From: a virus
Reading direction: 5' to 3' (one strand)
DNA length: 64,000 nucleotides
Virus record (IMG/VR): IMGVR_UViG_3300028376_000005
Span: 1 to 64,000 of that record
Positions within the stretch are counted from its first letter, which is position 1. Every line of letters begins with the position of its first letter. Position numbers and translations under genes: made by a program. Below, in pieces: positions 1-64,000 of this stretch. Below the pieces are notes generated by a model. The model was not told the origin of the DNA. It saw only the letters and a list, made by a program, of their open reading frames with translations, and did not search any database.

Positions 1-98
1 CTTTTTATCTATTTTTTATATAACATATATATTAATGTCTAATAACCATTTTTGTCATTTTGTGCTAATATAGTAAAATATTTTAAAGGTTAATATAG

Positions 99-108
99 TT
101 AATATATA
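99..108 (+). promoter_or_regulatory. Late-promoter-like box TTAATATATA
   Basis: The ten-base motif TTAATATATA ends 4 nt before the ATG at 113. The same motif with 4-6 nt spacing precedes at least eleven other genes in this window. The first 98 bases of the window hold no gene that I can support. Confidence 0.6.
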
Positions 109-112
109 GTAT

Positions 113-901
113 ATGAATAAAATAAAGAAATTTAACGAATATTCAAACATTGCCTCGATGGTCGATTGCTTTATGCATTCATTATACCAAATATCTGAAA
201 AAAATTCTATAAGTGATGACATATACAATAAACACAAAGATAGTATAATATCTAAATTTAATATAGAATTAAAAGATTTGGGGATGTTTTCTGATAAAGT
301 ATCTATGTTTATGCCCATAATAAATGAACTACTATCTAACTGTGATAGAATAGAATTAGAAGAAGAAGTGTCTGTTATAGCATCAATTTGTACTTTTTAT
401 GTTATTTGCTTAGAATATGAGACATATCCAAATAAAGATGAGAATATACTGACAACTACTTCAAAAACACTATTGGAGGAATTGAAATTAAGAGGCGTTG
501 GAAATGGTGTCATTAAAAAAATAATTAAGTCATTATATAGCATAAAGGACTTATTCTCATTTGTGTATAAAGATACTGATACTGATATAGATGAATTCTC
601 TGATTTACTTAAAATAAAAGGATTATCAAATCTACTCAAAGCAACACTTAGTGTTATTAGCTCAAATAAATTTGATTATAACAACTGTCCAAAAGAACTT
701 CTAAGCATAATAGGGGGTATTGAGTCTAGTGTGTCAAGGGAAGATATGAATAAATTATTAAAGTCTATAGACTCCGATGATGTGAATAAAGAACAAATAA
801 TAAAAAACACTAAACCAAAGAAAATAAATAAGTTTGATATAGATTCTCCAAATGGTATAGGCACTGAATATAATGATTCAGAAATGATTAAAGAGCAGTA
901 G
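113..901 (+). CDS. Hypothetical protein with capsid-targeting-like N-terminus
   Basis: Protein of 262 residues that I do not recognise. It starts MNKIKKFNEYSN, which matches the tag (M-K-x-I-x-x-F-E/N) found at the start of about ten otherwise unrelated proteins in this window. The body is mostly predicted helix and the C-terminal 60 residues are charged and probably flexible. The ATG at 113 is fixed by the TTAATATATA box 4 nt upstream. The next gene follows on the same strand after 43 nt. If the tag is a capsid-targeting sequence this would be an internal head protein, which is inference only. Confidence 0.7.
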   Translation: MNKIKKFNEYSNIASMVDCFMHSLYQISEKNSISDDIYNKHKDSIISKFNIELKDLGMFSDKVSMFMPIINELLSNCDRIELEEEVSVIASICTFYVICLEYETYPNKDENILTTTSKTLLEELKLRGVGNGVIKKIIKSLYSIKDLFSFVYKDTDTDIDEFSDLLKIKGLSNLLKATLSVISSNKFDYNNCPKELLSIIGGIESSVSREDMNKLLKSIDSDDVNKEQIIKNTKPKKINKFDIDSPNGIGTEYNDSEMIKEQ

Positions 902-944
902 TACTAAACAAACGGCTTTCCTAAAACTATAAAGGGAAAGCACA

Positions 945-1247
945 ATGATGAAAAATATAAATTTATTATTTCCAACTATCTTAAAAGTTGCTGCTAAAAC
1001 AGTTAGCACGGATTTTGCTACTATTGATGATGAAGAATTAGACAAAATTAGAAATATTGTAAAGACAGAAAACAGAACATCTAAAATAAAATCAATACTA
1101 GAGGATAGCCAGTATGTAGAAAAACAAATAGAGGATAATAGTTCATACAAAGAACTTATGAAATCGGGTATATTACCGATTTCAACACACCCTTCTGGAA
1201 GCATATTCTACCTTGATTACATGTATGATAATACAAATAAATCTTAA
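945..1247 (+). CDS. Hypothetical small protein
   Basis: Protein of 100 residues with no family I recognise. It is soluble, with helical stretches and a short C-terminal region rich in Gly, Ser and Tyr. It lies between the tagged protein at 113 and the helicase fragment at 1307, all on the + strand, so it is probably co-transcribed with them. A purine stretch (aaagggaaagcac) lies just before the ATG, but a clear Shine-Dalgarno interaction is doubtful. Confidence 0.6.
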   Translation: MMKNINLLFPTILKVAAKTVSTDFATIDDEELDKIRNIVKTENRTSKIKSILEDSQYVEKQIEDNSSYKELMKSGILPISTHPSGSIFYLDYMYDNTNKS

Positions 1248-1306
1248 AAACACAAAGATAGGTAAACTTAAATATCTTATCACGTATAATATTAAAATAG
1301 AAATAT

Positions 1307-2035
1307 ATGACACCACAATTAGAAAAAGTATTCTTCAGCTATATTCTTTCAAATAGAAAAAAATACTATGAAATAGTTAAACCATTTTTCTTTAAAAATT
1401 CAACAATTCAGTTTGTATATGAGGTTATGAGAAATTACATGCTTACATCCACTGAAACAAAGCCCCCTAGTAATAGGCAAATACTAGATATGGTATCATT
1501 AGAAGATAAAGAAGGTATCATAACAAAGCCTATGCTCAAATCTATATTAGATGTTAACCTAAGTGAATACAATGAAGTTAATTTTATACTTCCAAAGTTT
1601 AATGGATGGGTGCTGTCTAATAGAATCAAAACTGGAACAGTTGATGTCATAGAGGAAACTAGAAATTTGGATAACATATCAGACTTTGCACATGCTGTTG
1701 AATCTGCTAATAAAATAAAAAGTATTATCAATGAGATGTCATCTGTAAATTTTGTACAAGATGAAGATATGGGATCTGATTTTGATGAACCAGAAAACCA
1801 TGTTCAAGATTCCTCAAGGTTTAAAGTAAAATGTGGATTCGAAACAATAGACCATATGCTAGGTGGTGGTTGGGATATCTCAACTTTGAACGTAATTATG
1901 GCTCAAACTAATGGTGGTAAATGTTTTTCTACTAAAACACTTGTAAACACTAGAGTCAAGGACACTAATATTATTAAAGAGATAGAAATCGGAGAACTAT
2001 TTAATGATATTAGTAATCAAAATAGTAATAGCTAA
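1307..2035 (+). CDS. Replicative DNA helicase (T4 gp41/DnaB type), N-terminal fragment fused to N-half of split intein
   Basis: Residues 1-205 are the N-terminal domain and the start of the RecA-like ATPase domain of a DnaB/gp41 hexameric helicase. The ATPase part includes GFETIDHMLGGGWD and ends inside the Walker A loop at AQTNGGK. Residue 206 is Cys and begins an intein (CFSTKTLVNTRV is block A). Only 37 intein residues follow before a TAA stop, so this polypeptide ends with a short split-intein N-half. The C-half and the rest of the helicase are encoded from 2114 in the same reading frame after 78 nt. Joined exteins give 443 residues, close to T4 gp41 (475). Helicase activity should require protein trans-splicing. 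Confidence 0.88.
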   Translation: MTPQLEKVFFSYILSNRKKYYEIVKPFFFKNSTIQFVYEVMRNYMLTSTETKPPSNRQILDMVSLEDKEGIITKPMLKSILDVNLSEYNEVNFILPKFNGWVLSNRIKTGTVDVIEETRNLDNISDFAHAVESANKIKSIINEMSSVNFVQDEDMGSDFDEPENHVQDSSRFKVKCGFETIDHMLGGGWDISTLNVIMAQTNGGKCFSTKTLVNTRVKDTNIIKEIEIGELFNDISNQNSNS

Positions 2036-2557
2036 ATTGTGTAAAATAAAGAGAGATATCTAAACTTAACAAATTTTACAAGTATAATAATCACACATAA
2101 ATATAAAATATTAATGAATAGTAATTTTAAAATAATAGAAGCCGATTCTCTCTTAGAAGGTGAGTACGACAAACCATTATATGATAAGTTCGTAGAAGCT
2201 TATGGGGTTAATAATTTAGAAGTTGAAACACCACAAGGGTGGATTGATATTGAAGGAATTGGAAAAACTATTAAATATGAAGAATATAAACTAATCCTTG
2301 CTAATGGGTGTGAATTGATATGTGCAGATGACCATATACTATACAGATGTGATAATCTGAACTTTATTAGTAGGAAGTGTGACATAACAGAACTATTTTG
2401 TAAGAACTTAGAATTAGGTGATTTTATAATGACCAAAGAAGGCCCTGAGATGATAATGGATTTTGATAAGACTGGAAAAGAATCACATATGTATGACTTA
2501 CAACTTGGTGTAGGTTCTGATAAAAAATACTACACTAATGGTATATTAAGTCACAAC
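1922..2557 (+). mobile_element. Atypically split intein in helicase Walker A
   Basis: The intein begins at Cys (codon 1922) directly after GGK of the P-loop and ends at SHN (codon ending 2557) before Ser, so the insertion is GK^S. The N-half is 37 residues, the C-half 148. The C-half has block B (ICADDHIL), block F (MYDLQLGVG) and block G (YYTNGILSHN). The break therefore lies between blocks A and B, the atypical short-N-half arrangement known from phage terminase inteins, and not at the usual endonuclease position. No endonuclease gene lies in the 78-nt gap. First residue Cys, penultimate His, final Asn and +1 Ser are all present, so splicing looks possible. Confidence 0.85.
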
Positions 2558-3274
2558 TCACTTTGGATGCAGAACTTTGCAGTGAAGAGTGCCAATAGTG
2601 GACATAACGTACTATACATTACACTAGAGATGAGTGAAAGAAAAGTTATGAAGAGGTTGGGTTCTATGCGTTTGAAAATACCTATAAATGATTATGATAC
2701 AATATCAAAAGATACTGAACTCATAAGAAGGAAGATAAAGGGATTATCTAGTATATCAGAAAATGATTTATTTGATAAGAAGGTAGGTAAGATAATGACT
2801 AAGTTTTGGGCAGCTGGTACTGCAAATATTGATGACTTTGATTATTATATCCAAAAGTTAAAAGATAAGAGAGATATAAAAATAGATATGATTATAGTAG
2901 ATTATATAACACTCATAGCACCATTAAAAGCACCAGGTGTTGATAGTCTCTATACTAAGGGTAAACAACTTGCCGAAGGTTTGAGGGCATTAGGTGCTAA
3001 ATATTCATGCCCAGTTGTAACTGGTGTACAAGTAGCTAAAGATGCTTGGAATTCATCTGATATAACACTAGAAAGTGTACCAGAATCTAAGGCTATCGCA
3101 GAAACTGCCGACACATTTTTTGCAATAATAAGAACGGAAGAAATGAAAAGGCAAAACCTATTCAGATTTAAACTTCTTAAACAAAGAGATGGAGATTTTC
3201 TTAAATCACAGGTTAGACTAACATTAAACACGACATATCTAACATTAGAGGGTGATATGTTTGTTGATCAATAA
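2114..3274 (+). CDS. Split-intein C-half fused to C-terminal fragment of the gp41/DnaB-type helicase
   Basis: Residues 1-148 are the intein C-half ending YYTNGILSHN. Residues 149-386 are the remaining helicase ATPase domain, starting with the Walker A Ser (SLWMQNFA). They continue through the Walker B-like stretch MIIVDYITLI and the sensor region PVVTGVQV, which is typical of DnaB/gp41. The extein resumes exactly where the fragment at 1307 stops. The ATG at 2114 follows an AT-rich stretch (tataaaatatta), which may contain its own promoter. Acts in the replisome with primase. The next gene begins 20 nt downstream. Confidence 0.88.
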   Translation: MNSNFKIIEADSLLEGEYDKPLYDKFVEAYGVNNLEVETPQGWIDIEGIGKTIKYEEYKLILANGCELICADDHILYRCDNLNFISRKCDITELFCKNLELGDFIMTKEGPEMIMDFDKTGKESHMYDLQLGVGSDKKYYTNGILSHNSLWMQNFAVKSANSGHNVLYITLEMSERKVMKRLGSMRLKIPINDYDTISKDTELIRRKIKGLSSISENDLFDKKVGKIMTKFWAAGTANIDDFDYYIQKLKDKRDIKIDMIIVDYITLIAPLKAPGVDSLYTKGKQLAEGLRALGAKYSCPVVTGVQVAKDAWNSSDITLESVPESKAIAETADTFFAIIRTEEMKRQNLFRFKLLKQRDGDFLKSQVRLTLNTTYLTLEGDMFVDQ

Positions 3275-3293
3275 ATTAAAAAAAAGATAAAAA

Positions 3294-4184
3294 ATGACTA
3301 GAAAAATTAAAGAGATTAAGGGACAGAAAGAACAGTTAGAAAACCACGAATATGACTTTATTGACGATGACGACAGTCTAGAAATATCCATAGAGATAAA
3401 TGAAGATGATTTTAACATCTCTGACAATGATGAAAGTGTAGATTCTGATGATGTTGAGAATGACAAAAGTGTTGAAATATCTAAACATAAAAGTGAGGGT
3501 AAGCATTCTTTAAAATATGATTCCATTTTCAAGGGGAAAAAAGAAGAACCTGTAAGTGAAGATGGTCCAGATAATATCTCAACATTTGTTAAAGATAATA
3601 TAGAAATAGACAAAACATCATCCTATTACAAGCAATCAGTGGACTATGAAGCCTATATTAGAGAAAAAAAAGTAAAGGAAAAAGTATATGATGTTCTTAA
3701 AAATAAGACTAGTCTTAGCTTTACATCAAATAGAAGAAAGCCTTCACGTATAGACTTTAATAAGTACTATAGGCTTATTAAAAAAGAACTAAATGACGAG
3801 AATTTTACCAATGTAGAATTATTTAATGAACTATCTGTATACTTTTCTGATAATTTATTTAATATGTTTAAACTATTAGATAATAAGTGGCGTACATCAA
3901 TTATTGATGAATTACAAGAGCATATTGGAAAGGGTTCAAACTCTAAAGATGTTACAAACAGAAATATATATGAAGGAACTGAAATAGAGTTTCTTGTAGT
4001 TGAAAATTCAATATCTAAATTAATAACTGGTGTTGTTCTAGAAACTAACTATGAAGATTCTATTTACAGAGTTGACTCTTATGAGAATAAATATGATGTT
4101 GACTTAGAGGATATCACTAAGATTTTGAATAATACAAAGTACAAATATAATTTAAATAAATTAGATCATATAGATTTTTTATAG
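3294..4184 (+). CDS. Hypothetical acidic protein
   Basis: Protein of 296 residues. The first 110 residues are strongly acidic and low in complexity (IDDDDSLEISIEI, NDESVDSDDVEND), followed by a Lys-rich helix. The C-terminal 160 residues look folded and include a beta-rich end. It directly follows the helicase fragment and precedes nrdA, so a replication-associated role is possible by position only. I do not recognise the family. Confidence 0.65.
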   Translation: MTRKIKEIKGQKEQLENHEYDFIDDDDSLEISIEINEDDFNISDNDESVDSDDVENDKSVEISKHKSEGKHSLKYDSIFKGKKEEPVSEDGPDNISTFVKDNIEIDKTSSYYKQSVDYEAYIREKKVKEKVYDVLKNKTSLSFTSNRRKPSRIDFNKYYRLIKKELNDENFTNVELFNELSVYFSDNLFNMFKLLDNKWRTSIIDELQEHIGKGSNSKDVTNRNIYEGTEIEFLVVENSISKLITGVVLETNYEDSIYRVDSYENKYDVDLEDITKILNNTKYKYNLNKLDHIDFL

Positions 4185-4293
4185 TCTAAATTATTAGTAA
4201 TAAAAACTAGTTTAATTTTAAACATTATATGTTTGGGGAATATAAAATATTGATATATAAAATACATTAATAACAAAAAATAAATAATAAAGT

Positions 4294-5490
4294 ATGATAA
4301 AGGTAGTAAAAAGAAATGGTAAGAAAGAACCAGTAATGCTAGATAAAATTCTAGATAGAATAGAGCAACAAACTTATGGATTAGATAGAAAATGGGTAAG
4401 TCCATTTGATGTTGCACAAAAAGTAATTGGTGGTGTTGCACCAGATATAAAGACCTCAGTCCTAGATAAACTAGCAACCGAGACAGCTGCCGCATTAGCT
4501 ACTAAGCACCCAGATTATTCAATATTAGCATCAAGATTAGCTATAACTGCATTGCATAAAGATACGAAAAAATCATTTTCTGAAACGGTTAAAGATTTAT
4601 ACAAATATATAAATCCAAAGACAAATGAGAAATCACCAATTGTGTCTAAAAGTTTCTATGAGATTGTTAAGAAAAATGCAGATAAGCTAGACTCTGCTAT
4701 AATACATACTAGAGACCATCATTTTGATTTCTTTGGTTTCAAAACATTAGAGAAGTCTTATTTGTTAAAAATAAATGGTGAAGTTGCAGAACGTCCTCAA
4801 TATATGTATATGAGAACTGCCATACAAATATGGCAAGATAATATTGATAAAGTTATTGAGACATATAATACGATGTCTGAGGGGTATTACACACACGCTA
4901 CACCAACTTTATTCAATTCTGGTACTAGGAGACCACAATTATCTTCTTGCTTCTTATTAGACACGGAAGATGATTCTATTGAAGGGATATTTAATACTCT
5001 TAAAGAATCTGCTCAAATATCTAAAAACGCAGGTGGGATAGGTATTAATTTCAATAATGTAAGAGCAAAAGGTAGTTATATAGCAGGTACTAACGGTACT
5101 TCGAATGGTATAATTCCTTTCTTAAAGATTTATAATGAAACTGCTAGAGCAGTTGACCAGTGCTTTACACCAGAGAGTAAAGTAATAACAGAGAGAGGTG
5201 TTATAAACATAAATGAAGTAGAAAAAGGTGACAAAGTCTTGACTAGTGATGGTGTTTATAATTCTGTTATAAAGAGAAAAGATTTTAATAAATCAGATGA
5301 CTTTATAACAATTACAACAAAGAGTGGTGCTAATAGGGTTACGAAAGGACACCAAATATTAGTTATTAGAGGTTTGGATAAAGACATATCTAAAGAAGCC
5401 ATTAAAGAAGGAATTAAGCAAGGTGTATATAATGTAGAATGGATTTCTGCTAATGAATTAATGGAAAGCGATAAAATAGTAAAATACTAA
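4294..5490 (+). CDS. nrdA: Ribonucleotide reductase class Ia large subunit, fragment 1, fused to N-half of split intein 1
   Basis: Residues 1-90 form an ATP-cone allosteric domain (MIKVVKRNGKKEPV). Residues 100-289 are the start of the catalytic barrel, with THATPTLFNSG and the conserved Cys219 in QLSSCFLL, one of the redox-active cysteines (E. coli Cys225). The extein stops at ARAVDQ. Cys290 starts a 109-residue intein N-half with block A (CFTPESKVITERG) and block B (TKGHQILVI). The remaining NrdA is encoded in three more polypeptides downstream. The enzyme converts ribonucleoside diphosphates to deoxy forms for phage DNA synthesis. No nrdB partner lies in this window. Confidence 0.92.
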   Translation: MIKVVKRNGKKEPVMLDKILDRIEQQTYGLDRKWVSPFDVAQKVIGGVAPDIKTSVLDKLATETAAALATKHPDYSILASRLAITALHKDTKKSFSETVKDLYKYINPKTNEKSPIVSKSFYEIVKKNADKLDSAIIHTRDHHFDFFGFKTLEKSYLLKINGEVAERPQYMYMRTAIQIWQDNIDKVIETYNTMSEGYYTHATPTLFNSGTRRPQLSSCFLLDTEDDSIEGIFNTLKESAQISKNAGGIGINFNNVRAKGSYIAGTNGTSNGIIPFLKIYNETARAVDQCFTPESKVITERGVININEVEKGDKVLTSDGVYNSVIKRKDFNKSDDFITITTKSGANRVTKGHQILVIRGLDKDISKEAIKEGIKQGVYNVEWISANELMESDKIVKY

Positions 5491-5496
5491 TATTTG

Positions 5497-5552
5497 TAGT
5501 TTAATATATATAGTAACAATCCTCTAGGGTTTGTAAAAAATATATTAAACTA
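5497..5552 (+). promoter_or_regulatory. Inverted repeat with internal late box upstream of endonuclease gene
   Basis: Perfect 12-bp inverted repeat: tagtttaatata (5497-5508) and tatattaaacta (5541-5552), ending 4 nt before the ATG at 5557. The box TTAATATATA (5501-5510) overlaps the left arm. A transcript arriving from nrdA would fold a hairpin against the start codon, while one starting at the box would lack the left arm. Confidence 0.6.
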
Positions 5553-5556
5553 TAGT

Positions 5557-6480
5557 ATGGTAAAGTGTAATACGGAAGAAACAATTAAAAAATTTAAAAA
5601 AAAGCATAGTAATAAATATAGTTATGAGTTAGTTAAATATAAATCAGCAATATCTAAGGTTAGTATAATATGTAGTAAGCATGGAATATTTGAGATAACG
5701 CCAAATAGTCATTTAAATGGTTCTGGTTGTAGTTTATGTGGTAGAGAAAGAACTGGTGAGAGCAAAAAGTCTGATACATCCTTGTTTGTAAAATCTGCTA
5801 ATAGAGTACATTCTCATAAATATAATTATAATAGATGTACCTATATAACAAATTTAGACAATGTTACAATAACTTGTAAAAAACATGGCGACTTTTACCA
5901 ACAAGCTAGAAAGCATTTATCTGGACAAGGCTGTAAAAAATGTGCTAATGAAAGCCAATATTGTAATTTCGTAGAAAAATGTGAGAAAAAGTATAAAGAC
6001 TATTTATATAGTAAAGTAAACTACAAAGGTATGTATAGTGATGTTATAATAACTTGTAAAAAGCATGGGGATTTCAGTATTAAAGCTGCCAATTTTTATC
6101 ATAAAGGAAGAGGTTGTAAATTATGTAAAACATATAATAAGTCTATTAAAGAAGGCGAATGGTTAGATGATATGGGGATAGATAACATCAATAGAAATGT
6201 GTATATTAATTTTGGTAAGAAGGTTTTCTGTGTAGATGGTATAGATAAGAAAAGAAAAATAATATACGAATTTTATGGTGACTTTTTCCACGGAAATCCT
6301 GAAGTTTATAAAAAAACAGATATAAATCCACTTCTTAAAGAAGAATATGGAAAACTTTATAAAAAAACAAAAGATAAAGAAAACATTATTATCTCAAATG
6401 GATATAAGATAATATATATTTGGGAAAATGATTATAATAAAAATAAAAATAAAAACGGAAAGTATGAAAGAAAACATTGA
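5557..6480 (+). CDS. Free-standing homing endonuclease (EDxHD/Vsr-like) inside nrdA intein 1
   Basis: Protein of 307 residues. Residues 1-200 hold three repeats of a zinc-binding type (KYSYELVKY followed by CSKHGIFE or CKKHGDF and then a CxxC), probably the DNA-binding part. Residues 205-300 resemble the Vsr-like nuclease fold, with IYEFYGDFFHGNPE and IIYIWENDY. Such nucleases make site-specific breaks in alleles lacking the element. It occupies the gap of split intein 1. Its last 17 nt overlap the start of the intein C-half at 6464, so the two are translationally linked. Its start lies next to a hairpin containing a late box. Confidence 0.82.
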   Translation: MVKCNTEETIKKFKKKHSNKYSYELVKYKSAISKVSIICSKHGIFEITPNSHLNGSGCSLCGRERTGESKKSDTSLFVKSANRVHSHKYNYNRCTYITNLDNVTITCKKHGDFYQQARKHLSGQGCKKCANESQYCNFVEKCEKKYKDYLYSKVNYKGMYSDVIITCKKHGDFSIKAANFYHKGRGCKLCKTYNKSIKEGEWLDDMGIDNINRNVYINFGKKVFCVDGIDKKRKIIYEFYGDFFHGNPEVYKKTDINPLLKEEYGKLYKKTKDKENIIISNGYKIIYIWENDYNKNKNKNGKYERKH

Positions 6481-7694
6481 AAGTGGAACAGAATGGATTG
6501 AAGATCCTGTTGATTTAAATCTAATTATAGACAATTTAGATTTTGAAGGTATAGAGGATATATCAATTAATAAAATAGAGAATCAAAATGTTCATGATCT
6601 AGAGATAGAAAATCAACATAATTATATTGTTGATGGGCTAGGAATAGTTCATAACGGTGGAGGTAAATAAGCGTATGCTTCCACTTTAAAAAATTTGGAG
6701 AATTGCTGGGAAATTCTTAGAGTTATCATTACTACAACATAAAGAGTAATCTTAAGTGTGAAAGTTAAAAAAATGATAAATTGGACAATCAGCAGCCGCC
6801 TTTCTTAGGGATAAGAAAAAGGTTCAACGACTAATGAGAGTAATGTAGACCACAAGAAATCAACACGAGCACCAAACACAGAAATGTGAAGATATAGTCT
6901 GATCTTGTATGAAAGTATAAGAAATTAGGATAAAGACCCTAATGATAACAAAGCAAATGAAACGCAAAGGAAGTATAGCCATTTATATGGAACCATGGCA
7001 TGCTGATATTATGGAGTTCTTAGATTTAAGAAAAAACCAAGGTAAGGAAGAAATCAGGGCTAGAGATTTATTCCTAGCTATGTGGATGAATGACCTATTT
7101 ATGGAAAGAGTTGATTTGGACAAAGATTGGCCTTTGATGTGTCCTAACGAATGTAAAGGATTGGGTGACACTTATGGTGATGAATTTCGTGAGTTATACC
7201 TTAAATATGAAAGTGAGGGAAAATATAAAAAGGTTGTTAAGGCTAGAGAAGTTTGGAATAAAATCTTAGAGTCTCAAATAGAAACTGGTACACCTTATAT
7301 ACTCTATAAAGATACTATTAATGAGAGGTCTAATCAAAAGAATATTGGTATTATCAAGAGTTCCAATCTTTGTCTAGACGGTAGTAGCTTGGTAAGATGT
7401 AAGATTAATGGTGTTGAAGAAGAACTTGATATGGTTACTATAGATGGTTTGTTTAAAGATGGTAAGGTAATAGAAGTTTTATCTAGAGATGTTAAGAATG
7501 GTCTTGATGAGTGGTGTCTAGTTGAGAATTCAGGAATGATAAACAATAATGCAGAAACAATTAAAGTAACAGACAAAGAAACTGATAACTTTATAATATG
7601 TACAGAAGATCATAAAATATGGACTGAAAACAGAGGATATATTAAGGCAATTGATTTAAACGTGGATGATATAGTTAAAATTATGGAATCATAA
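6464..7694 (+). CDS. nrdA: NrdA fragment 2: intein-1 C-half, extein, intein-2 N-half (join 6464..6664, 6960..7694)
   Basis: After removal of the group I intron (6665-6959) this reads as one protein. The intein-1 C-half is 64 residues from the ATG at 6464. Then come GGG + [16 protein letters not shown] and 140 residues of the NrdA catalytic barrel ending IIKSSNL. A 107-residue intein-2 N-half follows from Cys at 7371, with a block-B-like CTEDHKIW. Without RNA splicing the frame stops at 6670, four residues after the intein. The ATG at 6464 is chosen because an upstream in-frame start at 6428 would only add residues encoded within the endonuclease gene. This polypeptide must be spliced at both ends to join its neighbours. 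Confidence 0.85.
6665..6959 (+). ncRNA. Group I self-splicing intron in nrdA (295 nt, no ORF)
   Basis: The intron separates GGG and KRKGS of the invariant NrdA motif and restores the frame when removed. P1: exon end gtggaggt (6657-6664) pairs over 8 positions with gcttccac (6677-6684), with the expected U-G pair at the 5' splice site. P10: gcgt (6671-6674) pairs with acgc (6962-6965) of the 3' exon. The last intron base is G (6959). The core has the group I signatures gttcaacgacta (6822-6833) and aagatatagtct (6889-6900), whose gacta/tagtc parts can form P7. It carries no endonuclease gene, so it is either immobile or mobilised in trans. Confidence 0.9.
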
Positions 7695-7715
7695 ATATCG
7701 GCAAATAAAATTATC

Positions 7716-7765
7716 AGAAACACACATAATTAATATATAAAATAAAAATAATTATGTGTGTTTCT
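7716..7765 (+). promoter_or_regulatory. Perfect 16-bp inverted repeat covering an endonuclease start codon, late box in the loop
   Basis: Left arm agaaacacacataatt (7716-7731), right arm aattatgtgtgtttct (7750-7765). The ATG at 7754 lies inside the right arm and the box TTAATATATA (7730-7739) lies at the left arm/loop edge. Read-through RNA would bury the start codon in a 16-bp stem. RNA started just downstream of the box would keep only the right arm and stay open. T4 uses the same logic for its intron endonucleases. Confidence 0.75.
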
Positions 7766-8605
7766 TCTAATTACTTATATATTATCACTGATACAACAAA
7801 ACCAGGTAACTATGAGTTTGGTAACCTTAAGTTTCAGTTCTTACCATTCTACGTTGGTGTTTCTAATACAGAAACCTATTACAAAAGGGAAGACGTGCAT
7901 ATAAAGTATGCTAAAATTAAAAAAGATGTTACCAAAAATAAGTATAAGATGAATATAATAAACAAAATACTTAAATCTAATAAAGAACCACATATATATA
8001 GATTATACGAAAATTCTACAAGAGATTTTATATTTAAAAAAGAAATTGACCTAATACTAATGATTGGTAATAGGTTTGATAAAACAGGACCACTAGTGAA
8101 CATATCAAAAGGTGGTGAAGGTGGTGATACTTTCACAAACAATCCACGCAAGGAAGAAATAAGAGAGAAGCATAGGTTGAATGCAATAGGATCTAAAAAT
8201 AACATGTATGGTTTACCGTTGGAAAAAAGACCATCTCATATTTCAAAACTAAGTGGGACACATTGGAATAAGGATAGTGTTGTAAGCGATTCCACTAGAA
8301 AGAAACTATCAAATAAGAGCAAAGGTCATAATAATAACAAGTCAAAATTTACACTATTATTTGATAAAGATTTCAATTTTATAAAAGAATTTGAATGTTG
8401 TATGTATATAGCAGAACATATAGGATCAACAAAAAAAGCTGTTTCAACAACGGCAAGGAGAAATTCGAAAAAAGAAATCCCTTATCACACAACAAAAGAA
8501 TTCTTTATTATATATAAAGAGGACTGGGAAAATAAATTTAAACATAAAGAGGAAGAAATTAAAGAATTTCTTAGAACTTTTAGAAAAAATAAAAATCAAT
8601 TTTAA
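7754..8605 (+). CDS. Free-standing GIY-YIG homing endonuclease inside nrdA intein 2
   Basis: Protein of 283 residues. The N-terminal catalytic module shows the GIY-YIG-like pair LYIITD (residues 8-13) and FYVGVS. A likely catalytic Glu follows in the helix FKKEIDLI, and the NISKGGEGGDTF loop is typical of phage Seg-like enzymes. The C-terminal half has NUMOD-like DNA-binding segments (GSKNNMYG; SDSTRKKLSNKSKG; an EFECCMYIAEHIGSTKKAVS helix-turn-helix-like stretch). It lies between the halves of split intein 2. Its start codon sits in a 16-bp stem with an internal late promoter box. Confidence 0.85.
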   Translation: MCVSSNYLYIITDTTKPGNYEFGNLKFQFLPFYVGVSNTETYYKREDVHIKYAKIKKDVTKNKYKMNIINKILKSNKEPHIYRLYENSTRDFIFKKEIDLILMIGNRFDKTGPLVNISKGGEGGDTFTNNPRKEEIREKHRLNAIGSKNNMYGLPLEKRPSHISKLSGTHWNKDSVVSDSTRKKLSNKSKGHNNNKSKFTLLFDKDFNFIKEFECCMYIAEHIGSTKKAVSTTARRNSKKEIPYHTTKEFFIIYKEDWENKFKHKEEEIKEFLRTFRKNKNQF

Positions 8606-8630
8606 TAAAAAAATAAAAAAATAAAAAAGC

Positions 8631-9710
8631 ATGATAAAAATAGAAAGAGTAAAAAATAGACCTGTTTATGATATTACAGTAAATAAAAACAATAATTTTT
8701 ATGCAAATAACATATTAGTTCATAATTGTGGTGAGATAGTAGAAGCCACGGGAATTACAAAAGCACAAAAGCCTATATTGGAAAACAAGGAACTTTTAGA
8801 AAAATTAAATCTAGGAGAGTTTTATGGCAAAGAAAGTGTTAATGAGACTGCTGTTTGTAATTTGGCATCTATTGCACTACCTAAGTTTGTGAATAAGAAT
8901 AAAACATATAATCATAAAAAGCTATACGAAACTGCTTATACTGCAACTGTAAATCTAAATAATGTAATTGATTATAATTATTATCCTTCTGAAAATGCTA
9001 AATTTTCTAATATATTACACAGACCGATTGGTTTGGGTGTACAAGGATTAGCAGATGTATTTTTCCTAATCGGAATTCCTTATGACTGTGATGATGCTAA
9101 AGCACTTAATAAAGAAATATTCGAAACTATTTATTACGGAGCTTTATCTGCATCGAATGATTTGGCTAAGGAACAAGGAACATATGAGACTTATAAAGGT
9201 TCTCCTTTATCAGAGGGTAAATTTCAGTTTGACTTATGGGGTGCTACACCAACAAAAAGATGGGATTGGGAAAAGCTAAGAGTTAAAATATTAGAGCATG
9301 GTGTTAGAAACTCTTTAACTACGTGTGTTATGCCGACCGCTTCGTGTTTTACTAGTGATGGTACTATATTCACAGAGGATGGTGTAAAGTCTTATAGAAA
9401 TATAATGAATGATATGGATATAGATTGGGAGAAAATAGAAGAAACCAATGAGCAAGGATGGATTAAATTTAAAACACCATTAATGGTAGAAACTAGATTT
9501 GGTCTTAGAGAGTCTAATAAAATATTCTACAATGGTCATAAGGAAGTTATAGAAATCGAATTAGAAGATGGGAACATATTTAAATGTACTGAAAATCATA
9601 AGTTCTTAGTAGAAAGGGATGGTGCTGATGAATGGATTACTGCTAATGATTTAGTAGAAAGTGATGAGATTGTTGAAAGTAGCCTAATGCTCGAAAATAC
9701 GAGGGAGTAG
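8631..9710 (+). CDS. nrdA: NrdA fragment 3: intein-2 C-half, extein, intein-3 N-half
   Basis: Residues 1-32 are the intein-2 C-half (MIKIERVKNRPVYDI to NNILVHN). The extein starts CGEIVEATG. Its Cys33 is the thiyl-radical Cys and Glu35 the catalytic Glu of NrdA (E. coli Cys439 and Glu441). AVCNLASIAL carries the second redox Cys (E. coli Cys462). The extein ends at VMPTAS, after 206 residues. Cys239 begins a 121-residue intein-3 N-half with block B (CTENHKFLVE). Both termini must be joined by trans-splicing to build the active site. Confidence 0.9.
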   Translation: MIKIERVKNRPVYDITVNKNNNFYANNILVHNCGEIVEATGITKAQKPILENKELLEKLNLGEFYGKESVNETAVCNLASIALPKFVNKNKTYNHKKLYETAYTATVNLNNVIDYNYYPSENAKFSNILHRPIGLGVQGLADVFFLIGIPYDCDDAKALNKEIFETIYYGALSASNDLAKEQGTYETYKGSPLSEGKFQFDLWGATPTKRWDWEKLRVKILEHGVRNSLTTCVMPTASCFTSDGTIFTEDGVKSYRNIMNDMDIDWEKIEETNEQGWIKFKTPLMVETRFGLRESNKIFYNGHKEVIEIELEDGNIFKCTENHKFLVERDGADEWITANDLVESDEIVESSLMLENTRE

Positions 9711-9720
9711 GCATAGGACA

Positions 9721-9773
9721 AGGCATCACTTTAATATATAAATAAAAAAGTATTTATGGTTAAAGTGATGTCT
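9721..9773 (+). promoter_or_regulatory. 14-bp inverted repeat around an endonuclease start codon, late box in left arm/loop
   Basis: Left arm aggcatcactttaa (9721-9734), right arm ttaaagtgatgtct (9760-9773), 14 bp including one G-U pair. TTAATATATA is at 9731-9740. The ATG at 9756 lies in the loop two bases before the right arm, so the first codons of the endonuclease are the stem. Confidence 0.7.
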
Positions 9774-10994
9774 AAGTCTTTCTCTTCAAAGCGAATGTTT
9801 TTAAAAAAATTAAAAGGTGTGAAAATAGTTGAAAGTGATATAGAATGTGGTATAGATGAATTATTTGCGTGGTATGGAATACCAGAGAGTATAAATTTAT
9901 GTAAAAAAATTGACATAATAAACCTAAAATTAAATAATAACATCGATGATAGGCAGTTAAAAACATATTTAAAAAAATCATTAAATACTTTTGAAATTAA
10001 AAGGTTTTTATCCTATATTGAATATAAAAGTAATAATCCTAAAGATGTTAGTTCAGAAAATTATTTTAAGTTAGTATATGGTAAAGGTTGGGAAAATTAT
10101 AAAGACAAGAAAGCAAAGGATAGAAAATCCCCATATGACTTAGAGTATGTTGCCAAGTCCAATAATATATCAACTGATAAAGCTAAATGTAAGATATCAA
10201 AAATGAAATCAGACAAAGCAACTAACCTAGTTGGATTTATAAGAAGACATGGTAAAGAAAATGGTGAAAAAATGTTTCAAAAATTTCAATTAACTAGCAA
10301 ACATACATTAGAAAAGTATATTAACAAACACGGAAGTATCATAGGATTAGAAAAATGGAATAAGTATTTGTTGGTTAAATCAGAAACTTCAGCATTTAAT
10401 AAAAATTTTTGGATCAACAAAGGATTTACTAAAAAAGAATCAATCGCTAAAGTCAGAAAAATATCAGACAATAGTAGTTTGAAATATTTTATAAATAAAC
10501 ATAATGGTAATATAGATGTTGCAAAGACTGAATTTATCAAATTTATTAGGAAAAAGGGTGTAAATTTCAATAATGCAAGTAAGGAGTCATTAACTTACTT
10601 TAATAGTTTGTATAAAAAACTAATAGAATTTGGTATATATGATTGTGATATACACTTAGGTGCATTTGGTAAAAATGAGTTATGCCTTTTCTATGAAGAT
10701 GGTTGCTATCTTTATGATTTTGCTATAAAAAGTCATAAGCTAATTATAGAATATCACGGTGAGAGATGGCATCCTAACCCTGATAGATTATCTGATAAAG
10801 AATGGAATTCGTGGAAATGTATTGCTAGTGGTATCAGTGCAAATGAAAAGCATTTAAGAGATAGGCATAAAGAAAAAGTGGTATATGACAATGGTTTCAA
10901 ATTACTAGAAATATGGTCTAATGATACATATAAACTTAATTGTTATAAAATAAATAACTTTTTAGAAGAAAATAATATAAAAATAAATAAATAA
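9756..10994 (+). CDS. Free-standing homing endonuclease (EDxHD/Vsr-like) inside nrdA intein 3
   Basis: Protein of 412 residues. The N-terminal 300 residues are basic and helical, with repeated units resembling phage DNA-binding modules (FIRRHGKENGEKMFQKF, YINKHGSIIGLEKWNKY, FINKHNGNIDVAKTEF). Residues 310-412 carry the nuclease: LYDFAIKSHKLIIEYHGE, RWHPNP, and FKLLEIWSND. The C-terminal part resembles the endonuclease at 62067-63062 within terL, so these two probably share ancestry. The gene ends 2 nt before the intein C-half at 10997. Translation is probably limited to late transcripts by the inverted repeat at its start. Confidence 0.78.
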   Translation: MVKVMSKSFSSKRMFLKKLKGVKIVESDIECGIDELFAWYGIPESINLCKKIDIINLKLNNNIDDRQLKTYLKKSLNTFEIKRFLSYIEYKSNNPKDVSSENYFKLVYGKGWENYKDKKAKDRKSPYDLEYVAKSNNISTDKAKCKISKMKSDKATNLVGFIRRHGKENGEKMFQKFQLTSKHTLEKYINKHGSIIGLEKWNKYLLVKSETSAFNKNFWINKGFTKKESIAKVRKISDNSSLKYFINKHNGNIDVAKTEFIKFIRKKGVNFNNASKESLTYFNSLYKKLIEFGIYDCDIHLGAFGKNELCLFYEDGCYLYDFAIKSHKLIIEYHGERWHPNPDRLSDKEWNSWKCIASGISANEKHLRDRHKEKVVYDNGFKLLEIWSNDTYKLNCYKINNFLEENNIKINK

Positions 10995-10996
10995 TT

Positions 10997-11776
10997 ATGA
11001 AAATAAAAAAGATTACAAAATCACAAACGACTAAACCTACATGGGATATAGAAGTAGAAGATGTTCACGAGTATCTAACTGGAAATATGTGTGTGTCACA
11101 TAATACTGCACAAATACTAGGTAATGAGGCATCTTATGAAGCACAGACCTCTAATATGTACTCTAGAGGAACATTATCAGGTACATTTATTATGGTTAAT
11201 AAGTATCTTGTAAAAGAGCTAGTTAAACAAGGTATATGGGATGATAATATAAGAAAGAAAATTATAACAGAAAATGGTTCTGTTCAAAACATACCAGAGA
11301 TACCTACAAATCTTAAAGAGATATTTAAGACAGTTTATGAGGTTAAGCAGAAGGATGTTATTGACATGTGTGCTGATAGGGGGGCTTTTGTTGACCAAAC
11401 ACAATCTATGAATATTTTTATGGATTCTCCAAACTTTGCTAAGCTAACTGCTATGCACTTTTATGGATGGGGTAGAAGAAAATTCTTAAAAGACGAAAGA
11501 GGTCAAGATGTTATACCAAGTGGTGATAATATAGAAATTATTTATAATGAAGATGGTACTCCTAGATTTTATAGAGATAAAAAATCTTGTCTAAAAACTG
11601 GTATATATTATCTAAGGAATAAAGGAGCAGCTGATGCTGTTAAATTTACTACTAAGCAAGTAACAGAAGAAGTTAAAGTTGATGAATCAGAAATGTCACC
11701 AAAAGAATTCCAAACTATGGTTGAAAATTCTAGAAATGCACAAGATGATGATGACTGTTTAATGTGTGGTTCTTAA
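10997..11776 (+). CDS. nrdA: NrdA fragment 4: intein-3 C-half fused to C-terminal NrdA
   Basis: Residues 1-36 are the intein-3 C-half. Residues 37-259 are the last part of NrdA, from TAQILGNEASYEAQTSNMYS through QTQSMNIFMDSPNFAKLTAMHFYGW to the flexible tail ending CLMCGS. That Cys pair relays electrons from thioredoxin or glutaredoxin. Adding all four exteins gives 858 residues, normal for class Ia NrdA with an ATP-cone. A strong hairpin terminator follows at 11802. Confidence 0.92.
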   Translation: MKIKKITKSQTTKPTWDIEVEDVHEYLTGNMCVSHNTAQILGNEASYEAQTSNMYSRGTLSGTFIMVNKYLVKELVKQGIWDDNIRKKIITENGSVQNIPEIPTNLKEIFKTVYEVKQKDVIDMCADRGAFVDQTQSMNIFMDSPNFAKLTAMHFYGWGRRKFLKDERGQDVIPSGDNIEIIYNEDGTPRFYRDKKSCLKTGIYYLRNKGAADAVKFTTKQVTEEVKVDESEMSPKEFQTMVENSRNAQDDDDCLMCGS

Positions 11777-11801
11777 CATTTAATTACTAAGCAAGACAAA
11801 A

Positions 11802-11832
11802 ACTCTCAATATAATATATTGAGAGTTTTTTA
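11802..11832. terminator. Bidirectional hairpin terminator
   Basis: Arms actctcaatata and tatattgagagt flanked by A-run and T-run. It separates the rightward nrdA operon from the leftward gp26-like gene and works in both directions. Confidence 0.85.
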
Positions 11833-12600
11833 TTTCCATATGTTTTCTAAATCTATCCTAGCATTAACACCTACTTCTTTTCCATCTTTAATTAAAGAAT
11901 ATTTGTTAAAATCTTTGAAAACATTTAGTATTTCCTTCATTTTTATAATTTCTTTATGTTCTATATCCTCATTAAATATCTTAACTAAGTTATCTACCTC
12001 ATCGTATGATAAGTTTCTTTTATCTTTGAGAAAATGTGTGAAGTCATAGAATAAATCAGAATATTTATGACTCTCTCCGTTTATTTCTTTTTTGAGTAAA
12101 AATTTACTGAGAGATGTTTCAACACCTATTGTTGGCAGGGAATAGATATAGTCGTTGATTTCAAAACATTTATCTTTATTGTTGTACATAGACATTGTGT
12201 CATTGCTTAAATTTATGTAGTTAAAATTCTTATGGCTAAACTCAATATATTTACTCTCTATTGTATCTTCATCGATATAATCAAATCCTATTTTTTTACC
12301 AATCGTTAGTCTAACTATTTCAATGAAGATAAAAACTATATCTATGCTTCTTATATCTCCAAAATTATATCCTTTTTGAAAAGTTATATTGTTTATAACA
12401 ACGGTTTTTATTTTAGCTATTACCATAGATATATCATCTTTTATAAAATTACTCTCATACATTTCTATATCTTGTATACTAGCTTTTCTGATTTTCATAC
12501 TGAAGTCATCTTGATAGAACAGACCCAATGAAGGCAATGTTTTTAATTTAATTACTTTTTCGTTTCCAAAAAATTTTTGTGAAAATTGTGCTAATTCCAT
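11830..12600 (-). CDS. Baseplate hub protein, T4 gp26-like
   Basis: Protein of 256 residues. LKTLPSLGLFYQDDF followed by MKIRKASIQDIEMYES resembles the N-terminus of the T4 gp26/gp51-type baseplate family (LPS-x-G-x-x-Y, then a beta strand). The remainder is helical. It faces the nrdA cluster across a shared terminator and lies beside the tail-fibre cluster. The identification is from the N-terminal motif only; a different baseplate chaperone is possible. Confidence 0.5.
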   Translation of the reverse strand: MELAQFSQKFFGNEKVIKLKTLPSLGLFYQDDFSMKIRKASIQDIEMYESNFIKDDISMVIAKIKTVVINNITFQKGYNFGDIRSIDIVFIFIEIVRLTIGKKIGFDYIDEDTIESKYIEFSHKNFNYINLSNDTMSMYNNKDKCFEINDYIYSLPTIGVETSLSKFLLKKEINGESHKYSDLFYDFTHFLKDKRNLSYDEVDNLVKIFNEDIEHKEIIKMKEILNVFKDFNKYSLIKDGKEVGVNARIDLENIWK

Positions 12601-12694
12601 TAATATTTTAATTTGGCTTATATATTATTTAAATAAATCCTTAAATATTAAACCTTTTATTTTTATTTCATATAACAATAAATAATATATAACT

Positions 12695-13096
12695 ATGAAA
12701 ATAACAGTAAAAAATTCACAACTAACACAAGAAACCATTGCATCTATAAACAGTCTTATTGATGAGGATATAAATGCAACTGTTGCATTTAAGCTTATGA
12801 GAATAATTAAAGAGTTATCCTCTATCGTAGAGGATAAGAATAAGTTAGAGAAAAAGATTTTGGAGAAGTGGGCTAAGAGAGATGGTGAAGAAAATCCTAT
12901 AGTAGGCAAAGACCAAGATGGTAAAGAGATAGAGGGTTCTGTAGAATTAAAAGATCCCAAAGCCTTTACTGAGGAAATGGAAAAGCTATCACTTATAGAA
13001 AATAAAATAAAATTTGATAAAATAAAATTTGAAGATTTAAATCTTAAGACTGCAAAAGTAAAAGATTTGATGAAAATTGAATTTTTATTTGTATAG
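12695..13096 (+). CDS. Hypothetical protein with helical body
   Basis: Protein of 133 residues, largely helical (coiled-coil-prone 37-65 and 100-120), charged, with no signal or membrane segment. A near-consensus box (ATAATATATA) ends 3 nt before the ATG. It precedes the structural genes 13146-18154 on the same strand and ends 49 nt before them. The pattern of a helical N-part and a central Gly/Asp loop is reminiscent of DUF1617-like phage proteins, but I cannot support that. Confidence 0.65.
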   Translation: MKITVKNSQLTQETIASINSLIDEDINATVAFKLMRIIKELSSIVEDKNKLEKKILEKWAKRDGEENPIVGKDQDGKEIEGSVELKDPKAFTEEMEKLSLIENKIKFDKIKFEDLNLKTAKVKDLMKIEFLFV

Positions 13097-13110
13097 AATA
13101 TATATGGAGT

Positions 13111-13150
13111 GGCATTTTTAATATATAATAAAAAATATATTTATAATGCC
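13111..13150 (+). promoter_or_regulatory. Late box within an imperfect hairpin over a structural gene start
   Basis: TTAATATATA lies at 13118-13127. Arms ggcatt (13111-13116) and aatgcc (13145-13150) pair, and the stem can continue with two mismatches over about 16 positions. The ATG at 13146 lies in the right arm. This is the same layout as at the nrdA endonuclease genes. Confidence 0.5.
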
Positions 13151-14807
13151 AAATACATATAGTATTTTCATAGGGGAGGTAATAGAGAGTACTAGCAAAG
13201 AAGATTTATTCGGATTGTTAGAACTTCTACCAGATAATACACAAAAGTTAATTAGTCCAAGAGATGCTAGGGATGCTTTCCTTACGACTTGGGCTAATTC
13301 TACTTTTAAACTCACCTCTACTACTGGACAAAATCAGTACATAGGTATAGATACTGGAAACTCAGTAAATAGAGATGTAAAGGCTAAAATATTACTAGGG
13401 AAGAGAAGTGTTGGGTCGTTTGATGTGATGAGTGATGCTCTTTTAAATAAATCAGATACTGATATATTCTTTTTTAATACAAAACAAGACGGTGTCAGTC
13501 AAGATAAAACTAAAATATCTATATTAGCTGGCACAAATAGGTTATTATATCCAAGCTCACCATATTTAGAAACAGTTAGAGAAGAAGGTTCTGATACTCT
13601 AAGCTTTAATATAGTAAATCCCAACCCAGGTGGTACTTTAAATATATCATCATCTGATATAGTTAATATTAATGGGATATCGTTTCCTACAATTGCTGAT
13701 AATAGCACAAATGCACAAAATGGTAAGATACTTAAATATTCTGGGATATATCCATTTGGTAGTTTAGAATGGGCTGAACTAGAGGTTGGTGATGTACAAA
13801 TTGGATCTCCTAGTTCAGAAACGAACATATATGGTGATCCAGTTAATCTGAACGGATTTTCATTAGAATTTATAGAAAATGATATAGTCCCAGAGGATAT
13901 AGGAGATATTAAACAAGGTGAAAGTTTCCCAGCTAATTCATTTGATGATAATGGGGATTTGGATACACCACAAGACTGGCCAATATCAGAAATACTTAGA
14001 AGAGTATTATATCCAGAAATAGATCCAGAATTAGAGTTTGATTTAAGTCCAAGTAATAATAAATATGTAGAAATCGGTGATACTAATACCAAGTCTTTCA
14101 CATTTTCTATAAAATCATTTCCTAGAAAGCCTTCAGAAAGAGTTTCAAGTTGGTTTATAAGAAATATACCTAATACTGGTGCGTGGAACATTATAACACA
14201 AGGTGGACCATTATCAGATATACCAGGAGACACATTCAGTAGTTCTATCACAACACAGATAAATAGACAATTTACTGGAGAATTTGAATATGAACTATTG
14301 GTTTCTACAAGGAGTGATTTAACATTATCACCTAGCAACAGTATAGATGGATATGATTATAAAAAAAGAATAACACTAGAATCAATAAAGCCCTTTTTTA
14401 ACATAATAACTAATGATTCTGCAATAATATCTAGCTTATCTACTTCATTATCAGGCTCATTACCACCTAATAGTGTAACACCACAAACACTTAAATTAGT
14501 TATAGAAAACGTAAATGTAATTAAAACAGTGGATAGCTATCCGACTAACGGTGGTAGTCTTAATCTTTCATTTGATGGACAAGGTTATATCATATTCGCA
14601 CAATCAGTCATATATCCACCTGTTAGACAAATAAAAGATGATAATGGATTTGTTATTTATGATATAAATGATTTAGCACTAAGTTCATTTCAAGTAAATA
14701 CTATAACATCATCATCACCATTTACATACTATGGTGGGTTTAGAGTATATAAAAGTATTTATATGGTAACTAGCAATTATACTTTTAATCTACAAATAAT
14801 ATACTAA
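13146..14807 (+). CDS. Virion structural protein (tail/baseplate appendage, paralogue A)
   Basis: Protein of 553 residues, beta-rich, with many Ser/Thr/Asn and few Cys. Residues 1-270 align by eye with the next gene: ISPRDARDAFLTTWANSTFK, AKILLGKRS, SDTDIFFFNTK, and the motif NIYGDPVNLNGFSLEF. The C-terminal halves diverge, as expected for a shared attachment domain and distinct tips. It lies directly upstream of a tail-collar fibre protein. Probably part of the baseplate or fibre network; exact role unknown. Confidence 0.7.
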   Translation: MPNTYSIFIGEVIESTSKEDLFGLLELLPDNTQKLISPRDARDAFLTTWANSTFKLTSTTGQNQYIGIDTGNSVNRDVKAKILLGKRSVGSFDVMSDALLNKSDTDIFFFNTKQDGVSQDKTKISILAGTNRLLYPSSPYLETVREEGSDTLSFNIVNPNPGGTLNISSSDIVNINGISFPTIADNSTNAQNGKILKYSGIYPFGSLEWAELEVGDVQIGSPSSETNIYGDPVNLNGFSLEFIENDIVPEDIGDIKQGESFPANSFDDNGDLDTPQDWPISEILRRVLYPEIDPELEFDLSPSNNKYVEIGDTNTKSFTFSIKSFPRKPSERVSSWFIRNIPNTGAWNIITQGGPLSDIPGDTFSSSITTQINRQFTGEFEYELLVSTRSDLTLSPSNSIDGYDYKKRITLESIKPFFNIITNDSAIISSLSTSLSGSLPPNSVTPQTLKLVIENVNVIKTVDSYPTNGGSLNLSFDGQGYIIFAQSVIYPPVRQIKDDNGFVIYDINDLALSSFQVNTITSSSPFTYYGGFRVYKSIYMVTSNYTFNLQIIY

Positions 14808-14809
14808 AT

Positions 14810-16285
14810 ATGCCAATTTATACTTTAAATAATTCAACTATAACAGAGAGTTCAACTTATGATTTAAGTAATTATGACCAAAAGATAGATTTACTCACAA
14901 CACTTTTTGATAATACCACCAATCAAATTAAGCCAAGACCTTTAAGGGATGCTATATTATCTATTTGGGCAAATACTGCATTTAAGGAAACAAAAGTTGG
15001 TGATATGACTTATATAGGCATTGATACACTAGACCCAAGAACAACTGGTGATAGAAAAGATGCTAAGTATAAGATATTATTAGGCAAGAGGTCATATACA
15101 CCGAATGGAGAATCTTACTCTGAATCAAATGATATATTAACAGAGGATTTACTAGAAAGTGATACGGATATATTCTTTTTTAATACAAAGGATGATTTGG
15201 GTGATCAAAACACTACTAAACTATCATTTTTAGCTAGCACTGATAGCGAACTTCATATAAATGCACCTTATCTATCTACTCAGTACGTAAGTGGCATAGA
15301 ATCACTAACATTTAATATAGTAAATAAAGGTGTTATAAACTTAGTGTCAGAAAACAACACATATATAAATAACTTAGGATTTCCCAAAGCTTCCGATAGT
15401 AATTCTTTAGACCTAGATAATAAACTCTTAGTTTATAGAGATGGGAACTTTATGTGGGAAGATTTTACATTGTTTTTAGACAATGTTGGTATGACTGGTT
15501 CTGAGTTAAACATATATGGTGATGTAAATATAAATGATTATAGTCTAGATTTTACTGATAGTAGAAAGCTTCCTATTGATTTTGGTGGACTTAACCAAGG
15601 TGAAACCTTTGGTTCTAATAGCATAACAGAAATGCTCAAAAGAATGATATATCCAAACCAAGCACCTACTGGTTCATTGGTGTTATTACCACCATTTGAT
15701 AATGGAATTGCCGAGGTTGGCACATTTCCAAATCCAATGATAGAATATACCATAGTTAAAAAGACCTCACCTACTATAACAACTATATTAAGTAATATGA
15801 ATCCTAGTTTTTATCCACCAATAGAAGGGATTCCTTACAAGACTATTATTGGTGTAGCAAGTGCAATAGTTATATCACCAATCAATACATCAACACAGAA
15901 TTATAAGATAATAGTAAGTGATTCTAATCAAGAAAATACAGATGATGTTTCAATAAAGGGTGTATATCCAATTTTCTATGGTATAGATACAATTACATCA
16001 ATTACAAATTCCAATCTATCTTTTTTAGACAAATTAGTAGAAGATAAGAGTAATAAAAATATTAACATAATTGGCGAAGGAAATATCTATTTTTTATATC
16101 CAGTTGAATATGATGAGTTGGTTGATATTACTGATTCTGATGACAATTCTATAGATTATGAGTCTGAGATAATATCTTATTCATCACCACTAGGTTACTG
16201 GGCATCAAAAGATTATTACATATATTACTCAACAAATTCTTATAGCCTAGAGACTCCTACTGAATTTAAATTTAAATTCAGTTAA
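14810..16285 (+). CDS. Virion structural protein (tail/baseplate appendage, paralogue B)
   Basis: Protein of 491 residues starting 2 nt after paralogue A. The shared N-terminal region has IKPRPLRDAILSIWANTAFK, AKYKILLGKRS, SDTDIFFFNTKD and LNIYGDVNINDYSLDF. The last codons form an 11-bp inverted repeat (16260-16281, ctgaatttaaa/tttaaattcag) that could fold in RNA just before the stop. No catalytic motif seen. Confidence 0.7.
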   Translation: MPIYTLNNSTITESSTYDLSNYDQKIDLLTTLFDNTTNQIKPRPLRDAILSIWANTAFKETKVGDMTYIGIDTLDPRTTGDRKDAKYKILLGKRSYTPNGESYSESNDILTEDLLESDTDIFFFNTKDDLGDQNTTKLSFLASTDSELHINAPYLSTQYVSGIESLTFNIVNKGVINLVSENNTYINNLGFPKASDSNSLDLDNKLLVYRDGNFMWEDFTLFLDNVGMTGSELNIYGDVNINDYSLDFTDSRKLPIDFGGLNQGETFGSNSITEMLKRMIYPNQAPTGSLVLLPPFDNGIAEVGTFPNPMIEYTIVKKTSPTITTILSNMNPSFYPPIEGIPYKTIIGVASAIVISPINTSTQNYKIIVSDSNQENTDDVSIKGVYPIFYGIDTITSITNSNLSFLDKLVEDKSNKNINIIGEGNIYFLYPVEYDELVDITDSDDNSIDYESEIISYSSPLGYWASKDYYIYYSTNSYSLETPTEFKFKFS

Positions 16286-16315
16286 AGATAGAATAAAAAA
16301 ATATATATATACCAT

Positions 16316-18154
16316 ATGTCGACACCATTAATAGATAATTTTGAATTAAAAGTAAATAAACCAATAGACAATAGATTTGTTGTTGGACCTGATAGTTTTT
16401 ACACCACAAGAGACTCAATAACTAATAAATATGAGGGATTAAGAGTCTGGGATAGTAACGTTAGTTCTTCATTTTTCTGGAATGGTTCAGAATGGGTAGA
16501 AGAAAATCAATCAACAGGTGTTGTTAATGGAACAGTTGGGAGGATTGGACTTTTCACATCAACCAATACAATTGGTGATTCGATTATAACACAAGATGTG
16601 AATAGAATTGGTATAGGTAGACCACCACTAGCGGGATTTGGATTAGCAGTGAATGGTGGTGTAACTATAAGTGGTGATGATTTGTATATAGCAAGGAATT
16701 TGAGACATGTTGGGGATCCTCAATCATATCTTGCTTTCTCAGCTAATAACACAATAGATCTTATCACATCTAATATTAATAGGATGAGAGTAACACCAAG
16801 TGGTAATATAGGTTTTGGTATAACTAATCCTAGTGCAAAAGTACATGTTGCTGGTAATGTTAAAATTAGTAATAGCAATAGTGGAAGCCCAATAAGTAAT
16901 ATAATAGATTTGACATATCCTTATAATCCTACTGCAACAAAAAGAGAAAGTTATGTTATACTAGGTAGAGATTCTGATGTTGAATATAAATACAGAGTAG
17001 GATCAGTTTCAGAAAATTCAAATGGGAATTTTGGTAGATTTGTGATAGATGAATTAATCAATGGGAATTGGGAAAGGTCTTTGACCAAAACATCACTTAG
17101 TGAGGGTGATCGTTACGGTATAGGAACAGTTAGTCCCGAAGAAAAAGTACACGTTGTTGGAACAACTAAATCCACTAATTTTAAAGCTGATAAAGGATAT
17201 TACTCTTTTCAAGCACCTTCTACAAGCAATACAGATAATGAAAAATGGTTAAAGGTTTTTAGTATTAGCTACTCATCTTTTAGCAGTTTTAATTTCACAC
17301 TAAAAATAAATGGTGGTGGTAATAGTAATAATACTAGTATAAATACAGATGTTTATATAAGTTTCAAGCGACAAAACTCCGAATCAAGAGTATATGCTAA
17401 TATATCCAACTATGGAGAGACACAAATAAAACCAACAGAAGATTTTAGAATAATTAAGGAAGTAACAGGTACTAACCAAGGAAGGATATACATATACCAC
17501 AAAGTCGTCCCAACATTTACCGCTTGTATTTATACAATATTGGGTAAAATAGATGCAACGGTTGAAGAATACCTAACATTCGAAGGCACATCACCTAATA
17601 TTCCAGATACAGCATGGACAGAAAGAATAATATCATCACCAATTAACCACAAACCTTCAGATGCAAAGATGTCATTAGTGCCATTAAGAACTATTGTAAT
17701 GTTTTCTGGTAGTGATGCACAAGTTCCAATTGGGTGGGAACTATGTGATCTTAGCAGAACAGTTAATGGGATATCAATACCAGATCTTAGGGGTAGGTTT
17801 ATTGTTGGTAAAGATACTAGAACAGGCTCTGGTTATACATTTACTGGAGCAGTAGGTGGTGATAAGGAAGTGACTTTGAATAAAGATCAGATGCCAATAC
17901 ACAAACACAGTGGAACTACTCAAAATGCGGGGGGGCACTTTCATAATGTTAACGTCTCAGATCCTTACACGGGCACTTCAATTAGCGGTGGTTTTGACGG
18001 AGGGGGAAACAATTTTAGGACTCGAAATGTTAATACCAGCCCAATTGCATCTCACTCTCATGATCTTAACGTTCAAAACGAAGGTGGTGGGCAAGCACAC
18101 GAAAACAGACCACCTTATTATACACTTGCTTATATAATATATGTAGGTGAATAG
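16316..18154 (+). CDS. Tail fibre protein with phage tail-collar domain (T4 gp12-like tip)
   Basis: Protein of 612 residues. The N-terminal 60 residues contain a common fibre start (VVGPDSFYTTRDSITNKYEG, VWDSNVSSSFFWNGSEW). The middle is beta-rich with VHVAGNVKI and VHVVGTTKS repeats, as in fibre shafts. Residues about 450-612 are a tail-collar domain: VPIGWELCDLSR, IPDLRGRFIVGKD, then MPIHKHSG, GGHFHN and ASHSHD His clusters, ending NRPPYYTLAYIIYVGE. In T4 gp12 such His residues bind metal in the trimeric tip. Likely receptor-binding. Confidence 0.85.
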   Translation: MSTPLIDNFELKVNKPIDNRFVVGPDSFYTTRDSITNKYEGLRVWDSNVSSSFFWNGSEWVEENQSTGVVNGTVGRIGLFTSTNTIGDSIITQDVNRIGIGRPPLAGFGLAVNGGVTISGDDLYIARNLRHVGDPQSYLAFSANNTIDLITSNINRMRVTPSGNIGFGITNPSAKVHVAGNVKISNSNSGSPISNIIDLTYPYNPTATKRESYVILGRDSDVEYKYRVGSVSENSNGNFGRFVIDELINGNWERSLTKTSLSEGDRYGIGTVSPEEKVHVVGTTKSTNFKADKGYYSFQAPSTSNTDNEKWLKVFSISYSSFSSFNFTLKINGGGNSNNTSINTDVYISFKRQNSESRVYANISNYGETQIKPTEDFRIIKEVTGTNQGRIYIYHKVVPTFTACIYTILGKIDATVEEYLTFEGTSPNIPDTAWTERIISSPINHKPSDAKMSLVPLRTIVMFSGSDAQVPIGWELCDLSRTVNGISIPDLRGRFIVGKDTRTGSGYTFTGAVGGDKEVTLNKDQMPIHKHSGTTQNAGGHFHNVNVSDPYTGTSISGGFDGGGNNFRTRNVNTSPIASHSHDLNVQNEGGGQAHENRPPYYTLAYIIYVGE

Positions 18155-18164
18155 TTAACTTAAA

Positions 18165-18845
18165 TTAGTCTATTTTTTCAAACCACCAATTAAAGTAAAT
18201 ATAGTTATCACCGACTAGGTTATAGTAATTATTATCGTGCTTTATAATTATCTTATCATCGTGTGAACGTATTAGTTCTATTTCTATCCCTTCTGACATT
18301 ATTAATTGCTTACCTGTTTCTACCGAGTAGCAAGTAACCTCATCATTAATTAGTTTATAAATACCTGGTTCTGGTTTTAACCATTTTTTAACTGTTTTTA
18401 TTATTATCCCAGTTATTTTAATAACCCACTCTTTTGGTTGATAAAGGTCAAGGTCATTAAAAACTTCTGACTTGAAATTAGGTTCTGCACCTAAAACATT
18501 AGATATTTTCCCCCAATACTCATCTTCGTCTATTATAAAAGAAACATAAGCATCATAGTGTACGCTATTAGCCCTTAATATTCTAAGAATTTTCATACTA
18601 ACTATATCTTGGTCTTCTAATGCTAACTTACTTCTTAAACTAGAGTATGCAGTAGTTCCCTTTAGAGTGAATAGAATATCATCAATTCTAGACATCGCTT
18701 GTCTTAATCCGTCTTGATGCTTATCAAAAGCGTTTGTAGATAATTGTGGATTATCCACATGTGCTGCTGGTCTAACAGAATCAGAATTGAACCTTTGCAT
18801 ATTAAATTCTGTAAATTCTAGTATTAGCCTATTTCGTCTTTCCAT
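18165..18845 (-). CDS. Hypothetical conserved phage protein
   Basis: Protein of 226 residues. It begins MERRNRLILEFTEFNMQRFN, a start reminiscent of small T4-like virion or head proteins. The middle is helical (RLDDIL-like stretch, SKLALEDQDIVSMKILRILR) and the C-terminal 80 residues are beta-rich. The start is supported by a TTAATATATA box 6 nt upstream (18852-18861). Function unknown. Confidence 0.65.
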   Translation of the reverse strand: MERRNRLILEFTEFNMQRFNSDSVRPAAHVDNPQLSTNAFDKHQDGLRQAMSRIDDILFTLKGTTAYSSLRSKLALEDQDIVSMKILRILRANSVHYDAYVSFIIDEDEYWGKISNVLGAEPNFKSEVFNDLDLYQPKEWVIKITGIIIKTVKKWLKPEPGIYKLINDEVTCYSVETGKQLIMSEGIEIELIRSHDDKIIIKHDNNYYNLVGDNYIYFNWWFEKID

Positions 18846-18851
18846 ATTTAA

Positions 18852-18861
18852 TATATATTAA
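18852..18861 (-). promoter_or_regulatory. Late-promoter-like box TTAATATATA
   Basis: On the minus strand it ends 6 nt before the ATG of the gene at 18845. Being nearly palindromic, it overlaps a plus-strand copy (18848-18857) 21 nt before the gene at 18879, so it may be divergent. Confidence 0.6.
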
Positions 18862-18878
18862 AAATCAAACCTTTAATT

Positions 18879-19196
18879 ATGAAAATAAAGAGATTTAATG
18901 AATCACAAGAAGATATAAACATATCAACACAAAGAGTTGGTGAGATAATAGAAGATATGAACAATATGTTATCAAATCTAGATGATAAAAATAAAACATT
19001 ACAGTCATATACTAATGAGTTGTCCAACTATAAGAGTTCTTCTAAAACAAGTAATGACCAAATAGATGATTCTATAGTAGCTTTAGAAATTTCAATAAAG
19101 AATAACGAGGACACAATTGATAAGATTGATACAATTATATCTAACCTATTAAATTATAATGATAATGGTAGGGATTTCTTATATTCAGAAAACTAA
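18879..19196 (+). CDS. Small coiled-coil protein with capsid-targeting-like N-terminus
   Basis: Protein of 105 residues. It starts MKIKRFNESQED, the recurring tag of this window. The rest is strongly coiled-coil-prone, with heptad-like Ile/Leu spacing. No membrane segment or enzyme motif. Possibly an internal head protein. Confidence 0.65.
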   Translation: MKIKRFNESQEDINISTQRVGEIIEDMNNMLSNLDDKNKTLQSYTNELSNYKSSSKTSNDQIDDSIVALEISIKNNEDTIDKIDTIISNLLNYNDNGRDFLYSEN

Positions 19197-19198
19197 TA

Positions 19199-19693
19199 CT
19201 ATTTAGTAAATTTAAGTTTATAAAGTGTTCTGTATACTAAGCATACAATATCATCAACTAAACTATGTATGTGTGTATCTTCTTCTGAAAAACATTGTTT
19301 AGCATGTTTTATATAGTCTGCCACTTCCTCAAAATAAACTACAAAATCCTTAGTTCTTGTTTCATCAGTATCTATTGACTCATATGAACCAATAACACCG
19401 TACTGTCCTTGATATACTTCAATTGTATCATCTAATAAGTCTAATATATCTTCGTAATAATCCCCAAGTGCTTTATGTGCAGCATTTGAACCTTCCTCAC
19501 CCCTTACTTGTAAGTGATAAACATGTGCCATCTCTCTAGATTCGAATATTTTTGAGAAAAACTTTATGACATCACTATCACCATCTTGAATTTCTTCTTG
19601 TTCTACTTGTGTAGCTTCATCAGTCTCATTATTTTCTAAATCCTCAACTATTTTAGTTATCCTAGATTTTTTTATTTGTGAAAATTTTTTCAT
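19199..19693 (-). CDS. Small helical protein, ferritin/Dps-like region
   Basis: Protein of 164 residues. The first 50 residues are basic then acidic (MKKFSQIKKSRITK, then Glu-rich), a weak form of the N-terminal tag. Residues 55-160 contain REMAHVYHLQVRGEEGSNAAH and ALGDYYEDILDLLDDTIEVY, a helical pattern resembling DUF5856-type phage proteins and Dps-like bundles. No full metal-site set is visible, so a function is not assigned. Confidence 0.6.
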   Translation of the reverse strand: MKKFSQIKKSRITKIVEDLENNETDEATQVEQEEIQDGDSDVIKFFSKIFESREMAHVYHLQVRGEEGSNAAHKALGDYYEDILDLLDDTIEVYQGQYGVIGSYESIDTDETRTKDFVVYFEEVADYIKHAKQCFSEEDTHIHSLVDDIVCLVYRTLYKLKFTK

Positions 19694-19699
19694 AATTTA

Positions 19700-20053
19700 T
19701 TATTTTTTTCTTATTAGTTCATATATATCGCTTAACTTAAAACCTTCTTCTTTCATATCACTAAACCATTTGTATTTATCAAACTCATTAGCTTCTTTTT
19801 CTGAAAATTTACTATTCCATTTTTCAATTAAATCATTTGGGTCTTTTTCTACCTCTTTCTTATCCACCTTCTTAACATCACTATCTATTAACAATATTTC
19901 ATAGGTTTTTACATTATCAACTGCTGCTAGTATATAATCTGCTTGATAACCAGCTTCTCCTTCATTTTCTGCACTTAGCATTAATTCTATAGTTGCATCT
20001 ATTCTATAAGATTTATCAATTTTACTTTCTAGTACTTTTGTAAATTTCTTCAT
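19700..20053 (-). CDS. Hypothetical protein with capsid-targeting-like N-terminus
   Basis: Protein of 117 residues from the ATG at 20053 (MKKFTKVLESKIDK). The frame is open further upstream to 20098, but the box TTAATATATA ends 4 nt before 20053 and the tag matches there. The C-terminal part is acidic and helical. Followed on the same strand by the gene at 19693 after 6 nt. Confidence 0.6.
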   Translation of the reverse strand: MKKFTKVLESKIDKSYRIDATIELMLSAENEGEAGYQADYILAAVDNVKTYEILLIDSDVKKVDKKEVEKDPNDLIEKWNSKFSEKEANEFDKYKWFSDMKEEGFKLSDIYELIRKK

Positions 20054-20057
20054 ATCA

Positions 20058-20067
20058 TATATATTAA
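20058..20067 (-). promoter_or_regulatory. Late-promoter-like box TTAATATATA
   Basis: Minus-strand motif ending 4 nt before the ATG at 20053. It decides between the two possible starts of that gene. Confidence 0.6.
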
Positions 20068-20108
20068 AAAAATAGTTCCTTTTTCTGTAATAAAGCAAGA
20101 ATAATTAT

Positions 20109-20118
20109 TTAATATATA
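20109..20118 (+). promoter_or_regulatory. Late-promoter-like box TTAATATATA
   Basis: Plus-strand motif 26 nt before the ATG at 20145. It would drive the three tagged genes 20145-23929. Confidence 0.5.
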
Positions 20119-20144
20119 AGCTATACAAAAAATTACATAATATT

Positions 20145-20381
20145 ATGAAAAATATAAAAAAGTTTGAAGCATTTGTACAACAAAGTAGTCCTAATAGACA
20201 ACCAGAGGTTGATCCAGGTGTAAAACCAGGCAGAAGGATTAGTCCATCTAAACCAGGACCAATTAGAAGAGATAAGCCAGGAGTTAGACCAAGTCCTAAA
20301 GCTAGTGAAAAAGAACCAGTTAAAGCAACTGAGAAAGACGTTATAAATAAGTTCGTTGAATTAACAAACCAAAAAAAATAA
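20145..20381 (+). CDS. Small Pro/Arg-rich protein with capsid-targeting-like N-terminus
   Basis: Protein of 78 residues. It starts MKNIKKFEAFVQQSS and continues with a Pro/Gly/Arg/Lys-rich unstructured region (PGVKPGRRISPSKPGPIRR). The composition suggests a disordered basic peptide, such as those packaged with DNA in phage heads. First of three tagged genes in a row; the next begins 6 nt later. Confidence 0.6.
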   Translation: MKNIKKFEAFVQQSSPNRQPEVDPGVKPGRRISPSKPGPIRRDKPGVRPSPKASEKEPVKATEKDVINKFVELTNQKK

Positions 20382-20387
20382 AAAAAA

Positions 20388-21878
20388 ATGATTAAAAAAT
20401 TTGATAAATTCCTAGAGGAAGTTAGTATTGAAGGAAACCCTGGCATACCAGGCGAAGGTGGTAAGCAAGAAGGAGATGTAGATTATCTAAAAAATATGGA
20501 ACGAGATGCCAGAGCTAAGTATGGTGCTGGTGCTGGTGAAAATCCTGGGCCACATATTGGAAGAATAATGGGATTAGTTGGACAGTCGTCTAGACTCATT
20601 ATACCACATAAAGAAGCATTAGAACAATTGGCTGAAAAGGTCATAAGAAATGAATTTGGTGATATTCTAGATGGTGTTGATTTAGATATAAAATTTGCAG
20701 AATCTGGTGATGATGTTGCAAAATTTATGGGTGAAGAAGATGAAGAAGAGGAAGATGAAGAAAAAATGCAAGAGATAAAAGACAAAGACCTTATTAATAA
20801 GATACATAAGGCTAAACTTGCCAATGTATTAATACAAGGGGAAGCCAAGAATACAAAACACATTCTTAATTTACCAGAAGTAAAAGAAGAAATAGATATT
20901 ATTTTTGGCAATAATTCAGATAGAATATTAAAAATTTGGAATGATATTACTAAGCTAGCAGAGAGATTAGATTGGTTAATACCAGTAGATGCGAAAGCTA
21001 ATATGATGGAAAACCAACCTGGTGGGATGGCTGGTGCTGTAAAGGTTGACTGGGTAAAGAAGGAAAAGAAAGAAGAAGAAGAGGAAGAAGAATTAGATAT
21101 AGACAAAATTATAGGTAGTGATGAGGATGAAGTGGAAGAAGATATGGATGTTGAATACACACCTACTATAAAGGCTAGGGGTATAGACTTCCCAATGCTA
21201 TTACATGAAGCGGTTAAGGGTATATTAGAACTTATAGCATCGATTTATCAACCAGGTGAAGGAGCTAGTGAAAAGGAAATGTCTGATGCTAGGACTGTGA
21301 AATTTAACGTGTCTACTTTTCAGGATGAAGCAGAGGATTTTAGAACTGGACCAGAGGTTGCTAGTGCTTTAAGAGATTTTATAAACGAGAGTCCTAGGGC
21401 TAGTTATAGTAGAGTTATGAGACTTTATGTTTATGGTAAAATGTTAGATCCTAATTATATGACAGAAGAGCAATTTCTTAAATTATTTAGAGGTATTCTT
21501 AACGGAAGTAGTGATGCTAGAACAAAAGTAGATCAGATTGTTAATGAAATAGTTTCTGAATTAAAAGAATATGAGTCTGGTGAAGTTATAGGACATGATG
21601 ACAAGGATGATGATTCAGGTTTAGATTATGATGCACTTGGGATGACGAAGCCCGATGAAAGTGAGCAGTCTGACTATGACAGAGAAGATTTAGATTCTAT
21701 GTCAGAAAAAGATTTATTAGCACTAATGGACGATGCTTTGGATTCTGGTAATACTAAGAGAATGGAAGATATTGGTTCTGTTTTGAAACAATTTTATAAC
21801 GAGAGTATTACTACACAGATTTACTTAAAAGAATTAAATATGATTAAGGAAAACCACCAATATAGAAATAAAAAATAA
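20388..21878 (+). CDS. Large acidic protein with capsid-targeting-like N-terminus
   Basis: Protein of 496 residues. It starts MIKKFDKFLEEVSIEGNPG; FLEE^V resembles a T4 gp21-type cleavage context. Two Glu-rich low-complexity segments (about 120-130 and 226-250) separate helical domains. A helical module near 350-400 (LDPNYMTEEQFLKLFRGI) looks folded. No enzyme motif recognised. It sits between two other tagged genes with very short gaps, so one operon. Confidence 0.65.
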   Translation: MIKKFDKFLEEVSIEGNPGIPGEGGKQEGDVDYLKNMERDARAKYGAGAGENPGPHIGRIMGLVGQSSRLIIPHKEALEQLAEKVIRNEFGDILDGVDLDIKFAESGDDVAKFMGEEDEEEEDEEKMQEIKDKDLINKIHKAKLANVLIQGEAKNTKHILNLPEVKEEIDIIFGNNSDRILKIWNDITKLAERLDWLIPVDAKANMMENQPGGMAGAVKVDWVKKEKKEEEEEEELDIDKIIGSDEDEVEEDMDVEYTPTIKARGIDFPMLLHEAVKGILELIASIYQPGEGASEKEMSDARTVKFNVSTFQDEAEDFRTGPEVASALRDFINESPRASYSRVMRLYVYGKMLDPNYMTEEQFLKLFRGILNGSSDARTKVDQIVNEIVSELKEYESGEVIGHDDKDDDSGLDYDALGMTKPDESEQSDYDREDLDSMSEKDLLALMDDALDSGNTKRMEDIGSVLKQFYNESITTQIYLKELNMIKENHQYRNKK

Positions 21879-21883
21879 TAAAA

Positions 21884-23929
21884 ATGAAAGTACATAATTA
21901 CAAAGGTTTTAGAAATGAAAGCAAACACGAAGTATTAGAACCTATAAACGAAAACTTAGATAGGGCTAAAAAGCTTATAAAGGAAAGAGAGACTATTAAA
22001 ATAGCAGCAAAAGAACTTAACTTACTTTCTGATGATTTAAAATATAAGATGGAAGAGGGTGATATAATTACACTTAGGTTAGAAGATTTCCCTAGAGAAA
22101 GTAGAGGAGATTTAGCTTATAAGATGAAAGGTGTTAAGATGAAGCCAGATGAACTTAAACAACTTGAAAAGAGTCCTACTTTTAAAGAACTGAGAGAGAT
22201 TGTTGGGCAAAAGAACCTTGGATTCATGTACAACTTTGCATATATGTTTTATATAGAAAAAGCACCATTAGAGGATCTTAGAGATTTATCAGATAAGTTA
22301 AAAGAATACAAGAGTTTGCTTCCTAGGTTATCAAAAATGCCAGAAATTGGTAGAAATTTTGATGCTAATTTTATCGATGATACTTATATAGATAATAGCA
22401 CACCAGATACCGAAAGACCACTCACAAATTTTGAGACAATAACTGATGCTATGACAGAACTTGGGAAGTATAAAAGAGTTAAGATTGTACTAGATAGTTT
22501 GCCCAAAAAGATGAGAGATCAGTATGATACTGCACCAAAACTATTGAAGAATGACATGGATGAAATTGCTAGGGGATTTCTTGAAACTGTTAGTGATGAT
22601 GAAAAAGTTAGGGCTAAAGTTTGGCGGAATTTCTTTGGGGGTATGATAGAAGACACATATAAATTTACAACAGATGGTGATATTAATCCTACATTTGGTA
22701 AAATGGTATATTCAAGTCGTATTAAAAAGTTTGAAAAAGAGCCAAATCCATTAAAAGCTTTTATAATAGATGCTAAAAAACATCTCAAAACATCAGTAGT
22801 TAATATTGATGAGCGTGAATCTAGGCTTAAAATCATAAAAAAAACAAATGATAGATTTGGACAAATGGGATGTGAATTGATTTTGGATGATAGTGGTATA
22901 ATCATTGTCATTGTGTTTTCATTCCCAGCTAATAATATGTTAAACGCACATGCTGGAGACCACTGTATAGTTAGTGCACAACACCACTGGAATCACTATG
23001 TTGGTGAGTTTAATAAACAATATTATATCTATAACACCAACATAAGCAAAGTAGAAAATTTATCTACAATAGGTGTTAGTATTGAGCCCGATCAGGGTAT
23101 AAGTTCTGCTGCTTGTCAAGATGTTCAAAATAATCCCATACGTAATAGATTTAGAGCTATTCTTAACTCATGGGAGAATGAATATGACTTAGATTACAAG
23201 CTATTTGATATATTACAACCAATGAGTGAAGAAGAAGTAGATAAAAGAAAGAGAGCAAAAGAAGCAGATAGAGAAATAATAAAAAAGGGATTATCAATAG
23301 ATGATATCAAAAGGCTTGTAACAGAAGATGGTGCTGACATTAATAAAAATTCCTCACAAGCCTTAATTAATGCAACTGAAGATGGTGATTATGAGAAAAT
23401 TAAACTATGCTTAGAGTATGGTGCATCACCTAATCTAGCATCTGGATCAAATGCAGCAATATCAAAAGCAAAAGACTTTGATACTGTTAAGTTACTTGTT
23501 AGCTATGGTTCGGATTTAACCACTAATGTACTTAAAGGAATAATAAATAATCCAGAGGCTCTACAATACTGTTTTGATGCTGGATTAGATCCTAATATGT
23601 CTAACTCAAGACCATTAAGAGAATGTATTAAAGGAACCTGGAAAAGCAAAGAAAACTTAGGCGATGCATACGTAGAATCTGCTAAGGTAATATTAGACCA
23701 ACCAGAGGTAATAGAAAATGTTAAGAGAACAATAGATATTATGATTAAATACGCAGTTAATTATGGCAGAATTGGTATATTAGAATTGATGAAAAGAAAA
23801 GGCTTATTTACTAAATTAACCAACGAACAAGTAGAAACCTATGAAAAATGGCTTGAACAAGGTGGGAGAATAACACCAGAGTTAGCAGATGAAGTTCTTG
23901 AATATATATCCAAAAATATGTATGAGTAG
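21884..23929 (+). CDS. Large protein with C-terminal ankyrin-like repeats and N-terminal tag
   Basis: Protein of 681 residues. It starts MKVHNYKGFRNESKHE. Residues 20-330 are helical and charged. Residues 330-400 include a Cys/His-containing segment (NAHAGDHCIVSAQHHWNHYVGE). Residues 450-570 look like degenerate ankyrin repeats (ALINATEDGDYEKIKLCLEY, GASPNLASGSNAAISKAKD, FDTVKLLVSYGSDL). Ankyrin repeats mediate protein binding, so it may engage a host protein. Last gene of the tagged operon; a terminator follows at 23951. Confidence 0.65.
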   Translation: MKVHNYKGFRNESKHEVLEPINENLDRAKKLIKERETIKIAAKELNLLSDDLKYKMEEGDIITLRLEDFPRESRGDLAYKMKGVKMKPDELKQLEKSPTFKELREIVGQKNLGFMYNFAYMFYIEKAPLEDLRDLSDKLKEYKSLLPRLSKMPEIGRNFDANFIDDTYIDNSTPDTERPLTNFETITDAMTELGKYKRVKIVLDSLPKKMRDQYDTAPKLLKNDMDEIARGFLETVSDDEKVRAKVWRNFFGGMIEDTYKFTTDGDINPTFGKMVYSSRIKKFEKEPNPLKAFIIDAKKHLKTSVVNIDERESRLKIIKKTNDRFGQMGCELILDDSGIIIVIVFSFPANNMLNAHAGDHCIVSAQHHWNHYVGEFNKQYYIYNTNISKVENLSTIGVSIEPDQGISSAACQDVQNNPIRNRFRAILNSWENEYDLDYKLFDILQPMSEEEVDKRKRAKEADREIIKKGLSIDDIKRLVTEDGADINKNSSQALINATEDGDYEKIKLCLEYGASPNLASGSNAAISKAKDFDTVKLLVSYGSDLTTNVLKGIINNPEALQYCFDAGLDPNMSNSRPLRECIKGTWKSKENLGDAYVESAKVILDQPEVIENVKRTIDIMIKYAVNYGRIGILELMKRKGLFTKLTNEQVETYEKWLEQGGRITPELADEVLEYISKNMYE

Positions 23930-23949
23930 AAACTCTATATTAAAATAAA

Positions 23950-23976
23950 AAACTCACATTTAATGTGAGTTTTTTT
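23950..23976. terminator. Bidirectional hairpin terminator
   Basis: Arms aactcaca(tt)/(aa)tgtgagtt around 23951-23970, flanked by A-run and T-run. It overlaps the stop codon of the leftward resolvase gene and also ends the rightward operon 20145-23929. Confidence 0.85.
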
Positions 23977-24679
23977 GTTCTAGTACCTTATATATGAGGT
24001 AAGCATCATTACAATCCTCATATGGCTTGTTTATAGATTTAACAGATGTTAAATCATCTTTTACACATTTACAGTGTTTGTGCCAATAATCATCAAACCT
24101 TTCATTCTCAACTATTGCCAAGTACATATCTGGTTTTTGAAAATTACCACCTGATATGCCTATTTTATTTCTCCATTTGTAATCAGTTCTAGGATTCTTA
24201 CCACCAATTTCCCTTACTATAGGCTCATAAGTTAGTTTACAAGACTCTAGTTTTAAAGTGCTAGGTGACATAACAAAAATATTATTAGAAACTTTATCAA
24301 ACAACTTCTTCCTAAGAAGTGTGGAGAATGCAACTAAGTCCACTAGGTCTCCAACTTTTGCTCCAAAATTAAATCCTTCTATCCCTATTTCAGTTGGTTC
24401 GTCTATGTCTATATTTTCTAAAATATCATCTATTATAGTATCTGTTATTCTATCATAGTCTTTTAATTTAGTAAGTTCACCTTCAGAATAGTCTCCAAAT
24501 TCACGGTATTCAACAAATCTATATATGACATGTTCTTCTGCCATCTTAAACCACTTTTTCATTCCCTTCTTACCATATACATCCCTTTCTCTAGTATAAT
24601 TGTATATTTTAAATGTGTCTTTATTAGATACTACCAAACCTGTTGATATAAGACTAGGGTCTATTGCTACATAATTCAT
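23960..24679 (-). CDS. RuvC-like Holliday-junction resolvase (RNase H fold)
   Basis: Protein of 239 residues. The first strand YVAIDPSLISTGLVV carries catalytic Asp7. EIGIEGFNFGAKVGD carries Glu101, followed by a helix, and YEDCNDAYLIYKV near the C-terminus supplies the last acidic residues. This is the RuvC/RNase H order D-E-D. It would resolve branched replicating DNA before packaging, the task of T4 endonuclease VII. A late box ends 4 nt before the ATG. Confidence 0.75.
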   Translation of the reverse strand: MNYVAIDPSLISTGLVVSNKDTFKIYNYTRERDVYGKKGMKKWFKMAEEHVIYRFVEYREFGDYSEGELTKLKDYDRITDTIIDDILENIDIDEPTEIGIEGFNFGAKVGDLVDLVAFSTLLRKKLFDKVSNNIFVMSPSTLKLESCKLTYEPIVREIGGKNPRTDYKWRNKIGISGGNFQKPDMYLAIVENERFDDYWHKHCKCVKDDLTSVKSINKPYEDCNDAYLIYKVLEQKNSH

Positions 24680-24683
24680 ACAT

Positions 24684-24693
24684 TATATATTAA
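24684..24693 (-). promoter_or_regulatory. Late-promoter-like box TTAATATATA
   Basis: Minus-strand motif ending 4 nt before the ATG at 24679 of the RuvC-like gene. Confidence 0.6.
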
Positions 24694-24711
24694 TATATAC
24701 CCTTCCCTGTG

Positions 24712-24739
24712 TTGTGTATTAATTAAATTACTATATTTG
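24712..24739 (+). promoter_or_regulatory. Bacteroidota-type host promoter
   Basis: TTG at 24712-24714, a 17-nt spacer, then TATATTTG at 24732-24739. This matches the Bacteroidota primary-sigma consensus (TTG, TAnnTTTG). It ends 10 nt before the ATG at 24750. Confidence 0.65.
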
Positions 24740-24749
24740 TGAAAAAAAT

Positions 24750-25229
24750 ATGATTATGTCGTTGTTGTTGAGCATTGTGGTTCTTATACTATCATTTATA
24801 TTTTCTATATACCAAAAAAGAAGAGTAAGCATATTATCAGATATAATGATGGGTAAGAATTGTTATTCGTGTAAGAAAAGAATACACGACACAGATGAAG
24901 ATTATATGACACATATTGTAGCAATAGGTTATGATTTCAAATATACTATGTGTGATTCTTGTATTAGACACAAAAAGTTAATAAGGCTAAAGAGTGTATA
25001 TTATAGAATCAAGCCTAATTTAAATGAATTTCTGATAAAAAAATATGATAAGAAATCTCCTAAAATATTTTATATATCACTAGGTTTTATTTTATTGGCA
25101 GTTGTGTTATCATTTGTATTTGATATTTTTTGGATTATGTTAGTACTTATCCAATTATTTGTTATGTTTGTGTCAATTATTATGTACTATAGGTCATACT
25201 TGACTACAATTAAAAAAACCCCATCTTAG
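24750..25229 (+). CDS. Small membrane protein with zinc-finger-like cysteines
   Basis: Protein of 159 residues. It has an N-terminal membrane segment (residues 3-20), a cytoplasmic or peripheral loop with CYSCKKRI and CDSCIRH (two CxxC, likely a zinc ribbon), and two further membrane segments (about 106-146). Driven by a host-type promoter, so probably early. A terminator follows directly. Function unknown; the architecture would suit a membrane-located host-takeover or superinfection protein, but that is speculation. Confidence 0.65.
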   Translation: MIMSLLLSIVVLILSFIFSIYQKRRVSILSDIMMGKNCYSCKKRIHDTDEDYMTHIVAIGYDFKYTMCDSCIRHKKLIRLKSVYYRIKPNLNEFLIKKYDKKSPKIFYISLGFILLAVVLSFVFDIFWIMLVLIQLFVMFVSIIMYYRSYLTTIKKTPS

Positions 25230-25244
25230 AGATGAGGTTTTTTG
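25211..25244. terminator. Hairpin terminator
   Basis: aaaccccatct, loop tag, agatgaggttt, with one mismatch, followed by a T-run at about 25237-25242. It ends the membrane-protein gene, with the stop codon inside the hairpin. An A-run on the other side suggests it also serves the uvsX strand. Confidence 0.75.
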
Positions 25245-25298
25245 GGGCTGACTTGATTTGTCCACCTTCCACCAACTTATTTAATATAAGTTTATTAT

Positions 25299-26528
25299 TT
25301 ATCCAAATAAATCTTCTGCATCAGTTGCATCTGAGAATCCATCTGTATCATCATCATCATCAGCATCGTTAATAGTCTTATTGAATTCTTTTTCAGTTTC
25401 TTCTATCTCATCCATAGATTTGAATCTAAAATAATCATTAACAATAGGATTCATTATCTCCAATATTTCATCTGTGAAGATATTTGCTTTATGTAATTTT
25501 TTAAGGAAAAATGATTTATCTAAATGCCTCACGTAGTATTTATTACCACCTGGTTTAAATGATAGCTCACCTGTATCCTTATCAACTTCCATCTTACCCT
25601 TGGCTATTCCTATCTTTTCAAAGTATTCAGGTCTACAGAACGCTTCTAAGCCAGTATATGGATTCATACCATCTACGAACGAAATATCAAATCTTATTTT
25701 CTTAGGCTTAGCTAATCTATTTTTGCTAGTTTTAAAGAGAACGTTGATACCAGATTGTCCAAGATCCATATCATCCTCATCACCAGTTTTTAACTTAGAC
25801 TTAGATAAGAATCCAATAACAGATGCAGAATATAAAAGTCCATTACCACCTCTTAACATCTCTTTTGGGAACATGTCTAGTGTTCTGTATGTTTGGTTTA
25901 TAACTAGAAATGGTATTTTTAAAATACCTAAATCTGTATTTAAACTTCTAAACATAGAACTTAAGGCTTTTGCCTTTGTCATATCTTGTTTTATATCACC
26001 TTTTAATAAATCTAGCTTCTCTTTATTAGATGCCATTTGACCTAGTGAATCCAATACTAGAAGTATTTTGGGTAGATTGCTCCCAGCCATCTTTTGGTCT
26101 TTTAAGTCATCAACAAGCTGTGTTAATGTCATATTTATATCTTCGACTTTATTAGACCTAATAAGTCTAAATTTATCTAGATTGGTGTCTATGCCATAAT
26201 TCGATAAATCTTGTAAGTCTATAGATTGTTCTGTGTCTATATAAATACATGAATATCCTAGTTTCTGTGCATTCTTCACAACAGAGTATGCTAAAAAGGA
26301 TTTACCAGATCCAGACTCCCCTGCAAATGCAGAAATTCTGTTAGTAGGTATACCACCGTTTAACATATGTGCTGAAAGTGCGGCATCTAGGATATATACA
26401 CCAGTAGAAATAAAACTTCTTTCTTCTATTTCTTTCTCAATGTAAATAGGAACCTTCTTTGAAATATTATCTAGTATAGTTCCTACTTTACTAAATTCGA
26501 AATCTTTATTGCTTTTTTTCTTTGCCAT
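25299..26528 (-). CDS. uvsX: UvsX-type recombinase (RecA family)
   Basis: Protein of 409 residues. Walker A is GESGSGKS (residues 70-77), preceded by ISTGVYILDAALS. YIDTEQSIDL and a Walker B-like LLVLDSLGQM follow, with IPFLVINQTY as the L2-like segment. The C-terminal 60 residues are helical then strongly acidic (DADDDDDTDGF), as in UvsX. It forms filaments on single-stranded DNA for strand exchange and recombination-dependent replication. It is encoded opposite to nrdA and the helicase. Length is close to T4 UvsX (about 390). Confidence 0.92.
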   Translation of the reverse strand: MAKKKSNKDFEFSKVGTILDNISKKVPIYIEKEIEERSFISTGVYILDAALSAHMLNGGIPTNRISAFAGESGSGKSFLAYSVVKNAQKLGYSCIYIDTEQSIDLQDLSNYGIDTNLDKFRLIRSNKVEDINMTLTQLVDDLKDQKMAGSNLPKILLVLDSLGQMASNKEKLDLLKGDIKQDMTKAKALSSMFRSLNTDLGILKIPFLVINQTYRTLDMFPKEMLRGGNGLLYSASVIGFLSKSKLKTGDEDDMDLGQSGINVLFKTSKNRLAKPKKIRFDISFVDGMNPYTGLEAFCRPEYFEKIGIAKGKMEVDKDTGELSFKPGGNKYYVRHLDKSFFLKKLHKANIFTDEILEIMNPIVNDYFRFKSMDEIEETEKEFNKTINDADDDDDTDGFSDATDAEDLFG

Positions 26529-26592
26529 ATTAAAAATGTTTTTTATTTATATGCCAAATATTCTGTTTTGTTTGAAAATTTGTGTTAAATAA

Positions 26593-27093
26593 TCAAAAGA
26601 ATATTTGCTCTAATCCTTTCTTACCATTCCCAGTTATCTCATCTCTTACACCCATTATCATCTTGCCTAGCATATTCTTACCATCTATATTTTTGCACTT
26701 ATCACAAAAACAAGATCCAAAATAGTTATCATGCCACCAATTGCCCTCTACTAACTCTTGATTACCAGTTGCAATTAGTTTACGCCTTAACTCTTTATTC
26801 TTAAATTTTTCAGTTATCCCAAACTTCATTACAATAAACCTATATTGCTTCCAATCATTTCTAGGCTTTATAGATTCTCCAACCTTTTTCACTAAACTAG
26901 CATTATCTAACTCAGATACCATTACTCTAAATTCATTTACAGTATATCTTTTCTTCTGAAACAAAACACTAGTATTTACTTTCATAGCTATATAATAATG
27001 CTCAACACTAGAATATATTATATCATCTTCCACTATCTCACATGGGTAGAAGTTAGACAAAAAGTGATTATCCCCTCTAAATACTCCAATCAT
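26593..27093 (-). CDS. NADAR domain protein (YbiA-like)
   Basis: Protein of 166 residues with the full family signature. It has FRGDNHFLSNFYPCEI at the start, then SSVEHYYIAMK, LIATGNQELVEGNWWHDNYFG and NMLGKMIMGVRDEI. NADAR enzymes cleave N-glycosidic bonds of ADP-ribose-type or riboflavin-pathway substrates, and some reverse ADP-ribosylation. In a phage it may remove ADP-ribose marks placed by host toxins, or act in NAD metabolism. A CDKC motif between the last two blocks may bind metal. It lies between uvsX and a small unknown gene on the same strand. Confidence 0.85.
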   Translation of the reverse strand: MIGVFRGDNHFLSNFYPCEIVEDDIIYSSVEHYYIAMKVNTSVLFQKKRYTVNEFRVMVSELDNASLVKKVGESIKPRNDWKQYRFIVMKFGITEKFKNKELRRKLIATGNQELVEGNWWHDNYFGSCFCDKCKNIDGKNMLGKMIMGVRDEITGNGKKGLEQIFF

Positions 27094-27112
27094 AATTTAT
27101 TTATTTATTTGT

Positions 27113-27442
27113 TTAAAAAAAGTCATAGCTGGCACCAACATATCTTGGTGTATATCTCTTATCATACCCATTTATCTCTCTATTAATATCTTGCTTTGCT
27201 TTTTGTCTCTCTGTCCTATTAAGTTTTTTTCTAAACCATTTAGGAGCAACAGACCTATTGCTAAAGTTGTTACAACCTTCTGTGTATAAAAAGTAAACTT
27301 TATTCGATATAACTGATGCCTCAGAGTGTGTTGAATATGATTTATCCCATGTATATGGTGTCCTTCCAAATCTAAGATACTCATCATATATAGCTAATGA
27401 TATATTGTACTTATCTCTGAAAAAGTGTTTATTATGCTTCAT
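27113..27442 (-). CDS. Hypothetical small basic protein
   Basis: Protein of 109 residues from the ATG at 27442 (MKHNKHFFRDKYN). A longer frame to 27514 would run through the terminator hairpin at 27460, so the internal ATG is preferred. It is rich in Tyr, Arg and Lys (TERQKAKQDINREINGYDKR). No family recognised. It lies upstream of the NADAR gene with a 19-nt gap. Confidence 0.55.
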   Translation of the reverse strand: MKHNKHFFRDKYNISLAIYDEYLRFGRTPYTWDKSYSTHSEASVISNKVYFLYTEGCNNFSNRSVAPKWFRKKLNRTERQKAKQDINREINGYDKRYTPRYVGASYDFF

Positions 27443-27455
27443 TTTTAATATGAAT

Positions 27456-27486
27456 AAAAAACCCATCATTAGATGGGTTTTATTTT
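27456..27486. terminator. Hairpin terminator
   Basis: aaaacccatc, loop att, gatgggtttt (about 27458-27481), with A-run and T-run on the two sides. It can end leftward transcription from the peptidase region before the gene at 27442. Confidence 0.75.
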
Positions 27487-27673
27487 GTGGAGAAGATGGT
27501 GTACTGCCCACCATGTCTTCAACAGTTATTAATAACTAATCATTTACAAGTTTATTTAGTTTTTCTAAACTAAAAAAATATATAATCTTTTTGATAAACT
27601 CTAAAAATTATTAAAAAACTGTTCCATATTTTTAATTGTATAGTGCCAATTGCAGATTTTTTAGAAACTACTG

Positions 27674-27781
27674 TTATGCAGTTGCTAGATCCTCTACTTG
27701 GATCATGTTGTTTTGTAGAGTCGCTACTAAATCTTCACGAGTTCCTACTTTGTTTACGTTTCCGTTTAAAAAATTTGTATT
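27674..27781 (-). pseudogene. Gene remnant in intergenic region (stretch 2)
   Basis: Between 27487 and 27898 there is no intact gene. On the minus strand 27781-27674 encodes about 35 protein-like residues (including NKVGTREDLVATLQNN and IQVEDLATA) ending in a stop, with no ATG at its beginning. Codon use resembles the capsid gene (cgt, gta, act). Some capsid-type proteins carry a similar VGTREDL stretch, but I cannot name a parent gene. Probably a decayed fragment. Confidence 0.35.
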
Positions 27782-27789
27782 TTAATTTA

Positions 27790-27876
27790 TTAATCGGGTA
27801 AATAACAATCCGATACTTGCATAGTTGCTAATTCACCATAAATCAATTCTAGAACTTCCCCATAGTATTTTACAAA
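27790..27876 (-). pseudogene. Gene remnant in intergenic region (stretch 1)
   Basis: Minus-strand frame just upstream of stretch 2, shifted by one frame. It encodes GEVLELIYGELATMQVSDCY and ends with a stop at 27790. No start codon is seen except an internal ATG at 27822. Together with stretch 2 it looks like a broken gene. Confidence 0.3.
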
Positions 27877-27898
27877 TATATATATTATATATGAAATA

Positions 27899-28702
27899 TC
27901 AAAAAAGTTTAACTTTTTTAAAACTATTGAAAGATTTCATATATTTTAAATTTTCTGATATGTTCCCAATTGGTATACCTTCCCAGTCTATAGACACACA
28001 TGCACTTGCTAGTGATTCTAGAAATGATATATTTTGCTTTTCATCCGTAGTATGTTCATTATAATAACCAACAGAAATATTAGTACACTCCTTTATCTTA
28101 CCAATGAACGATGCAGAATCACTATAAACGCCACTGTCATCTAAATTAAATTTAAGGCCATTTTCTAAGAATGCATCTTTTAATCTATTAGCAAAAACAT
28201 CACTACAACACCTCTCTTTACTTTGATGTGTTACTATAGAGTCTATACCACGCCTATCAAAGCTCACACACTTAGTTATATGGTCTAGGTGTCTATTACT
28301 GTCAAAAGAATTAGATAAGGCACTAGAGCCTATCACACCAACTTCTTCGCCTATGAAGAAGTAATATAACCCAACCACATCCCTTTCTATCATATATAGC
28401 ATCAATGTAACACCTGCCTTATCATCAGCCCCTAAAATTGTATTAGTTGAGAACACATAATCATTCCCTTCTATATTTTTAACAAAAGGATTTGTATTAA
28501 CTTGCTCCTTGCCATAATTATCCAAATGTGAATTAAACATTGTACTAGGCTTATCACCAACCACTTTATAATAATTCCCAAACTCATCCTTTTCCAATTG
28601 GGGCAATATATTTAGTAAATCTTCCTCAGTAGAATGAGGATGTGTTTTATCAACTAATTTTAAAAATGTTTTTCTAATATCGTTATAATTTGTATTATTC
28701 AT
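27899..28702 (-). CDS. M20/M28-like zinc peptidase (tripeptide-aminopeptidase-like)
   Basis: Protein of 267 residues. Metal-site motifs appear in family order: STMFNSHLDNYG (first His and Asp), TILGADDKAGV (bridging Asp), FFIGEEVGVIGS (catalytic Glu pair), SFDRRG (Asp) and YYNEHTTDE (last His). This set is typical of PepT-like co-catalytic zinc peptidases. It is shorter than bacterial PepT (about 410), as if the dimerisation insert is missing. A role in peptide turnover, or trimming of peptides from head maturation, is possible. A late box ends 4 nt before its ATG. Confidence 0.78.
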   Translation of the reverse strand: MNNTNYNDIRKTFLKLVDKTHPHSTEEDLLNILPQLEKDEFGNYYKVVGDKPSTMFNSHLDNYGKEQVNTNPFVKNIEGNDYVFSTNTILGADDKAGVTLMLYMIERDVVGLYYFFIGEEVGVIGSSALSNSFDSNRHLDHITKCVSFDRRGIDSIVTHQSKERCCSDVFANRLKDAFLENGLKFNLDDSGVYSDSASFIGKIKECTNISVGYYNEHTTDEKQNISFLESLASACVSIDWEGIPIGNISENLKYMKSFNSFKKVKLF

Positions 28703-28706
28703 ATAG

Positions 28707-28716
28707 TATATATTAA
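28707..28716 (-). promoter_or_regulatory. Late-promoter-like box TTAATATATA
   Basis: Minus-strand motif ending 4 nt before the ATG at 28702 of the peptidase gene. Confidence 0.6.
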
Positions 28717-28724
28717 TTTAAGAA

Positions 28725-30620
28725 TCAAGAACGTTTCCAAACCCACCTTTTTAAACAACAACCCCACACTCTATAATTACCCATGTCGTGCATAATACTT
28801 ACTTCAGTTTTGTTTGAATCACCTCCCATTTTTATAAGTTTCTTTTTATTAAATGAGAATCTATGTCTTCTAATACCACCAACATTCCACCAGTAGTTAA
28901 TTGGTGTCTCTCCATTTAATTCAAAGTTTAAAGAAGTATATAAACCACCATTAAACACAGAACTTTCAGAAAATGAATATATTTCATCTACATCATAAGT
29001 TTTAATATATTTTTTAAATAGCTTAGATGCAGAACCAACCACAACAAGGTTAATCTTGTTACAAAACCTTACCAACTCTATTCTTTTCTTGTTATTATGA
29101 AATGCAATAACCGATACTAATTCATTGTCATAAAACAATCCTATTGCGGTTGACCAATTAGTTTTACCCTGTAAATGGTTGTTATCAAGGAAATTATTTA
29201 CTAACTTTTTATCACTTATTATTAACATATCACACTTTCTAGCGAATACTTTATCTGTTATTAAACCTAATCGGTTCTTAACAACTGATTTTATAATATC
29301 ATTTTTGTATAACCAATCATCTTCCCATATATTTATAAGGTCATAATTATTAGATAAGCATCTATTCATTTTCTCATAATGGTAGTACTTGTCCTTATTA
29401 AGTTCAGAATGCCAATATAAACCATTATACTCTATTGCTATCTTTTTTTCCTTTATTAAAAAGTCAATTTCGTAAGGACTAATCAAAGTCCTATCACTAT
29501 GTATAGCATTTTGGTCTAATTCTTTTAAAAAATCTAATATATTAGATTCTTGACTAGATTTCCCAGAGTTTATTGGATTACACACAGTACAAGTTTCTAT
29601 ACTAGCATCTATTCTTCTTTGTAATGTTGTTGGATGTATCTCAAATTGATGACCACAACTATTATTTTTACTTAATAAAACAAATCCTTCTCTACTTGAA
29701 TTAGAAATGAACGTAAATCCTTTATCATTATAGAACTTTATTCTATTTTTAAGTATCACGTTCTTATATCTATCTGATTTTAAGTAAGTCTTATATTCAT
29801 CACTTTTTGTATAATGATTAACACCAAACTTATCCAAAAAATGTTTCTTAGACTTCTCTTTGAATTCGGTAGTTTTGAAGTAATTATCAACACCATACTT
29901 TTCCATATTCGAATCCTCTATCTTATCTCTTATCTTGATACTTTTTAAAGGATGTGCAACACCATATCTTTCAACCGATTTGTTCCTATAACTTATCCAA
30001 AAATCTTGTGTTTTAGAAATATGATCAACACCATACTTTTCTATATTAGTCTGACTTATTTTATTCTGAACCTCCTTTGATTTAGATGGATGGTCAACAC
30101 CATACTTCTCTAAGGAAAACTCTCTAGTCTTTTCTTTAAATTCATCTGTTTTGAAGTAATGGTCAACACCATACTTTTCCTCGATAGTTGTTTTCCACCT
30201 TTCTCTAACTTCCTCATTTTGAAATGATGACTTATGACCCCACCTCTCAATATTTGTTTGTTCTTGCTTCTTTTTAATATCTTGTGATTTAGCTATGTTA
30301 TCAACACCATACTTTTCTAAAACAGTTTTTTTCCTTTTCTCCTTGGTCTTGTTACTGCTCTGTGCACACTTAGTACTACAATACGTCTTATATCCCTCTG
30401 TCCACTTTTTATTAAAGCTAACTCTGTTTATGCAAGAACTACACAGTACATAAGATGTTTTTTTATTTACAAAACACCAAAGACGTTCTTTAAACGATAA
30501 TTCTAAATCTATTGTATATTCAACTATTTTATCATATATATCACCATGGTTATTTATGAAATATGATTCCCTTAACCTACTTGGTTTATTATCTATTATC
30601 TTTATTATTTTATCCTTCAT
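28725..30620 (-). CDS. Large free-standing homing endonuclease with KYGV repeats
   Basis: Protein of 631 residues. Residues 50-90 hold a zinc-type Cys cluster (CSSC, CSTKC). Residues 95-290 carry eight repeats of about 24-28 residues beginning K-Y-G-V-D-N/H (EKYGVDHPSKS, EKYGVDHISKT and so on), probably modular DNA binding. A second Cys pair precedes the EDxHD/Vsr-like nuclease (YEIDFLIKEKKIAIEYNG, YWHSE, LINIWEDDW). The last 200 residues (ARKCDML, NNHLQG, IGLFYDNELVSVIAF, RFCNKINLVVVGSASKL) look like a GNAT-type fold. It lies downstream of the capsid gene in tandem with another endonuclease gene. Confidence 0.78.
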   Translation of the reverse strand: MKDKIIKIIDNKPSRLRESYFINNHGDIYDKIVEYTIDLELSFKERLWCFVNKKTSYVLCSSCINRVSFNKKWTEGYKTYCSTKCAQSSNKTKEKRKKTVLEKYGVDNIAKSQDIKKKQEQTNIERWGHKSSFQNEEVRERWKTTIEEKYGVDHYFKTDEFKEKTREFSLEKYGVDHPSKSKEVQNKISQTNIEKYGVDHISKTQDFWISYRNKSVERYGVAHPLKSIKIRDKIEDSNMEKYGVDNYFKTTEFKEKSKKHFLDKFGVNHYTKSDEYKTYLKSDRYKNVILKNRIKFYNDKGFTFISNSSREGFVLLSKNNSCGHQFEIHPTTLQRRIDASIETCTVCNPINSGKSSQESNILDFLKELDQNAIHSDRTLISPYEIDFLIKEKKIAIEYNGLYWHSELNKDKYYHYEKMNRCLSNNYDLINIWEDDWLYKNDIIKSVVKNRLGLITDKVFARKCDMLIISDKKLVNNFLDNNHLQGKTNWSTAIGLFYDNELVSVIAFHNNKKRIELVRFCNKINLVVVGSASKLFKKYIKTYDVDEIYSFSESSVFNGGLYTSLNFELNGETPINYWWNVGGIRRHRFSFNKKKLIKMGGDSNKTEVSIMHDMGNYRVWGCCLKRWVWKRS

Positions 30621-30626
30621 AATTTA

Positions 30627-31487
30627 TTAATTTGTGAAATGTGAAGATAAATACTCAAACACATCTAAATCATAAGGTATCCTTACTAACTCAAACTCAT
30701 TATCTATACACCATCTATTTTTTAAACCATCATATTCGACTAGCTTTTTATAATATTCTTCCCCACCGAATATATCAACTGGTTTAAAATGTTGTATTCC
30801 ATCATACTCTATAAATGTCCTTATACTCTCTATGTAAAAATCAAACCTTAACTTCTTATCTTCTATCTTAACAACATATTCTTTTTCATATTTGATTTCA
30901 ACTAAGTCTAGAAATTCTATTATTTCCCTCTCGCCCTTTGATTTAGAACACACAGGACAGTTTGTGTTCATATGTAGGATATAATTAGGTTTAGTATCAA
31001 ATTCTGTATTACAATCAGTACAGAGGTGTTTATGCCTATGGTGTGATCCTTTATATTCTGTTGATAGTAGCTTTATATTATTAGGCAGTATTGACTTGTA
31101 TTTATCTATAGAGAATATCTTACCAGAACATGACGGACATCCATTTGTAGAACTTAATATAGATTTAGGACTTGTTATAAATTCCATATCACATGTTTTA
31201 CACTTATGTAAAGTCTTTTCTCTCATACTTATATAATTACCTAAAAGTTCTATATCCTTAGTTCTTAAAGATTCCTCATATTTCATTCTCCTATCAGTAC
31301 AATTACATTTTATTTTACTGATTTCTTTGGGTTTTTTCTTATATATTCTATTGCATTTAGTACATGAGAATTTAATAGCAGTCTTTGAATCTATATAGTC
31401 TGACTCCCTTTTAATATTAGGATAATTATTTAATAGCCTAGTATCAAGTTGTTCGTTTGTTATTTTCTTACCAGATTTTGACCACAT
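30627..31487 (-). CDS. Free-standing homing endonuclease with zinc repeats, short type
   Basis: Protein of 286 residues. Residues 1-190 hold four zinc-ribbon-like repeats (FSCTKCNRIYKKKP, HKCKTCDMEFITSP, HLCTDCNTEFDTKP, each followed by a CxxC). Residues 195-286 are the Vsr-like nuclease (LRFDFYIESIRTFIEYDG, QHFKPV, FELVRIPYD). No KYGV repeats and no GNAT-like tail. The start is fixed by a late box 4 nt upstream. The next endonuclease gene follows after 6 nt. Confidence 0.75.
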   Translation of the reverse strand: MWSKSGKKITNEQLDTRLLNNYPNIKRESDYIDSKTAIKFSCTKCNRIYKKKPKEISKIKCNCTDRRMKYEESLRTKDIELLGNYISMREKTLHKCKTCDMEFITSPKSILSSTNGCPSCSGKIFSIDKYKSILPNNIKLLSTEYKGSHHRHKHLCTDCNTEFDTKPNYILHMNTNCPVCSKSKGEREIIEFLDLVEIKYEKEYVVKIEDKKLRFDFYIESIRTFIEYDGIQHFKPVDIFGGEEYYKKLVEYDGLKNRWCIDNEFELVRIPYDLDVFEYLSSHFTN

Positions 31488-31491
31488 AATT

Positions 31492-31501
31492 TATATATTA
31501 A
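31492..31501 (-). promoter_or_regulatory. Late-promoter-like box TTAATATATA
   Basis: Minus-strand motif ending 4 nt before the ATG at 31487. It would drive both endonuclease genes downstream of the capsid gene independently of the capsid promoter. Confidence 0.6.
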
Positions 31502-31556
31502 ATAGGATTCTTTACTGTGTTATAGCACAATAGTACGCAAAGTTTTTAACAAAAAA

Positions 31557-31592
31557 AAAAGAGGAACAAATTAATTGTTCCTCTTTTCCTAT
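31557..31592 (-). terminator. Intrinsic terminator of the major capsid gene
   Basis: Stem gaggaacaa/ttgttcctc with a five-base loop (31561-31583). On the minus strand it is followed by a run of about ten T. It lies 20 nt after the capsid stop codon and insulates the endonuclease genes. Confidence 0.88.
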
Positions 31593-31607
31593 TTATATTC
31601 TTATGAA

Positions 31608-33311
31608 TTAGTTTAATAATCCATTCTCGTCTGTAATTCTCAAAGTCATAAATTGCTTTTGCGGGAACCAGCCTACTTCAGCTACTGCGTATCTTGAACG
31701 TAATAACATTCTAGGTGCAAAGGTAGCTTCCGAAATAACACTAATTGATTGTGCCATTAAGTAAGGTACAAATATGATACCTGGTTGGTCAGGATTGTTC
31801 TTTCTACCTAGAGCAATTCTGTTGTCGTTATACTTCATATATGGATCAACATATATTGATATATCCCCGATAGAACCTACTGGGTAAAGTTGTCCAGCTC
31901 CGTTTAGTTTAGATTTTACTGGGTTAAGAGTATAACCTGAAACATCCGATAAAGCTGCTGCTAAACCACCGTTAGTAACTAAATACTGTGCTGGTCCAAC
32001 ACGTCCTTCTGTTGCAATGTAGTTAGATGCATGCATTATCTTTGTGATAAGCTTTCTTTGCACAGCGTGAGTTGTCTCACCACCTACGTTAGCACCTGCA
32101 TAGTTCGTGTTTAAATCGAACAAAGGCACTCCTGTACCTCCTCCTGGTGGTGTTCTTAATGGTGCAGACTCTCTGTTAAGTTCTCCCATTTCAAATACTT
32201 TAGCAACAATTTGCTTAGATATTGTTTGAGAAAGTTCATTAACAAGAATGCTTTCCATTTTTTGAACGATATCCATACCAGTGTTGGCTTTGATATCTTC
32301 AATTTCAGTTCTTCTAAGTGCTGATGTTATCTCGATAGTACCAACGGCAATTGTTTTAGAAGAAATTTTCGGCCCAATGATACCTGCGTATCTCTTGTCA
32401 TCTTGCTCTCTATCCATTGGATAGTTTCCAGAAAAACCATTTTCACTTGTATTCCAGTTTGCAGAAAAACCTGGTAATTGGTCTTCAAGTGCAGAAATAA
32501 GTTCAACTTTTGCACCAGATACTGTTACACCAGCAACATTAACTAATTGATCAGTCATTGCAGTTGTTGAATCAAAAGTGTTTCTTGTTTGGTCAAATGC
32601 CCATGTAGTTCCAGCAGTTCCAACAGCACCATGAGATGTGTTAAATTGTCTGTAAGCTCTAAACATTGGGAATCCATCAATACGTGAAAATCCTAAAAAT
32701 TCTACTTGTCCTGTTTTATCAGATGCTTCTGTTGTAGTGATACCAGTATCTGGAGCGGTTTGTGCTGTGATATCATTGAAAAGCGTTCCGTTTTGTAAAC
32801 CACCTTGTGATTCTACAATACCAGCAGTAGTTAGTTCCTCCTTAAGTGCAGCTCTAACATCTGCGATATTATCAGCATTAAGTTTAAAAACTTGTGGTCT
32901 TTCGTCAGAAGCACCTAAATGTGCATCATCATATCTAAAATCTACGTAAAGTAAATCGATTTTTGGTCCAGGAGAAGGCTTTACTGCAACAAGGTCTAAA
33001 CCTATTGTTTGTGCAGCAATCTTCATAGCTACTGGAAGTAAGTTTTGGCCTACATCTCCAGATCCCTGTGATCCACCGTTTTGTCCAAAAGCATTACCGA
33101 TTGTTGAACCAGATAATGTTGATGGCTGTGCAGCTACAACACCTCCCATACCTGATACGTTAGATGCGTTTGCGTAAGCGTTTTCATTAATTGAGTGGAA
33201 TTCTGCGTACTCGCTCATCCAGTCAATTCTGTCGCCAGAAACACCCATGTTCTCTAGAACTGGTGTCCACTTCTTCTTGGCTTTTTGATTGTCTATTCTA
33301 ATGTGTGACAT
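31608..33311 (-). CDS. gp23: Major capsid protein, T4 gp23-like
   Basis: Protein of 567 residues. It matches gp23 in length (521 in T4) and pattern: WTPVLENMG and WMSEYAEFHSINENAYA in the N-terminal region that T4 removes by protease, LLPVAMKIAAQTIGLDLVAV, then the HK97-fold body with IEITSALRRTEIEDIKANTG and ISVISEATFAPRMLLRSRY. The C-terminus ends MTLRITDENGLLN. Codon use (cgt, act, gct) differs from neighbours, as expected for the most highly expressed gene. It forms the head shell. An unusually clean terminator follows. Confidence 0.93.
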   Translation of the reverse strand: MSHIRIDNQKAKKKWTPVLENMGVSGDRIDWMSEYAEFHSINENAYANASNVSGMGGVVAAQPSTLSGSTIGNAFGQNGGSQGSGDVGQNLLPVAMKIAAQTIGLDLVAVKPSPGPKIDLLYVDFRYDDAHLGASDERPQVFKLNADNIADVRAALKEELTTAGIVESQGGLQNGTLFNDITAQTAPDTGITTTEASDKTGQVEFLGFSRIDGFPMFRAYRQFNTSHGAVGTAGTTWAFDQTRNTFDSTTAMTDQLVNVAGVTVSGAKVELISALEDQLPGFSANWNTSENGFSGNYPMDREQDDKRYAGIIGPKISSKTIAVGTIEITSALRRTEIEDIKANTGMDIVQKMESILVNELSQTISKQIVAKVFEMGELNRESAPLRTPPGGGTGVPLFDLNTNYAGANVGGETTHAVQRKLITKIMHASNYIATEGRVGPAQYLVTNGGLAAALSDVSGYTLNPVKSKLNGAGQLYPVGSIGDISIYVDPYMKYNDNRIALGRKNNPDQPGIIFVPYLMAQSISVISEATFAPRMLLRSRYAVAEVGWFPQKQFMTLRITDENGLLN

Positions 33312-33379
33312 AATTTTTGTTTTATTTTTTTTTAAATTTGATATAATCTATATATAAACCCTTTTTTTACCTTTTTTTG

Positions 33380-33397
33380 AAAGGTGGATTTTTTATA
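33380..33397 (+). repeat. 18-bp direct repeat, copy 1
   Basis: aaaggtggattttttata, identical to 35570-35587. It overlaps the stop codon of the protease-scaffold gene. Confidence 0.6.
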
Positions 33398-35510
33398 GAC
33401 TTTTGAACCTTTCTAATATTGCATTAGTTTCATCATCAGATAAATTATCCTCTTGGATTAGTTTATCATGTGAAATTAATTTCTTACTAGTCGCTTCGTT
33501 TTTCTTGATATTTCTAGTATCCCAGAAATGCTCAACTTGACTTTCAGTTACCATGTTATCTTCTGGGTAAAGTCTAGCTTGTGAAAGCACTGACTTTTTA
33601 GAAGTCCCATCTAACTGCTCCCAGACTGGCTTGATACTATCAGGCATTAGTCTGACAACTCTGTCTTCTAGAGTTTCGTTCTTTGTTGATAAAGATTCGC
33701 TTATTAAACTTAGAACGTCTTTCTGTGTGAAATAACTACTTTCGTTTATGTGTAGTTTAACGTTGTCTTGTTCTTCGTTAGTTAAAGCGTAATAACTATC
33801 TATTTGTGATTTGTTTAAGAACTTTAAAAAATTCAAATCACTCGTCTCAGAAACTTTTCGTTTTTTAGCCTCTTCGATTAATTTATCAATAGATTCTGAT
33901 AAGTCTGAATCACTTAATTCTGATTCTTCCATTTCACAATCTTCATCTTCTTTTTCTTCGTGTGCATGAGCAACTTCTGCCATTGTCTTAGCAATACCAG
34001 TTTGCTTTCTAGTACCTTCTTCATCGTGCATATCTTCATCATGCTTACCTTCTTCATCGTGCATACCTTCTTCATCCATTCCTTCTTGAACACCAAATCC
34101 AACAGACTCTAGTGTTGGGAATTGCTCTCCTTTAGATTCAAATAATTTACCACCATTAAGTTTTTCTACTATCATTCCTTGGTAGTCAACAGACTTGTCA
34201 AGGCTTTCAGCGATATACTCTGAATATGCAATGTTGTCATCTAGATTCTCTGCAATGTATTCTGAATAAGCAATATTACCATCAAGGTGTTCTGCTAGGT
34301 ACTCTGAATAGTTAATAGAGTTATCTACATTTTCAGCAATGTATTCACTATAAGAAATGTTCTTACTTACGTTTTCAGCGATGTATTCTGAATAATTAAT
34401 GTTCTTATCTAGATTTTCAGCAATGTATTCTGAATAATTAATGTTCTTATCTAGATTTTCAGCAATGTATTCTGAATATCCAATGTTCTTATCTAGATTT
34501 TCTGCAACATATTCACTATAAGCAATGTTCTTGTCTAAATTTTCAGCAATGTATTCTGAATAGTTAATGTTCTTATCTAAGTTTTCAGCAACATATTCAG
34601 AATAGCTAATAGCTTTTTCTAAATTCTCTGCTAAATAGTCGTTATGCTTAGCTAGTTTACCAGTTGTCTCCTTTAATGATTTATTTTCATTAACCATTAC
34701 TTGTACTTTCTCTGATAAATAATCTAAGTATCCTATTACTTTTTCGTTAGTAGTATTAAGTTCTTCGTAATACTCTAATAATTGTTCTAGTTTCTTAGGG
34801 TTCATACTTCCCTTAGTTACTGCTCCCTTAACTTCCTTTTTAGTTTCGTTAAGCTCTTTAACTAAATACTGTGAGTAATCAGTTAATTGTTTCTTTGTTA
34901 CAAATTCATTTTTGTTCATGTTGAATAATTCGTTTATTTTTGATTCATCGGACATTTCATATATCCTAAAGTTAGATTTGGCATCGTTGTAGCCTAATGA
35001 TTCATTAAGTACGGTAACATTCATTTTAGCGGATGCAAATCCAGGATCTGCTACAATGTCGTAAGTGAATAGTTTTTTAAGTGATACAGAACCGTCAGAT
35101 TCAGTAACACCCGCTGCTCTTGATGATACAAAAACAGGACAACCATCATTTACTAATGATTTTGCTTCTTTTCCCCAATAGGTACTTAAAAGCATAATCT
35201 CACCCTCTACTGAGTTCTTTTCTTGTACATAATCTGCCTTTCTAATTATGTGCGAAGCTCTTGATAAAGAAGTATCGAATACATCTGGGTGATCAAACTC
35301 ACCGTAAACAACTCCTAGACTATTCATTCTTTCATTAAGTTCGCCCAAAGCTGGGAGAAACTTATCTGCTGAATAAACTCTATCGTTTCGATTTTTTACC
35401 CCGAATTCAGTGAAAGTCCCATTCATAACATATTCACCCTTCTTAGCAGAACCGTTAGATTCTTTAATCAAGGAGTTTGTCGAATTTTCTACTATTAATA
35501 CTGGTTTCAT
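33393..35510 (-). CDS. Prohead protease fused to repeat-containing scaffold (T4 gp21 + gp22-like)
   Basis: Protein of 705 residues. Residues 1-190 resemble the T4 gp21-type Ser protease: NGTFTEFGVKNRNDRVY, VVYGEFDHPD with His74, PVFVSSRAAG with Ser129/130, and YDIVADPGF. Residues 195-290 are coiled coil. Residues 291-444 are eleven 14-residue repeats (consensus NYSEYIAENLDKNI). Residues 470-555 are acidic, with GMHDEEG-type repeats, and the last 130 residues are helical and scaffold-like. In T4, protease and scaffold are separate genes. The repeats contain I-A-E, matching the gp21 cleavage rule (L/I-x-E). It lies directly upstream of the capsid gene, as in T4. Confidence 0.85.
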   Translation of the reverse strand: MKPVLIVENSTNSLIKESNGSAKKGEYVMNGTFTEFGVKNRNDRVYSADKFLPALGELNERMNSLGVVYGEFDHPDVFDTSLSRASHIIRKADYVQEKNSVEGEIMLLSTYWGKEAKSLVNDGCPVFVSSRAAGVTESDGSVSLKKLFTYDIVADPGFASAKMNVTVLNESLGYNDAKSNFRIYEMSDESKINELFNMNKNEFVTKKQLTDYSQYLVKELNETKKEVKGAVTKGSMNPKKLEQLLEYYEELNTTNEKVIGYLDYLSEKVQVMVNENKSLKETTGKLAKHNDYLAENLEKAISYSEYVAENLDKNINYSEYIAENLDKNIAYSEYVAENLDKNIGYSEYIAENLDKNINYSEYIAENLDKNINYSEYIAENVSKNISYSEYIAENVDNSINYSEYLAEHLDGNIAYSEYIAENLDDNIAYSEYIAESLDKSVDYQGMIVEKLNGGKLFESKGEQFPTLESVGFGVQEGMDEEGMHDEEGKHDEDMHDEEGTRKQTGIAKTMAEVAHAHEEKEDEDCEMEESELSDSDLSESIDKLIEEAKKRKVSETSDLNFLKFLNKSQIDSYYALTNEEQDNVKLHINESSYFTQKDVLSLISESLSTKNETLEDRVVRLMPDSIKPVWEQLDGTSKKSVLSQARLYPEDNMVTESQVEHFWDTRNIKKNEATSKKLISHDKLIQEDNLSDDETNAILERFKSL
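34179..34640 (-). repeat. Eleven tandem 42-bp coding repeats (14 residues each)
   Basis: Coding repeats within the protease-scaffold gene, consensus ENLDKNIxYSEYIA, with small variations (YVA, YLA; ENVSKNIS, EHLDGNIA). Third-position differences between copies show that they are not a recent sequencing or assembly artefact. Confidence 0.9.
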
Positions 35511-35569
35511 TTATTAGATTTTATTTTTTCCTATATCGTATATATAATGAGTTATTTCTCCTTAAATAA

Positions 35570-35587
35570 AAAGGTGGATTTTTTATA
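35570..35587 (+). repeat. 18-bp direct repeat, copy 2
   Basis: aaaggtggattttttata, identical to 33380-33397. It lies in the intergenic region 60 nt before the protease-scaffold start and near the endonuclease gene at 35661. Confidence 0.6.
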
Positions 35588-35660
35588 CGATTGTCGGATT
35601 TTTTAGTTAATTTTGAGAACTTTCACCGAATTTAATATATATACTAAAATAGTTACCCAT

Positions 35661-37211
35661 ATGAAATTCAAGACAACAAGAGGACTTACTATAGAAAAGC
35701 TAAAAAGTGAGTTCCCATCATACTATAATAAAATGGTTAACTTCTTAATAGAAGATGATGACATAACACTATCTGAAAAAATATGGTTGTTTCAAAATGA
35801 ATTAAAACAAAAACCAAAATGTCTGAACTGTAATAGTAAGGTAAGTTTCACTAAATTTTATAAAGGTTACAGAACATATTGTAGTAGAAGTTGTGCTACC
35901 AAGTATAGCCATGGATTTAAAGAGGTAAAGGATAAGAGAGTTAAGAAAATGATAGAATGTAACAACAATCCAAAGACTAGGAAGAAAATGACTGAAAGTG
36001 CTAACATAACAAAGTCTAATTTTTCTGATACTAAAAAAAGAGAAATAAACAATAAGAGGTCAAAGACAGTAAATGATAAATGGGGTGTTAAAAACATATC
36101 AAATGCAGAAAGTATTAAACAGAAAATAAGTACTAGACTACAAGAGGTACTACCTGGTATTAGGCTTGAAAAGACTAAAGATAGAATTACAAGTGCTGGG
36201 TTTTCTGTAATAGATATAGACAATGGTAATTTTAAATTATTATGCAGTAAATGTAAAAAAGAGTTTAATATTTCTAGTAAACTATTTAACCAAAGAAATA
36301 GATTTGATATTGAGCCTTGTCTAAATTGTAACCCCAATAACAATGATTCTTTTTTTGAAAGCAGTATATGTGATTTTATCAAAGAAAATTATGACGGTGA
36401 GGTAAAAGATAAATGTAGAGATTTTAAAAAATATGAAATAGATGTGTATTTACCAGAGTTATCAATAGGTTTTGAATGCAACGGTCTTTGGTGGCATTCT
36501 GAGAGGTATAAGGAAAATAGTTATCATAAATCTAAAAACGATTTCTTCAAAGAGAAAGGGATACAAATAATACACATTTGGGAAGATGATTGGAAATTTA
36601 AAAAAGAAATAATTAAAAGTAGAGTACTTAACATAGTTAGCAAAACTAATGAAAGGATATGGGGCAGAAAATGTGAGATAAGAGAAGTTAATAGTAATGT
36701 GTATAGAAAATTTGTAGATAAAAATCATTTACAAGGCCATGCACCAGCCAAATATAAGCTAGGTCTATATTATAATGACAATCTAGTATCTGTTATGTCA
36801 TTTTCTAAGTTAAGGAGGAATTTAGGTTATAAGACAAATCCAGATAATCATTACGAATTACTAAGGTTTTGTAGTAGTAAAAACACCACTATTGTTGGTG
36901 GATCATCTAAATTATTGAAATATTTTATAAGGGAATATAAACCTACTAAAATAATTTCTTATGCTAGTAAAGATTGGTCAGTTGGTAATTTATATAATAA
37001 ACTAGGATTTATTGAAATAAAAGAAACTGTTCCTAATTATTTTTATTTCCACAAAGATGAAGGTCTTAGAATAAATAGATTTAACTTTAGGAAAGATGTA
37101 TTAGTTAAAGAAGGATATGACAAAGATAAATCAGAACACCAAATAATGAATGATAGGAAGTATTATAGAGTTTATGACACTGGGTCATTATTGTTTGAAA
37201 TGAATATATAA
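35661..37211 (+). CDS. Free-standing homing endonuclease with GNAT-like C-terminal domain
   Basis: Protein of 516 residues from the ATG at 35661 (MKFKTTRGLTIEKLKSEFPS); an in-frame ATG at 35613 would add 16 residues. It has Cys clusters CLNCNSKVSF and YCSRSC, only one recognisable KYGV-type repeat (KWGVKNISNAE), and a second CxxC. The nuclease follows (YEIDVYLPELSIGFECNG, WWHSE, IIHIWEDDW), then the GNAT-like tail (GRKCEI, NHLQGHAPAKYKLGLYY, RFCSSKNTTIVGGSSKLL). First of three rightward endonuclease-type genes between the leftward protease and leucine-rich-repeat genes, so it is an insertion in that region. Confidence 0.78.
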   Translation: MKFKTTRGLTIEKLKSEFPSYYNKMVNFLIEDDDITLSEKIWLFQNELKQKPKCLNCNSKVSFTKFYKGYRTYCSRSCATKYSHGFKEVKDKRVKKMIECNNNPKTRKKMTESANITKSNFSDTKKREINNKRSKTVNDKWGVKNISNAESIKQKISTRLQEVLPGIRLEKTKDRITSAGFSVIDIDNGNFKLLCSKCKKEFNISSKLFNQRNRFDIEPCLNCNPNNNDSFFESSICDFIKENYDGEVKDKCRDFKKYEIDVYLPELSIGFECNGLWWHSERYKENSYHKSKNDFFKEKGIQIIHIWEDDWKFKKEIIKSRVLNIVSKTNERIWGRKCEIREVNSNVYRKFVDKNHLQGHAPAKYKLGLYYNDNLVSVMSFSKLRRNLGYKTNPDNHYELLRFCSSKNTTIVGGSSKLLKYFIREYKPTKIISYASKDWSVGNLYNKLGFIEIKETVPNYFYFHKDEGLRINRFNFRKDVLVKEGYDKDKSEHQIMNDRKYYRVYDTGSLLFEMNI

Positions 37212-37214
37212 GTT

Positions 37215-38828
37215 ATGATAAAAGAAGATATTTCTAATTTAGGAAAGTATAGCAAGGCTAAAATAACTGCCATATGTGATAATTGTCTTAATGAAAAGAA
37301 AACAACAATGAAATTATATACATCATATGGATATAAAGCAGGTGTGTACTTATGTAGGAGTTGTAAGATGAAGAAGAATAATCTAGAAAAATATGGAGTT
37401 GATAATGTGTTTAAACTAGACAGTGTTAAAGATAAAATAAAAAGTAGCAACCAAGAAAAATACGGTGTTGATAATGTATCACAGTCTGATATTATTAAAG
37501 ATAAAATAAGAGTTAGTAATTTAGAAAAGTATGGAGTGGAACACCATATGAAGAATAATAATGTTTTACAGAAACAGAAAGATAGCAATTTAAAAAAATA
37601 TGGTGTAGAGAATATTTCTTCACTAGATAGTGTTAAAGAAAAAAAGATATCTACATGTCTTAAAAATAATGATGTTGAATTTATATTCCTAGACAAAGTC
37701 TTTATAGAAAACAGAAGAAACAACAATTTAGAAAAATATGGCGTAGAGAGTGTTCTTAGTTCAAAAGAAATAAGAGACAAAATAAAAAATACTAATTTAA
37801 AAAGGTATGGCGTAAGAAATCCCTCTATGAATAAAGACATTTCTAATAAAATAAAAAGCAGTGTATTAAGAACCAAACATAAACAAATATTAGACAGAGG
37901 TGATATTTTATCTATTGATAGTGATAATAGAATGTTCGAAGCTTTTTGTAATAGTTGTAATAATAAATTTGATATAAGCTATTTTCTATACTACAAGCGA
38001 AGAGAAACTAATACAGAGATATGTACTATATGCAATGAGATAGATAAGCACCAATCTGGGAAAGAAATAAAAGTATTTAATTTTATAAATGATAATTATA
38101 GTGGTGTTATAATACAAAACCATAGAATATTAAACAAAGAATTGGATATATATTTACCAGAATTAAATATTGCTTTTGAAGTGAATGGATTATATTGGCA
38201 TTCTGAAATATTCAAAAGCAAAAATTATCACAAGGATAAGTATGACATGTGCAAAAGTAATAATATACAACTTATACATCTATGGGAAGATAATTTGGAC
38301 TATAATTTCGAAATTATAAAATCAATGATATTGAACAAGATTAATATGTCAATTTATAAGATATGGGCAAGGAAATGTATTATTAAAGAAGTATGTGATA
38401 ATAATGTTATCAAGGAGTTTTTAAATAAGAACCATATACAAGGATATGCTTCTTCGTCTGTGAAGGTTGGACTATACCATAATGAAGAGTTGGTTAGCCT
38501 TATGACATTCAAAAAAAGTAAAGATAAATATGATTTAAATAGATTTTGTAATAAATTAAATACCAGTGTTGTAGGTGGTGCTTCAAGATTATTAAAGTAT
38601 TTTAATAGGAATTATTCAAATAAAATATTTACTTTTTCTGATAATTCTTATAGCAATGGCGATTTATATAAGACATTAGGATTTGATATAGAATACAATC
38701 TTAAACCAGACTATAAATATGTACAAAACAATATAAGGATTCATAAGTTTAACTTCAGAAACAAAGACACCTCTGGGTTATACAGAATCTATGATGCTGG
38801 TAAAGTTAAATATTACATGAGGGGATAA
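37215..38828 (+). CDS. Free-standing homing endonuclease with KYGV repeats and GNAT-like tail
   Basis: Protein of 537 residues starting 3 nt after the previous endonuclease gene. An N-terminal zinc cluster (CDNCLNEKK, CRSCKMKK) leads straight into about six KYGV repeats (EKYGVDNVFKL, EKYGVEHHMKN, KRYGVRNPSMN). The CxxC, nuclease (LDIYLPELNIAFEVNG, YWHSE, LIHLWEDN) and GNAT-like domain (ARKCII, NHIQGYASSSVKVGLYH, VVGGASRLLKYF) follow. Note LWEDNLD in place of the IWEDDW of its relatives, so the nuclease motif may be slightly altered. Confidence 0.78.
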   Translation: MIKEDISNLGKYSKAKITAICDNCLNEKKTTMKLYTSYGYKAGVYLCRSCKMKKNNLEKYGVDNVFKLDSVKDKIKSSNQEKYGVDNVSQSDIIKDKIRVSNLEKYGVEHHMKNNNVLQKQKDSNLKKYGVENISSLDSVKEKKISTCLKNNDVEFIFLDKVFIENRRNNNLEKYGVESVLSSKEIRDKIKNTNLKRYGVRNPSMNKDISNKIKSSVLRTKHKQILDRGDILSIDSDNRMFEAFCNSCNNKFDISYFLYYKRRETNTEICTICNEIDKHQSGKEIKVFNFINDNYSGVIIQNHRILNKELDIYLPELNIAFEVNGLYWHSEIFKSKNYHKDKYDMCKSNNIQLIHLWEDNLDYNFEIIKSMILNKINMSIYKIWARKCIIKEVCDNNVIKEFLNKNHIQGYASSSVKVGLYHNEELVSLMTFKKSKDKYDLNRFCNKLNTSVVGGASRLLKYFNRNYSNKIFTFSDNSYSNGDLYKTLGFDIEYNLKPDYKYVQNNIRIHKFNFRNKDTSGLYRIYDAGKVKYYMRG

Positions 38829-38868
38829 GCCATTTATTTATAAATACATTAAAAATAAATGAGTTTTT

Positions 38869-39225
38869 ATGATATTAACTAGAGAGGTCTCTATCAAGAT
38901 AAGTGAGTCTAACTTTCAATACTATGATAACTTAGGATATGATGTAACAATTGGTGAGTACTTATTAATACCAATAGATTTACTATCCAAGGGATCACAT
39001 AGAGAGATAAAGTGTAAGTGTGATACTTGTGGTGTTGAGAAAGATGTGTTATTTAAAAACTATGTTAAATATGGTAATAAATGGGGTGAATATTTTTGTA
39101 GAAAGTGTTCAGAATTTAAAAGAAAGAAAACGCTTAAAAGAAATTTTGGTGTAGATTATCCTATTCAAAATGAAGATTTAAAAAAGAAAATAAAATCATC
39201 TAGTTCTTCTAAAGAAAAATCTTAA
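38869..39225 (+). pseudogene. Truncated homing endonuclease, N-terminal domain only
   Basis: Frame of 118 residues matching the N-terminus of the endonucleases at 45319 and 49465: YYDNLGYDVTIGEYL, LSKGSHREIKCKCDTC, YFCRKCSEFKRKKTL, then half of one KYGV-type repeat (RNFGVDYPIQNEDLKKKI) and a stop. Nuclease and GNAT-like parts are missing. Probably a decayed element or a product of recombination between relatives. Its end overlaps the stop of the opposing gene by 4 nt. Confidence 0.6.
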
Positions 39226-39986
39226 TCAATAACATTATATCCATCTATTCCCCTAACTTTATCTATAGGTGGTACTTCAAATCCAAAACCATCTAAAAAG
39301 CTATAAAGCCTATCGTATAGAATAGTGTTTTTGCCTCTTATAACTTCAAATTCTTGAAATTCTTCGATTAGTTCTTCATCTGTAAGAGAATTGTTTCTAA
39401 TCTCACCCATCATAGGTTGATTTTTAAAATAATTATATAGGTAGAATAATGGATTACCATACATTTTTATATCCCCACCAACTTCTGGAAATCCTTCAAA
39501 TGATGTTATGTTATTATTACTAATGTCTAAATCCCCCTCTATTCTTTTTGATATATAATCAAACGATTCTATTTTATTGTTACCACAAAACAGACCACCG
39601 TTTATAACTTCTGGTAGATATTTAAAACTTTTTATTTCATTACCAGCAAAGTCATAATGATGACCTACTTTACTAGGACCACCTTTAAGTGTTTTTAGAT
39701 TATTCATAGCACAACTATAATCACCACCAACCTCTGTTGGTCCATTATTTAGGCTAAATATACCTGACTTGTATGCATTAAAAGAAAATTTAACTTTATT
39801 TATTTTTATAGGTAGCATATATCCAACTTTATCAAATATAGAGGTTTGGAAGTTATCATTTATATCTATTGAGTAGTCATCATTTATAGTATAGTTTACT
39901 ATACCGTGTGTTGTAACAAATTCTTTTATTTGGCTTATCTTTTCTTTATCACTTTTAAAGTCCTCATATAATTTAATATTTCCCAC
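39222..39986 (-). CDS. Leucine-rich-repeat-like protein (GTG start)
   Basis: Protein of 254 residues. It starts GTG (GNIKLYEDFKSDKEK follows), the only start that fits the box TTAATATATA 4 nt upstream. The N-terminus is a weak form of the recurring tag. Residues 80-185 have phage-type leucine-rich repeats of about 20 residues (LKTLKGGPSKVGHHYDFAGN, IKSFKYLPEVINGGLFCGN, ITSFEGFPEVGGDIKMYGN). Such proteins usually bind other proteins. The C-terminal 60 residues are helical. Confidence 0.7.
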   Translation of the reverse strand: MGNIKLYEDFKSDKEKISQIKEFVTTHGIVNYTINDDYSIDINDNFQTSIFDKVGYMLPIKINKVKFSFNAYKSGIFSLNNGPTEVGGDYSCAMNNLKTLKGGPSKVGHHYDFAGNEIKSFKYLPEVINGGLFCGNNKIESFDYISKRIEGDLDISNNNITSFEGFPEVGGDIKMYGNPLFYLYNYFKNQPMMGEIRNNSLTDEELIEEFQEFEVIRGKNTILYDRLYSFLDGFGFEVPPIDKVRGIDGYNVID

Positions 39987-39990
39987 GAAG

Positions 39991-40000
39991 TATATATTAA
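39991..40000 (-). promoter_or_regulatory. Late-promoter-like box TTAATATATA
   Basis: Minus-strand motif ending 4 nt before the GTG start at 39986. The conserved spacing supports GTG as the true start. Confidence 0.6.
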
Positions 40001-40035
40001 GTTAAAACTTTACTTTTTAAAAATATATAATAAAC

Positions 40036-41907
40036 ATGGAAAATAATAAAAAAGAAGGTGTTATAAACTTCTCAGTGAATGGGAATGCATCAATAGAAAT
40101 TGATAAAACTAAGATATACATACACAAAAGCAAGACTTTAAATGCTTTAAATAAGGATTTAGTGAGTGTAAATGTTTATAAAAATAAATCAAGGCAAGAA
40201 GCTGAAGTAATCGAGGTATTAAAGAGAAATAGGAAAACATTTGTAGGTAAGGCAAGAGTAGGGAAAAAGACTATTTTTGTAGTTGCTGATGATAATAAAA
40301 CACCTGTTGACTTCTATATAAAGGGTGGTTTAACTTGTAAAAATGGACAGAAGGTAATAGTAGAGTTTACTAAATGGAATGATGGTAAATCACCACAAGG
40401 GAAGATAATTGAGATATTGGGAGACTCTGGTGAAAATAATGCAGAAATGAACTCAATAATGCATGATTATAATCTACCAGTAGAGTTTCCTAGAGATGTT
40501 GAGAAGGAAGCATCCAAAATCCCAAAGGAAATATCAATGAAAGATATTAGCGAAAGGAGAGATATGAGGGGAATTAAGACATTCACTATTGATCCAAAGA
40601 GTGCCAAGGATTTTGATGATGCACTTTCAGTTAAGAATATTGAAAGTGGTTTAATAGAAGTAGGTATTCATATAGCAGATGTTGGACATTATGTAAAGGA
40701 CGGAACTTTACTAAATGATGAGGCTATTAAAAGAGCAACATCGGTATATCTCGTTGATAGAGTTATACCAATGCTACCAGAGGTTTTAAGTAATGACATA
40801 TGTTCTTTGAAGCCACATGTAGATAGATTAGCATTTTCTGTAATCTTAACTATAAATGAGGATGGTAAGGTATTAAAAGAATGGTTTGGTAAGACAATAA
40901 TAAATTCAGATAATAGATTTACATATGCAGAAGCACAAAGTATAATAGAGGGAGATAGCCATGTATTAGATTACGAAGTTAGGATATTAGACACAATTGC
41001 AAGGAAAATAAGAAAGAAAAGAATTGGAGAAGGTTCAATAGAAATGGGTGGTGTAGAAATACAATTTAAGTTAGCACCAGATAATAAAAAACCAATAGGT
41101 GTTTATTATAAGGTACAGAAAGAGGCTAATAAGCTTATAGAGGAATATATGTTACTAGCCAACAAAGCAGTTGCTAAGAAGCTATCAAATACACAAAGAA
41201 CAGGTGTTTATAGAGTGCACAACACTCCTTCTATTGAGAAACTTAATGCACTAGCAGATATATGTGAAAGTTTTGGCTATAGTGTAGACTTAGAGAAAAC
41301 TTCTAATGATTTAAAAAAGGAGTTGAATAAATTACTAATAGAGATAAAAGACCAACCAGAAGAAAATATGATACAGACACTAGTAACTAGGTCTATGTCT
41401 AAGGCATATTATACTATAAAGAATATTGGACATTATGGGTTAGGATTTTCACACTACTCACATTTTACATCTCCAATAAGAAGATACCCTGATCTTATAA
41501 CACATAGGCTATTGTTAGGCTTATTAGAGAATAAACCTAAGTCTAATCCTCTATCTATTGAAGAAGATGCAGAGTGGTGTTCACAAAGAGAAATAATAGC
41601 ATCTAAGGCTCAGAGGGATTCTATAAAATACAAGCAAGTTGAATTTCTAATGGACAAGATTGGACAAATATTCCAAGGTGTCATCACTGGTGTTACTGAC
41701 TGGGGCATATATGTAGAATTAACAGATAATAAATGTGAGGGTATGATAGCACCAAATGATTTAGGAGATGGTAAGTGGAGAATAGATACTAAGAAATATA
41801 CAGCCGATAATAAACTAGGTGATAAACTATCACTGGGTGATGAAATTACAATTGTTGTAGATAATGTGGACTTGGATAAGAAACAGATAAACTTTAAAAA
41901 GTTTTAA
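40036..41907 (+). CDS. rnr: Ribonuclease R (RNB family 3'-5' exoribonuclease)
   Basis: Protein of 623 residues with the bacterial RNase R architecture. Two cold-shock-like domains come first (residues 20-130). The RNB catalytic domain follows, with FTIDPKSAKDFDDALSV (Asp186, 192, 194, 195), HIADVGHYV, RATSVYLVDRVIPMLP and HFTSPIRRYPDLITHR. A C-terminal S1 domain is last (GQIFQGVITGVTDWGIYVEL). It lacks the long N- and C-terminal extensions of cellular RNase R. It degrades structured RNA, so it could recycle host mRNA or clear decay intermediates. Full-length RNase R is unusual in T4-like phages and suggests acquisition from a host. A strong terminator follows. Confidence 0.9.
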   Translation: MENNKKEGVINFSVNGNASIEIDKTKIYIHKSKTLNALNKDLVSVNVYKNKSRQEAEVIEVLKRNRKTFVGKARVGKKTIFVVADDNKTPVDFYIKGGLTCKNGQKVIVEFTKWNDGKSPQGKIIEILGDSGENNAEMNSIMHDYNLPVEFPRDVEKEASKIPKEISMKDISERRDMRGIKTFTIDPKSAKDFDDALSVKNIESGLIEVGIHIADVGHYVKDGTLLNDEAIKRATSVYLVDRVIPMLPEVLSNDICSLKPHVDRLAFSVILTINEDGKVLKEWFGKTIINSDNRFTYAEAQSIIEGDSHVLDYEVRILDTIARKIRKKRIGEGSIEMGGVEIQFKLAPDNKKPIGVYYKVQKEANKLIEEYMLLANKAVAKKLSNTQRTGVYRVHNTPSIEKLNALADICESFGYSVDLEKTSNDLKKELNKLLIEIKDQPEENMIQTLVTRSMSKAYYTIKNIGHYGLGFSHYSHFTSPIRRYPDLITHRLLLGLLENKPKSNPLSIEEDAEWCSQREIIASKAQRDSIKYKQVEFLMDKIGQIFQGVITGVTDWGIYVELTDNKCEGMIAPNDLGDGKWRIDTKKYTADNKLGDKLSLGDEITIVVDNVDLDKKQINFKKF

Positions 41908-41929
41908 TTAGAACAAAAACTAGCACAAA

Positions 41930-41963
41930 AAAAACATGACTGAATATTCAGTCATGTTTTTAT
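41930..41963. terminator. Bidirectional hairpin terminator
   Basis: Perfect palindrome acatgactgaat/attcagtcatgt (41934-41957) flanked by A8 and a T-rich tract. It ends the RNase R gene and the opposing portal gene. Confidence 0.88.
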
Positions 41964-41986
41964 TTTTGTACCAATCCATAATTATT

Positions 41987-43681
41987 TTAGAACTCAAACT
42001 CATCACCACCACCAGTATCTGGACTTGGATTATCTGTGCCACCAATATCTAAATCATCACCACCGTCATCTATTACAGAGTCGTCTGTGTCACCTGGCCC
42101 ACCATCCATGGGAGCACCTCCCTCACCTTCGAAACCTTCAACACCATCTGCCGAACCAGCACCTTTATTATTATCTCTAGCCCAGTATCTTTCATTCTCT
42201 GCTTTCTCTTCTGGTGTTAATTTAAACACATTGTCCATAATCCATTCTATATGAAAGTATGGCTGTTCTTCATTTCTCATAACCCCTAATAAGCTACTAA
42301 CAACATCTGCCTTTTTAGACATATTATTTATCTTCTTCCAGTCCTCAAATGTTTGATTGCTATAGAAGTATATGTCTATTTGGTTTATAAAGTTTTCATC
42401 ATCAGTAAGTTCTGGGAATTCTATAAGCAGTTGTAACCTCACTGGTTTGACAATCATTTCTTTAAAATTCGCTCTAAGTCTACTAATAAAGTTATGAAAT
42501 TTTATCTCATCTCTGGTCATATCTGATGCATCGGTAAATAAATTACCACCACCATTTTCAGACTCGAATCTCTGTACAGGTATTTTAGAAGCTCTTTTGA
42601 GTGCTCTGTAAAACCAATTTAACATAGTTTCATCATTTAAATCATGACCTTCTTGCTTAACAAGTTCCATATTAGGAGTACCTGCATCACCCTCTGGGAA
42701 CCATATTTGTTTATTATAATGCAATTGTTTAGAACCATTCATAGATAATGTTCCTAAATCATCATCCCATTCTACGTCTTCTGAATAGTCATGTATTAAT
42801 TGTCCTATTTGTTCTTCTGCTCTTTGTCTAGACATTCCCTTAATAGGAACTGTAAATTTTTGATAAACTTGAGCATTTAATACGTTAAACATTATTCTTG
42901 TCTGTTCAAGTATTTTAAGTTGGTTATATGGTTTTATAAGACCCTCCACATAAGAAGTTTCTGAATAATCATTTTGTGTAGAATATGATATATAAACTAT
43001 CTGTGAATCTAGAAATATTCTTCTTAACTGTGGATCTTCTGGATATTGTATCCATAAGTGTCCAACATTAGGTTCATAAGCAGGTACTAATGTATCTGGT
43101 CTTAATCCATTAAATCCAATAATATTCTTCTTTTTATCATCAAAGATTATTTCTGATGCTAAATAGCCATCGATTAAGAAATCTTTCATCATATTCCACG
43201 CAGTAATATTGTCAGAAAATCCATACTTAGTATAAACTTTTTTGAAATATTCTAGATATTTATCTTGTATCTCTTGTGAATATTCATTTGAAAGTGATCT
43301 TGCTGAACAAAAATCACTTTCATCGTTATATACTATACATTCATCACACACAGAAGATACAAAATCTCTTATATCATCCTTTATAGAATACTCTCTAAGT
43401 ATTCTTCTTTTATCAGCATATGATTTGTCAAGATACGGAATAGATTTTCTACTTAATACAGATGATACGGCCCTTTGGCTGAAGAAATCATAGAGAGAAT
43501 TTCCCTTTGATGAATAAGGATCTTCATTGATTCCTATACCTACTTGGTTTCTTATAATCATATCATTATAATTCATTCCATAATTTGAAAGATTTCTAAG
43601 TATTTTACTAAAGATTCCTTTATTCTCTATTGCTGAATTTGCAGTACCAAAATCTGAACTAGTAGTATTATATGTTGCCAT
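41987..43681 (-). CDS. gp20: Portal protein, T4 gp20-like
   Basis: Protein of 564 residues. Typical portal features: YDFFSQRAVSSVLSRKSIPYL near the start, FLIDGYLASEIIFDDKKKNI, then RRIFLDSQIVYISYS, the stem region with LEQTRIMFNVLNAQVYQKFTV and PVQRFES, and ENGGGNLFTDASDMTRDEIKFHNFISRLR, closely matching gp20. The C-terminal 60 residues are Gly/Asp-rich and disordered. A dodecamer forms the DNA gate and binds terminase. Length matches T4 (524) plus the tail. A late box lies 19 nt upstream (43701-43710). Confidence 0.92.
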   Translation of the reverse strand: MATYNTTSSDFGTANSAIENKGIFSKILRNLSNYGMNYNDMIIRNQVGIGINEDPYSSKGNSLYDFFSQRAVSSVLSRKSIPYLDKSYADKRRILREYSIKDDIRDFVSSVCDECIVYNDESDFCSARSLSNEYSQEIQDKYLEYFKKVYTKYGFSDNITAWNMMKDFLIDGYLASEIIFDDKKKNIIGFNGLRPDTLVPAYEPNVGHLWIQYPEDPQLRRIFLDSQIVYISYSTQNDYSETSYVEGLIKPYNQLKILEQTRIMFNVLNAQVYQKFTVPIKGMSRQRAEEQIGQLIHDYSEDVEWDDDLGTLSMNGSKQLHYNKQIWFPEGDAGTPNMELVKQEGHDLNDETMLNWFYRALKRASKIPVQRFESENGGGNLFTDASDMTRDEIKFHNFISRLRANFKEMIVKPVRLQLLIEFPELTDDENFINQIDIYFYSNQTFEDWKKINNMSKKADVVSSLLGVMRNEEQPYFHIEWIMDNVFKLTPEEKAENERYWARDNNKGAGSADGVEGFEGEGGAPMDGGPGDTDDSVIDDGGDDLDIGGTDNPSPDTGGGDEFEF

Positions 43682-43700
43682 TTATGATTTGTATTTACAT

Positions 43701-43710
43701 TATATATTAA
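43701..43710 (-). promoter_or_regulatory. Late-promoter-like box TTAATATATA
   Basis: Minus-strand motif 19 nt before the portal start. The longer spacing implies an ordinary short leader. Confidence 0.5.
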
Positions 43711-43747
43711 GTTACAAACCTCCCATTAATCGCTTGATTAACAAGGG

Positions 43748-44434
43748 TTAATACTTTTTAATATTTCTTTGTAATCTTTTTATATGTCCTTTAAGGACAT
43801 CGTATTTTTCAGATATCTCAGAATTAACATCATAAAAATCGCTTAATAATGATAATGTCATCTCTCTATGTCTCTGTTCTCTTTTAGCTAGCTTAGCTTC
43901 CCATATTTGCATAAGCTTCATAGGATCATATTTATTTTTTGGATGTTGGTGGTATAAGAATCTTGGAAGTATGTCTAAGCTAACTTTATGAACTACTTTT
44001 ATTCTAGATACATCATATTCATTAAGAGCATATTCAAATCCCAACCTCCTAAGTTCATCATATATACCTTGTAGGTCTACTTTTAGATAGTTATTATCTT
44101 CAAAATCTTTCTCTGTTATGTACTTATCAAATAATAATACCCTAACCTCTAATGGTATAAAATTAAAGTTAACACCAAATGCTATAACCTTCCCAGACAT
44201 CTTTCTATAATCTGCTAGAAATATTGGCGAGTATTTCATCCAATTAGACTCATCTTGGTAATGTAAAAAATAGAATCCACCATTTGACATTTTAGAAACT
44301 GGTATTGCATTAAACTCTTTTGTAGTTTTTGTATATTGCTCATAAAAGTATAAGCTGTTGTTCTTGAAATTATCAGAAATACTATTACCATGTAATAATA
44401 AATCTAGCTTTGTTCGTTTAAATAGTTCTGCCAT
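43748..44434 (-). CDS. Hypothetical protein upstream of the portal gene
   Basis: Protein of 228 residues. A beta-rich middle (KYSPIFLADYRKMSGKVIAF, NFNFIPLEVRVLLFDKYI) is followed by a helical, charged C-terminal 70 residues (RRLQRNIKKY-like end). It lies between the portal and the gp4 gene, so a head or neck assembly role is likely by position. The family is not recognised. Confidence 0.65.
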   Translation of the reverse strand: MAELFKRTKLDLLLHGNSISDNFKNNSLYFYEQYTKTTKEFNAIPVSKMSNGGFYFLHYQDESNWMKYSPIFLADYRKMSGKVIAFGVNFNFIPLEVRVLLFDKYITEKDFEDNNYLKVDLQGIYDELRRLGFEYALNEYDVSRIKVVHKVSLDILPRFLYHQHPKNKYDPMKLMQIWEAKLAKREQRHREMTLSLLSDFYDVNSEISEKYDVLKGHIKRLQRNIKKY

Positions 44435-44467
44435 AGTATATATATTATTTTAGAAAAAGAACATTTC

Positions 44468-44477
44468 TTAATATATA
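44468..44477 (+). promoter_or_regulatory. Late-promoter-like box TTAATATATA
   Basis: Ends 4 nt before the ATG at 44482 of the gp4-like gene. Confidence 0.6.
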
Positions 44478-44481
44478 CAAT

Positions 44482-45003
44482 ATGTTAAACTCAAAACCAA
44501 ATAACAAAAAGTATCACCAAGGTAATTATAGACCTAAGAATAGAGATAAGATAGTTAAAATGAATTCAGAAGGTGGTGTCTATTTCAGAAGTGGTCTAGA
44601 ACAAAGATTTATGGTTTACTTAGACATGAATGATAATGTTAAGAAATGGGGTGCAGAATGTTTGAAGATAAGCTACCAAAAAATGAATCCAAGTTCTGGT
44701 GCTTTAAAACAACATACTTACTACCCAGATTTCTACTATGAACTAAGAGGTAGTGATGGTGTTTTAAAACAAGTAGTTGTTGAAGTTAAGCCTATGAAAG
44801 AGTACAGAACTGTACAAATGCTTATGGAGAATAAGCTAAAAGTACCAGAAAATGGCTTAAAGAAGTTGGAGAATTTTGAATACGACCTAAAAATGGCACA
44901 TACAAACAGAAGCAAGTGGGAGGCAATGATAAAGTGGTGTGATAAAAAAGGTTATAAGTTTATAATAATAACAGAAGAGCATCTAAAGCAGTATGGCGTT
45001 TAA
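44482..45003 (+). CDS. gp4: Head-completion nuclease, T4 gp4-like
   Basis: Protein of 173 residues. YFRSGLEQRFMVYLD, WGAECLKISYQK, HTYYPDFYYEL and VVVEVKPMKEY give the E-x(n)-D-x(n)-E-x-K nuclease order seen in gp4 and TnsA-like proteins. In T4 gp4 completes filled heads before tail joining. Length is close to T4 gp4 (150). It is transcribed opposite to the portal gene from its own late box. Confidence 0.85.
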   Translation: MLNSKPNNKKYHQGNYRPKNRDKIVKMNSEGGVYFRSGLEQRFMVYLDMNDNVKKWGAECLKISYQKMNPSSGALKQHTYYPDFYYELRGSDGVLKQVVVEVKPMKEYRTVQMLMENKLKVPENGLKKLENFEYDLKMAHTNRSKWEAMIKWCDKKGYKFIIITEEHLKQYGV

Positions 45004-45275
45004 ATAACTAATATCTCGTTTAGGTTTAGTAAATTATTCATCTCATGTCTCATAAGCTTAACTGTTTCTAAGCCTTTTATTAAATTAGATTTTAATAAAA
45101 CATCAATAGGCTCACCAATAGCTCTCTCGTAGTATTCTGGGACTTTATTCCTGCCACTATAGATTGATTTTAAATATTTGTCTCTAGATTGTAAATCTGA
45201 ATGTATGGAACAACCACATGGTCTGTTATTATTCTTTTCACTTTCTTCCCATAGTTGTAAAACAGCTCTTGTCAT
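45000..45275 (-). CDS. Hypothetical small protein
   Basis: Protein of 91 residues, soluble, with a Cys/His cluster CGCSIHSDLQSRD that might bind metal. Its end overlaps the end of the gp4-like gene by 4 nt. No family recognised. Confidence 0.55.
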   Translation of the reverse strand: MTRAVLQLWEESEKNNNRPCGCSIHSDLQSRDKYLKSIYSGRNKVPEYYERAIGEPIDVLLKSNLIKGLETVKLMRHEMNNLLNLNEILVI

Positions 45276-45318
45276 ATATTATTATTTGTGATTATTATAT
45301 ATGAATTAATTTAAATGT

Positions 45319-47103
45319 TTAACTTTTATATAGCCATTTTTCTTGACCAGTCGAAAATATTCTATAATAACCCCTTTCGTTCATTATTTCTAACTCAGTC
45401 TTATCTTTATCAAATCCTTGTTTTACTAGCTTTCTTTTAGAGTAATTATATCTGTGTATTCTTTTCCCATTTATAACCCAAAAATAATTAGGTTTAGATA
45501 ATGTATCAAAAACAAAACCTAACTTTTTATAGACACCACCACCAAATAATGATATGTCGGCATATGATATTAAATATTCAAACTTAGTATTGTCTACGAA
45601 ATACTTAAATAGTTTAGAAGCACCACCAATAACACTAGTATTTAATTCATTACAAAACCTAATTAATTCATATTCTTTTTTATTGTTTGTTCTCCTCCAT
45701 CCGAATGTCATTAAACTAACTAACTCATCATTAAAATATAATCCTAAGTTTATTGAAGAAGATGCATATCCTTGTATATGATTATTGTTTAGAAATAATT
45801 TATAATCTTTGGTATTGACCTCTCTTATATCACATTTTCTAGCATATATTCTATTATTTACTTTACCCAATCTATTCCTTATGATTGATTTTATTATTTC
45901 TTTCTTGCTATCCCAGTCGTCCTCCCATATATGTAGCAGAGATATCCCCTCTTCATTGCACTTATTTGTTTTACTGATATGATAATCACTACTTTTGAAT
46001 AGTTCAGAGTGCCAGTATATGCCGTTACACTCAATAGCTATATTATATTCTGGTATGTATATATCAATCTCCTTACCTTTTAGTATTTTTTTATCATTTT
46101 TTATATAGCCAATTCCTAGACTCTCTATAAAAGAACCAACTTGTGTTTCGAGGTTAGAATATAATACACCAACTGGGTTGCATTGTGTACATATCATCTT
46201 ACATGAGTTAAACCTTGCTCTTAATAAACCTTTGTTTATATCAAAGGTATTATTACATTCTTTATGTATTAATGAGAATGTCTCATTTTTATATGAATTA
46301 AGTATATACTTATCTGATATTAGTTCTGCATATCTTTTAAATGTTTTTCTCTGTTTAGTATTCTTTGCCTTTAACTTAAAATTTTCATTCTTAGAAGGAT
46401 GCCCACCCCAGTTTGAAAAATTTGTAGATTTTACCTTCTCTTTATATTCTATAGTTTTTGAATAATTACTAACACCCCATTTCTCTATAGAAGTTTCTTT
46501 TATTTTGTCTTTATAGTAGTCTGATTTGGATATCCAATCTACACCATATTTATCATTAAATGATTTTCTTGATTTGGATATAGTCGATTTACTTTGCATA
46601 GACCAGTCTACACCTAAGTTCTTTTGATTAGTTTCTTTTATTTTGTTAATAACGTCAATAGACTTAGAAGGATTAGTAACACCATACCTATCTAAAGATG
46701 TTTGTACGAACTTATCCTTCCATTCTTTCGTCTTAGAATAGTGGGAAACATTATATTTGTCTAGAAGGCTTTTCTTAAGAGTTTGTTTAACTTCTTCTGA
46801 TTGCATTGGATTTTTAACACCATACTTTTTAAGAGAAGTCTTTTCAGATTTTATCTTTTTACAAGAGTTGCAATAATATATCCCACTTAGACCATTCGTG
46901 TAATTCCAGTAGTCTTTAAAGCCATTAGAGACTTCTTTGTTACAGTTTTGGCATATACATGTAATCTTAGATGAAGTTCCCTTAGACAAGTGTTCTACGC
47001 TTATATCTATATATTTACCAACACTAATATCATATCCAAATGATTTGTAATATTTTATATTCCTAGAGTGACCCTTTATCTTTATCTTTTTTTCTTTTAT
47101 CAT
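45319..47103 (-). CDS. Large homing endonuclease with KYGV repeats and GNAT-like tail
   Basis: Protein of 594 residues. N-terminal module (YYKSFGYDISVGKYIDISVE, LSKGTSSKITCICQNC), a zinc pair, about seven KYGV-type repeats (KKYGVKNPMQS, DRYGVTNPSKS, EKWGVSNYSKT), CTQC, nuclease (KEIDIYIPEYNIAIECNG, YWHSE, LLHIWEDDW), and a GNAT-like tail (ARKCDIRE, NHIQGYASSSINLGLYF, SVIGGASKLFKYF). Closest relative in the window is the protein at 49465. It lies immediately downstream of the late sigma gene, 57 nt away. A weak inverted repeat (tcttttа-type, 7 bp) flanks its start region. Confidence 0.78.
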   Translation of the reverse strand: MIKEKKIKIKGHSRNIKYYKSFGYDISVGKYIDISVEHLSKGTSSKITCICQNCNKEVSNGFKDYWNYTNGLSGIYYCNSCKKIKSEKTSLKKYGVKNPMQSEEVKQTLKKSLLDKYNVSHYSKTKEWKDKFVQTSLDRYGVTNPSKSIDVINKIKETNQKNLGVDWSMQSKSTISKSRKSFNDKYGVDWISKSDYYKDKIKETSIEKWGVSNYSKTIEYKEKVKSTNFSNWGGHPSKNENFKLKAKNTKQRKTFKRYAELISDKYILNSYKNETFSLIHKECNNTFDINKGLLRARFNSCKMICTQCNPVGVLYSNLETQVGSFIESLGIGYIKNDKKILKGKEIDIYIPEYNIAIECNGIYWHSELFKSSDYHISKTNKCNEEGISLLHIWEDDWDSKKEIIKSIIRNRLGKVNNRIYARKCDIREVNTKDYKLFLNNNHIQGYASSSINLGLYFNDELVSLMTFGWRRTNNKKEYELIRFCNELNTSVIGGASKLFKYFVDNTKFEYLISYADISLFGGGVYKKLGFVFDTLSKPNYFWVINGKRIHRYNYSKRKLVKQGFDKDKTELEIMNERGYYRIFSTGQEKWLYKS

Positions 47104-47160
47104 TATATGTTATATCTATATATCTAAAAGAGTTGTTGCTAAAGGGTGTGAAAATATAAA

Positions 47161-47526
47161 TTATAGAGAATGAATACCATTACCATCGTTAGAACCCTCT
47201 ATTGATAGTACCTTTATTAGATTATCACCATCGCCTTTCTTTTTATAGAGTTCATTAAATCCCTTAGCTAACCCTCGTTTAAATATTTCTGTGAAGTATG
47301 CAAAGGCATTTACTGACTTAGCTTCGTTAAAGTTATACCAATTTTGGTACATGTCTAAAACGCCTGATTGGTAGCAATCCATTTTATCATCATTTGACCA
47401 GTACCTCATTTTCTTAATGGTTTTATTTCCTAGTAATTCTAGCATCTTCTCAGCCTTTCTAGTAAGCTTACCTCTTGCTTTTGATATTATTATTTCTACA
47501 TATAGTTCTTTGTTGTTTAAATACAT
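47161..47526 (-). CDS. gp55: Late-transcription sigma factor, T4 gp55-like
   Basis: Protein of 121 residues. IISKARGKLTRKAEKML, then KMRYWSNDDKMDCYQSGVLD, MYQNWYNFNEAKSVNAFAYF and TEIFKRGLAKGFNELYKK form the region-2-like pattern (DD-x(n)-F-x-x-x-K-S-x-N-A-F-A-Y-F-T-E-I) shared by gp55-type phage sigma factors. It would direct host RNA polymerase to late promoters; the TTAATATATA box is the obvious candidate target here. It is shorter than T4 gp55 (185). The preceding endonuclease gene ends with TAA directly abutting its ATG, and another endonuclease gene follows. Confidence 0.8.
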   Translation of the reverse strand: MYLNNKELYVEIIISKARGKLTRKAEKMLELLGNKTIKKMRYWSNDDKMDCYQSGVLDMYQNWYNFNEAKSVNAFAYFTEIFKRGLAKGFNELYKKKGDGDNLIKVLSIEGSNDGNGIHSL

Positions 47527-48438
47527 TTATGTTCTATTATTTTTATATATATTATATATATTTTTATCAATAAGTTTTAACTTTTCATTAACAGATTCGT
47601 CATATTTGATTATTAATAGATTTATTCTATTATTTGCACAAAATTCTTGCTTTATCTTATCTTTTTTTCTATTATATTCCAAATTTTTAACACCACCAAA
47701 GTATTTTACTGGCTTATAGTGTTGCTCACCATTATATTCAATACAAATATTGTATTTTGGTATATAGAAATCAAATCTTAAAGGAAGCTTATTTACACAA
47801 CCATTAAAGGATTTTTGAAATTCATATAATATTTTATTTTTGTCTAGAAAAATACTTATCATACTCTCCCCCTTTGACTTATTACAGTCTGGACATCCAT
47901 TCATGTTATATAAGTGATTATCAGGTCTTTGGCTAAAAATGCCATGCTTAACACATATTATATCAACATGTGTTTTGTTATTTGTATAATTAACATTAGA
48001 ATAATCCCATTTATGTTCTCCCCATATACTTTTAGAACTATCTATAAAGTCAGCTTGTAGTTTTGCCCTTTTACATACATCACAATCTTTTTCTTGGTTT
48101 AGATGTTGTTTAGGATAAATTTGAAAATAAGTACCATGACTTCGGCAACCTATTGTTAATTTACTCCTAGAACACTTGTACATAGTTTTTGAATAATCCC
48201 ATTTATGTTCTCCCCATACTCTCTTAGACTCTTGTATGAATTTATCTGTTGTCTTTACTTTTGTAGAGCATAATGGACACAGGTTGCCTTTTCTTATTTG
48301 TTTTAAGTTTCTAGAAAATTTAGTTTTGTGTTTATTGCAGACTATAATGGATTTAGTTGTATTGTTAGTATATTCGAAATATGAAAAATTATAATTAATT
48401 AGTTCTGTAACTTCTTCATAAAAGTTTGCTTTTTTCAT
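47527..48438 (-). CDS. Free-standing homing endonuclease with zinc repeats, short type
   Basis: Protein of 303 residues. Three zinc-type repeats (SFEYTNNTTKSIIVCNKH-like strand, CRSHGTYF, CVKHGIFS, each followed by a CxxC) precede a Vsr-like nuclease (LRFDFYIPKYNICIEYNG, QHYKPVKYFGG, INLLIIKYD). Closest in layout to the protein at 30627. Its stop codon is immediately followed by the gp55 ATG, so gp55 translation may depend on re-initiation from this gene. A late box ends 6 nt before its ATG. Confidence 0.78.
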   Translation of the reverse strand: MKKANFYEEVTELINYNFSYFEYTNNTTKSIIVCNKHKTKFSRNLKQIRKGNLCPLCSTKVKTTDKFIQESKRVWGEHKWDYSKTMYKCSRSKLTIGCRSHGTYFQIYPKQHLNQEKDCDVCKRAKLQADFIDSSKSIWGEHKWDYSNVNYTNNKTHVDIICVKHGIFSQRPDNHLYNMNGCPDCNKSKGESMISIFLDKNKILYEFQKSFNGCVNKLPLRFDFYIPKYNICIEYNGEQHYKPVKYFGGVKNLEYNRKKDKIKQEFCANNRINLLIIKYDESVNEKLKLIDKNIYNIYKNNRT

Positions 48439-48444
48439 ATAGGC

Positions 48445-48454
48445 TATATATTAA
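48445..48454 (-). promoter_or_regulatory. Late-promoter-like box TTAATATATA
   Basis: Minus-strand motif ending 6 nt before the ATG at 48438. It lies upstream of the endonuclease gene and gp55, so it could make gp55 expression self-reinforcing. Confidence 0.55.
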
Positions 48455-48475
48455 GTTAAAATATGTAACAAATAA

Positions 48476-48508
48476 TTGGTGATAAGTAGTTTATTTTTAT
48501 TATATTTG
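48476..48508 (+). promoter_or_regulatory. Bacteroidota-type host promoter
   Basis: TTG at 48476-48478, a 22-nt spacer (slightly long), TATATTTG at 48501-48508, then 15 nt to the ATG at 48524. Confidence 0.55.
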
Positions 48509-48523
48509 TATAAAACTTAAAAT

Positions 48524-49435
48524 ATGAAAAAAGCATTTATATTTATAGGGTTGCCATTGTCAGGTAAATCTATGTATATTGAATCTAGAAAGAAAAAAGA
48601 CTGGGTTGGTATTAAGGTTGTATCTGCTGATAATATAAAGCTAACACACCCTGACTATAATCACAACGTCCCAGAACATGTGCATTTGTGGAGTACAAAA
48701 ATGGCAGAGGAAGAGATAATTACTCTAGCTAAACAAGGGTTGTCTAAGATTGTTATGGATGGTGGTGGTATTAACAATAGCTATACCATCAGAATAATTA
48801 ATATGCTTAAGGACAATGGGTATAAAACAGAATTAATTCATATCAAAACCCCTTTACAAGTATGTCTTAGCAGAAATGAAAAACGTGAGAGGAAAGTACC
48901 ACACATTGATATAATAAGAAAAGCAGCCAAAGAGAATATACAATTTAATAGAATATCAGAAATTTGTGATATTTCAACTGTTGTTAATCACTTTTCTAAT
49001 AAAAACATATTTGTAGATATGGATGGTGTTATAGCTGGATTATCTTTACTACCTACATATGAGGACAAAGTAGATTTTGTTAATAATGAAATATTCAAAA
49101 CGCTATTACCAGTAAACCCCGTAATTGATAAACTAGAAAAATTAAAAGAAGAAGGAAGAAATATCTATATATTATCAGCAATTCCAAATTCACTTTCGTA
49201 TATAGATAAAAATGAGTGGTTAGATAAGCATTTCAACATAGACAAGGATAAGAGATTTTTTGTAAATTCGGGTAGGCACAAAGCAGAGATGTTAGATAAT
49301 CTTAGATTAAAGTTAAAGCTAGAGAAAAGGGATGTATGTCTTATAGAAGACACACACTCTACTCTAGAAAAAGTAAGAGATTATGATATGAATCCTATAC
49401 ACGTATCAGAATTTCTCACAGATGGTTTTGTATAA
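48524..49435 (+). CDS. Polynucleotide 5'-kinase / 3'-phosphatase (T4 PseT-like)
   Basis: Protein of 303 residues with two domains. Residues 1-155 are a P-loop kinase (GLPLSGKS at 9-16, VSADNIK, VMDGGGINNSYTIR, then LSRNEKRERKVP as lid). Residues 160-303 are a HAD phosphatase (FVDMDGVI at 163-170, ILSAIPNS, KAEMLDNLRL, CLIEDTHSTL). This is the domain order of T4 polynucleotide kinase, which repairs RNA or DNA ends, for example after host anticodon nuclease attack. The phosphatase part also resembles 5'(3')-nucleotidases, so the substrate is uncertain. Host-type promoter upstream, so probably early. Confidence 0.8.
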   Translation: MKKAFIFIGLPLSGKSMYIESRKKKDWVGIKVVSADNIKLTHPDYNHNVPEHVHLWSTKMAEEEIITLAKQGLSKIVMDGGGINNSYTIRIINMLKDNGYKTELIHIKTPLQVCLSRNEKRERKVPHIDIIRKAAKENIQFNRISEICDISTVVNHFSNKNIFVDMDGVIAGLSLLPTYEDKVDFVNNEIFKTLLPVNPVIDKLEKLKEEGRNIYILSAIPNSLSYIDKNEWLDKHFNIDKDKRFFVNSGRHKAEMLDNLRLKLKLEKRDVCLIEDTHSTLEKVRDYDMNPIHVSEFLTDGFV

Positions 49436-49436
49436 C

Positions 49437-49469
49437 AAAAAAGCTCTTGAATAACAAGAGCTTTTTAAT
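49437..49469. terminator. Hairpin terminator, copy 1 of an identical pair
   Basis: aaaaaagctcttg, loop aataa, caagagctttttaat. The 33-nt sequence is identical to 51245-51277. It ends the kinase gene and the opposing endonuclease gene. Confidence 0.88.
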
Positions 49470-51201
49470 ATTTTTTCTCAAATTTTATTTTACCACAGTC
49501 CCATATCTTCTTATAGTTATTATCTTTCATAAATTTACTTTCTGTTAGATTTGTATTTAAATTAGATTTTTTATAATTTGACTTATGTATTCTCTTACAA
49601 CCAACGATATATTTATAGTCTGGTTTTGTTTCTTTAATTTTCACAAATCCTAAGTTTTTATATAGACCACCATCAGACCAGTCGCTATCAGCATAACTTA
49701 TTAATCTTTTGGGACTGTGATTTTTAACGAAATAACTCAATAATTTACTAGCACCTCCAATTACAGAAGTATTCTTTTTATTACAGAATCTGTTAAGATT
49801 CCACTCATCACTCATCATTCTTTTTCTACCTTCTAAATGATCAAAGGTCATTATACTAACCAATTCTTCATTGTGGTACAGTCCCAATTTTAGTGAGGAT
49901 TTTGCTCTTCCCTGTATATGATTTTTGTCTAAGAAATTAGTTACAATCTTCGTATTTTTTATTTCTTTTATAACACATTTTCTAGCACCTATTTTATTAC
50001 TTATACTCAACCAGTTACATATTTGTGATTTTAGTATTTCTATATTATTTACCCAATCATCTTCCCATATATGTATTATTCTGATTCCTTTATCAAGAAA
50101 ATATTTACTCTTATCATAGTGATAGTTTTTTTCTTTATATTCTTCTGAATGCCAGTATAATCCATTAAATTCAAAACCTATATTAAGTTCTGGTAAGTAA
50201 ACATCTATTTCTAAACCATCTCTATAAGATTTTATTATAGAACCATTATATTTAGAAGTTATATATTCTAGTAGTTCTTTTTCTTTTATTGATTGTGAAC
50301 TGCTTATGGGATAACATGTAGTACAAAGTGGTAGGTTAGACCTTGACCTTTTTAAATAATTATCTATATGTATTTTATAATCATGTTCTTTGTAACACCT
50401 CATCAAAGAGATACCATTATCAATATACTTAATGTAATTATCATCACTAGATATTGAGAACTTTCCTGGTCTGAATATATCAGATTTCATAATATTATCA
50501 CAATCCCATTTATTAGACATAGTCTTTTTATTTTTTGTTTTAAAATCATCAGATAGTAAATAGTTAGATTGACCATACCTATCCTTATTAGTCTTATTAA
50601 CACTTTGTCTAACACTTTCTAACATTGAAGGATTTTCAACACCATATTTTCTTATGTTTGTAGTCCTTGATTTATCTCTTACTTTTTTTGACATCATTGG
50701 ATACTCGACACCATGATTTTTAAGACAAGTTTCTTTAAATTTATTTTTAAAATGCTTTGATTTAGATATATGGTCTACTCCATACTTATCAATTAATGTT
50801 TGGGATGACTTTTTTCTTATTTTTTTTGATTGTTGTAAGTATTCAACACCATATTTTTCTATATTGGTCTTTTTAACGCTTTCTTGTATTTCTTCTAGCA
50901 TCATAGGGTGGTCTACACCGTATTTTTTTATACTAGTTTCTTTAGCCTTTAGAGATCCACACTTCATACAACAGGCATACTTACTACCATTTGATATATT
51001 TCTAAAATACTCTTTTATCTGTATATTGACTTCCTTGTTACAAAAATCACAAGATACATCCACATCGAGCCTTGATCCCTTGGATATATGTTCTATTTTT
51101 ATTTCTATTTCATCTTTATGAACTTCATACCCAAGTGATTTATAATATTTTATCTTTCTACACCCTTTGGTCTTTATTGTTATGGTCTTTTTTATTATCA
51201 T
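49465..51201 (-). CDS. Large homing endonuclease with KYGV repeats, bracketed by duplicated terminators
   Basis: Protein of 578 residues. N-terminal module (YYKSLGYEVHKDEIEIKIEH, SKGSRLDVDVSCDFC), seven KYGV-type repeats (KKYGVDHPMML, EKYGVEYLQQS, RKYGVENPSML), CTTC, nuclease (LEIDVYLPELNIGFEFNG, YWHSE, IIHIWEDDW) and GNAT-like tail (ARKCVIKE, NHIQGRAKSSLKLGLYH, SVIGGASKLLSYF). Its 3' end touches terminator copy 1, and copy 2 lies 44 nt beyond its start. The unit appears to have been inserted with duplication of the terminator. Confidence 0.8.
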   Translation of the reverse strand: MIIKKTITIKTKGCRKIKYYKSLGYEVHKDEIEIKIEHISKGSRLDVDVSCDFCNKEVNIQIKEYFRNISNGSKYACCMKCGSLKAKETSIKKYGVDHPMMLEEIQESVKKTNIEKYGVEYLQQSKKIRKKSSQTLIDKYGVDHISKSKHFKNKFKETCLKNHGVEYPMMSKKVRDKSRTTNIRKYGVENPSMLESVRQSVNKTNKDRYGQSNYLLSDDFKTKNKKTMSNKWDCDNIMKSDIFRPGKFSISSDDNYIKYIDNGISLMRCYKEHDYKIHIDNYLKRSRSNLPLCTTCYPISSSQSIKEKELLEYITSKYNGSIIKSYRDGLEIDVYLPELNIGFEFNGLYWHSEEYKEKNYHYDKSKYFLDKGIRIIHIWEDDWVNNIEILKSQICNWLSISNKIGARKCVIKEIKNTKIVTNFLDKNHIQGRAKSSLKLGLYHNEELVSIMTFDHLEGRKRMMSDEWNLNRFCNKKNTSVIGGASKLLSYFVKNHSPKRLISYADSDWSDGGLYKNLGFVKIKETKPDYKYIVGCKRIHKSNYKKSNLNTNLTESKFMKDNNYKKIWDCGKIKFEKKY

Positions 51202-51244
51202 AGCTTAATTCTTATATGCAATTTGTCTTTGGAAGTTTCAAACA

Positions 51245-51277
51245 AAAAAAGCTCTTGAATAACAAGAGCTTTTTAAT
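51245..51277. terminator. Hairpin terminator, copy 2 of an identical pair
   Basis: Identical 33-nt sequence to 49437-49469. It lies just downstream of the leftward gene at 51297-52583 and upstream of the endonuclease start. Confidence 0.88.
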
Positions 51278-51296
51278 TTAAAAACTTTTAATGTAT

Positions 51297-52583
51297 TTAT
51301 TTACTTAACTTCACTTTTTCATTATATTGAAGTTCTTTTACCCCACCTAATTCGGACTTAAGATTTTTATGTCTTTTCTCTAGATTTACCAATGCAGTAG
51401 AAAGTGTAGTAGACTCCCCAATCATTTGTATAGAACCCTTTACTTTTTCAATGTTAAAATTGACATCCTCTAGTTTTAAAGTGATTTCTCTTTCCTTATC
51501 TTCTAGTTTTCTCTTAACCATTGTTTCTTTACCCAACTTATTCTCATAAAAATAAGTTAAATCGTAGTTAAGTTCGTTTCGGACTTCATTTACTAATTCG
51601 ATTGCAGATTCAAATTGAAAGAAGCTATTTCCATATCTCTCATCACATCTATATAAGAAGGTTGCGTTCTTATAGTTAAAGGCATAACATTCTAAATAAG
51701 GATTTATTAAGTTATCAATTTTTTTAACAACGTCTAGTTCTACAAATTTATCCATATTTTTAGCAACTTCTTGAATAACTGGATAGAAGTTCTTGTTTAT
51801 AATTGGTATAATAGGTGAATTAAATAATGATTCTAATGTACTTTCATCTTCAAGTTCATCATCATTAATATAAATAGATTTATTATCTACACCAAGACCT
51901 ATAGTTAAATGTTCAGAAATTCTAAAATTTATTTTATCATTATCTATTTGAGCATATGTCATAGCAGATTCAATCAATCTTAATTTTCTAAGTTCTGATT
52001 CTTCTTTTATATGATCTTCTAATAGTGTTTTCTCAATTGCATCTTCTGTTAATAGAAACCATGAATCTTTGACAAGTGCTATATGACCATTCTCTACTTG
52101 TTCTACTATTGTGTGAACTGACTCTCCCTGACCACCACTAAGTAAATTTGATTTTTTCTCAGGTGAAGAAGTTAAGTTATGTACAAATAGTTTTATCTCT
52201 GGCACCCACTCATATATCGATAACTCATTAAGAACTTTTGACATTCTGTCTTGGTCTGATTGAAGGTTAATTGTTTCTAGAAGAACGTTTATAGGCTGTC
52301 TATATAATTCTCCTTGGTTTTTGGAATTAAGAACATTATACAAGTTTTTAAGTTCGTATAAAAGTTGATACTCATCCATATCGGTGTTTAACCCTTCTAG
52401 CAGAGATTTTACTTGTTTGTCGTATGTATAAGGTTTCAACCTTTCATTCAAAGAAGTAATAATATTTTTCTCTGATTCATCGTTACAAACATTCATATGT
52501 CCCTCTACTATATTAGAGATTTCTTCTTGATCAAGCGAAAGTTCTCTTTTGAAGTTAAACAACTCTAGTTTAAGATTCTTCAT
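51297..52583 (-). CDS. Hypothetical protein, probably structural
   Basis: Protein of 428 residues, helical, with coiled-coil-prone ends (first 60 and last 70 residues). The central part has mixed alpha/beta character (HIALVKDSWFLLTEDAIEK, CYAFNYKNATFLYRCDERYG). It starts 65 nt downstream of the gp15-like gene on the same strand. A late box at 52614-52623 lies 30 nt before its ATG. Conserved-looking but not recognised. Confidence 0.65.
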   Translation of the reverse strand: MKNLKLELFNFKRELSLDQEEISNIVEGHMNVCNDESEKNIITSLNERLKPYTYDKQVKSLLEGLNTDMDEYQLLYELKNLYNVLNSKNQGELYRQPINVLLETINLQSDQDRMSKVLNELSIYEWVPEIKLFVHNLTSSPEKKSNLLSGGQGESVHTIVEQVENGHIALVKDSWFLLTEDAIEKTLLEDHIKEESELRKLRLIESAMTYAQIDNDKINFRISEHLTIGLGVDNKSIYINDDELEDESTLESLFNSPIIPIINKNFYPVIQEVAKNMDKFVELDVVKKIDNLINPYLECYAFNYKNATFLYRCDERYGNSFFQFESAIELVNEVRNELNYDLTYFYENKLGKETMVKRKLEDKEREITLKLEDVNFNIEKVKGSIQMIGESTTLSTALVNLEKRHKNLKSELGGVKELQYNEKVKLSK

Positions 52584-52647
52584 GTGTTATTATTTTATTT
52601 TTTTTCTATATTGTATATATTAATAGCAAAAAGCCATTTTTTTCTAT

Positions 52648-53580
52648 TTATTTATTATTTTGTCTATCACTTGGGGATTCTCCGTTAGGATTGCTATCTT
52701 GTGGAGCATTCCTTTCTCTTGCTTTTAGTATATTGTTGTACCACTTACTTTTCTTAGGACTAATGGAGTATCCATCTTCTGAATTAACATAAGGCCAACT
52801 ACTCTTGTCTGTAAAGCTACCCTTACCCCCTGGATTACCTACAAAATCTTGATCAGGGCTAAAGTAATCACTATATCCACCAGTTGTTTGATAACCGTTT
52901 TGGTCAGTCATACCATCTCCCTCTTTAGTATAACCAGGTGTGTCTATTTTGTCTTTTCTAAACGCTGGGTAGTATGTTTGTACCTCAAATGATATTGACA
53001 TTTTTATTTCATTACTTGAAGATAAGTCCTTTTCACGAGTTATTTCTATATTAGATTCATCTGGTGTTAAAAGAACTGCATCTATGTTCATATAGTTATG
53101 CTCAAAATACATAAATCTATATAACCAAAGTGTATCCAATAGTGCTTGACTACACTTAAATGTGTCTATTTCATTAGCTAACGTTATTTCTAGGTCATAT
53201 AATACACTTACAGGTACTGCTCTTACTCTATTAAGTGTTTTTCTAACCTCTATTTTATTCTCAACTACTGTTCTTAACCAAACATTTGGATTTGCAAATT
53301 CATCAGATCTTACATTAAATGATTTAAGGGATATATGTCCTCTTGGTATAATATCCGTGTTTAGTTCAACTTTTCTACTACCAGATGCTATATCATCTTG
53401 GAAACTGTCTAATAAAAACCTCTCATCACCCGTCATAGAGTAATACATTGGTACCTCAACTGCATAATCACCAGATGAGAATCTATTTACCCATCTTAGG
53501 CTACCCTCAAGTGTATCTAATACACAAACTGTTAAGTCTCTAAAGAATGTGTCATCCATGTTTTTTCTATTTCCTATCAT
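52648..53580 (-). CDS. Tail sheath stabiliser/terminator, T4 gp15-like
   Basis: Protein of 310 residues. The pattern VEVPMYYSMTGDERFLLDSF, then DIIPRGHISLKSFNV, NRVRAVPVSVLYDLEITL and MSISFEVQTYYPAF follows T4 gp15 (VPITY, ILPRINLHLVDFSY, PIKMIYELSIFT, SLTFEVNGWMYPP). The C-terminal 90 residues are Gly/Ser/Asp-rich and disordered. gp15 caps the tail and joins it to the head. The assignment rests on this alignment by eye. A late box ends 5 nt before the ATG. Confidence 0.65.
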   Translation of the reverse strand: MIGNRKNMDDTFFRDLTVCVLDTLEGSLRWVNRFSSGDYAVEVPMYYSMTGDERFLLDSFQDDIASGSRKVELNTDIIPRGHISLKSFNVRSDEFANPNVWLRTVVENKIEVRKTLNRVRAVPVSVLYDLEITLANEIDTFKCSQALLDTLWLYRFMYFEHNYMNIDAVLLTPDESNIEITREKDLSSSNEIKMSISFEVQTYYPAFRKDKIDTPGYTKEGDGMTDQNGYQTTGGYSDYFSPDQDFVGNPGGKGSFTDKSSWPYVNSEDGYSISPKKSKWYNNILKARERNAPQDSNPNGESPSDRQNNK

Positions 53581-53585
53581 ATTTT

Positions 53586-53595
53586 TATATATTAA
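53586..53595 (-). promoter_or_regulatory. Late-promoter-like box TTAATATATA
   Basis: Minus-strand motif ending 5 nt before the ATG at 53580 of the gp15-like gene. Confidence 0.6.
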
Positions 53596-53652
53596 ATTAA
53601 ACTTTCTCTAATCTAATTAATAAGTAATGTATACAATACTAAACAAAAAGAC

Positions 53653-54618
53653 ATGAGTGTGAACAAATTACTCCTATGGGAGAAGTGGAGACCTAAAAAG
53701 GTAGAAGATATGATACTTCTTCCTAGAATTAAAAAACATTTTGAAAATGGGATAGAAGGAAATTATATATTCTATGGACATTACGGAACTGGGAAAACAT
53801 CATTATCTAGGATACTGGTTGGTAGATACACAAAAGATAAACCTTATATAGAGATAAATAGTTCCTTATACACATCCATTGATGTACTTAGGAATGAAAT
53901 AGAGGATTTTTGTAGATTCACACCAATGATAGATGCTGGTGATGGAACTAAATATGTTTTTTTAGATGAGTTTGAGAGAGTTTCTATACAATTTCAGGAT
54001 GCATTTAAAGCATTCATTGAAAAATATAGTAAAAATGGTGTTAGATTTATAATAACCACGAACCATATCAATAAGATATCGGATGGTATAAAGTCTAGAA
54101 TCCCACAGATAAATTTTGATTGTGAGAATATAGAGGAAGAAAAGTTTTTAAAAAAAGAAATTTTCAAAAAAATTCAAAACGAAATATTACCAAGCGAAGG
54201 TAATACTATACCCAAAGAGGATCTAATAAAAATAGTAACAAAGAAATTCCCAGACTTTAGATCAACAATCGAGGAGGTTCAAAGTTATATAAGAACAGGT
54301 GGCACATCTTCTAGTTCATCTAATGTATCAAACGTGGTTAAACTAGAACTTTATGAGGTACTGTATAATTCCGAACTAGATTATGAGCAAATATATCATT
54401 TTTTGATGTCTAAATTTGGCTCTGAAAGAATAGATGTTATGATTAAGCTTTTAGGTAAGCCATTCATAGATTGGTCAATTGATGGAAACAAAAATATAGA
54501 TAAATTATTTGAGTGTAATTTTATAATATCTGACTATTCTAATTTATTAGAAAACTCGACTGATCCTATAGTTCTTGGTCTAACAGTAATTGGTAAACTT
54601 AGAAAAATTTTAATCTAA
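53653..54618 (+). CDS. gp44: Sliding-clamp loader large subunit, T4 gp44-like AAA+ ATPase
   Basis: Protein of 321 residues. WEKWRPKKVEDMILLPRI is the typical clamp-loader start. Walker A is GHYGTGKT (42-49), Walker B YVFLDEFE (101-108), sensor 1 FIITTNHINKI and SRIPQINFD in place of the SRC motif. The C-terminal collar is helical. It opens and loads the clamp for the phage polymerase. Its end overlaps the opposing HNH gene by 9 nt. The small subunit (gp62) and clamp (gp45) are not in the window. Confidence 0.9.
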   Translation: MSVNKLLLWEKWRPKKVEDMILLPRIKKHFENGIEGNYIFYGHYGTGKTSLSRILVGRYTKDKPYIEINSSLYTSIDVLRNEIEDFCRFTPMIDAGDGTKYVFLDEFERVSIQFQDAFKAFIEKYSKNGVRFIITTNHINKISDGIKSRIPQINFDCENIEEEKFLKKEIFKKIQNEILPSEGNTIPKEDLIKIVTKKFPDFRSTIEEVQSYIRTGGTSSSSSNVSNVVKLELYEVLYNSELDYEQIYHFLMSKFGSERIDVMIKLLGKPFIDWSIDGNKNIDKLFECNFIISDYSNLLENSTDPIVLGLTVIGKLRKILI

Positions 54619-55191
54619 ATTTTTAAATACATGTGAAGATGTGTATATAGATACATCATTACCAACTACCATAACACCTACATTTCCTTTATGATGTGTG
54701 TGTTCTATTATCTTATTTACAACACCTAATTCTTCACCATAAGTAGCCTTGTATATAAAATCACCCACTTTAATATCTTGAGCCTTTCTATTTTCGCTTA
54801 ACCACTTTTTTAATTCGTTCTTTATTTGCCTCTTAGTTTTCACTCGCTTAATTTCATCACCATTACCCTTTTTGTTATTACATCCATAACACATTGGTTG
54901 GTAATTATCAATATGATTAGCACCGCCCTTAGACTTAGGGATAATGTGGTCAACGTTTAATGGATAAAGGTTGTCATCATATATGTCAATATGAATGTTC
55001 CCTGCCTTATCTAATCCATGACCTATTTGTGTTCCTACGTGTCCACATTCTACACATTTAACACCTTTGTGATAGAATGTTTGTAGTCTCCTATGATCTT
55101 TGTATTTATATAGGTTTTCAAGAGGCTCTGTTTTAAATATTTTATATTTAAATACTTTGGCTTTGATTTTAAAATTTTCTAATACTTTCAT
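54610..55191 (-). CDS. HNH endonuclease (free-standing, homing-type)
   Basis: Protein of 193 residues. A zinc-coordinating CVECGHVG, then LNVDHIIPKSKGGANHIDNY and QPMCYGCNNKKGN, form a complete HNH motif (His of VDHI, Asn of NHIDN, His/Asn of CNNKKG). The last 60 residues (KVGDFIYKATYGEELGVVNK) form a small beta domain. It adjoins the clamp loader gene end to end. Such genes often spread beside replication genes. Confidence 0.85.
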   Translation of the reverse strand: MKVLENFKIKAKVFKYKIFKTEPLENLYKYKDHRRLQTFYHKGVKCVECGHVGTQIGHGLDKAGNIHIDIYDDNLYPLNVDHIIPKSKGGANHIDNYQPMCYGCNNKKGNGDEIKRVKTKRQIKNELKKWLSENRKAQDIKVGDFIYKATYGEELGVVNKIIEHTHHKGNVGVMVVGNDVSIYTSSHVFKNLD

Positions 55192-55225
55192 ATTCTATAT
55201 ATTTTATATGCAAAGATAAACAAAA

Positions 55226-55235
55226 TTAATATATA
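55226..55235 (+). promoter_or_regulatory. Late-promoter-like box TTAATATATA
   Basis: Ends 4 nt before the ATG at 55240 of the gp25-like gene, a typical late structural gene. Confidence 0.65.
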
Positions 55236-55239
55236 AACA

Positions 55240-55617
55240 ATGGCATCACTTAGTTTTACCGATTTTTACATAAAATACCCTGGGCATCCTAGTTTTAACA
55301 ACATAGAATTGGTTGAAGATGATGTCATAAGAGTTATTGTGCAGAAGTACGAGATGATAATATTCACAAATAAGGGTGATTTATTAGGCGATCCTAATTT
55401 TGGTGCTGATTTACCAAACCTATTGTACGAAACTAAATTATCTGCCGAATTTATAGAGGGGGATATTAAAGCACAAATAGCAGACTATATTCCAGAGGTT
55501 GATAACATTGAGTATGAACTTAAAGTTGAATTTTTTGAAGATCCTGATAGGTTTCAAGAATATATGGTAATTGGTTTTAAGATAAGAGACATAGAGATAT
55601 TTGCCAGCGTACTATAA
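55240..55617 (+). CDS. gp25: Baseplate wedge protein, T4 gp25-like
   Basis: Protein of 125 residues, matching gp25 (132) in length. IIFTNKGDLLGDPNFGADLPNL with LLYE fits the conserved gp25/GPW block (T-x-K-G-E/D, P-x-F-G-x-x-L), and YMVIGFKIRDIEIFASV is the last beta strand. It has lysozyme-like family ancestry but is structural, initiating sheath assembly on the baseplate. Encoded alone between two leftward genes. Confidence 0.85.
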   Translation: MASLSFTDFYIKYPGHPSFNNIELVEDDVIRVIVQKYEMIIFTNKGDLLGDPNFGADLPNLLYETKLSAEFIEGDIKAQIADYIPEVDNIEYELKVEFFEDPDRFQEYMVIGFKIRDIEIFASVL

Positions 55618-56232
55618 TTATTTAATAGGACAATTTTTACCAGAGTATATATATCCTTTGTTTCTAGATATATCAACACCAATCGATTTACTAGAAATAT
55701 AAACATCTTCTAGACATTCAGTATCAGAACCACCTACTATAACATATCTTCTATACTTATCATTACTTAGTCTTTTATATAGTTTTTTAGGGATTTGAAA
55801 CCATTTATGATTATTTCCAATATATACAATTGCAGTTCCCTTAGTTGTTTTGAATATATCACCTTTATTTAGTTTATCATTACTTTCTTTATTCCTTATG
55901 TTATCATAGGTGTTTTTATCTAATATCTTTTTATAGTAATCTACACTAACATCATAGTTATACCTTTTTTCTATAATTTCAGTTTGGTTAGGAAAATGAT
56001 ATAAATCCTGCTCAATATTTATTTCTGGGTCATGATCAAATAAATATTCGTTCCCCACTTTACCATTTATGTGATTATCCCATATTTGGAACACCTCATC
56101 AAATTCATTACAATACTTTTTTAATTCCTTAACATAATTATCAGTAAAATACTTTTTAAAACTTTTTTGAACATCAACGATTATAAGAATATCATCAGTT
56201 CTATTACTTTCAAATGTATTTATGTATTTCAT
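55618..56232 (-). CDS. Isochorismatase/nicotinamidase-like hydrolase with N-terminal tag
   Basis: Protein of 204 residues. After the tag MKYINTFESNRTD comes ILIIVDVQKSFKKYF, the first strand of the isochorismatase-like fold with its catalytic Asp. VIVGGSDTECLEDVYISSKS near the C-terminus resembles the nucleophile block (G-G-x(n)-C-L-x-D-x(n)-A). Family members hydrolyse nicotinamide, isochorismate and related amides or ethers. The middle 90 residues are unusual for the family. The catalytic Lys is not obvious, so activity is uncertain. A late box ends 5 nt before its ATG. Confidence 0.6.
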   Translation of the reverse strand: MKYINTFESNRTDDILIIVDVQKSFKKYFTDNYVKELKKYCNEFDEVFQIWDNHINGKVGNEYLFDHDPEINIEQDLYHFPNQTEIIEKRYNYDVSVDYYKKILDKNTYDNIRNKESNDKLNKGDIFKTTKGTAIVYIGNNHKWFQIPKKLYKRLSNDKYRRYVIVGGSDTECLEDVYISSKSIGVDISRNKGYIYSGKNCPIK

Positions 56233-56237
56233 AGTAT

Positions 56238-56247
56238 TATATATTAA
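56238..56247 (-). promoter_or_regulatory. Late-promoter-like box TTAATATATA
   Basis: Minus-strand motif ending 5 nt before the ATG at 56232, immediately after the terminator of the upstream gene. Confidence 0.6.
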
Positions 56248-56278
56248 AAATCCCCATCATTTCTTTGACAGGGATTTT
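56247..56278 (-). terminator. Hairpin terminator
   Basis: aaaatccc (56247-56254) and gggatttt (56271-56278) enclose a 16-base loop. On the minus strand a T-run follows, and then the next late box. It ends the gene at 56301-56861. Confidence 0.65.
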
Positions 56279-56300
56279 ATTTATTTAGTATTTTTAGTTA

Positions 56301-56861
56301 TTAGATTGGTAAATCTTCATCATCATCTTCCTCTACATCTTCAAACCCTTCTTCGTCTTGTGCTTGTTGTGTTTGGTCTTGTTGTGTTTGGTCTTCTTCA
56401 TCTTGCATTTGTGCTTTGTCAAATCCTTCTTCAGCTTGAATTTGTGTTTCGTCTTGCGTCTCTTCTTGACCACCTTGCATTTGAGTTTCATCTTGCATCT
56501 CTTCTTGACTACCATCCATTTGTGTTTGGATTTGAGGTTGTGTTTGTACTTGATCACCTTCACTATCACCACCTATCAAGGCTCTTGAAGATAGTATGTC
56601 ATTATCTAAGAACTTTTTAGCAACATGCTTAACTAACTCTTCTGCAATGTCGAAATCGCCAAAAAGTTTCTTTAAGTCCTCACCTGTTTCATCTTTTACT
56701 TTCTTACTATAAGCGTTTATAAGACTTTTAGGAACATCAATAGTTGTTCTAACTTTATATGTATCTTCTACTTGAAATACATTTTCGTTTATATTTGGTG
56801 TTTTGTCTTTACTAACTTTCTTATCTGTTCTATGTGATTCGAAATTTTGAATGCGTTTCAT
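56301..56861 (-). CDS. Gln/Glu-rich low-complexity protein with capsid-targeting-like N-terminus
   Basis: Protein of 186 residues. It starts MKRIQNFESHRTD, nearly the same as the tag on the protein at 56232 (FESNRTD). Residues 30-100 look folded (YKVRTTIDVPKSLINAYSKK). Residues 105-180 are repetitive Gln/Glu/Asp (QMQGGQEETQDETQIQAEE) ending in acidic residues. The acidic repetitive tail recalls packaged or scaffold-associated head proteins. A late box lies 22 nt upstream (56884-56893). Confidence 0.65.
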   Translation of the reverse strand: MKRIQNFESHRTDKKVSKDKTPNINENVFQVEDTYKVRTTIDVPKSLINAYSKKVKDETGEDLKKLFGDFDIAEELVKHVAKKFLDNDILSSRALIGGDSEGDQVQTQPQIQTQMDGSQEEMQDETQMQGGQEETQDETQIQAEEGFDKAQMQDEEDQTQQDQTQQAQDEEGFEDVEEDDDEDLPI

Positions 56862-56916
56862 ATTTTTTGTTATTTTTATAATTTATATATTAATATCTTA
56901 AACTCTCTTTTTTTCG

Positions 56917-57414
56917 CTATAATGATCCACCAATTAAGAATGCACCTATTATAACAATAATACTACTAATACCACCCCAAAACACTTTTTTCTCTAATTT
57001 ATCGACTTGTGTTTCATATATATCAACTTTAGTATTTAAATTACCAACTTGTGATCTATAAGTTTCTTCTATTAACATATTATTAGCTATTTGTGATTGT
57101 AAGTTTAATATTTGCTCGTCTTTATTGTTTACTAACTCAAATAAATTGGTTATTTGTATCTCTTGCTCACCTATAACTTTCTCTAAATCATTTACAACCC
57201 TTATTGTTATTGAATCCAAGCCTTGTCCTAATATGTCATTCTTTTCCATAAGTTCTAGTATATCTAACTTAGTATCAACATATCTAGCTTGTTCCATTGT
57301 TATAACAACATATTGATTACCTAAAGAATCTTTTTCATATTTAGGATAATCTTGACCATATAGAGCAAATGTTGATAGGATGGCTATCAAAGTTATTATT
57401 ATTTTTTTTCTCAT
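56917..57414 (-). CDS. Envelope coiled-coil protein, spanin-like partner
   Basis: Protein of 165 residues. It has an N-terminal signal peptide (RKKIIITLIAILSTFALYGQ, cleavage near LYGQ as in many Bacteroidota proteins), a periplasmic coiled coil (residues 70-140) and a C-terminal membrane segment (KVFWGGISSIIVIIGAFLIG). Its start overlaps the stop of the gene at 57411 by 4 nt, so the two are coupled. A membrane-bridging lysis role is suggested by topology and pairing, not by sequence family. Confidence 0.6.
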   Translation of the reverse strand: MRKKIIITLIAILSTFALYGQDYPKYEKDSLGNQYVVITMEQARYVDTKLDILELMEKNDILGQGLDSITIRVVNDLEKVIGEQEIQITNLFELVNNKDEQILNLQSQIANNMLIEETYRSQVGNLNTKVDIYETQVDKLEKKVFWGGISSIIVIIGAFLIGGSL

Positions 57415-57824
57415 TTATTTAATTTTATTTTTAAAGATTTAAGCAATCTCTCATCACTTTTATCAGGTGCTTTATTTAGGCTATCTATTTCTTTTTTATT
57501 CTTTTCTATTTTAGCTTGCAGAGATTTTAATAATTTCTTACTAAGATATGCTTCTCTCTTAGCTTGTATTATAGAATCTTGGCTTTGTTCTATCTTTGTA
57601 GAAAGTATACTATCCATTTCTTTTAATAAAACATATTCTCCCTTTATACTATCTAATTCAAATGTCAAGGAATCTCTTTTGGCTATAAGACTCTCATTTT
57701 TAGCATTAAGCCTTTCTATATCTTCCTTGTATGAATCATCTGTTTCGAAATATTCCTTGTATATAAAAAATACTAATAGAAAGAATAAGACTGTTATTAG
57801 TATTGATTTATTATCTAATTTCAT
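57411..57824 (-). CDS. Membrane-anchored coiled-coil protein, Rz/i-spanin-like
   Basis: Protein of 137 residues. An N-terminal membrane anchor (residues 7-24, SILITVLFFLLVFFIY) is followed by about 100 residues of continuous coiled coil, highly charged. This is the shape of inner-membrane spanins, which join the outer membrane partner to complete lysis. The downstream overlapping gene provides a secreted partner. Confidence 0.6.
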   Translation of the reverse strand: MKLDNKSILITVLFFLLVFFIYKEYFETDDSYKEDIERLNAKNESLIAKRDSLTFELDSIKGEYVLLKEMDSILSTKIEQSQDSIIQAKREAYLSKKLLKSLQAKIEKNKKEIDSLNKAPDKSDERLLKSLKIKLNK

Positions 57825-57854
57825 ATATTTTATTTTTTTTTCTTATATATTATA

Positions 57855-57885
57855 TTGCATTATCCACATATTATTTATATATTTG
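57855..57885 (+). promoter_or_regulatory. Bacteroidota-type host promoter
   Basis: TTG at 57855-57857, a 20-nt spacer and TATATTTG at 57878-57885, 8 nt before the ATG at 57894. It shows that the correct start is 57894 and not the upstream in-frame ATG at 57855. Confidence 0.65.
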
Positions 57886-57893
57886 TCAAAAAA

Positions 57894-58412
57894 ATGATTA
57901 GAGAATTATACTGTTTTGATTTTGATAAAACACTGTGCTTAACACCAGAGCCAAAAGAAGGTAAAGTTATATGGAAAGAAAAGACTGGTGAGGATTGGGG
58001 ACACCGAGGTTGGTGGGGTAAGCCTGACTCTTTAGATACTAGTGTATTTGATATACCAAAGGTTGATTGGATTTATGAAGAATATCTAAGGGCAGTTGCT
58101 AGACCAGATTCTTACGTCATTGTGGCTACTGGGAGACAGAATAGAGTAATGGGAATGAGATCCCGTGTTGAAGAAATTATTAGAAGCCACAATATGTCCT
58201 TTGATGAGGTTCATTTATGTAGTGGTCACGATACATTTACATTTAAAGTAAAGCTATTTGAAAATCAAATAGAAAATACTAAATGTGAACACTTCACTAT
58301 GTATGATGATAGGGCTGAGCATTTAGAAAAATTCGCTAGGTGGGGAGAAACACAAAAGATAAAGATTACAATAATCGACTCAATTAACAAAACTATAAAA
58401 ACATTTAATTAA
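57894..58412 (+). CDS. HAD-superfamily phosphatase (Swiss-army-knife RNA-repair type)
   Basis: Protein of 172 residues from the ATG at 57894. LYCFDFDKTLCLTP (Asp9, Asp11) is HAD motif I, VIVATGRQ motif II, and FTMYDDRAEHL motif IV. The insert with GHRGWWGKPDSL is typical of the HAD_SAK type, linked to RNA repair. It is probably expressed early from a host-type promoter, together with clpS 5 nt downstream. Confidence 0.75.
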   Translation: MIRELYCFDFDKTLCLTPEPKEGKVIWKEKTGEDWGHRGWWGKPDSLDTSVFDIPKVDWIYEEYLRAVARPDSYVIVATGRQNRVMGMRSRVEEIIRSHNMSFDEVHLCSGHDTFTFKVKLFENQIENTKCEHFTMYDDRAEHLEKFARWGETQKIKITIIDSINKTIKTFN

Positions 58413-58417
58413 TAGCT

Positions 58418-58696
58418 ATGACAAAGATAAAAGAAGAAACTAAGACAGAAGTAGAAGAAATATTATCTAGTCCATATAGACTAGATTTACACAATGACTC
58501 CCATAATTCATTTGAACATGTTATTAAGTGTTTGATAAATATATGTGGACATGAAAAAGAACAAGCAAATCAATGTGCACACATTGTGCACTTTAAAGGT
58601 ATTTGTGATGTTAAGTATGGTGATTATGAGACTATTTCTAGTATGAAAGAAAAATTGTCAAATAATGGACTGCTTGTTACTATGGAGGAAAACTAG
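58418..58696 (+). CDS. clpS: ClpS-like adaptor of the ClpAP protease
   Basis: Protein of 92 residues. YRLDLHNDSHNSFEHVIKCL corresponds to the ClpS core (L-x-N-D-x-x-N/T-x-F-x-x-V-I), and QCAHIVHFKGICDVKYGDYE matches the C-terminal helix-strand part, closest in style to flavobacterial ClpS. The N-D pair that binds the N-degron alpha-amino group is present. ClpS delivers N-end-rule substrates to ClpA and blocks others. A phage copy could redirect host proteolysis. It shares a promoter with the HAD gene. Confidence 0.85.
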   Translation: MTKIKEETKTEVEEILSSPYRLDLHNDSHNSFEHVIKCLINICGHEKEQANQCAHIVHFKGICDVKYGDYETISSMKEKLSNNGLLVTMEEN

Positions 58697-58700
58697 CTGA

Positions 58701-61700
58701 TTACCTGCGTCTTCCATATCCACTACTTGACTTATATTTGCTCTGACCATATCCACCACCAGTTCTAGAACCAAGTGTTTTTTTCTTCACATCTAAAAAG
58801 TGTGTGTAATCATTACTTTCTATATAATCAGATTTCTTCATACACTCATTTATGTAATCAACTATTTCCTTATCAACATGTTTGTTCATCCATTCGTGTA
58901 TCATCTCTGTAAACTCGTTCTTTTCGAATATAGATGTAGCATTTACAATAGTCATGACACAATTATGTACAACTATCCCATTTGCTACATAACTATTATC
59001 ATCCTCTACTTCTAAATTATAAGTTGTTCCAGTATAATTATACTTTTCATTTCTTTGTAGTACTGACGAATATTCAAAATCAGAAATCTTTCTCATATAT
59101 GACCTTTCTAAACTATCTTCATAAATAGATACCCAATATTGGCTTTTCGTAGGCTTACCATATCTATGTCTTTTATTATAGGATATTACTGCATGTTTGT
59201 CTAATGATATAGATATATCTCTCATAGTCAATGCTAGTTGAAAACTAGTTGAACATCCTATGTAATGTTTAGTCTTACCAGGTGTTTCACAGAGCCAACC
59301 ATCTCCCTTTATCCAATAATCTAGGACTAGGGACATTTTCTCTTTATCTAGTTTGTTATAGAGCATTTCGGGGAATATTTTCTCTTTATCTTCATCATAG
59401 CATTTAGAAAATATTTCCCATAAGAATCTATTATAAAATATCACAGTAGTGCAATTATTTCTATTCTGTACATGATATTTTAAATTCCAGTTATTTATTA
59501 TATCCTTCATTTCATCAATAAGAGTTAAATCTTTATCATTAAAGGCTAAAGTTATTCGGTAAGTATTATGAGATGGTTTATAACTGTTACCATCTGCTAA
59601 GAATAAGCCTAAAAACTTAGCAAAATTATTATCTAGTTCTATTTCCTTTATTTTAAAATTAGATGACGGAGAATATTTATTCCTTTCAAATAATTCTTGA
59701 TATTTGATATTATTAACATCACCAGTATATAGAGGTGATTTTATAACAACACACCTAGATTTATTAGAAATGTCACTTGGTAAAATCCACTCTCGCTTAA
59801 GATAATTATTATAATTCTTTCTATTTTTCTTTGAGTAGTCATTTTTTGGAACATATATAGGATGGTTATATGTTATATCTAAGCTAGGTTGGCCTCTAAA
59901 TTTGATTCTGTGCATAACACCATCAAAATCTTTTTTACATATATTTGTTACTGGTTTGTAATTTCCTAAATGTGTTAACACCAACTCACCTAATTTGATA
60001 TCTTTTATTCTTTTATAACCATTTATAGTCTTTATAAGAGTGTTTGGCAAAACGCAATCATCGTTTCCATTATCTGCTGCATATTTTATATTGCCAGAAC
60101 TAGTTGTATGTTTTACAAATGTGGTTATTTCCCTTATGGTGTCTTCATTATTTATTGAGAAAGATTTACTAAGCATTAGAGATTGGTAGTCTTTTATAAG
60201 TAAATTTTTTAAACTTGTTACTTTAAGTCCTACCTTTTCTTCTGGTGAATCTATTCTGTGCTTATATCTAACAAATACAGAAGAACCATAATCATTAATA
60301 CCATCAAAAACATGAGGTAGTTCTGCTAGTAATGTATTTCCATAGTTGTTAAGTTCTAAAACTATTTTAAGGTTATCTGGATTAAAATATTCAAAAGCTA
60401 ATATATAAAGCAATTCTGACATTTGTTTAATAGATATTATATTACTTCGATATATCCCAATTTGTTCTAGTTTGAAAAAATCCTTTATTGATGAATACTT
60501 TTCTTTTTGTATATCTATGACCTCTCTACTTTTATTACTTATTCTGAATATGTTTATAACAGAAAAATCTTGACCTAATCCCTCTGCAAGGTCAATTGAT
60601 AAGACTATTTTATATTCCTTTCTTTTTATAGGGTTGTATATATCATAATCATCAACCCATTTTAAATTTTCATAGGAAAAATTTAGCTTATCTTCAAATT
60701 CATATATCTCCTCCCACTCATAAAGAATTTTATTATTCAATAAATGGTCTATAATATTTTCACTTAGTAAAGATTTACTAGCATTTACAAATCTAAGACC
60801 GTATTCTTGGTTAAAAGCATCTTCTCCACCAATATCTTTTATTGCCTCATCCTTCCATGTAGTAAGTTCTGCTAACTCTAGTATAGATATCTCTTTCCCA
60901 TCGGGTGTTTTTATATTAAATCCAACAACATCCTCATCATGACAATAATCATTGTTATAAACCTCGATTACATATTTTTGTAAATCAACACTCCAACTCA
61001 TTTCGACCTTAGTATCAGCACCCCATTTATTATGTACTTGATTAAGAATATCATCCTTTTCTATTTTGTTTTCGTATAATTTATGATCATTAAGCCTTAT
61101 ATATGTAACAAACCTACCAGGGACTTGATACCAGTAAACCCTCATGGGGGTGTAGTTGTTTCTTTGTGGGTCACCAGCTGGTCGTTCTGCATTAGTAAGT
61201 AATTTATGAAATAAATTCATACCATTTGGTGTAGATGTGATTATTATTTTAGAGTTTTTTATTGCAGATACTGTTGGAAAAACCGCAGTATAATATGGTT
61301 CTATTATGTTTGAAGGAATATGTGCAAATTCATCTAAATAAAGAACATCAATAGTAAAACCAATAGCTGGAGTCTTTGTCCTAGCAGAGGTCTTAATACG
61401 ACAACCATTGTCAAATGTTAGTGATTTTTGATTCCATGTTTTTATACCAGGTTTTAAAAAAAATGGTAGTAATGAATAAATGGATTTTATCTTGTCAACA
61501 ATCTCAACTGATGTATCTCCCTTGTTAGCTACAATCATAATGTTTTTATCATTATTGAATAGTATTGTATGAAGCATAAATATAGAAGCAGATATAGTAT
61601 TGTGTGAAAGTATTCCATTTGTGTAGAACCTATGATTCTGATGGTCTACCGATAAATCAAACATAGATGATTTATAATCTTCCTTTTTTATATGCTTCAC

Positions 61701-62048
61701 AATACTATTGCCATTTTTGGTCTTTATAGTATCGCCTATTTTTAATTCTTTACAGAATACTTCATCAAAATATTCATCAAATAATATATGATTATCTGCA
61801 CAAGTTAAGCTAAGACCGTCAATAGTTTTGATATTATAATGATTAAATGGTTGTGTTAAATGTATCTCTGATACTGCCTCATATCCAGTATCAGTCTTTA
61901 CTCTAATATCTATTAAAGATATAGATTTTAATATTTTTTTAGAAATATCATCCTCATCCAATGATACATTTCTATATTGGTATTTTTCTATCAACTCAAT
62001 AGATTTTTCTATCAACTCAATCAATATTTTTTTAAGAAGTGTAATCAT
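58701..62048 (-). CDS. terL: Terminase large subunit (gp17) C-terminal fragment: split-intein C-half, ATPase/nuclease extein, internal cis intein
   Basis: Protein of 1115 residues. Residues 1-150 are the C-half of the split intein (ending RFYTNGILSHN). Residue 151 is the Walker A Thr, and the extein TISASIFMLHTI continues gp17. Walker B is VLYLDEFAH (235-243), followed by the coupling motif ITSTPNG. Nuclease residues are Asp485 in LSIDLAEG, Glu565 in LELNNYG and the final Asp-Asp 663-664. Residues 665-1029 are a full intein with LAGLIDADG motifs. The extein resumes CVMTIVNATS and ends in a Gly/Ser/Arg-rich tail. It packages DNA through the portal and cuts concatemers. One trans- and one cis-splicing event are required. 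Confidence 0.92.
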   Translation of the reverse strand: MITLLKKILIELIEKSIELIEKYQYRNVSLDEDDISKKILKSISLIDIRVKTDTGYEAVSEIHLTQPFNHYNIKTIDGLSLTCADNHILFDEYFDEVFCKELKIGDTIKTKNGNSIVKHIKKEDYKSSMFDLSVDHQNHRFYTNGILSHNTISASIFMLHTILFNNDKNIMIVANKGDTSVEIVDKIKSIYSLLPFFLKPGIKTWNQKSLTFDNGCRIKTSARTKTPAIGFTIDVLYLDEFAHIPSNIIEPYYTAVFPTVSAIKNSKIIITSTPNGMNLFHKLLTNAERPAGDPQRNNYTPMRVYWYQVPGRFVTYIRLNDHKLYENKIEKDDILNQVHNKWGADTKVEMSWSVDLQKYVIEVYNNDYCHDEDVVGFNIKTPDGKEISILELAELTTWKDEAIKDIGGEDAFNQEYGLRFVNASKSLLSENIIDHLLNNKILYEWEEIYEFEDKLNFSYENLKWVDDYDIYNPIKRKEYKIVLSIDLAEGLGQDFSVINIFRISNKSREVIDIQKEKYSSIKDFFKLEQIGIYRSNIISIKQMSELLYILAFEYFNPDNLKIVLELNNYGNTLLAELPHVFDGINDYGSSVFVRYKHRIDSPEEKVGLKVTSLKNLLIKDYQSLMLSKSFSINNEDTIREITTFVKHTTSSGNIKYAADNGNDDCVLPNTLIKTINGYKRIKDIKLGELVLTHLGNYKPVTNICKKDFDGVMHRIKFRGQPSLDITYNHPIYVPKNDYSKKNRKNYNNYLKREWILPSDISNKSRCVVIKSPLYTGDVNNIKYQELFERNKYSPSSNFKIKEIELDNNFAKFLGLFLADGNSYKPSHNTYRITLAFNDKDLTLIDEMKDIINNWNLKYHVQNRNNCTTVIFYNRFLWEIFSKCYDEDKEKIFPEMLYNKLDKEKMSLVLDYWIKGDGWLCETPGKTKHYIGCSTSFQLALTMRDISISLDKHAVISYNKRHRYGKPTKSQYWVSIYEDSLERSYMRKISDFEYSSVLQRNEKYNYTGTTYNLEVEDDNSYVANGIVVHNCVMTIVNATSIFEKNEFTEMIHEWMNKHVDKEIVDYINECMKKSDYIESNDYTHFLDVKKKTLGSRTGGGYGQSKYKSSSGYGRRR
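58962..60056 (-). mobile_element. Cis-splicing intein with LAGLIDADG endonuclease in terL nuclease site
   Basis: 365 residues: Cys1 (CVLPNTLIKTING), block B ITYNHPIYV, LAGLIDADG motifs FLGLFLADG (812-820) and LVLDYWIKGDG (907-917), block F YNLEVEDDNSYVANG and end VVHN, with +1 Cys. Insertion is NDD^CVM, right after the catalytic Asp of the TerL nuclease motif. All splicing residues are present. Confidence 0.92.
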
Positions 62049-63297
62049 TTTTTTTATTATTTTTATCTATACATTATTTAAAAAATCTATACATTTTTTA
62101 ATAGTTAAATCTTTTTTGCTTTTATATTCAGTATCCCATATTATTAGAATATCAAATCCTTTTGATTTAGCAATATTTATTTTTAAATTATCTTTATCCC
62201 ATATTTCCCTTGCAGTAGGCCCACTTTCTTTATAGAAAGGATGTGGGTAATCGTTCTCTTTGAAAGTTTTAGGATTTGCATGGTATAAATCACCATTGTA
62301 TTCGATAATTTTCATTCTTTTTCTATCAGTGAAGTCATATGAGAAAAATCCTACATCTTTAACTGATATAAAGAACTCTTTATTTTTTATTGCATAGTGT
62401 ACACGTTTTAGTTCATTATCTGTATAAATCTTACTTATCTTTTTAAATAGGTCTTGTGATATTTCAGAATAGCCACATTTCATATTACCATTTTCTGCCA
62501 AATTTTTCTGCCAAAGTGTTTGTCTATCTAGCCATCTTTTCTTACCACCAACATCACCATATTTTTCTACACATTTTTTTAGAGAAAATGTACTTTGTCT
62601 TTCACTAAGCATCTTTTTAGATGTTTCCTCATCATAACCTTTCAGTAAATAGTATTCTAAAGTAGTATCTGATATTCTATCCTTAATAGCTTCCTTTGCA
62701 AAAATACTTATATGCTTCTCTATATTCTCTATACCTTCATATTTTGAAAAGTTCTTTGAAAATGGACTTCTCGATTTTCTTTCTAATTCAGTTGTATTTT
62801 CTTTGTGATTAGGATTTTTTCTGCCTCTTATTTTATCTGCAAACATTTTTTTATACTTTTCTGTCTTCATATGCTTACCACTTTTAATTGTTGTCTTAGC
62901 CTTATCTGATAATGCCATTATAGGAGCACCTTCGTACAATTCTTTATATTCTTTAGTAGTCATATTATTATGTGCAAATTTTAAATGTTTACCATATATT
63001 CTTTTACATTGCTCACCACATATTCTACATGTTACAGTTTCTTTATTATCATTTATTATCATAATTTATTCTGTTTTATTATTAAATGCTTTTATATATA
63101 AAAAGATGTTGGCTTGTTATCAAATAGGTAAATTATTTTTCTAGCAAAAATAAAATATCATATAGTTTAATTTTTATTTTTTCTAATAATGTTAGTGATC
63201 TTTCTTGCTTAAGCATGTAGTAATATAGTTTACCAATTCTATATTCTTTTCTAATTTCCTTGCTCTTAATTTCGCATAAAGTGTTGAAGGTCAAGCA
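61599..63297 (-). mobile_element. Atypically split intein in TerL Walker A with embedded endonuclease gene
   Basis: N-half 63297-63136 (54 residues from Cys118 of the first fragment) and C-half 62048-61599 (150 residues). Insertion is ASRQVGK^T in the P-loop. The C-half shares TCADNHIL, FCKELKIGDTIKTKNG and YTNGILSHN with the helicase intein. The break lies early, before block B. The residues next to the break on both halves are amphipathic helices. The gap contains the endonuclease gene 62067-63062. Confidence 0.9.
62067..63062 (-). CDS. Free-standing homing endonuclease (EDxHD/Vsr-like) inside terL
   Basis: Protein of 331 residues. The N-terminal zinc finger CRICGEQCKRIYGKHLKFAH (a MucR/Mom-like CxxC-x(n)-H-x(4)-H) leads into helical DNA-binding segments with GRKNPNHKEN. 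The C-terminal nuclease has SYDFTDRKRMKIIEYNGD, YHANPKTF, and GFDILIIWDTEY. The nuclease resembles that of the endonuclease in nrdA intein 3 (9756-10994). It lies between the two parts of split TerL, 70 nt after the N-fragment and 18 nt before the C-fragment. Confidence 0.82.
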   Translation of the reverse strand: MIINDNKETVTCRICGEQCKRIYGKHLKFAHNNMTTKEYKELYEGAPIMALSDKAKTTIKSGKHMKTEKYKKMFADKIRGRKNPNHKENTTELERKSRSPFSKNFSKYEGIENIEKHISIFAKEAIKDRISDTTLEYYLLKGYDEETSKKMLSERQSTFSLKKCVEKYGDVGGKKRWLDRQTLWQKNLAENGNMKCGYSEISQDLFKKISKIYTDNELKRVHYAIKNKEFFISVKDVGFFSYDFTDRKRMKIIEYNGDLYHANPKTFKENDYPHPFYKESGPTAREIWDKDNLKINIAKSKGFDILIIWDTEYKSKKDLTIKKCIDFLNNV

Positions 63298-63648
63298 CTT
63301 ACCCACCTGCCTACTAGCCATTAATATATTGAATCGATTATCAACAAAATTATCTAATATGTCAGCTTGATAGTCTCTAAGTGTTATTGCTCCAATAGAA
63401 CCATCTTCTCTTTTCACCTTACAGTATTTTTCGGTAAAATGGTGTATATCTAGTGCACATTTAATGTATTCTCCTTGTTCGGCACTTGTCATCTTAAATG
63501 TAAGACCTGATCTTCTTAACCCTATTTCGTTTTTAAGCCAAGGATTTTGAAACCTTTTTAGTACTATACCATCATTTATCTTATCAGTAGCCTCGGTAAC
63601 GTTCTCACTACTAAATACCATTTGTCTTTCTTTCTTAATCTTTGCCAT
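63133..63648 (-). CDS. terL: Terminase large subunit (gp17) N-terminal fragment fused to split-intein N-half
   Basis: Protein of 171 residues. Residues 1-117 are the TerL N-terminus: FQNPWLKNEIGLRRSG, TSAEQGEYIKCALDIHHFTE, ITLRDYQADILDNF (adenine-binding region) and the P-loop start ILMASRQVGK. Cys118 starts the intein N-half (CLTFNTLCEIKSKEIR), which ends with an amphipathic helix (LLEKIKIKLYDILFLLEK). Without the second fragment it lacks any ATPase activity. Confidence 0.9.
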   Translation of the reverse strand: MAKIKKERQMVFSSENVTEATDKINDGIVLKRFQNPWLKNEIGLRRSGLTFKMTSAEQGEYIKCALDIHHFTEKYCKVKREDGSIGAITLRDYQADILDNFVDNRFNILMASRQVGKCLTFNTLCEIKSKEIRKEYRIGKLYYYMLKQERSLTLLEKIKIKLYDILFLLEK

Positions 63649-63690
63649 AAGCGACTTATTTTTTTATATATATTATAAAAAAACAGCTCT

Positions 63691-64000
63691 ATGTCTAAAA
63701 CAGATAAAGAAAAAAGTAGGATACAAGACGAATTTGATCAAATACAAGGGGAGAATAATGATTTTGATATATCAAAACATTTGGCAGAAGCAGAAGATTT
63801 ACCAGACCTTGGTGAGATAAGCTTGTATGATTATGATGCAGATTTAAGCACATCATCACAGCAATCAGTGGAGGTTTTAAGTTCACTTATAGACTTATAC
63901 CTAAGTGATGTTCCAAAACTAAAACAACATCCTTATATAAAAAATAAGATGAAGGAAGATGCTATGGTATATTCAGAGGCTATATTCTTGGCTAAAATGA
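63691..64000 (+). CDS. Hypothetical protein, incomplete at window end
   Basis: At least 103 residues from the ATG at 63691 (MSKTDKEKSRIQDEF), open to the window edge. The N-terminal half is acidic and the second half helical (LIDLYLSDVPKLKQHPYIKN). Transcribed divergently from terL. Position and helical nature would fit a small terminase subunit (gp16), but I cannot show it. Confidence 0.6.
   Translation, partial: MSKTDKEKSRIQDEFDQIQGENNDFDISKHLAEAEDLPDLGEISLYDYDADLSTSSQQSVEVLSSLIDLYLSDVPKLKQHPYIKNKMKEDAMVYSEAIFLAKM

What the first reader, a model, noticed from the sequence alone, without database searches (positions are those of the whole stretch)
4294..11776. A ribonucleotide reductase gene shattered into four polypeptides by three split inteins, three endonuclease genes and one intron
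The exteins read continuously as an 858-residue class Ia NrdA: ARAVDQ / GGG-KRKGS...SNL / CGEI...PTAS / TAQILG...CLMCGS. Every break is an intein half followed by a free-standing endonuclease gene and the other half. Active enzyme would need one RNA splicing and three trans-splicing events in the right order, and each half-intein must avoid the two wrong partners. Single fractured genes are known; three in one gene together with a group I intron is exceptional. It gives a natural set of orthogonal split inteins.
Basis: partly seen in the sequence, partly recalled or inferred. Interest (0 to 1): 0.92.

Follow-up and report, generated by a model that had tools for sequence, protein, structure and literature searches.

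The report
Four-piece phage reductase, nucleophile-less intein
A phage's gene for an enzyme that makes DNA building blocks is broken into pieces that must be rejoined after translation, and one of the three joining elements lacks the chemical group that protein splicing is thought to need, a feature shared by a family of such elements in phages and bacteria.

Summary
At window 4294-11776 an 858-aa class Ia NrdA is encoded as four polypeptides, broken by three split inteins with an endonuclease-like gene inside each, plus a 295-nt group I intron. Relatives without the insertions match across the junctions; one other phage contig (L055) has the same three breaks and intron. "Fractured" nrdA genes have been known since 2009. 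This is not decay of one copy: I hold 27 distinct Gly+1 intein ends at this NrdA site, 18 from phages and 9 from Bacteroidota genomes; the 25 whose N part is held all keep Cys1, and the pairs tested are under purifying selection. In 7 of 9 bacterial genomes the intein-bearing NrdA is the only RNR large subunit found. Likeliest mechanism: group I splicing, two canonical trans-splicing events, and one event in which the freed glycine amine attacks the Cys1 thioester, as proposed for type-A BIL domains. Cleavage without ligation, with non-covalent assembly, is the main rival. No splicing was observed here; all activity is inferred.

The parts
4294..5160 (+). NrdA extein 1 (289 aa; ATP cone, all-alpha domain, start of barrel), ends AVDQ
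   Evidence: Pfam PF03477, PF00317, PF02867; continuous with extein 2 in relatives
5161..5490 (+). N half of split intein 1 (109 aa, Cys1, TKGH in block B) and stop
   Evidence: TIGR01445 25.7 bits (22.5, below cut-off); PF01079 27.9 bits, below cut-off; homologues at the same site
5557..6480 (+). Free-standing endonuclease-like gene 1 (307 aa)
   Evidence: phrog_681 'endonuclease' E 3.7e-31 and phrog_559 'HNH endonuclease' E 6.5e-27; C-terminal part shared with gene 3
6464..6655 (+). C half of split intein 1, ends His-Asn; next residue Gly. Start codon lies inside gene 1 (17-base overlap); an earlier in-frame ATG is at 6428
   Evidence: TIGR01443 16.6 bits, above cut-off; PF14890 23.5 bits, below cut-off; alignment A2
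6656..6664 (+). Extein 2, first three codons (GGG)
   Evidence: empty site AVDQ|GGGKRK in relatives
6665..6959 (+). Group I intron, 295 nt, nine bases downstream of intein 1
   Evidence: RF00028 57.5 bits; ends; alignment with homologues
6960..7370 (+). Extein 2, rest (KRKGS...SNL)
   Evidence: PF02867
7371..7694 (+). N half of split intein 2 (107 aa, Cys1, TEDH) and stop
   Evidence: no intein-family match of its own; homologous N halves at the same site in L025, L027, L029, L030, L035, L055
7754..8605 (+). Free-standing gene 2 (283 aa), weakly GIY-YIG-like
   Evidence: PF22945 E 0.012, below cut-off; 57% and 68% identical to the gene at the same place in L027 and L035
8631..8726 (+). C half of split intein 2 (32 aa), ends HN; +1 is the catalytic Cys
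   Evidence: TIGR01443 30.1 bits
8727..9344 (+). Extein 3 (CGEI...MPTAS, 206 aa)
   Evidence: PF02867
9345..9710 (+). N half of split intein 3 (121 aa, Cys1, TENH) and stop
   Evidence: TIGR01445 32.1 bits, PF14890 45.7 bits, both above cut-off
9756..10994 (+). Free-standing endonuclease-like gene 3 (412 aa), Vsr-like C-terminal part
   Evidence: TIGR00632 vsr E 0.0032, below cut-off; phrog_22677, unknown function
10997..11104 (+). C half of split intein 3 (36 aa), ends HN; +1 Thr
   Evidence: TIGR01443 18.9 bits
11105..11776 (+). Extein 4 (TAQILG...CLMCGS, 223 aa) and stop
   Evidence: PF02867

Best explanation
A phage class Ia ribonucleotide reductase large subunit is made in four chains. 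The 295-nt group I intron is removed from the mRNA, joining GGG to KRKGS. The four chains are E1-IN1, IC1-E2-IN2, IC2-E3-IN3 and IC3-E4. Inteins 2 (+1 Cys, which is the catalytic thiyl cysteine itself) and 3 (+1 Thr) join their exteins by canonical trans-splicing. Intein 1 has no +1 nucleophile: after the Cys1 thioester forms and the terminal Asn cyclises, the freed Gly amine of extein 2 attacks the thioester directly and makes the Gln-Gly bond of loop 2. The endonuclease-like genes inside the inteins are the mobility part; intein 1 and the intron, nine bases apart, would be co-converted as one unit. Shown: the anatomy, the empty sites, the Gly+1, its recurrence and its conservation. Inferred: every splicing step, the aminolysis mechanism, and homing.
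For: Junctions and empty sites. Intron RF00028 above gathering score in window, L053 and L060; L055 26 bits, below it. Each break is polymorphic among relatives: site 1 in L031, L053, L055, L060; site 2 in L025, L027, L029, L030, L035, L042, L055; site 3 in L031, L042, L055, L060. Search with the N half of intein 1, blind to the C end: 9 of 26 loci are in NrdA at this site and 9 of 9 end HN|GGG; eight other inteins of that list whose end was printed have Cys+1, several of them from one gene family. Pattern scan HN|GGG[K/R]RKG: 31 of 31 viral stretches and 9 of 23 genome stretches are NrdA inteins. 27 distinct tails, 25 with an N part held, 25 of 25 starting with Cys1: 14 split, 11 contiguous. 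In the 11 contiguous ones Cys1, H72, D345, H352 and H362-N363 are invariant (I read these as block B His, block F Asp and His, and the terminal pair). Selection: four pairs of contiguous inteins pS 0.54-0.91, pN 0.06-0.21; split N half W vs L058 pS 0.69, pN 0.24. Nine Bacteroidota genomes: NrdB in 9 of 9, NrdD in 0 of 9, and in 7 of 9 no PF02867 match but the intein-bearing gene. A model of the L129 contiguous intein (pLDDT 87.8) matches known inteins, best 7qss Z 30.3, rmsd 3.2 over 324 residues.
Against: No splicing was observed. Papers that I saw in passages say that +1 Cys/Ser/Thr carries steps 2 and 4 and that BIL domains, which lack it, give mostly cleavage (PMC4031507, PMC7664689). An S+1A mutant of the AceL NrdHF split intein, a class 3 intein, did not splice (PMC7891396). 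The bacterial genomes are MAGs of unstated completeness; G006 has two and G014 one further RNR gene; the N-terminal extein of G013 shows a stop and a frame break, and G012's contig starts inside extein 1. The pattern scans required HN and GGG, so they do not measure how often those are lost. The most distant split pair, W vs L053, shows weaker constraint (N half pS 0.55, pN 0.38).
Confidence: 0.62

Rival explanations
1. Intein 1 (and the whole Gly+1 family) only cleaves at both ends. NrdA then works as two chains nicked in loop 2, held together non-covalently, as recalled for the NrdA of Aeromonas phage Aeh1 that a homing endonuclease gene splits.
For: Missing +1 nucleophile; BIL domains mostly cleave (passages). 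A split RNR that keeps function as two peptides is described in PMC10448857 (phage not named there); Friedrich 2007 is seen only as a title in a reference list.
Against: The nick would fall in loop 2, beside the Gln that is Ala in the yeast RNR1 structure 3tb9. The family persists in bacteria in which no other RNR large subunit was found. N-terminal cleavage by thioester hydrolysis is normally slow (general knowledge).
Confidence: 0.25
2. The locus is decaying: the phage no longer makes NrdA and uses the host's enzyme; the four pieces are the residue of repeated homing.
For: Many interruptions; PMC3653736 describes nrdA degeneration in Campylobacter phages (passages). No NrdB in the 78-kb or 201-kb records.
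Against: All frames are open; extein 1 differs from L005 by 2 synonymous and 0 non-synonymous changes, extein 2 (137 codons compared) by 2 and 2, the N half of intein 1 by 7 and 3. Catalytic motifs aligned with human and yeast RNR1 are present. NrdB lies far from NrdA in the 436-kb relative G005, though next to it in G003, so its absence from fragments says little.
Confidence: 0.08
3. The intron is not removed in time and extein 2 is also made as a separate chain from an internal ATG at 6942.
For: An ATG in frame with extein 2 lies at 6942, 18 bases before the 3' splice site, and the ORF from it is open.
Against: In L055 a stop (MIK*) stands before MKRKGS, so that start is not conserved; the intron matches RF00028 over its whole model in window, L053 and L060.
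Confidence: 0.05

Closest known systems
Fractured genes of metagenomic phages (Dassa et al. 2009, NAR 37:2560; paper not held, content recalled, and as cited in PMC3653736)
   Same: Enzyme gene broken by a split intein with a free-standing endonuclease gene, partly Vsr-like, between the halves; nrdA among the targets
   Different: Three such breaks and a group I intron in one gene; intein 1 has Gly+1. Whether Dassa 2009 holds a Gly+1 case I could not check
Bacterial intein-like (BIL) domains, type A
   Same: C-terminal His-Asn, thioester at the N end, no +1 nucleophile; proposed ligation by amine attack on the thioester (PMC4031507 passages)
   Different: Here mobile inteins in the core of a conserved enzyme, with LAGLIDADG or free-standing endonucleases, where the exteins must be joined exactly; BIL domains lie in hypervariable regions of non-conserved proteins (PMC7765530 passages)
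Class 1 inteins (e.g. gp41-1, TliVMA)
   Same: HINT fold, Cys1, TxxH-like block B, His-Asn
   Different: Gly+1 in intein 1; inteins 2 and 3 are ordinary in this respect
Split NrdA of Aeromonas phage Aeh1 (recalled; the legend in PMC3653736 calls its split an intein)
   Same: Phage class Ia NrdA in pieces
   Different: As recalled, an endonuclease gene without intein halves; here intein halves flank every break
Brochothrix phage A9 nrdE (PMC3653736 passage)
   Same: RNR large subunit in four ORFs
   Different: There three introns and an intein-encoded endonuclease, not three split inteins

Membership tests
Fractured gene (split intein with free-standing endonuclease) | Split intein halves on separate ORFs at one junction of a conserved enzyme | tested here: met
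   Three junctions
Fractured gene (split intein with free-standing endonuclease) | Endonuclease gene between the halves | tested here: inconclusive
   A gene lies in each of the three; gene 1 matches PHROG endonuclease families, gene 3 vsr below cut-off, gene 2 GIY-YIG below cut-off. Nuclease activity not tested
Class 1 intein, intein 1 | Cys or Ser at position 1, block B Thr and His, C-terminal His-Asn | tested here: met
Class 1 intein, intein 1 | Cys, Ser or Thr at +1 | tested here: not met
   Gly; empty site AVDQ|GGGKRK in relatives
Class 1 intein, inteins 2 and 3 | Cys1, block B Thr and His, HN and +1 Cys/Thr | tested here: met
BIL domain, type A | His-Asn end, no +1 nucleophile | tested here: met
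BIL domain, type A | Lies in a hypervariable region of a non-conserved protein | tested here: not met
   Lies in the conserved AVDQ|GGGKRK of NrdA; so not filed as a BIL domain
Group I intron | Covariance model RF00028 at or above gathering score | tested here: met
   57.5 bits against 50
Group I intron | Self-splicing | not testable with these tools
   Needs RNA
Class Ia NrdA | ATP cone, all-alpha and barrel domains, catalytic cysteines, C-terminal CxxC | tested here: met
Split intein | Trans-splicing of separate chains | not testable with these tools
   Needs protein

The most novel reading that the evidence does not exclude
There is a further natural mode of protein splicing: a mobile intein family, split and contiguous, in phages and Bacteroidota, that joins its exteins without any +1 nucleophile, the glycine alpha-amine freed by Asn cyclisation attacking the Cys1 thioester. 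Cells and phages depend on it for their DNA precursors, and in this phage it works beside two canonical split inteins and a group I intron in one four-chain enzyme.
Probability: 0.55. Interest if true: 0.88.

Novelty: new variant of a known kind. Interest (0 to 1): 0.78.

Why it matters
Inteins are classed by their nucleophiles, and a +1 Cys, Ser or Thr is taken as needed for efficient ligation. A conserved family that does without it, in the only RNR found in several bacterial genomes, makes the question directly testable and would offer ligation at Gln-Gly with no Cys, Ser or Thr left at the seam. The four-chain NrdA is also a natural test of how several split inteins in one protein keep to their partners.

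Tried and rejected
Rejected: that the intein 1 end could be elsewhere so that +1 is a nucleophile. Close relatives have exactly three Gly after DQ and three Gly follow HN, so +1 is Gly. Rejected: that intein and intron need each other. They go together in 3 of 3 broken loci of the 46-locus sample, but intein-only forms exist (L062, L063, L065), and the tree puts the five intron-bearing inteins on one side of a single branch, so one acquisition suffices. Rejected: assembly error. L005, from another IMG/VR record, has the same breaks.

Led nowhere: whole-window Rfam scan. Paper searches for an intein with glycine at +1: 38, 55 and 67 returned no paper; one returned 20 papers, of which I saw passages of PMC7891396, PMC4031507 and PMC7664689 (the last also listed); one returned one, not read. 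The library lacks most subscription papers and Dassa 2009 is not held, so 'not in print' is not claimed. In the phages collection the N half of intein 1 matched 11 records: LR756504 is a site-1 carrier; Thermus phage phiLo matches in an RNR gene whose site I did not check; nine Gordonia records match in head genes. The contiguous L065 intein matched seven records at 25-31% identity, in DNA polymerase or anaerobic RNR genes. Of the 3592 phage records with an extein 1 match I fetched only two. My site-2 and site-3 rows and the 'uninterrupted' list are faulty (alignments run into intein ends) and are not used.
Full report
What is there. The window is bases 1-64000 of a 78,198-base virus record. 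On the + strand at 4294-11776 the ORFs and sequence give an NrdA in four pieces. Joining the exteins gives 858 aa. Among PDB sequences its best matches are large subunits of human (5d1y, 3hnc) and yeast (1zyz) type, with the cysteine motifs SSC, SNLC and AVCN aligned and, weakly (20 bits), the C-terminal CLMCGS (the species are recalled). The breaks fall in constrained parts: site 1 between Gln and Gly of loop 2 (that Gln is Ala in the aligned sequence of 3tb9), the intron three codons further on, site 2 immediately before the catalytic Cys, site 3 inside MPTAS|TAQ. The names loop 2 and thiyl cysteine are established knowledge, not results of these calls.

Empty sites. In viral contigs 44 loci encode a relative of extein 2, and two huge-phage records (LR756502, 642 kb; LR756504, 636 kb) hold the closest relatives of extein 1 among phage records. 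Of these 46 loci, 31 align to the joined protein in one piece from residue 60 or before to 750 or beyond, 7 more align in one shorter piece and 8 in several. Over the site 1 plus intron stretch, 43 of 46 are continuous and 3 (L005, L031, L053) are broken, all three by intein plus intron. L005 is a near-identical virus (201,264-base record) with the same breaks. Other relatives carry other subsets. L031 has sites 1 and 3 plus the intron, with no gene inside intein 1. L042 has sites 2 and 3, with no gene inside intein 2. L027, L029, L030 and L035 have site 2 with the same GIY-YIG-like gene, and so does L025, whose contig ends before the C half. L055, found by its intein, has the whole set of the window: three split sites and the intron, though its site 3 holds only remnants of a gene and its endonuclease-like ORF at site 1 sits in the intron. 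L060 has site 1 split, the intron, and a contiguous mini-intein at site 3. So each element is a separate, polymorphic insertion, and the four-piece NrdA is not unique to this virus.

The intron. RF00028 matches at 57.5 bits, and in L053 and L060 at 60.4 and 70.2. L055 gives 26 bits, below the gathering score of 50; there a 205-aa ORF, weakly related to the site-3 gene of L042 (E 1e-4), lies inside the intron. By eye, the 5' exon GGUGGAGGU can pair with GCUUCCACU inside the intron, with a U.G pair at the splice site; this is my inspection, not a tool result.

The unexpected part. Inteins 2 and 3 are followed by Cys and Thr. Intein 1 is followed by Gly, and the empty site AVDQ|GGGKRK leaves no other choice. 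I asked whether this is decay. A search with the aligned N half of intein 1 returned 26 loci; 9 lie in NrdA at this site, and 9 of 9 have Cys1 and end HN|GGG. Eight inteins of the same list in other genes whose C end was printed have Cys+1; several are from one gene family. A DNA pattern for HN|GGG[K/R]RKG found 31 viral stretches, 31 of 31 being intein ends in NrdA, and 23 stretches in bacterial and archaeal genomes, of which 9 are NrdA inteins and 14 are not. Altogether 27 distinct intein ends are held, 18 from phages and 9 from bacteria; for 25 the N part is held too, 25 of 25 with Cys1, 14 split and 11 contiguous. The 9 bacterial ones are contiguous inteins of 336-358 aa in MAGs titled Saprospiraceae (3), Chitinophagales (2), Cytophagales (2), Hymenobacter (1) and Bacteroidia (1); L065 and L089 are contiguous phage forms.

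Function under selection. Across the 11 contiguous inteins, Cys1, H72, D345, H352 and the terminal His-Asn are invariant. Synonymous differences exceed non-synonymous ones (pS 0.54-0.91, pN 0.06-0.21 in the four pairs tested; two dS values are saturated). For the window's split intein 1 the N half against L058 gives pS 0.69, pN 0.24; against the most distant L053, pS 0.55, pN 0.38, a weaker signal, close to that of the endonuclease-like gene 1 (pS 0.57, pN 0.36). Of nine bacterial genomes, nine have NrdB, none has a NrdD match, and in seven the only PF02867 matches are parts of the intein-bearing NrdA. Two have other RNR genes (G006 two, G014 one). These are MAGs of unstated completeness; G013 has a stop and a frame break in its N-terminal extein and G012's contig starts inside it. 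In the order of G012, 3 of 148 genomes carry the intein (nine match at E 0.001, six of these at 23-25% identity over part of the query), as expected of a sporadic mobile element. A model of the L129 intein with six extein residues on each side (pLDDT 87.8, pTM 0.89) matches homing-endonuclease inteins over its length (7qss Z 30.3, rmsd 3.2, 324 aligned), and its HINT part matches mini-inteins and BIL domains about equally (for example 6y75 BIL2 Z 17.6, 1mi8 Z 17.3, 2lwy Z 17.1), so the fold does not decide between them.

How it may work. The 2014 review (passages) gives the type-A BIL proposal: thioester at Cys1, Asn cyclisation, then attack of the freed amine on the thioester. Gly, with no side chain, is the least hindered amine for that step (inference). 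Since NrdA loop 2 must keep its glycines, an intein there can survive only by this route, or by cleavage with a nicked but working enzyme. The first is favoured because the family persists in genomes with no other RNR found, but no product has been seen.

Mobility. Gene 1 matches PHROG endonuclease families; genes 1 and 3 share a C-terminal part (26% over 108 aa, E 4e-8) and gene 3 resembles Vsr (E 0.0032, below cut-off); gene 2 is weakly GIY-YIG. The start codon of the intein 1 C half lies inside gene 1. Intein 1 and the intron are nine bases apart, so one cleavage event could convert both; the intron-bearing inteins fall on one side of a branch in the tree (98/95 support), consistent with one acquisition. 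The 11 contiguous forms likewise fall on one side of a branch (98/95).

Papers. Seen as passages only: PMC3653736, PMC2814812, PMC7090010, PMC10448857, PMC7664689, PMC7765530, PMC7891396, PMC4031507. Dassa 2009 was not available and is recalled. Five searches brought up no report of a glycine +1 intein in what I saw; that is no proof of absence.

Verdict. The deeper finding is the Gly+1 intein family, whose splicing chemistry is an open and readily testable question.

Noticed in passing
window 1307-2035 and 2114-3274, + strand: DnaB-type helicase broken at GGK|C ... SHN|S: a very short N half (about 37 aa) and a long C half on a separate ORF, no gene between; looks like an atypically split intein.
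   Followed up: partly
window 58701-63648, - strand: What looks like the terminase large subunit (by eye, no family search) is fractured too: N part 63133-63648 ends GK|C..., a Vsr-like-looking gene at 62067-63062, then a C part 58701-62048 starting with a C intein (SHN|T) and holding a second, contiguous intein (VVHN|C).
   Followed up: partly
L055 4363-4980: In this relative the endonuclease-like ORF sits inside the group I intron and the split intein nine bases upstream has none: the mobility gene seems able to sit in either element.
   Followed up: partly
L031 6121-6682; L060 2559-3110; L063 6001-6530: Split inteins without a gene between the halves: the split seems to outlast the loss of the endonuclease gene.
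   Followed up: partly
L060 4390-4920: At site 3 this relative has a contiguous mini-intein in one frame (ends SHN|TASILG), while window, L031, L042 and L055 have split forms there.
   Followed up: partly
L031 8355-9962: The gene inside intein 3 of L031 (535 aa) had no match to gene 3 of the window at E 1e-3, though at the same site; only a weak one to that of L042.
   Followed up: no
L083, L063, L086, L091 C halves: Several split Gly+1 inteins have Pro-Asn where others have the His that I read as the block F His (PNY for HNY).
   Followed up: no
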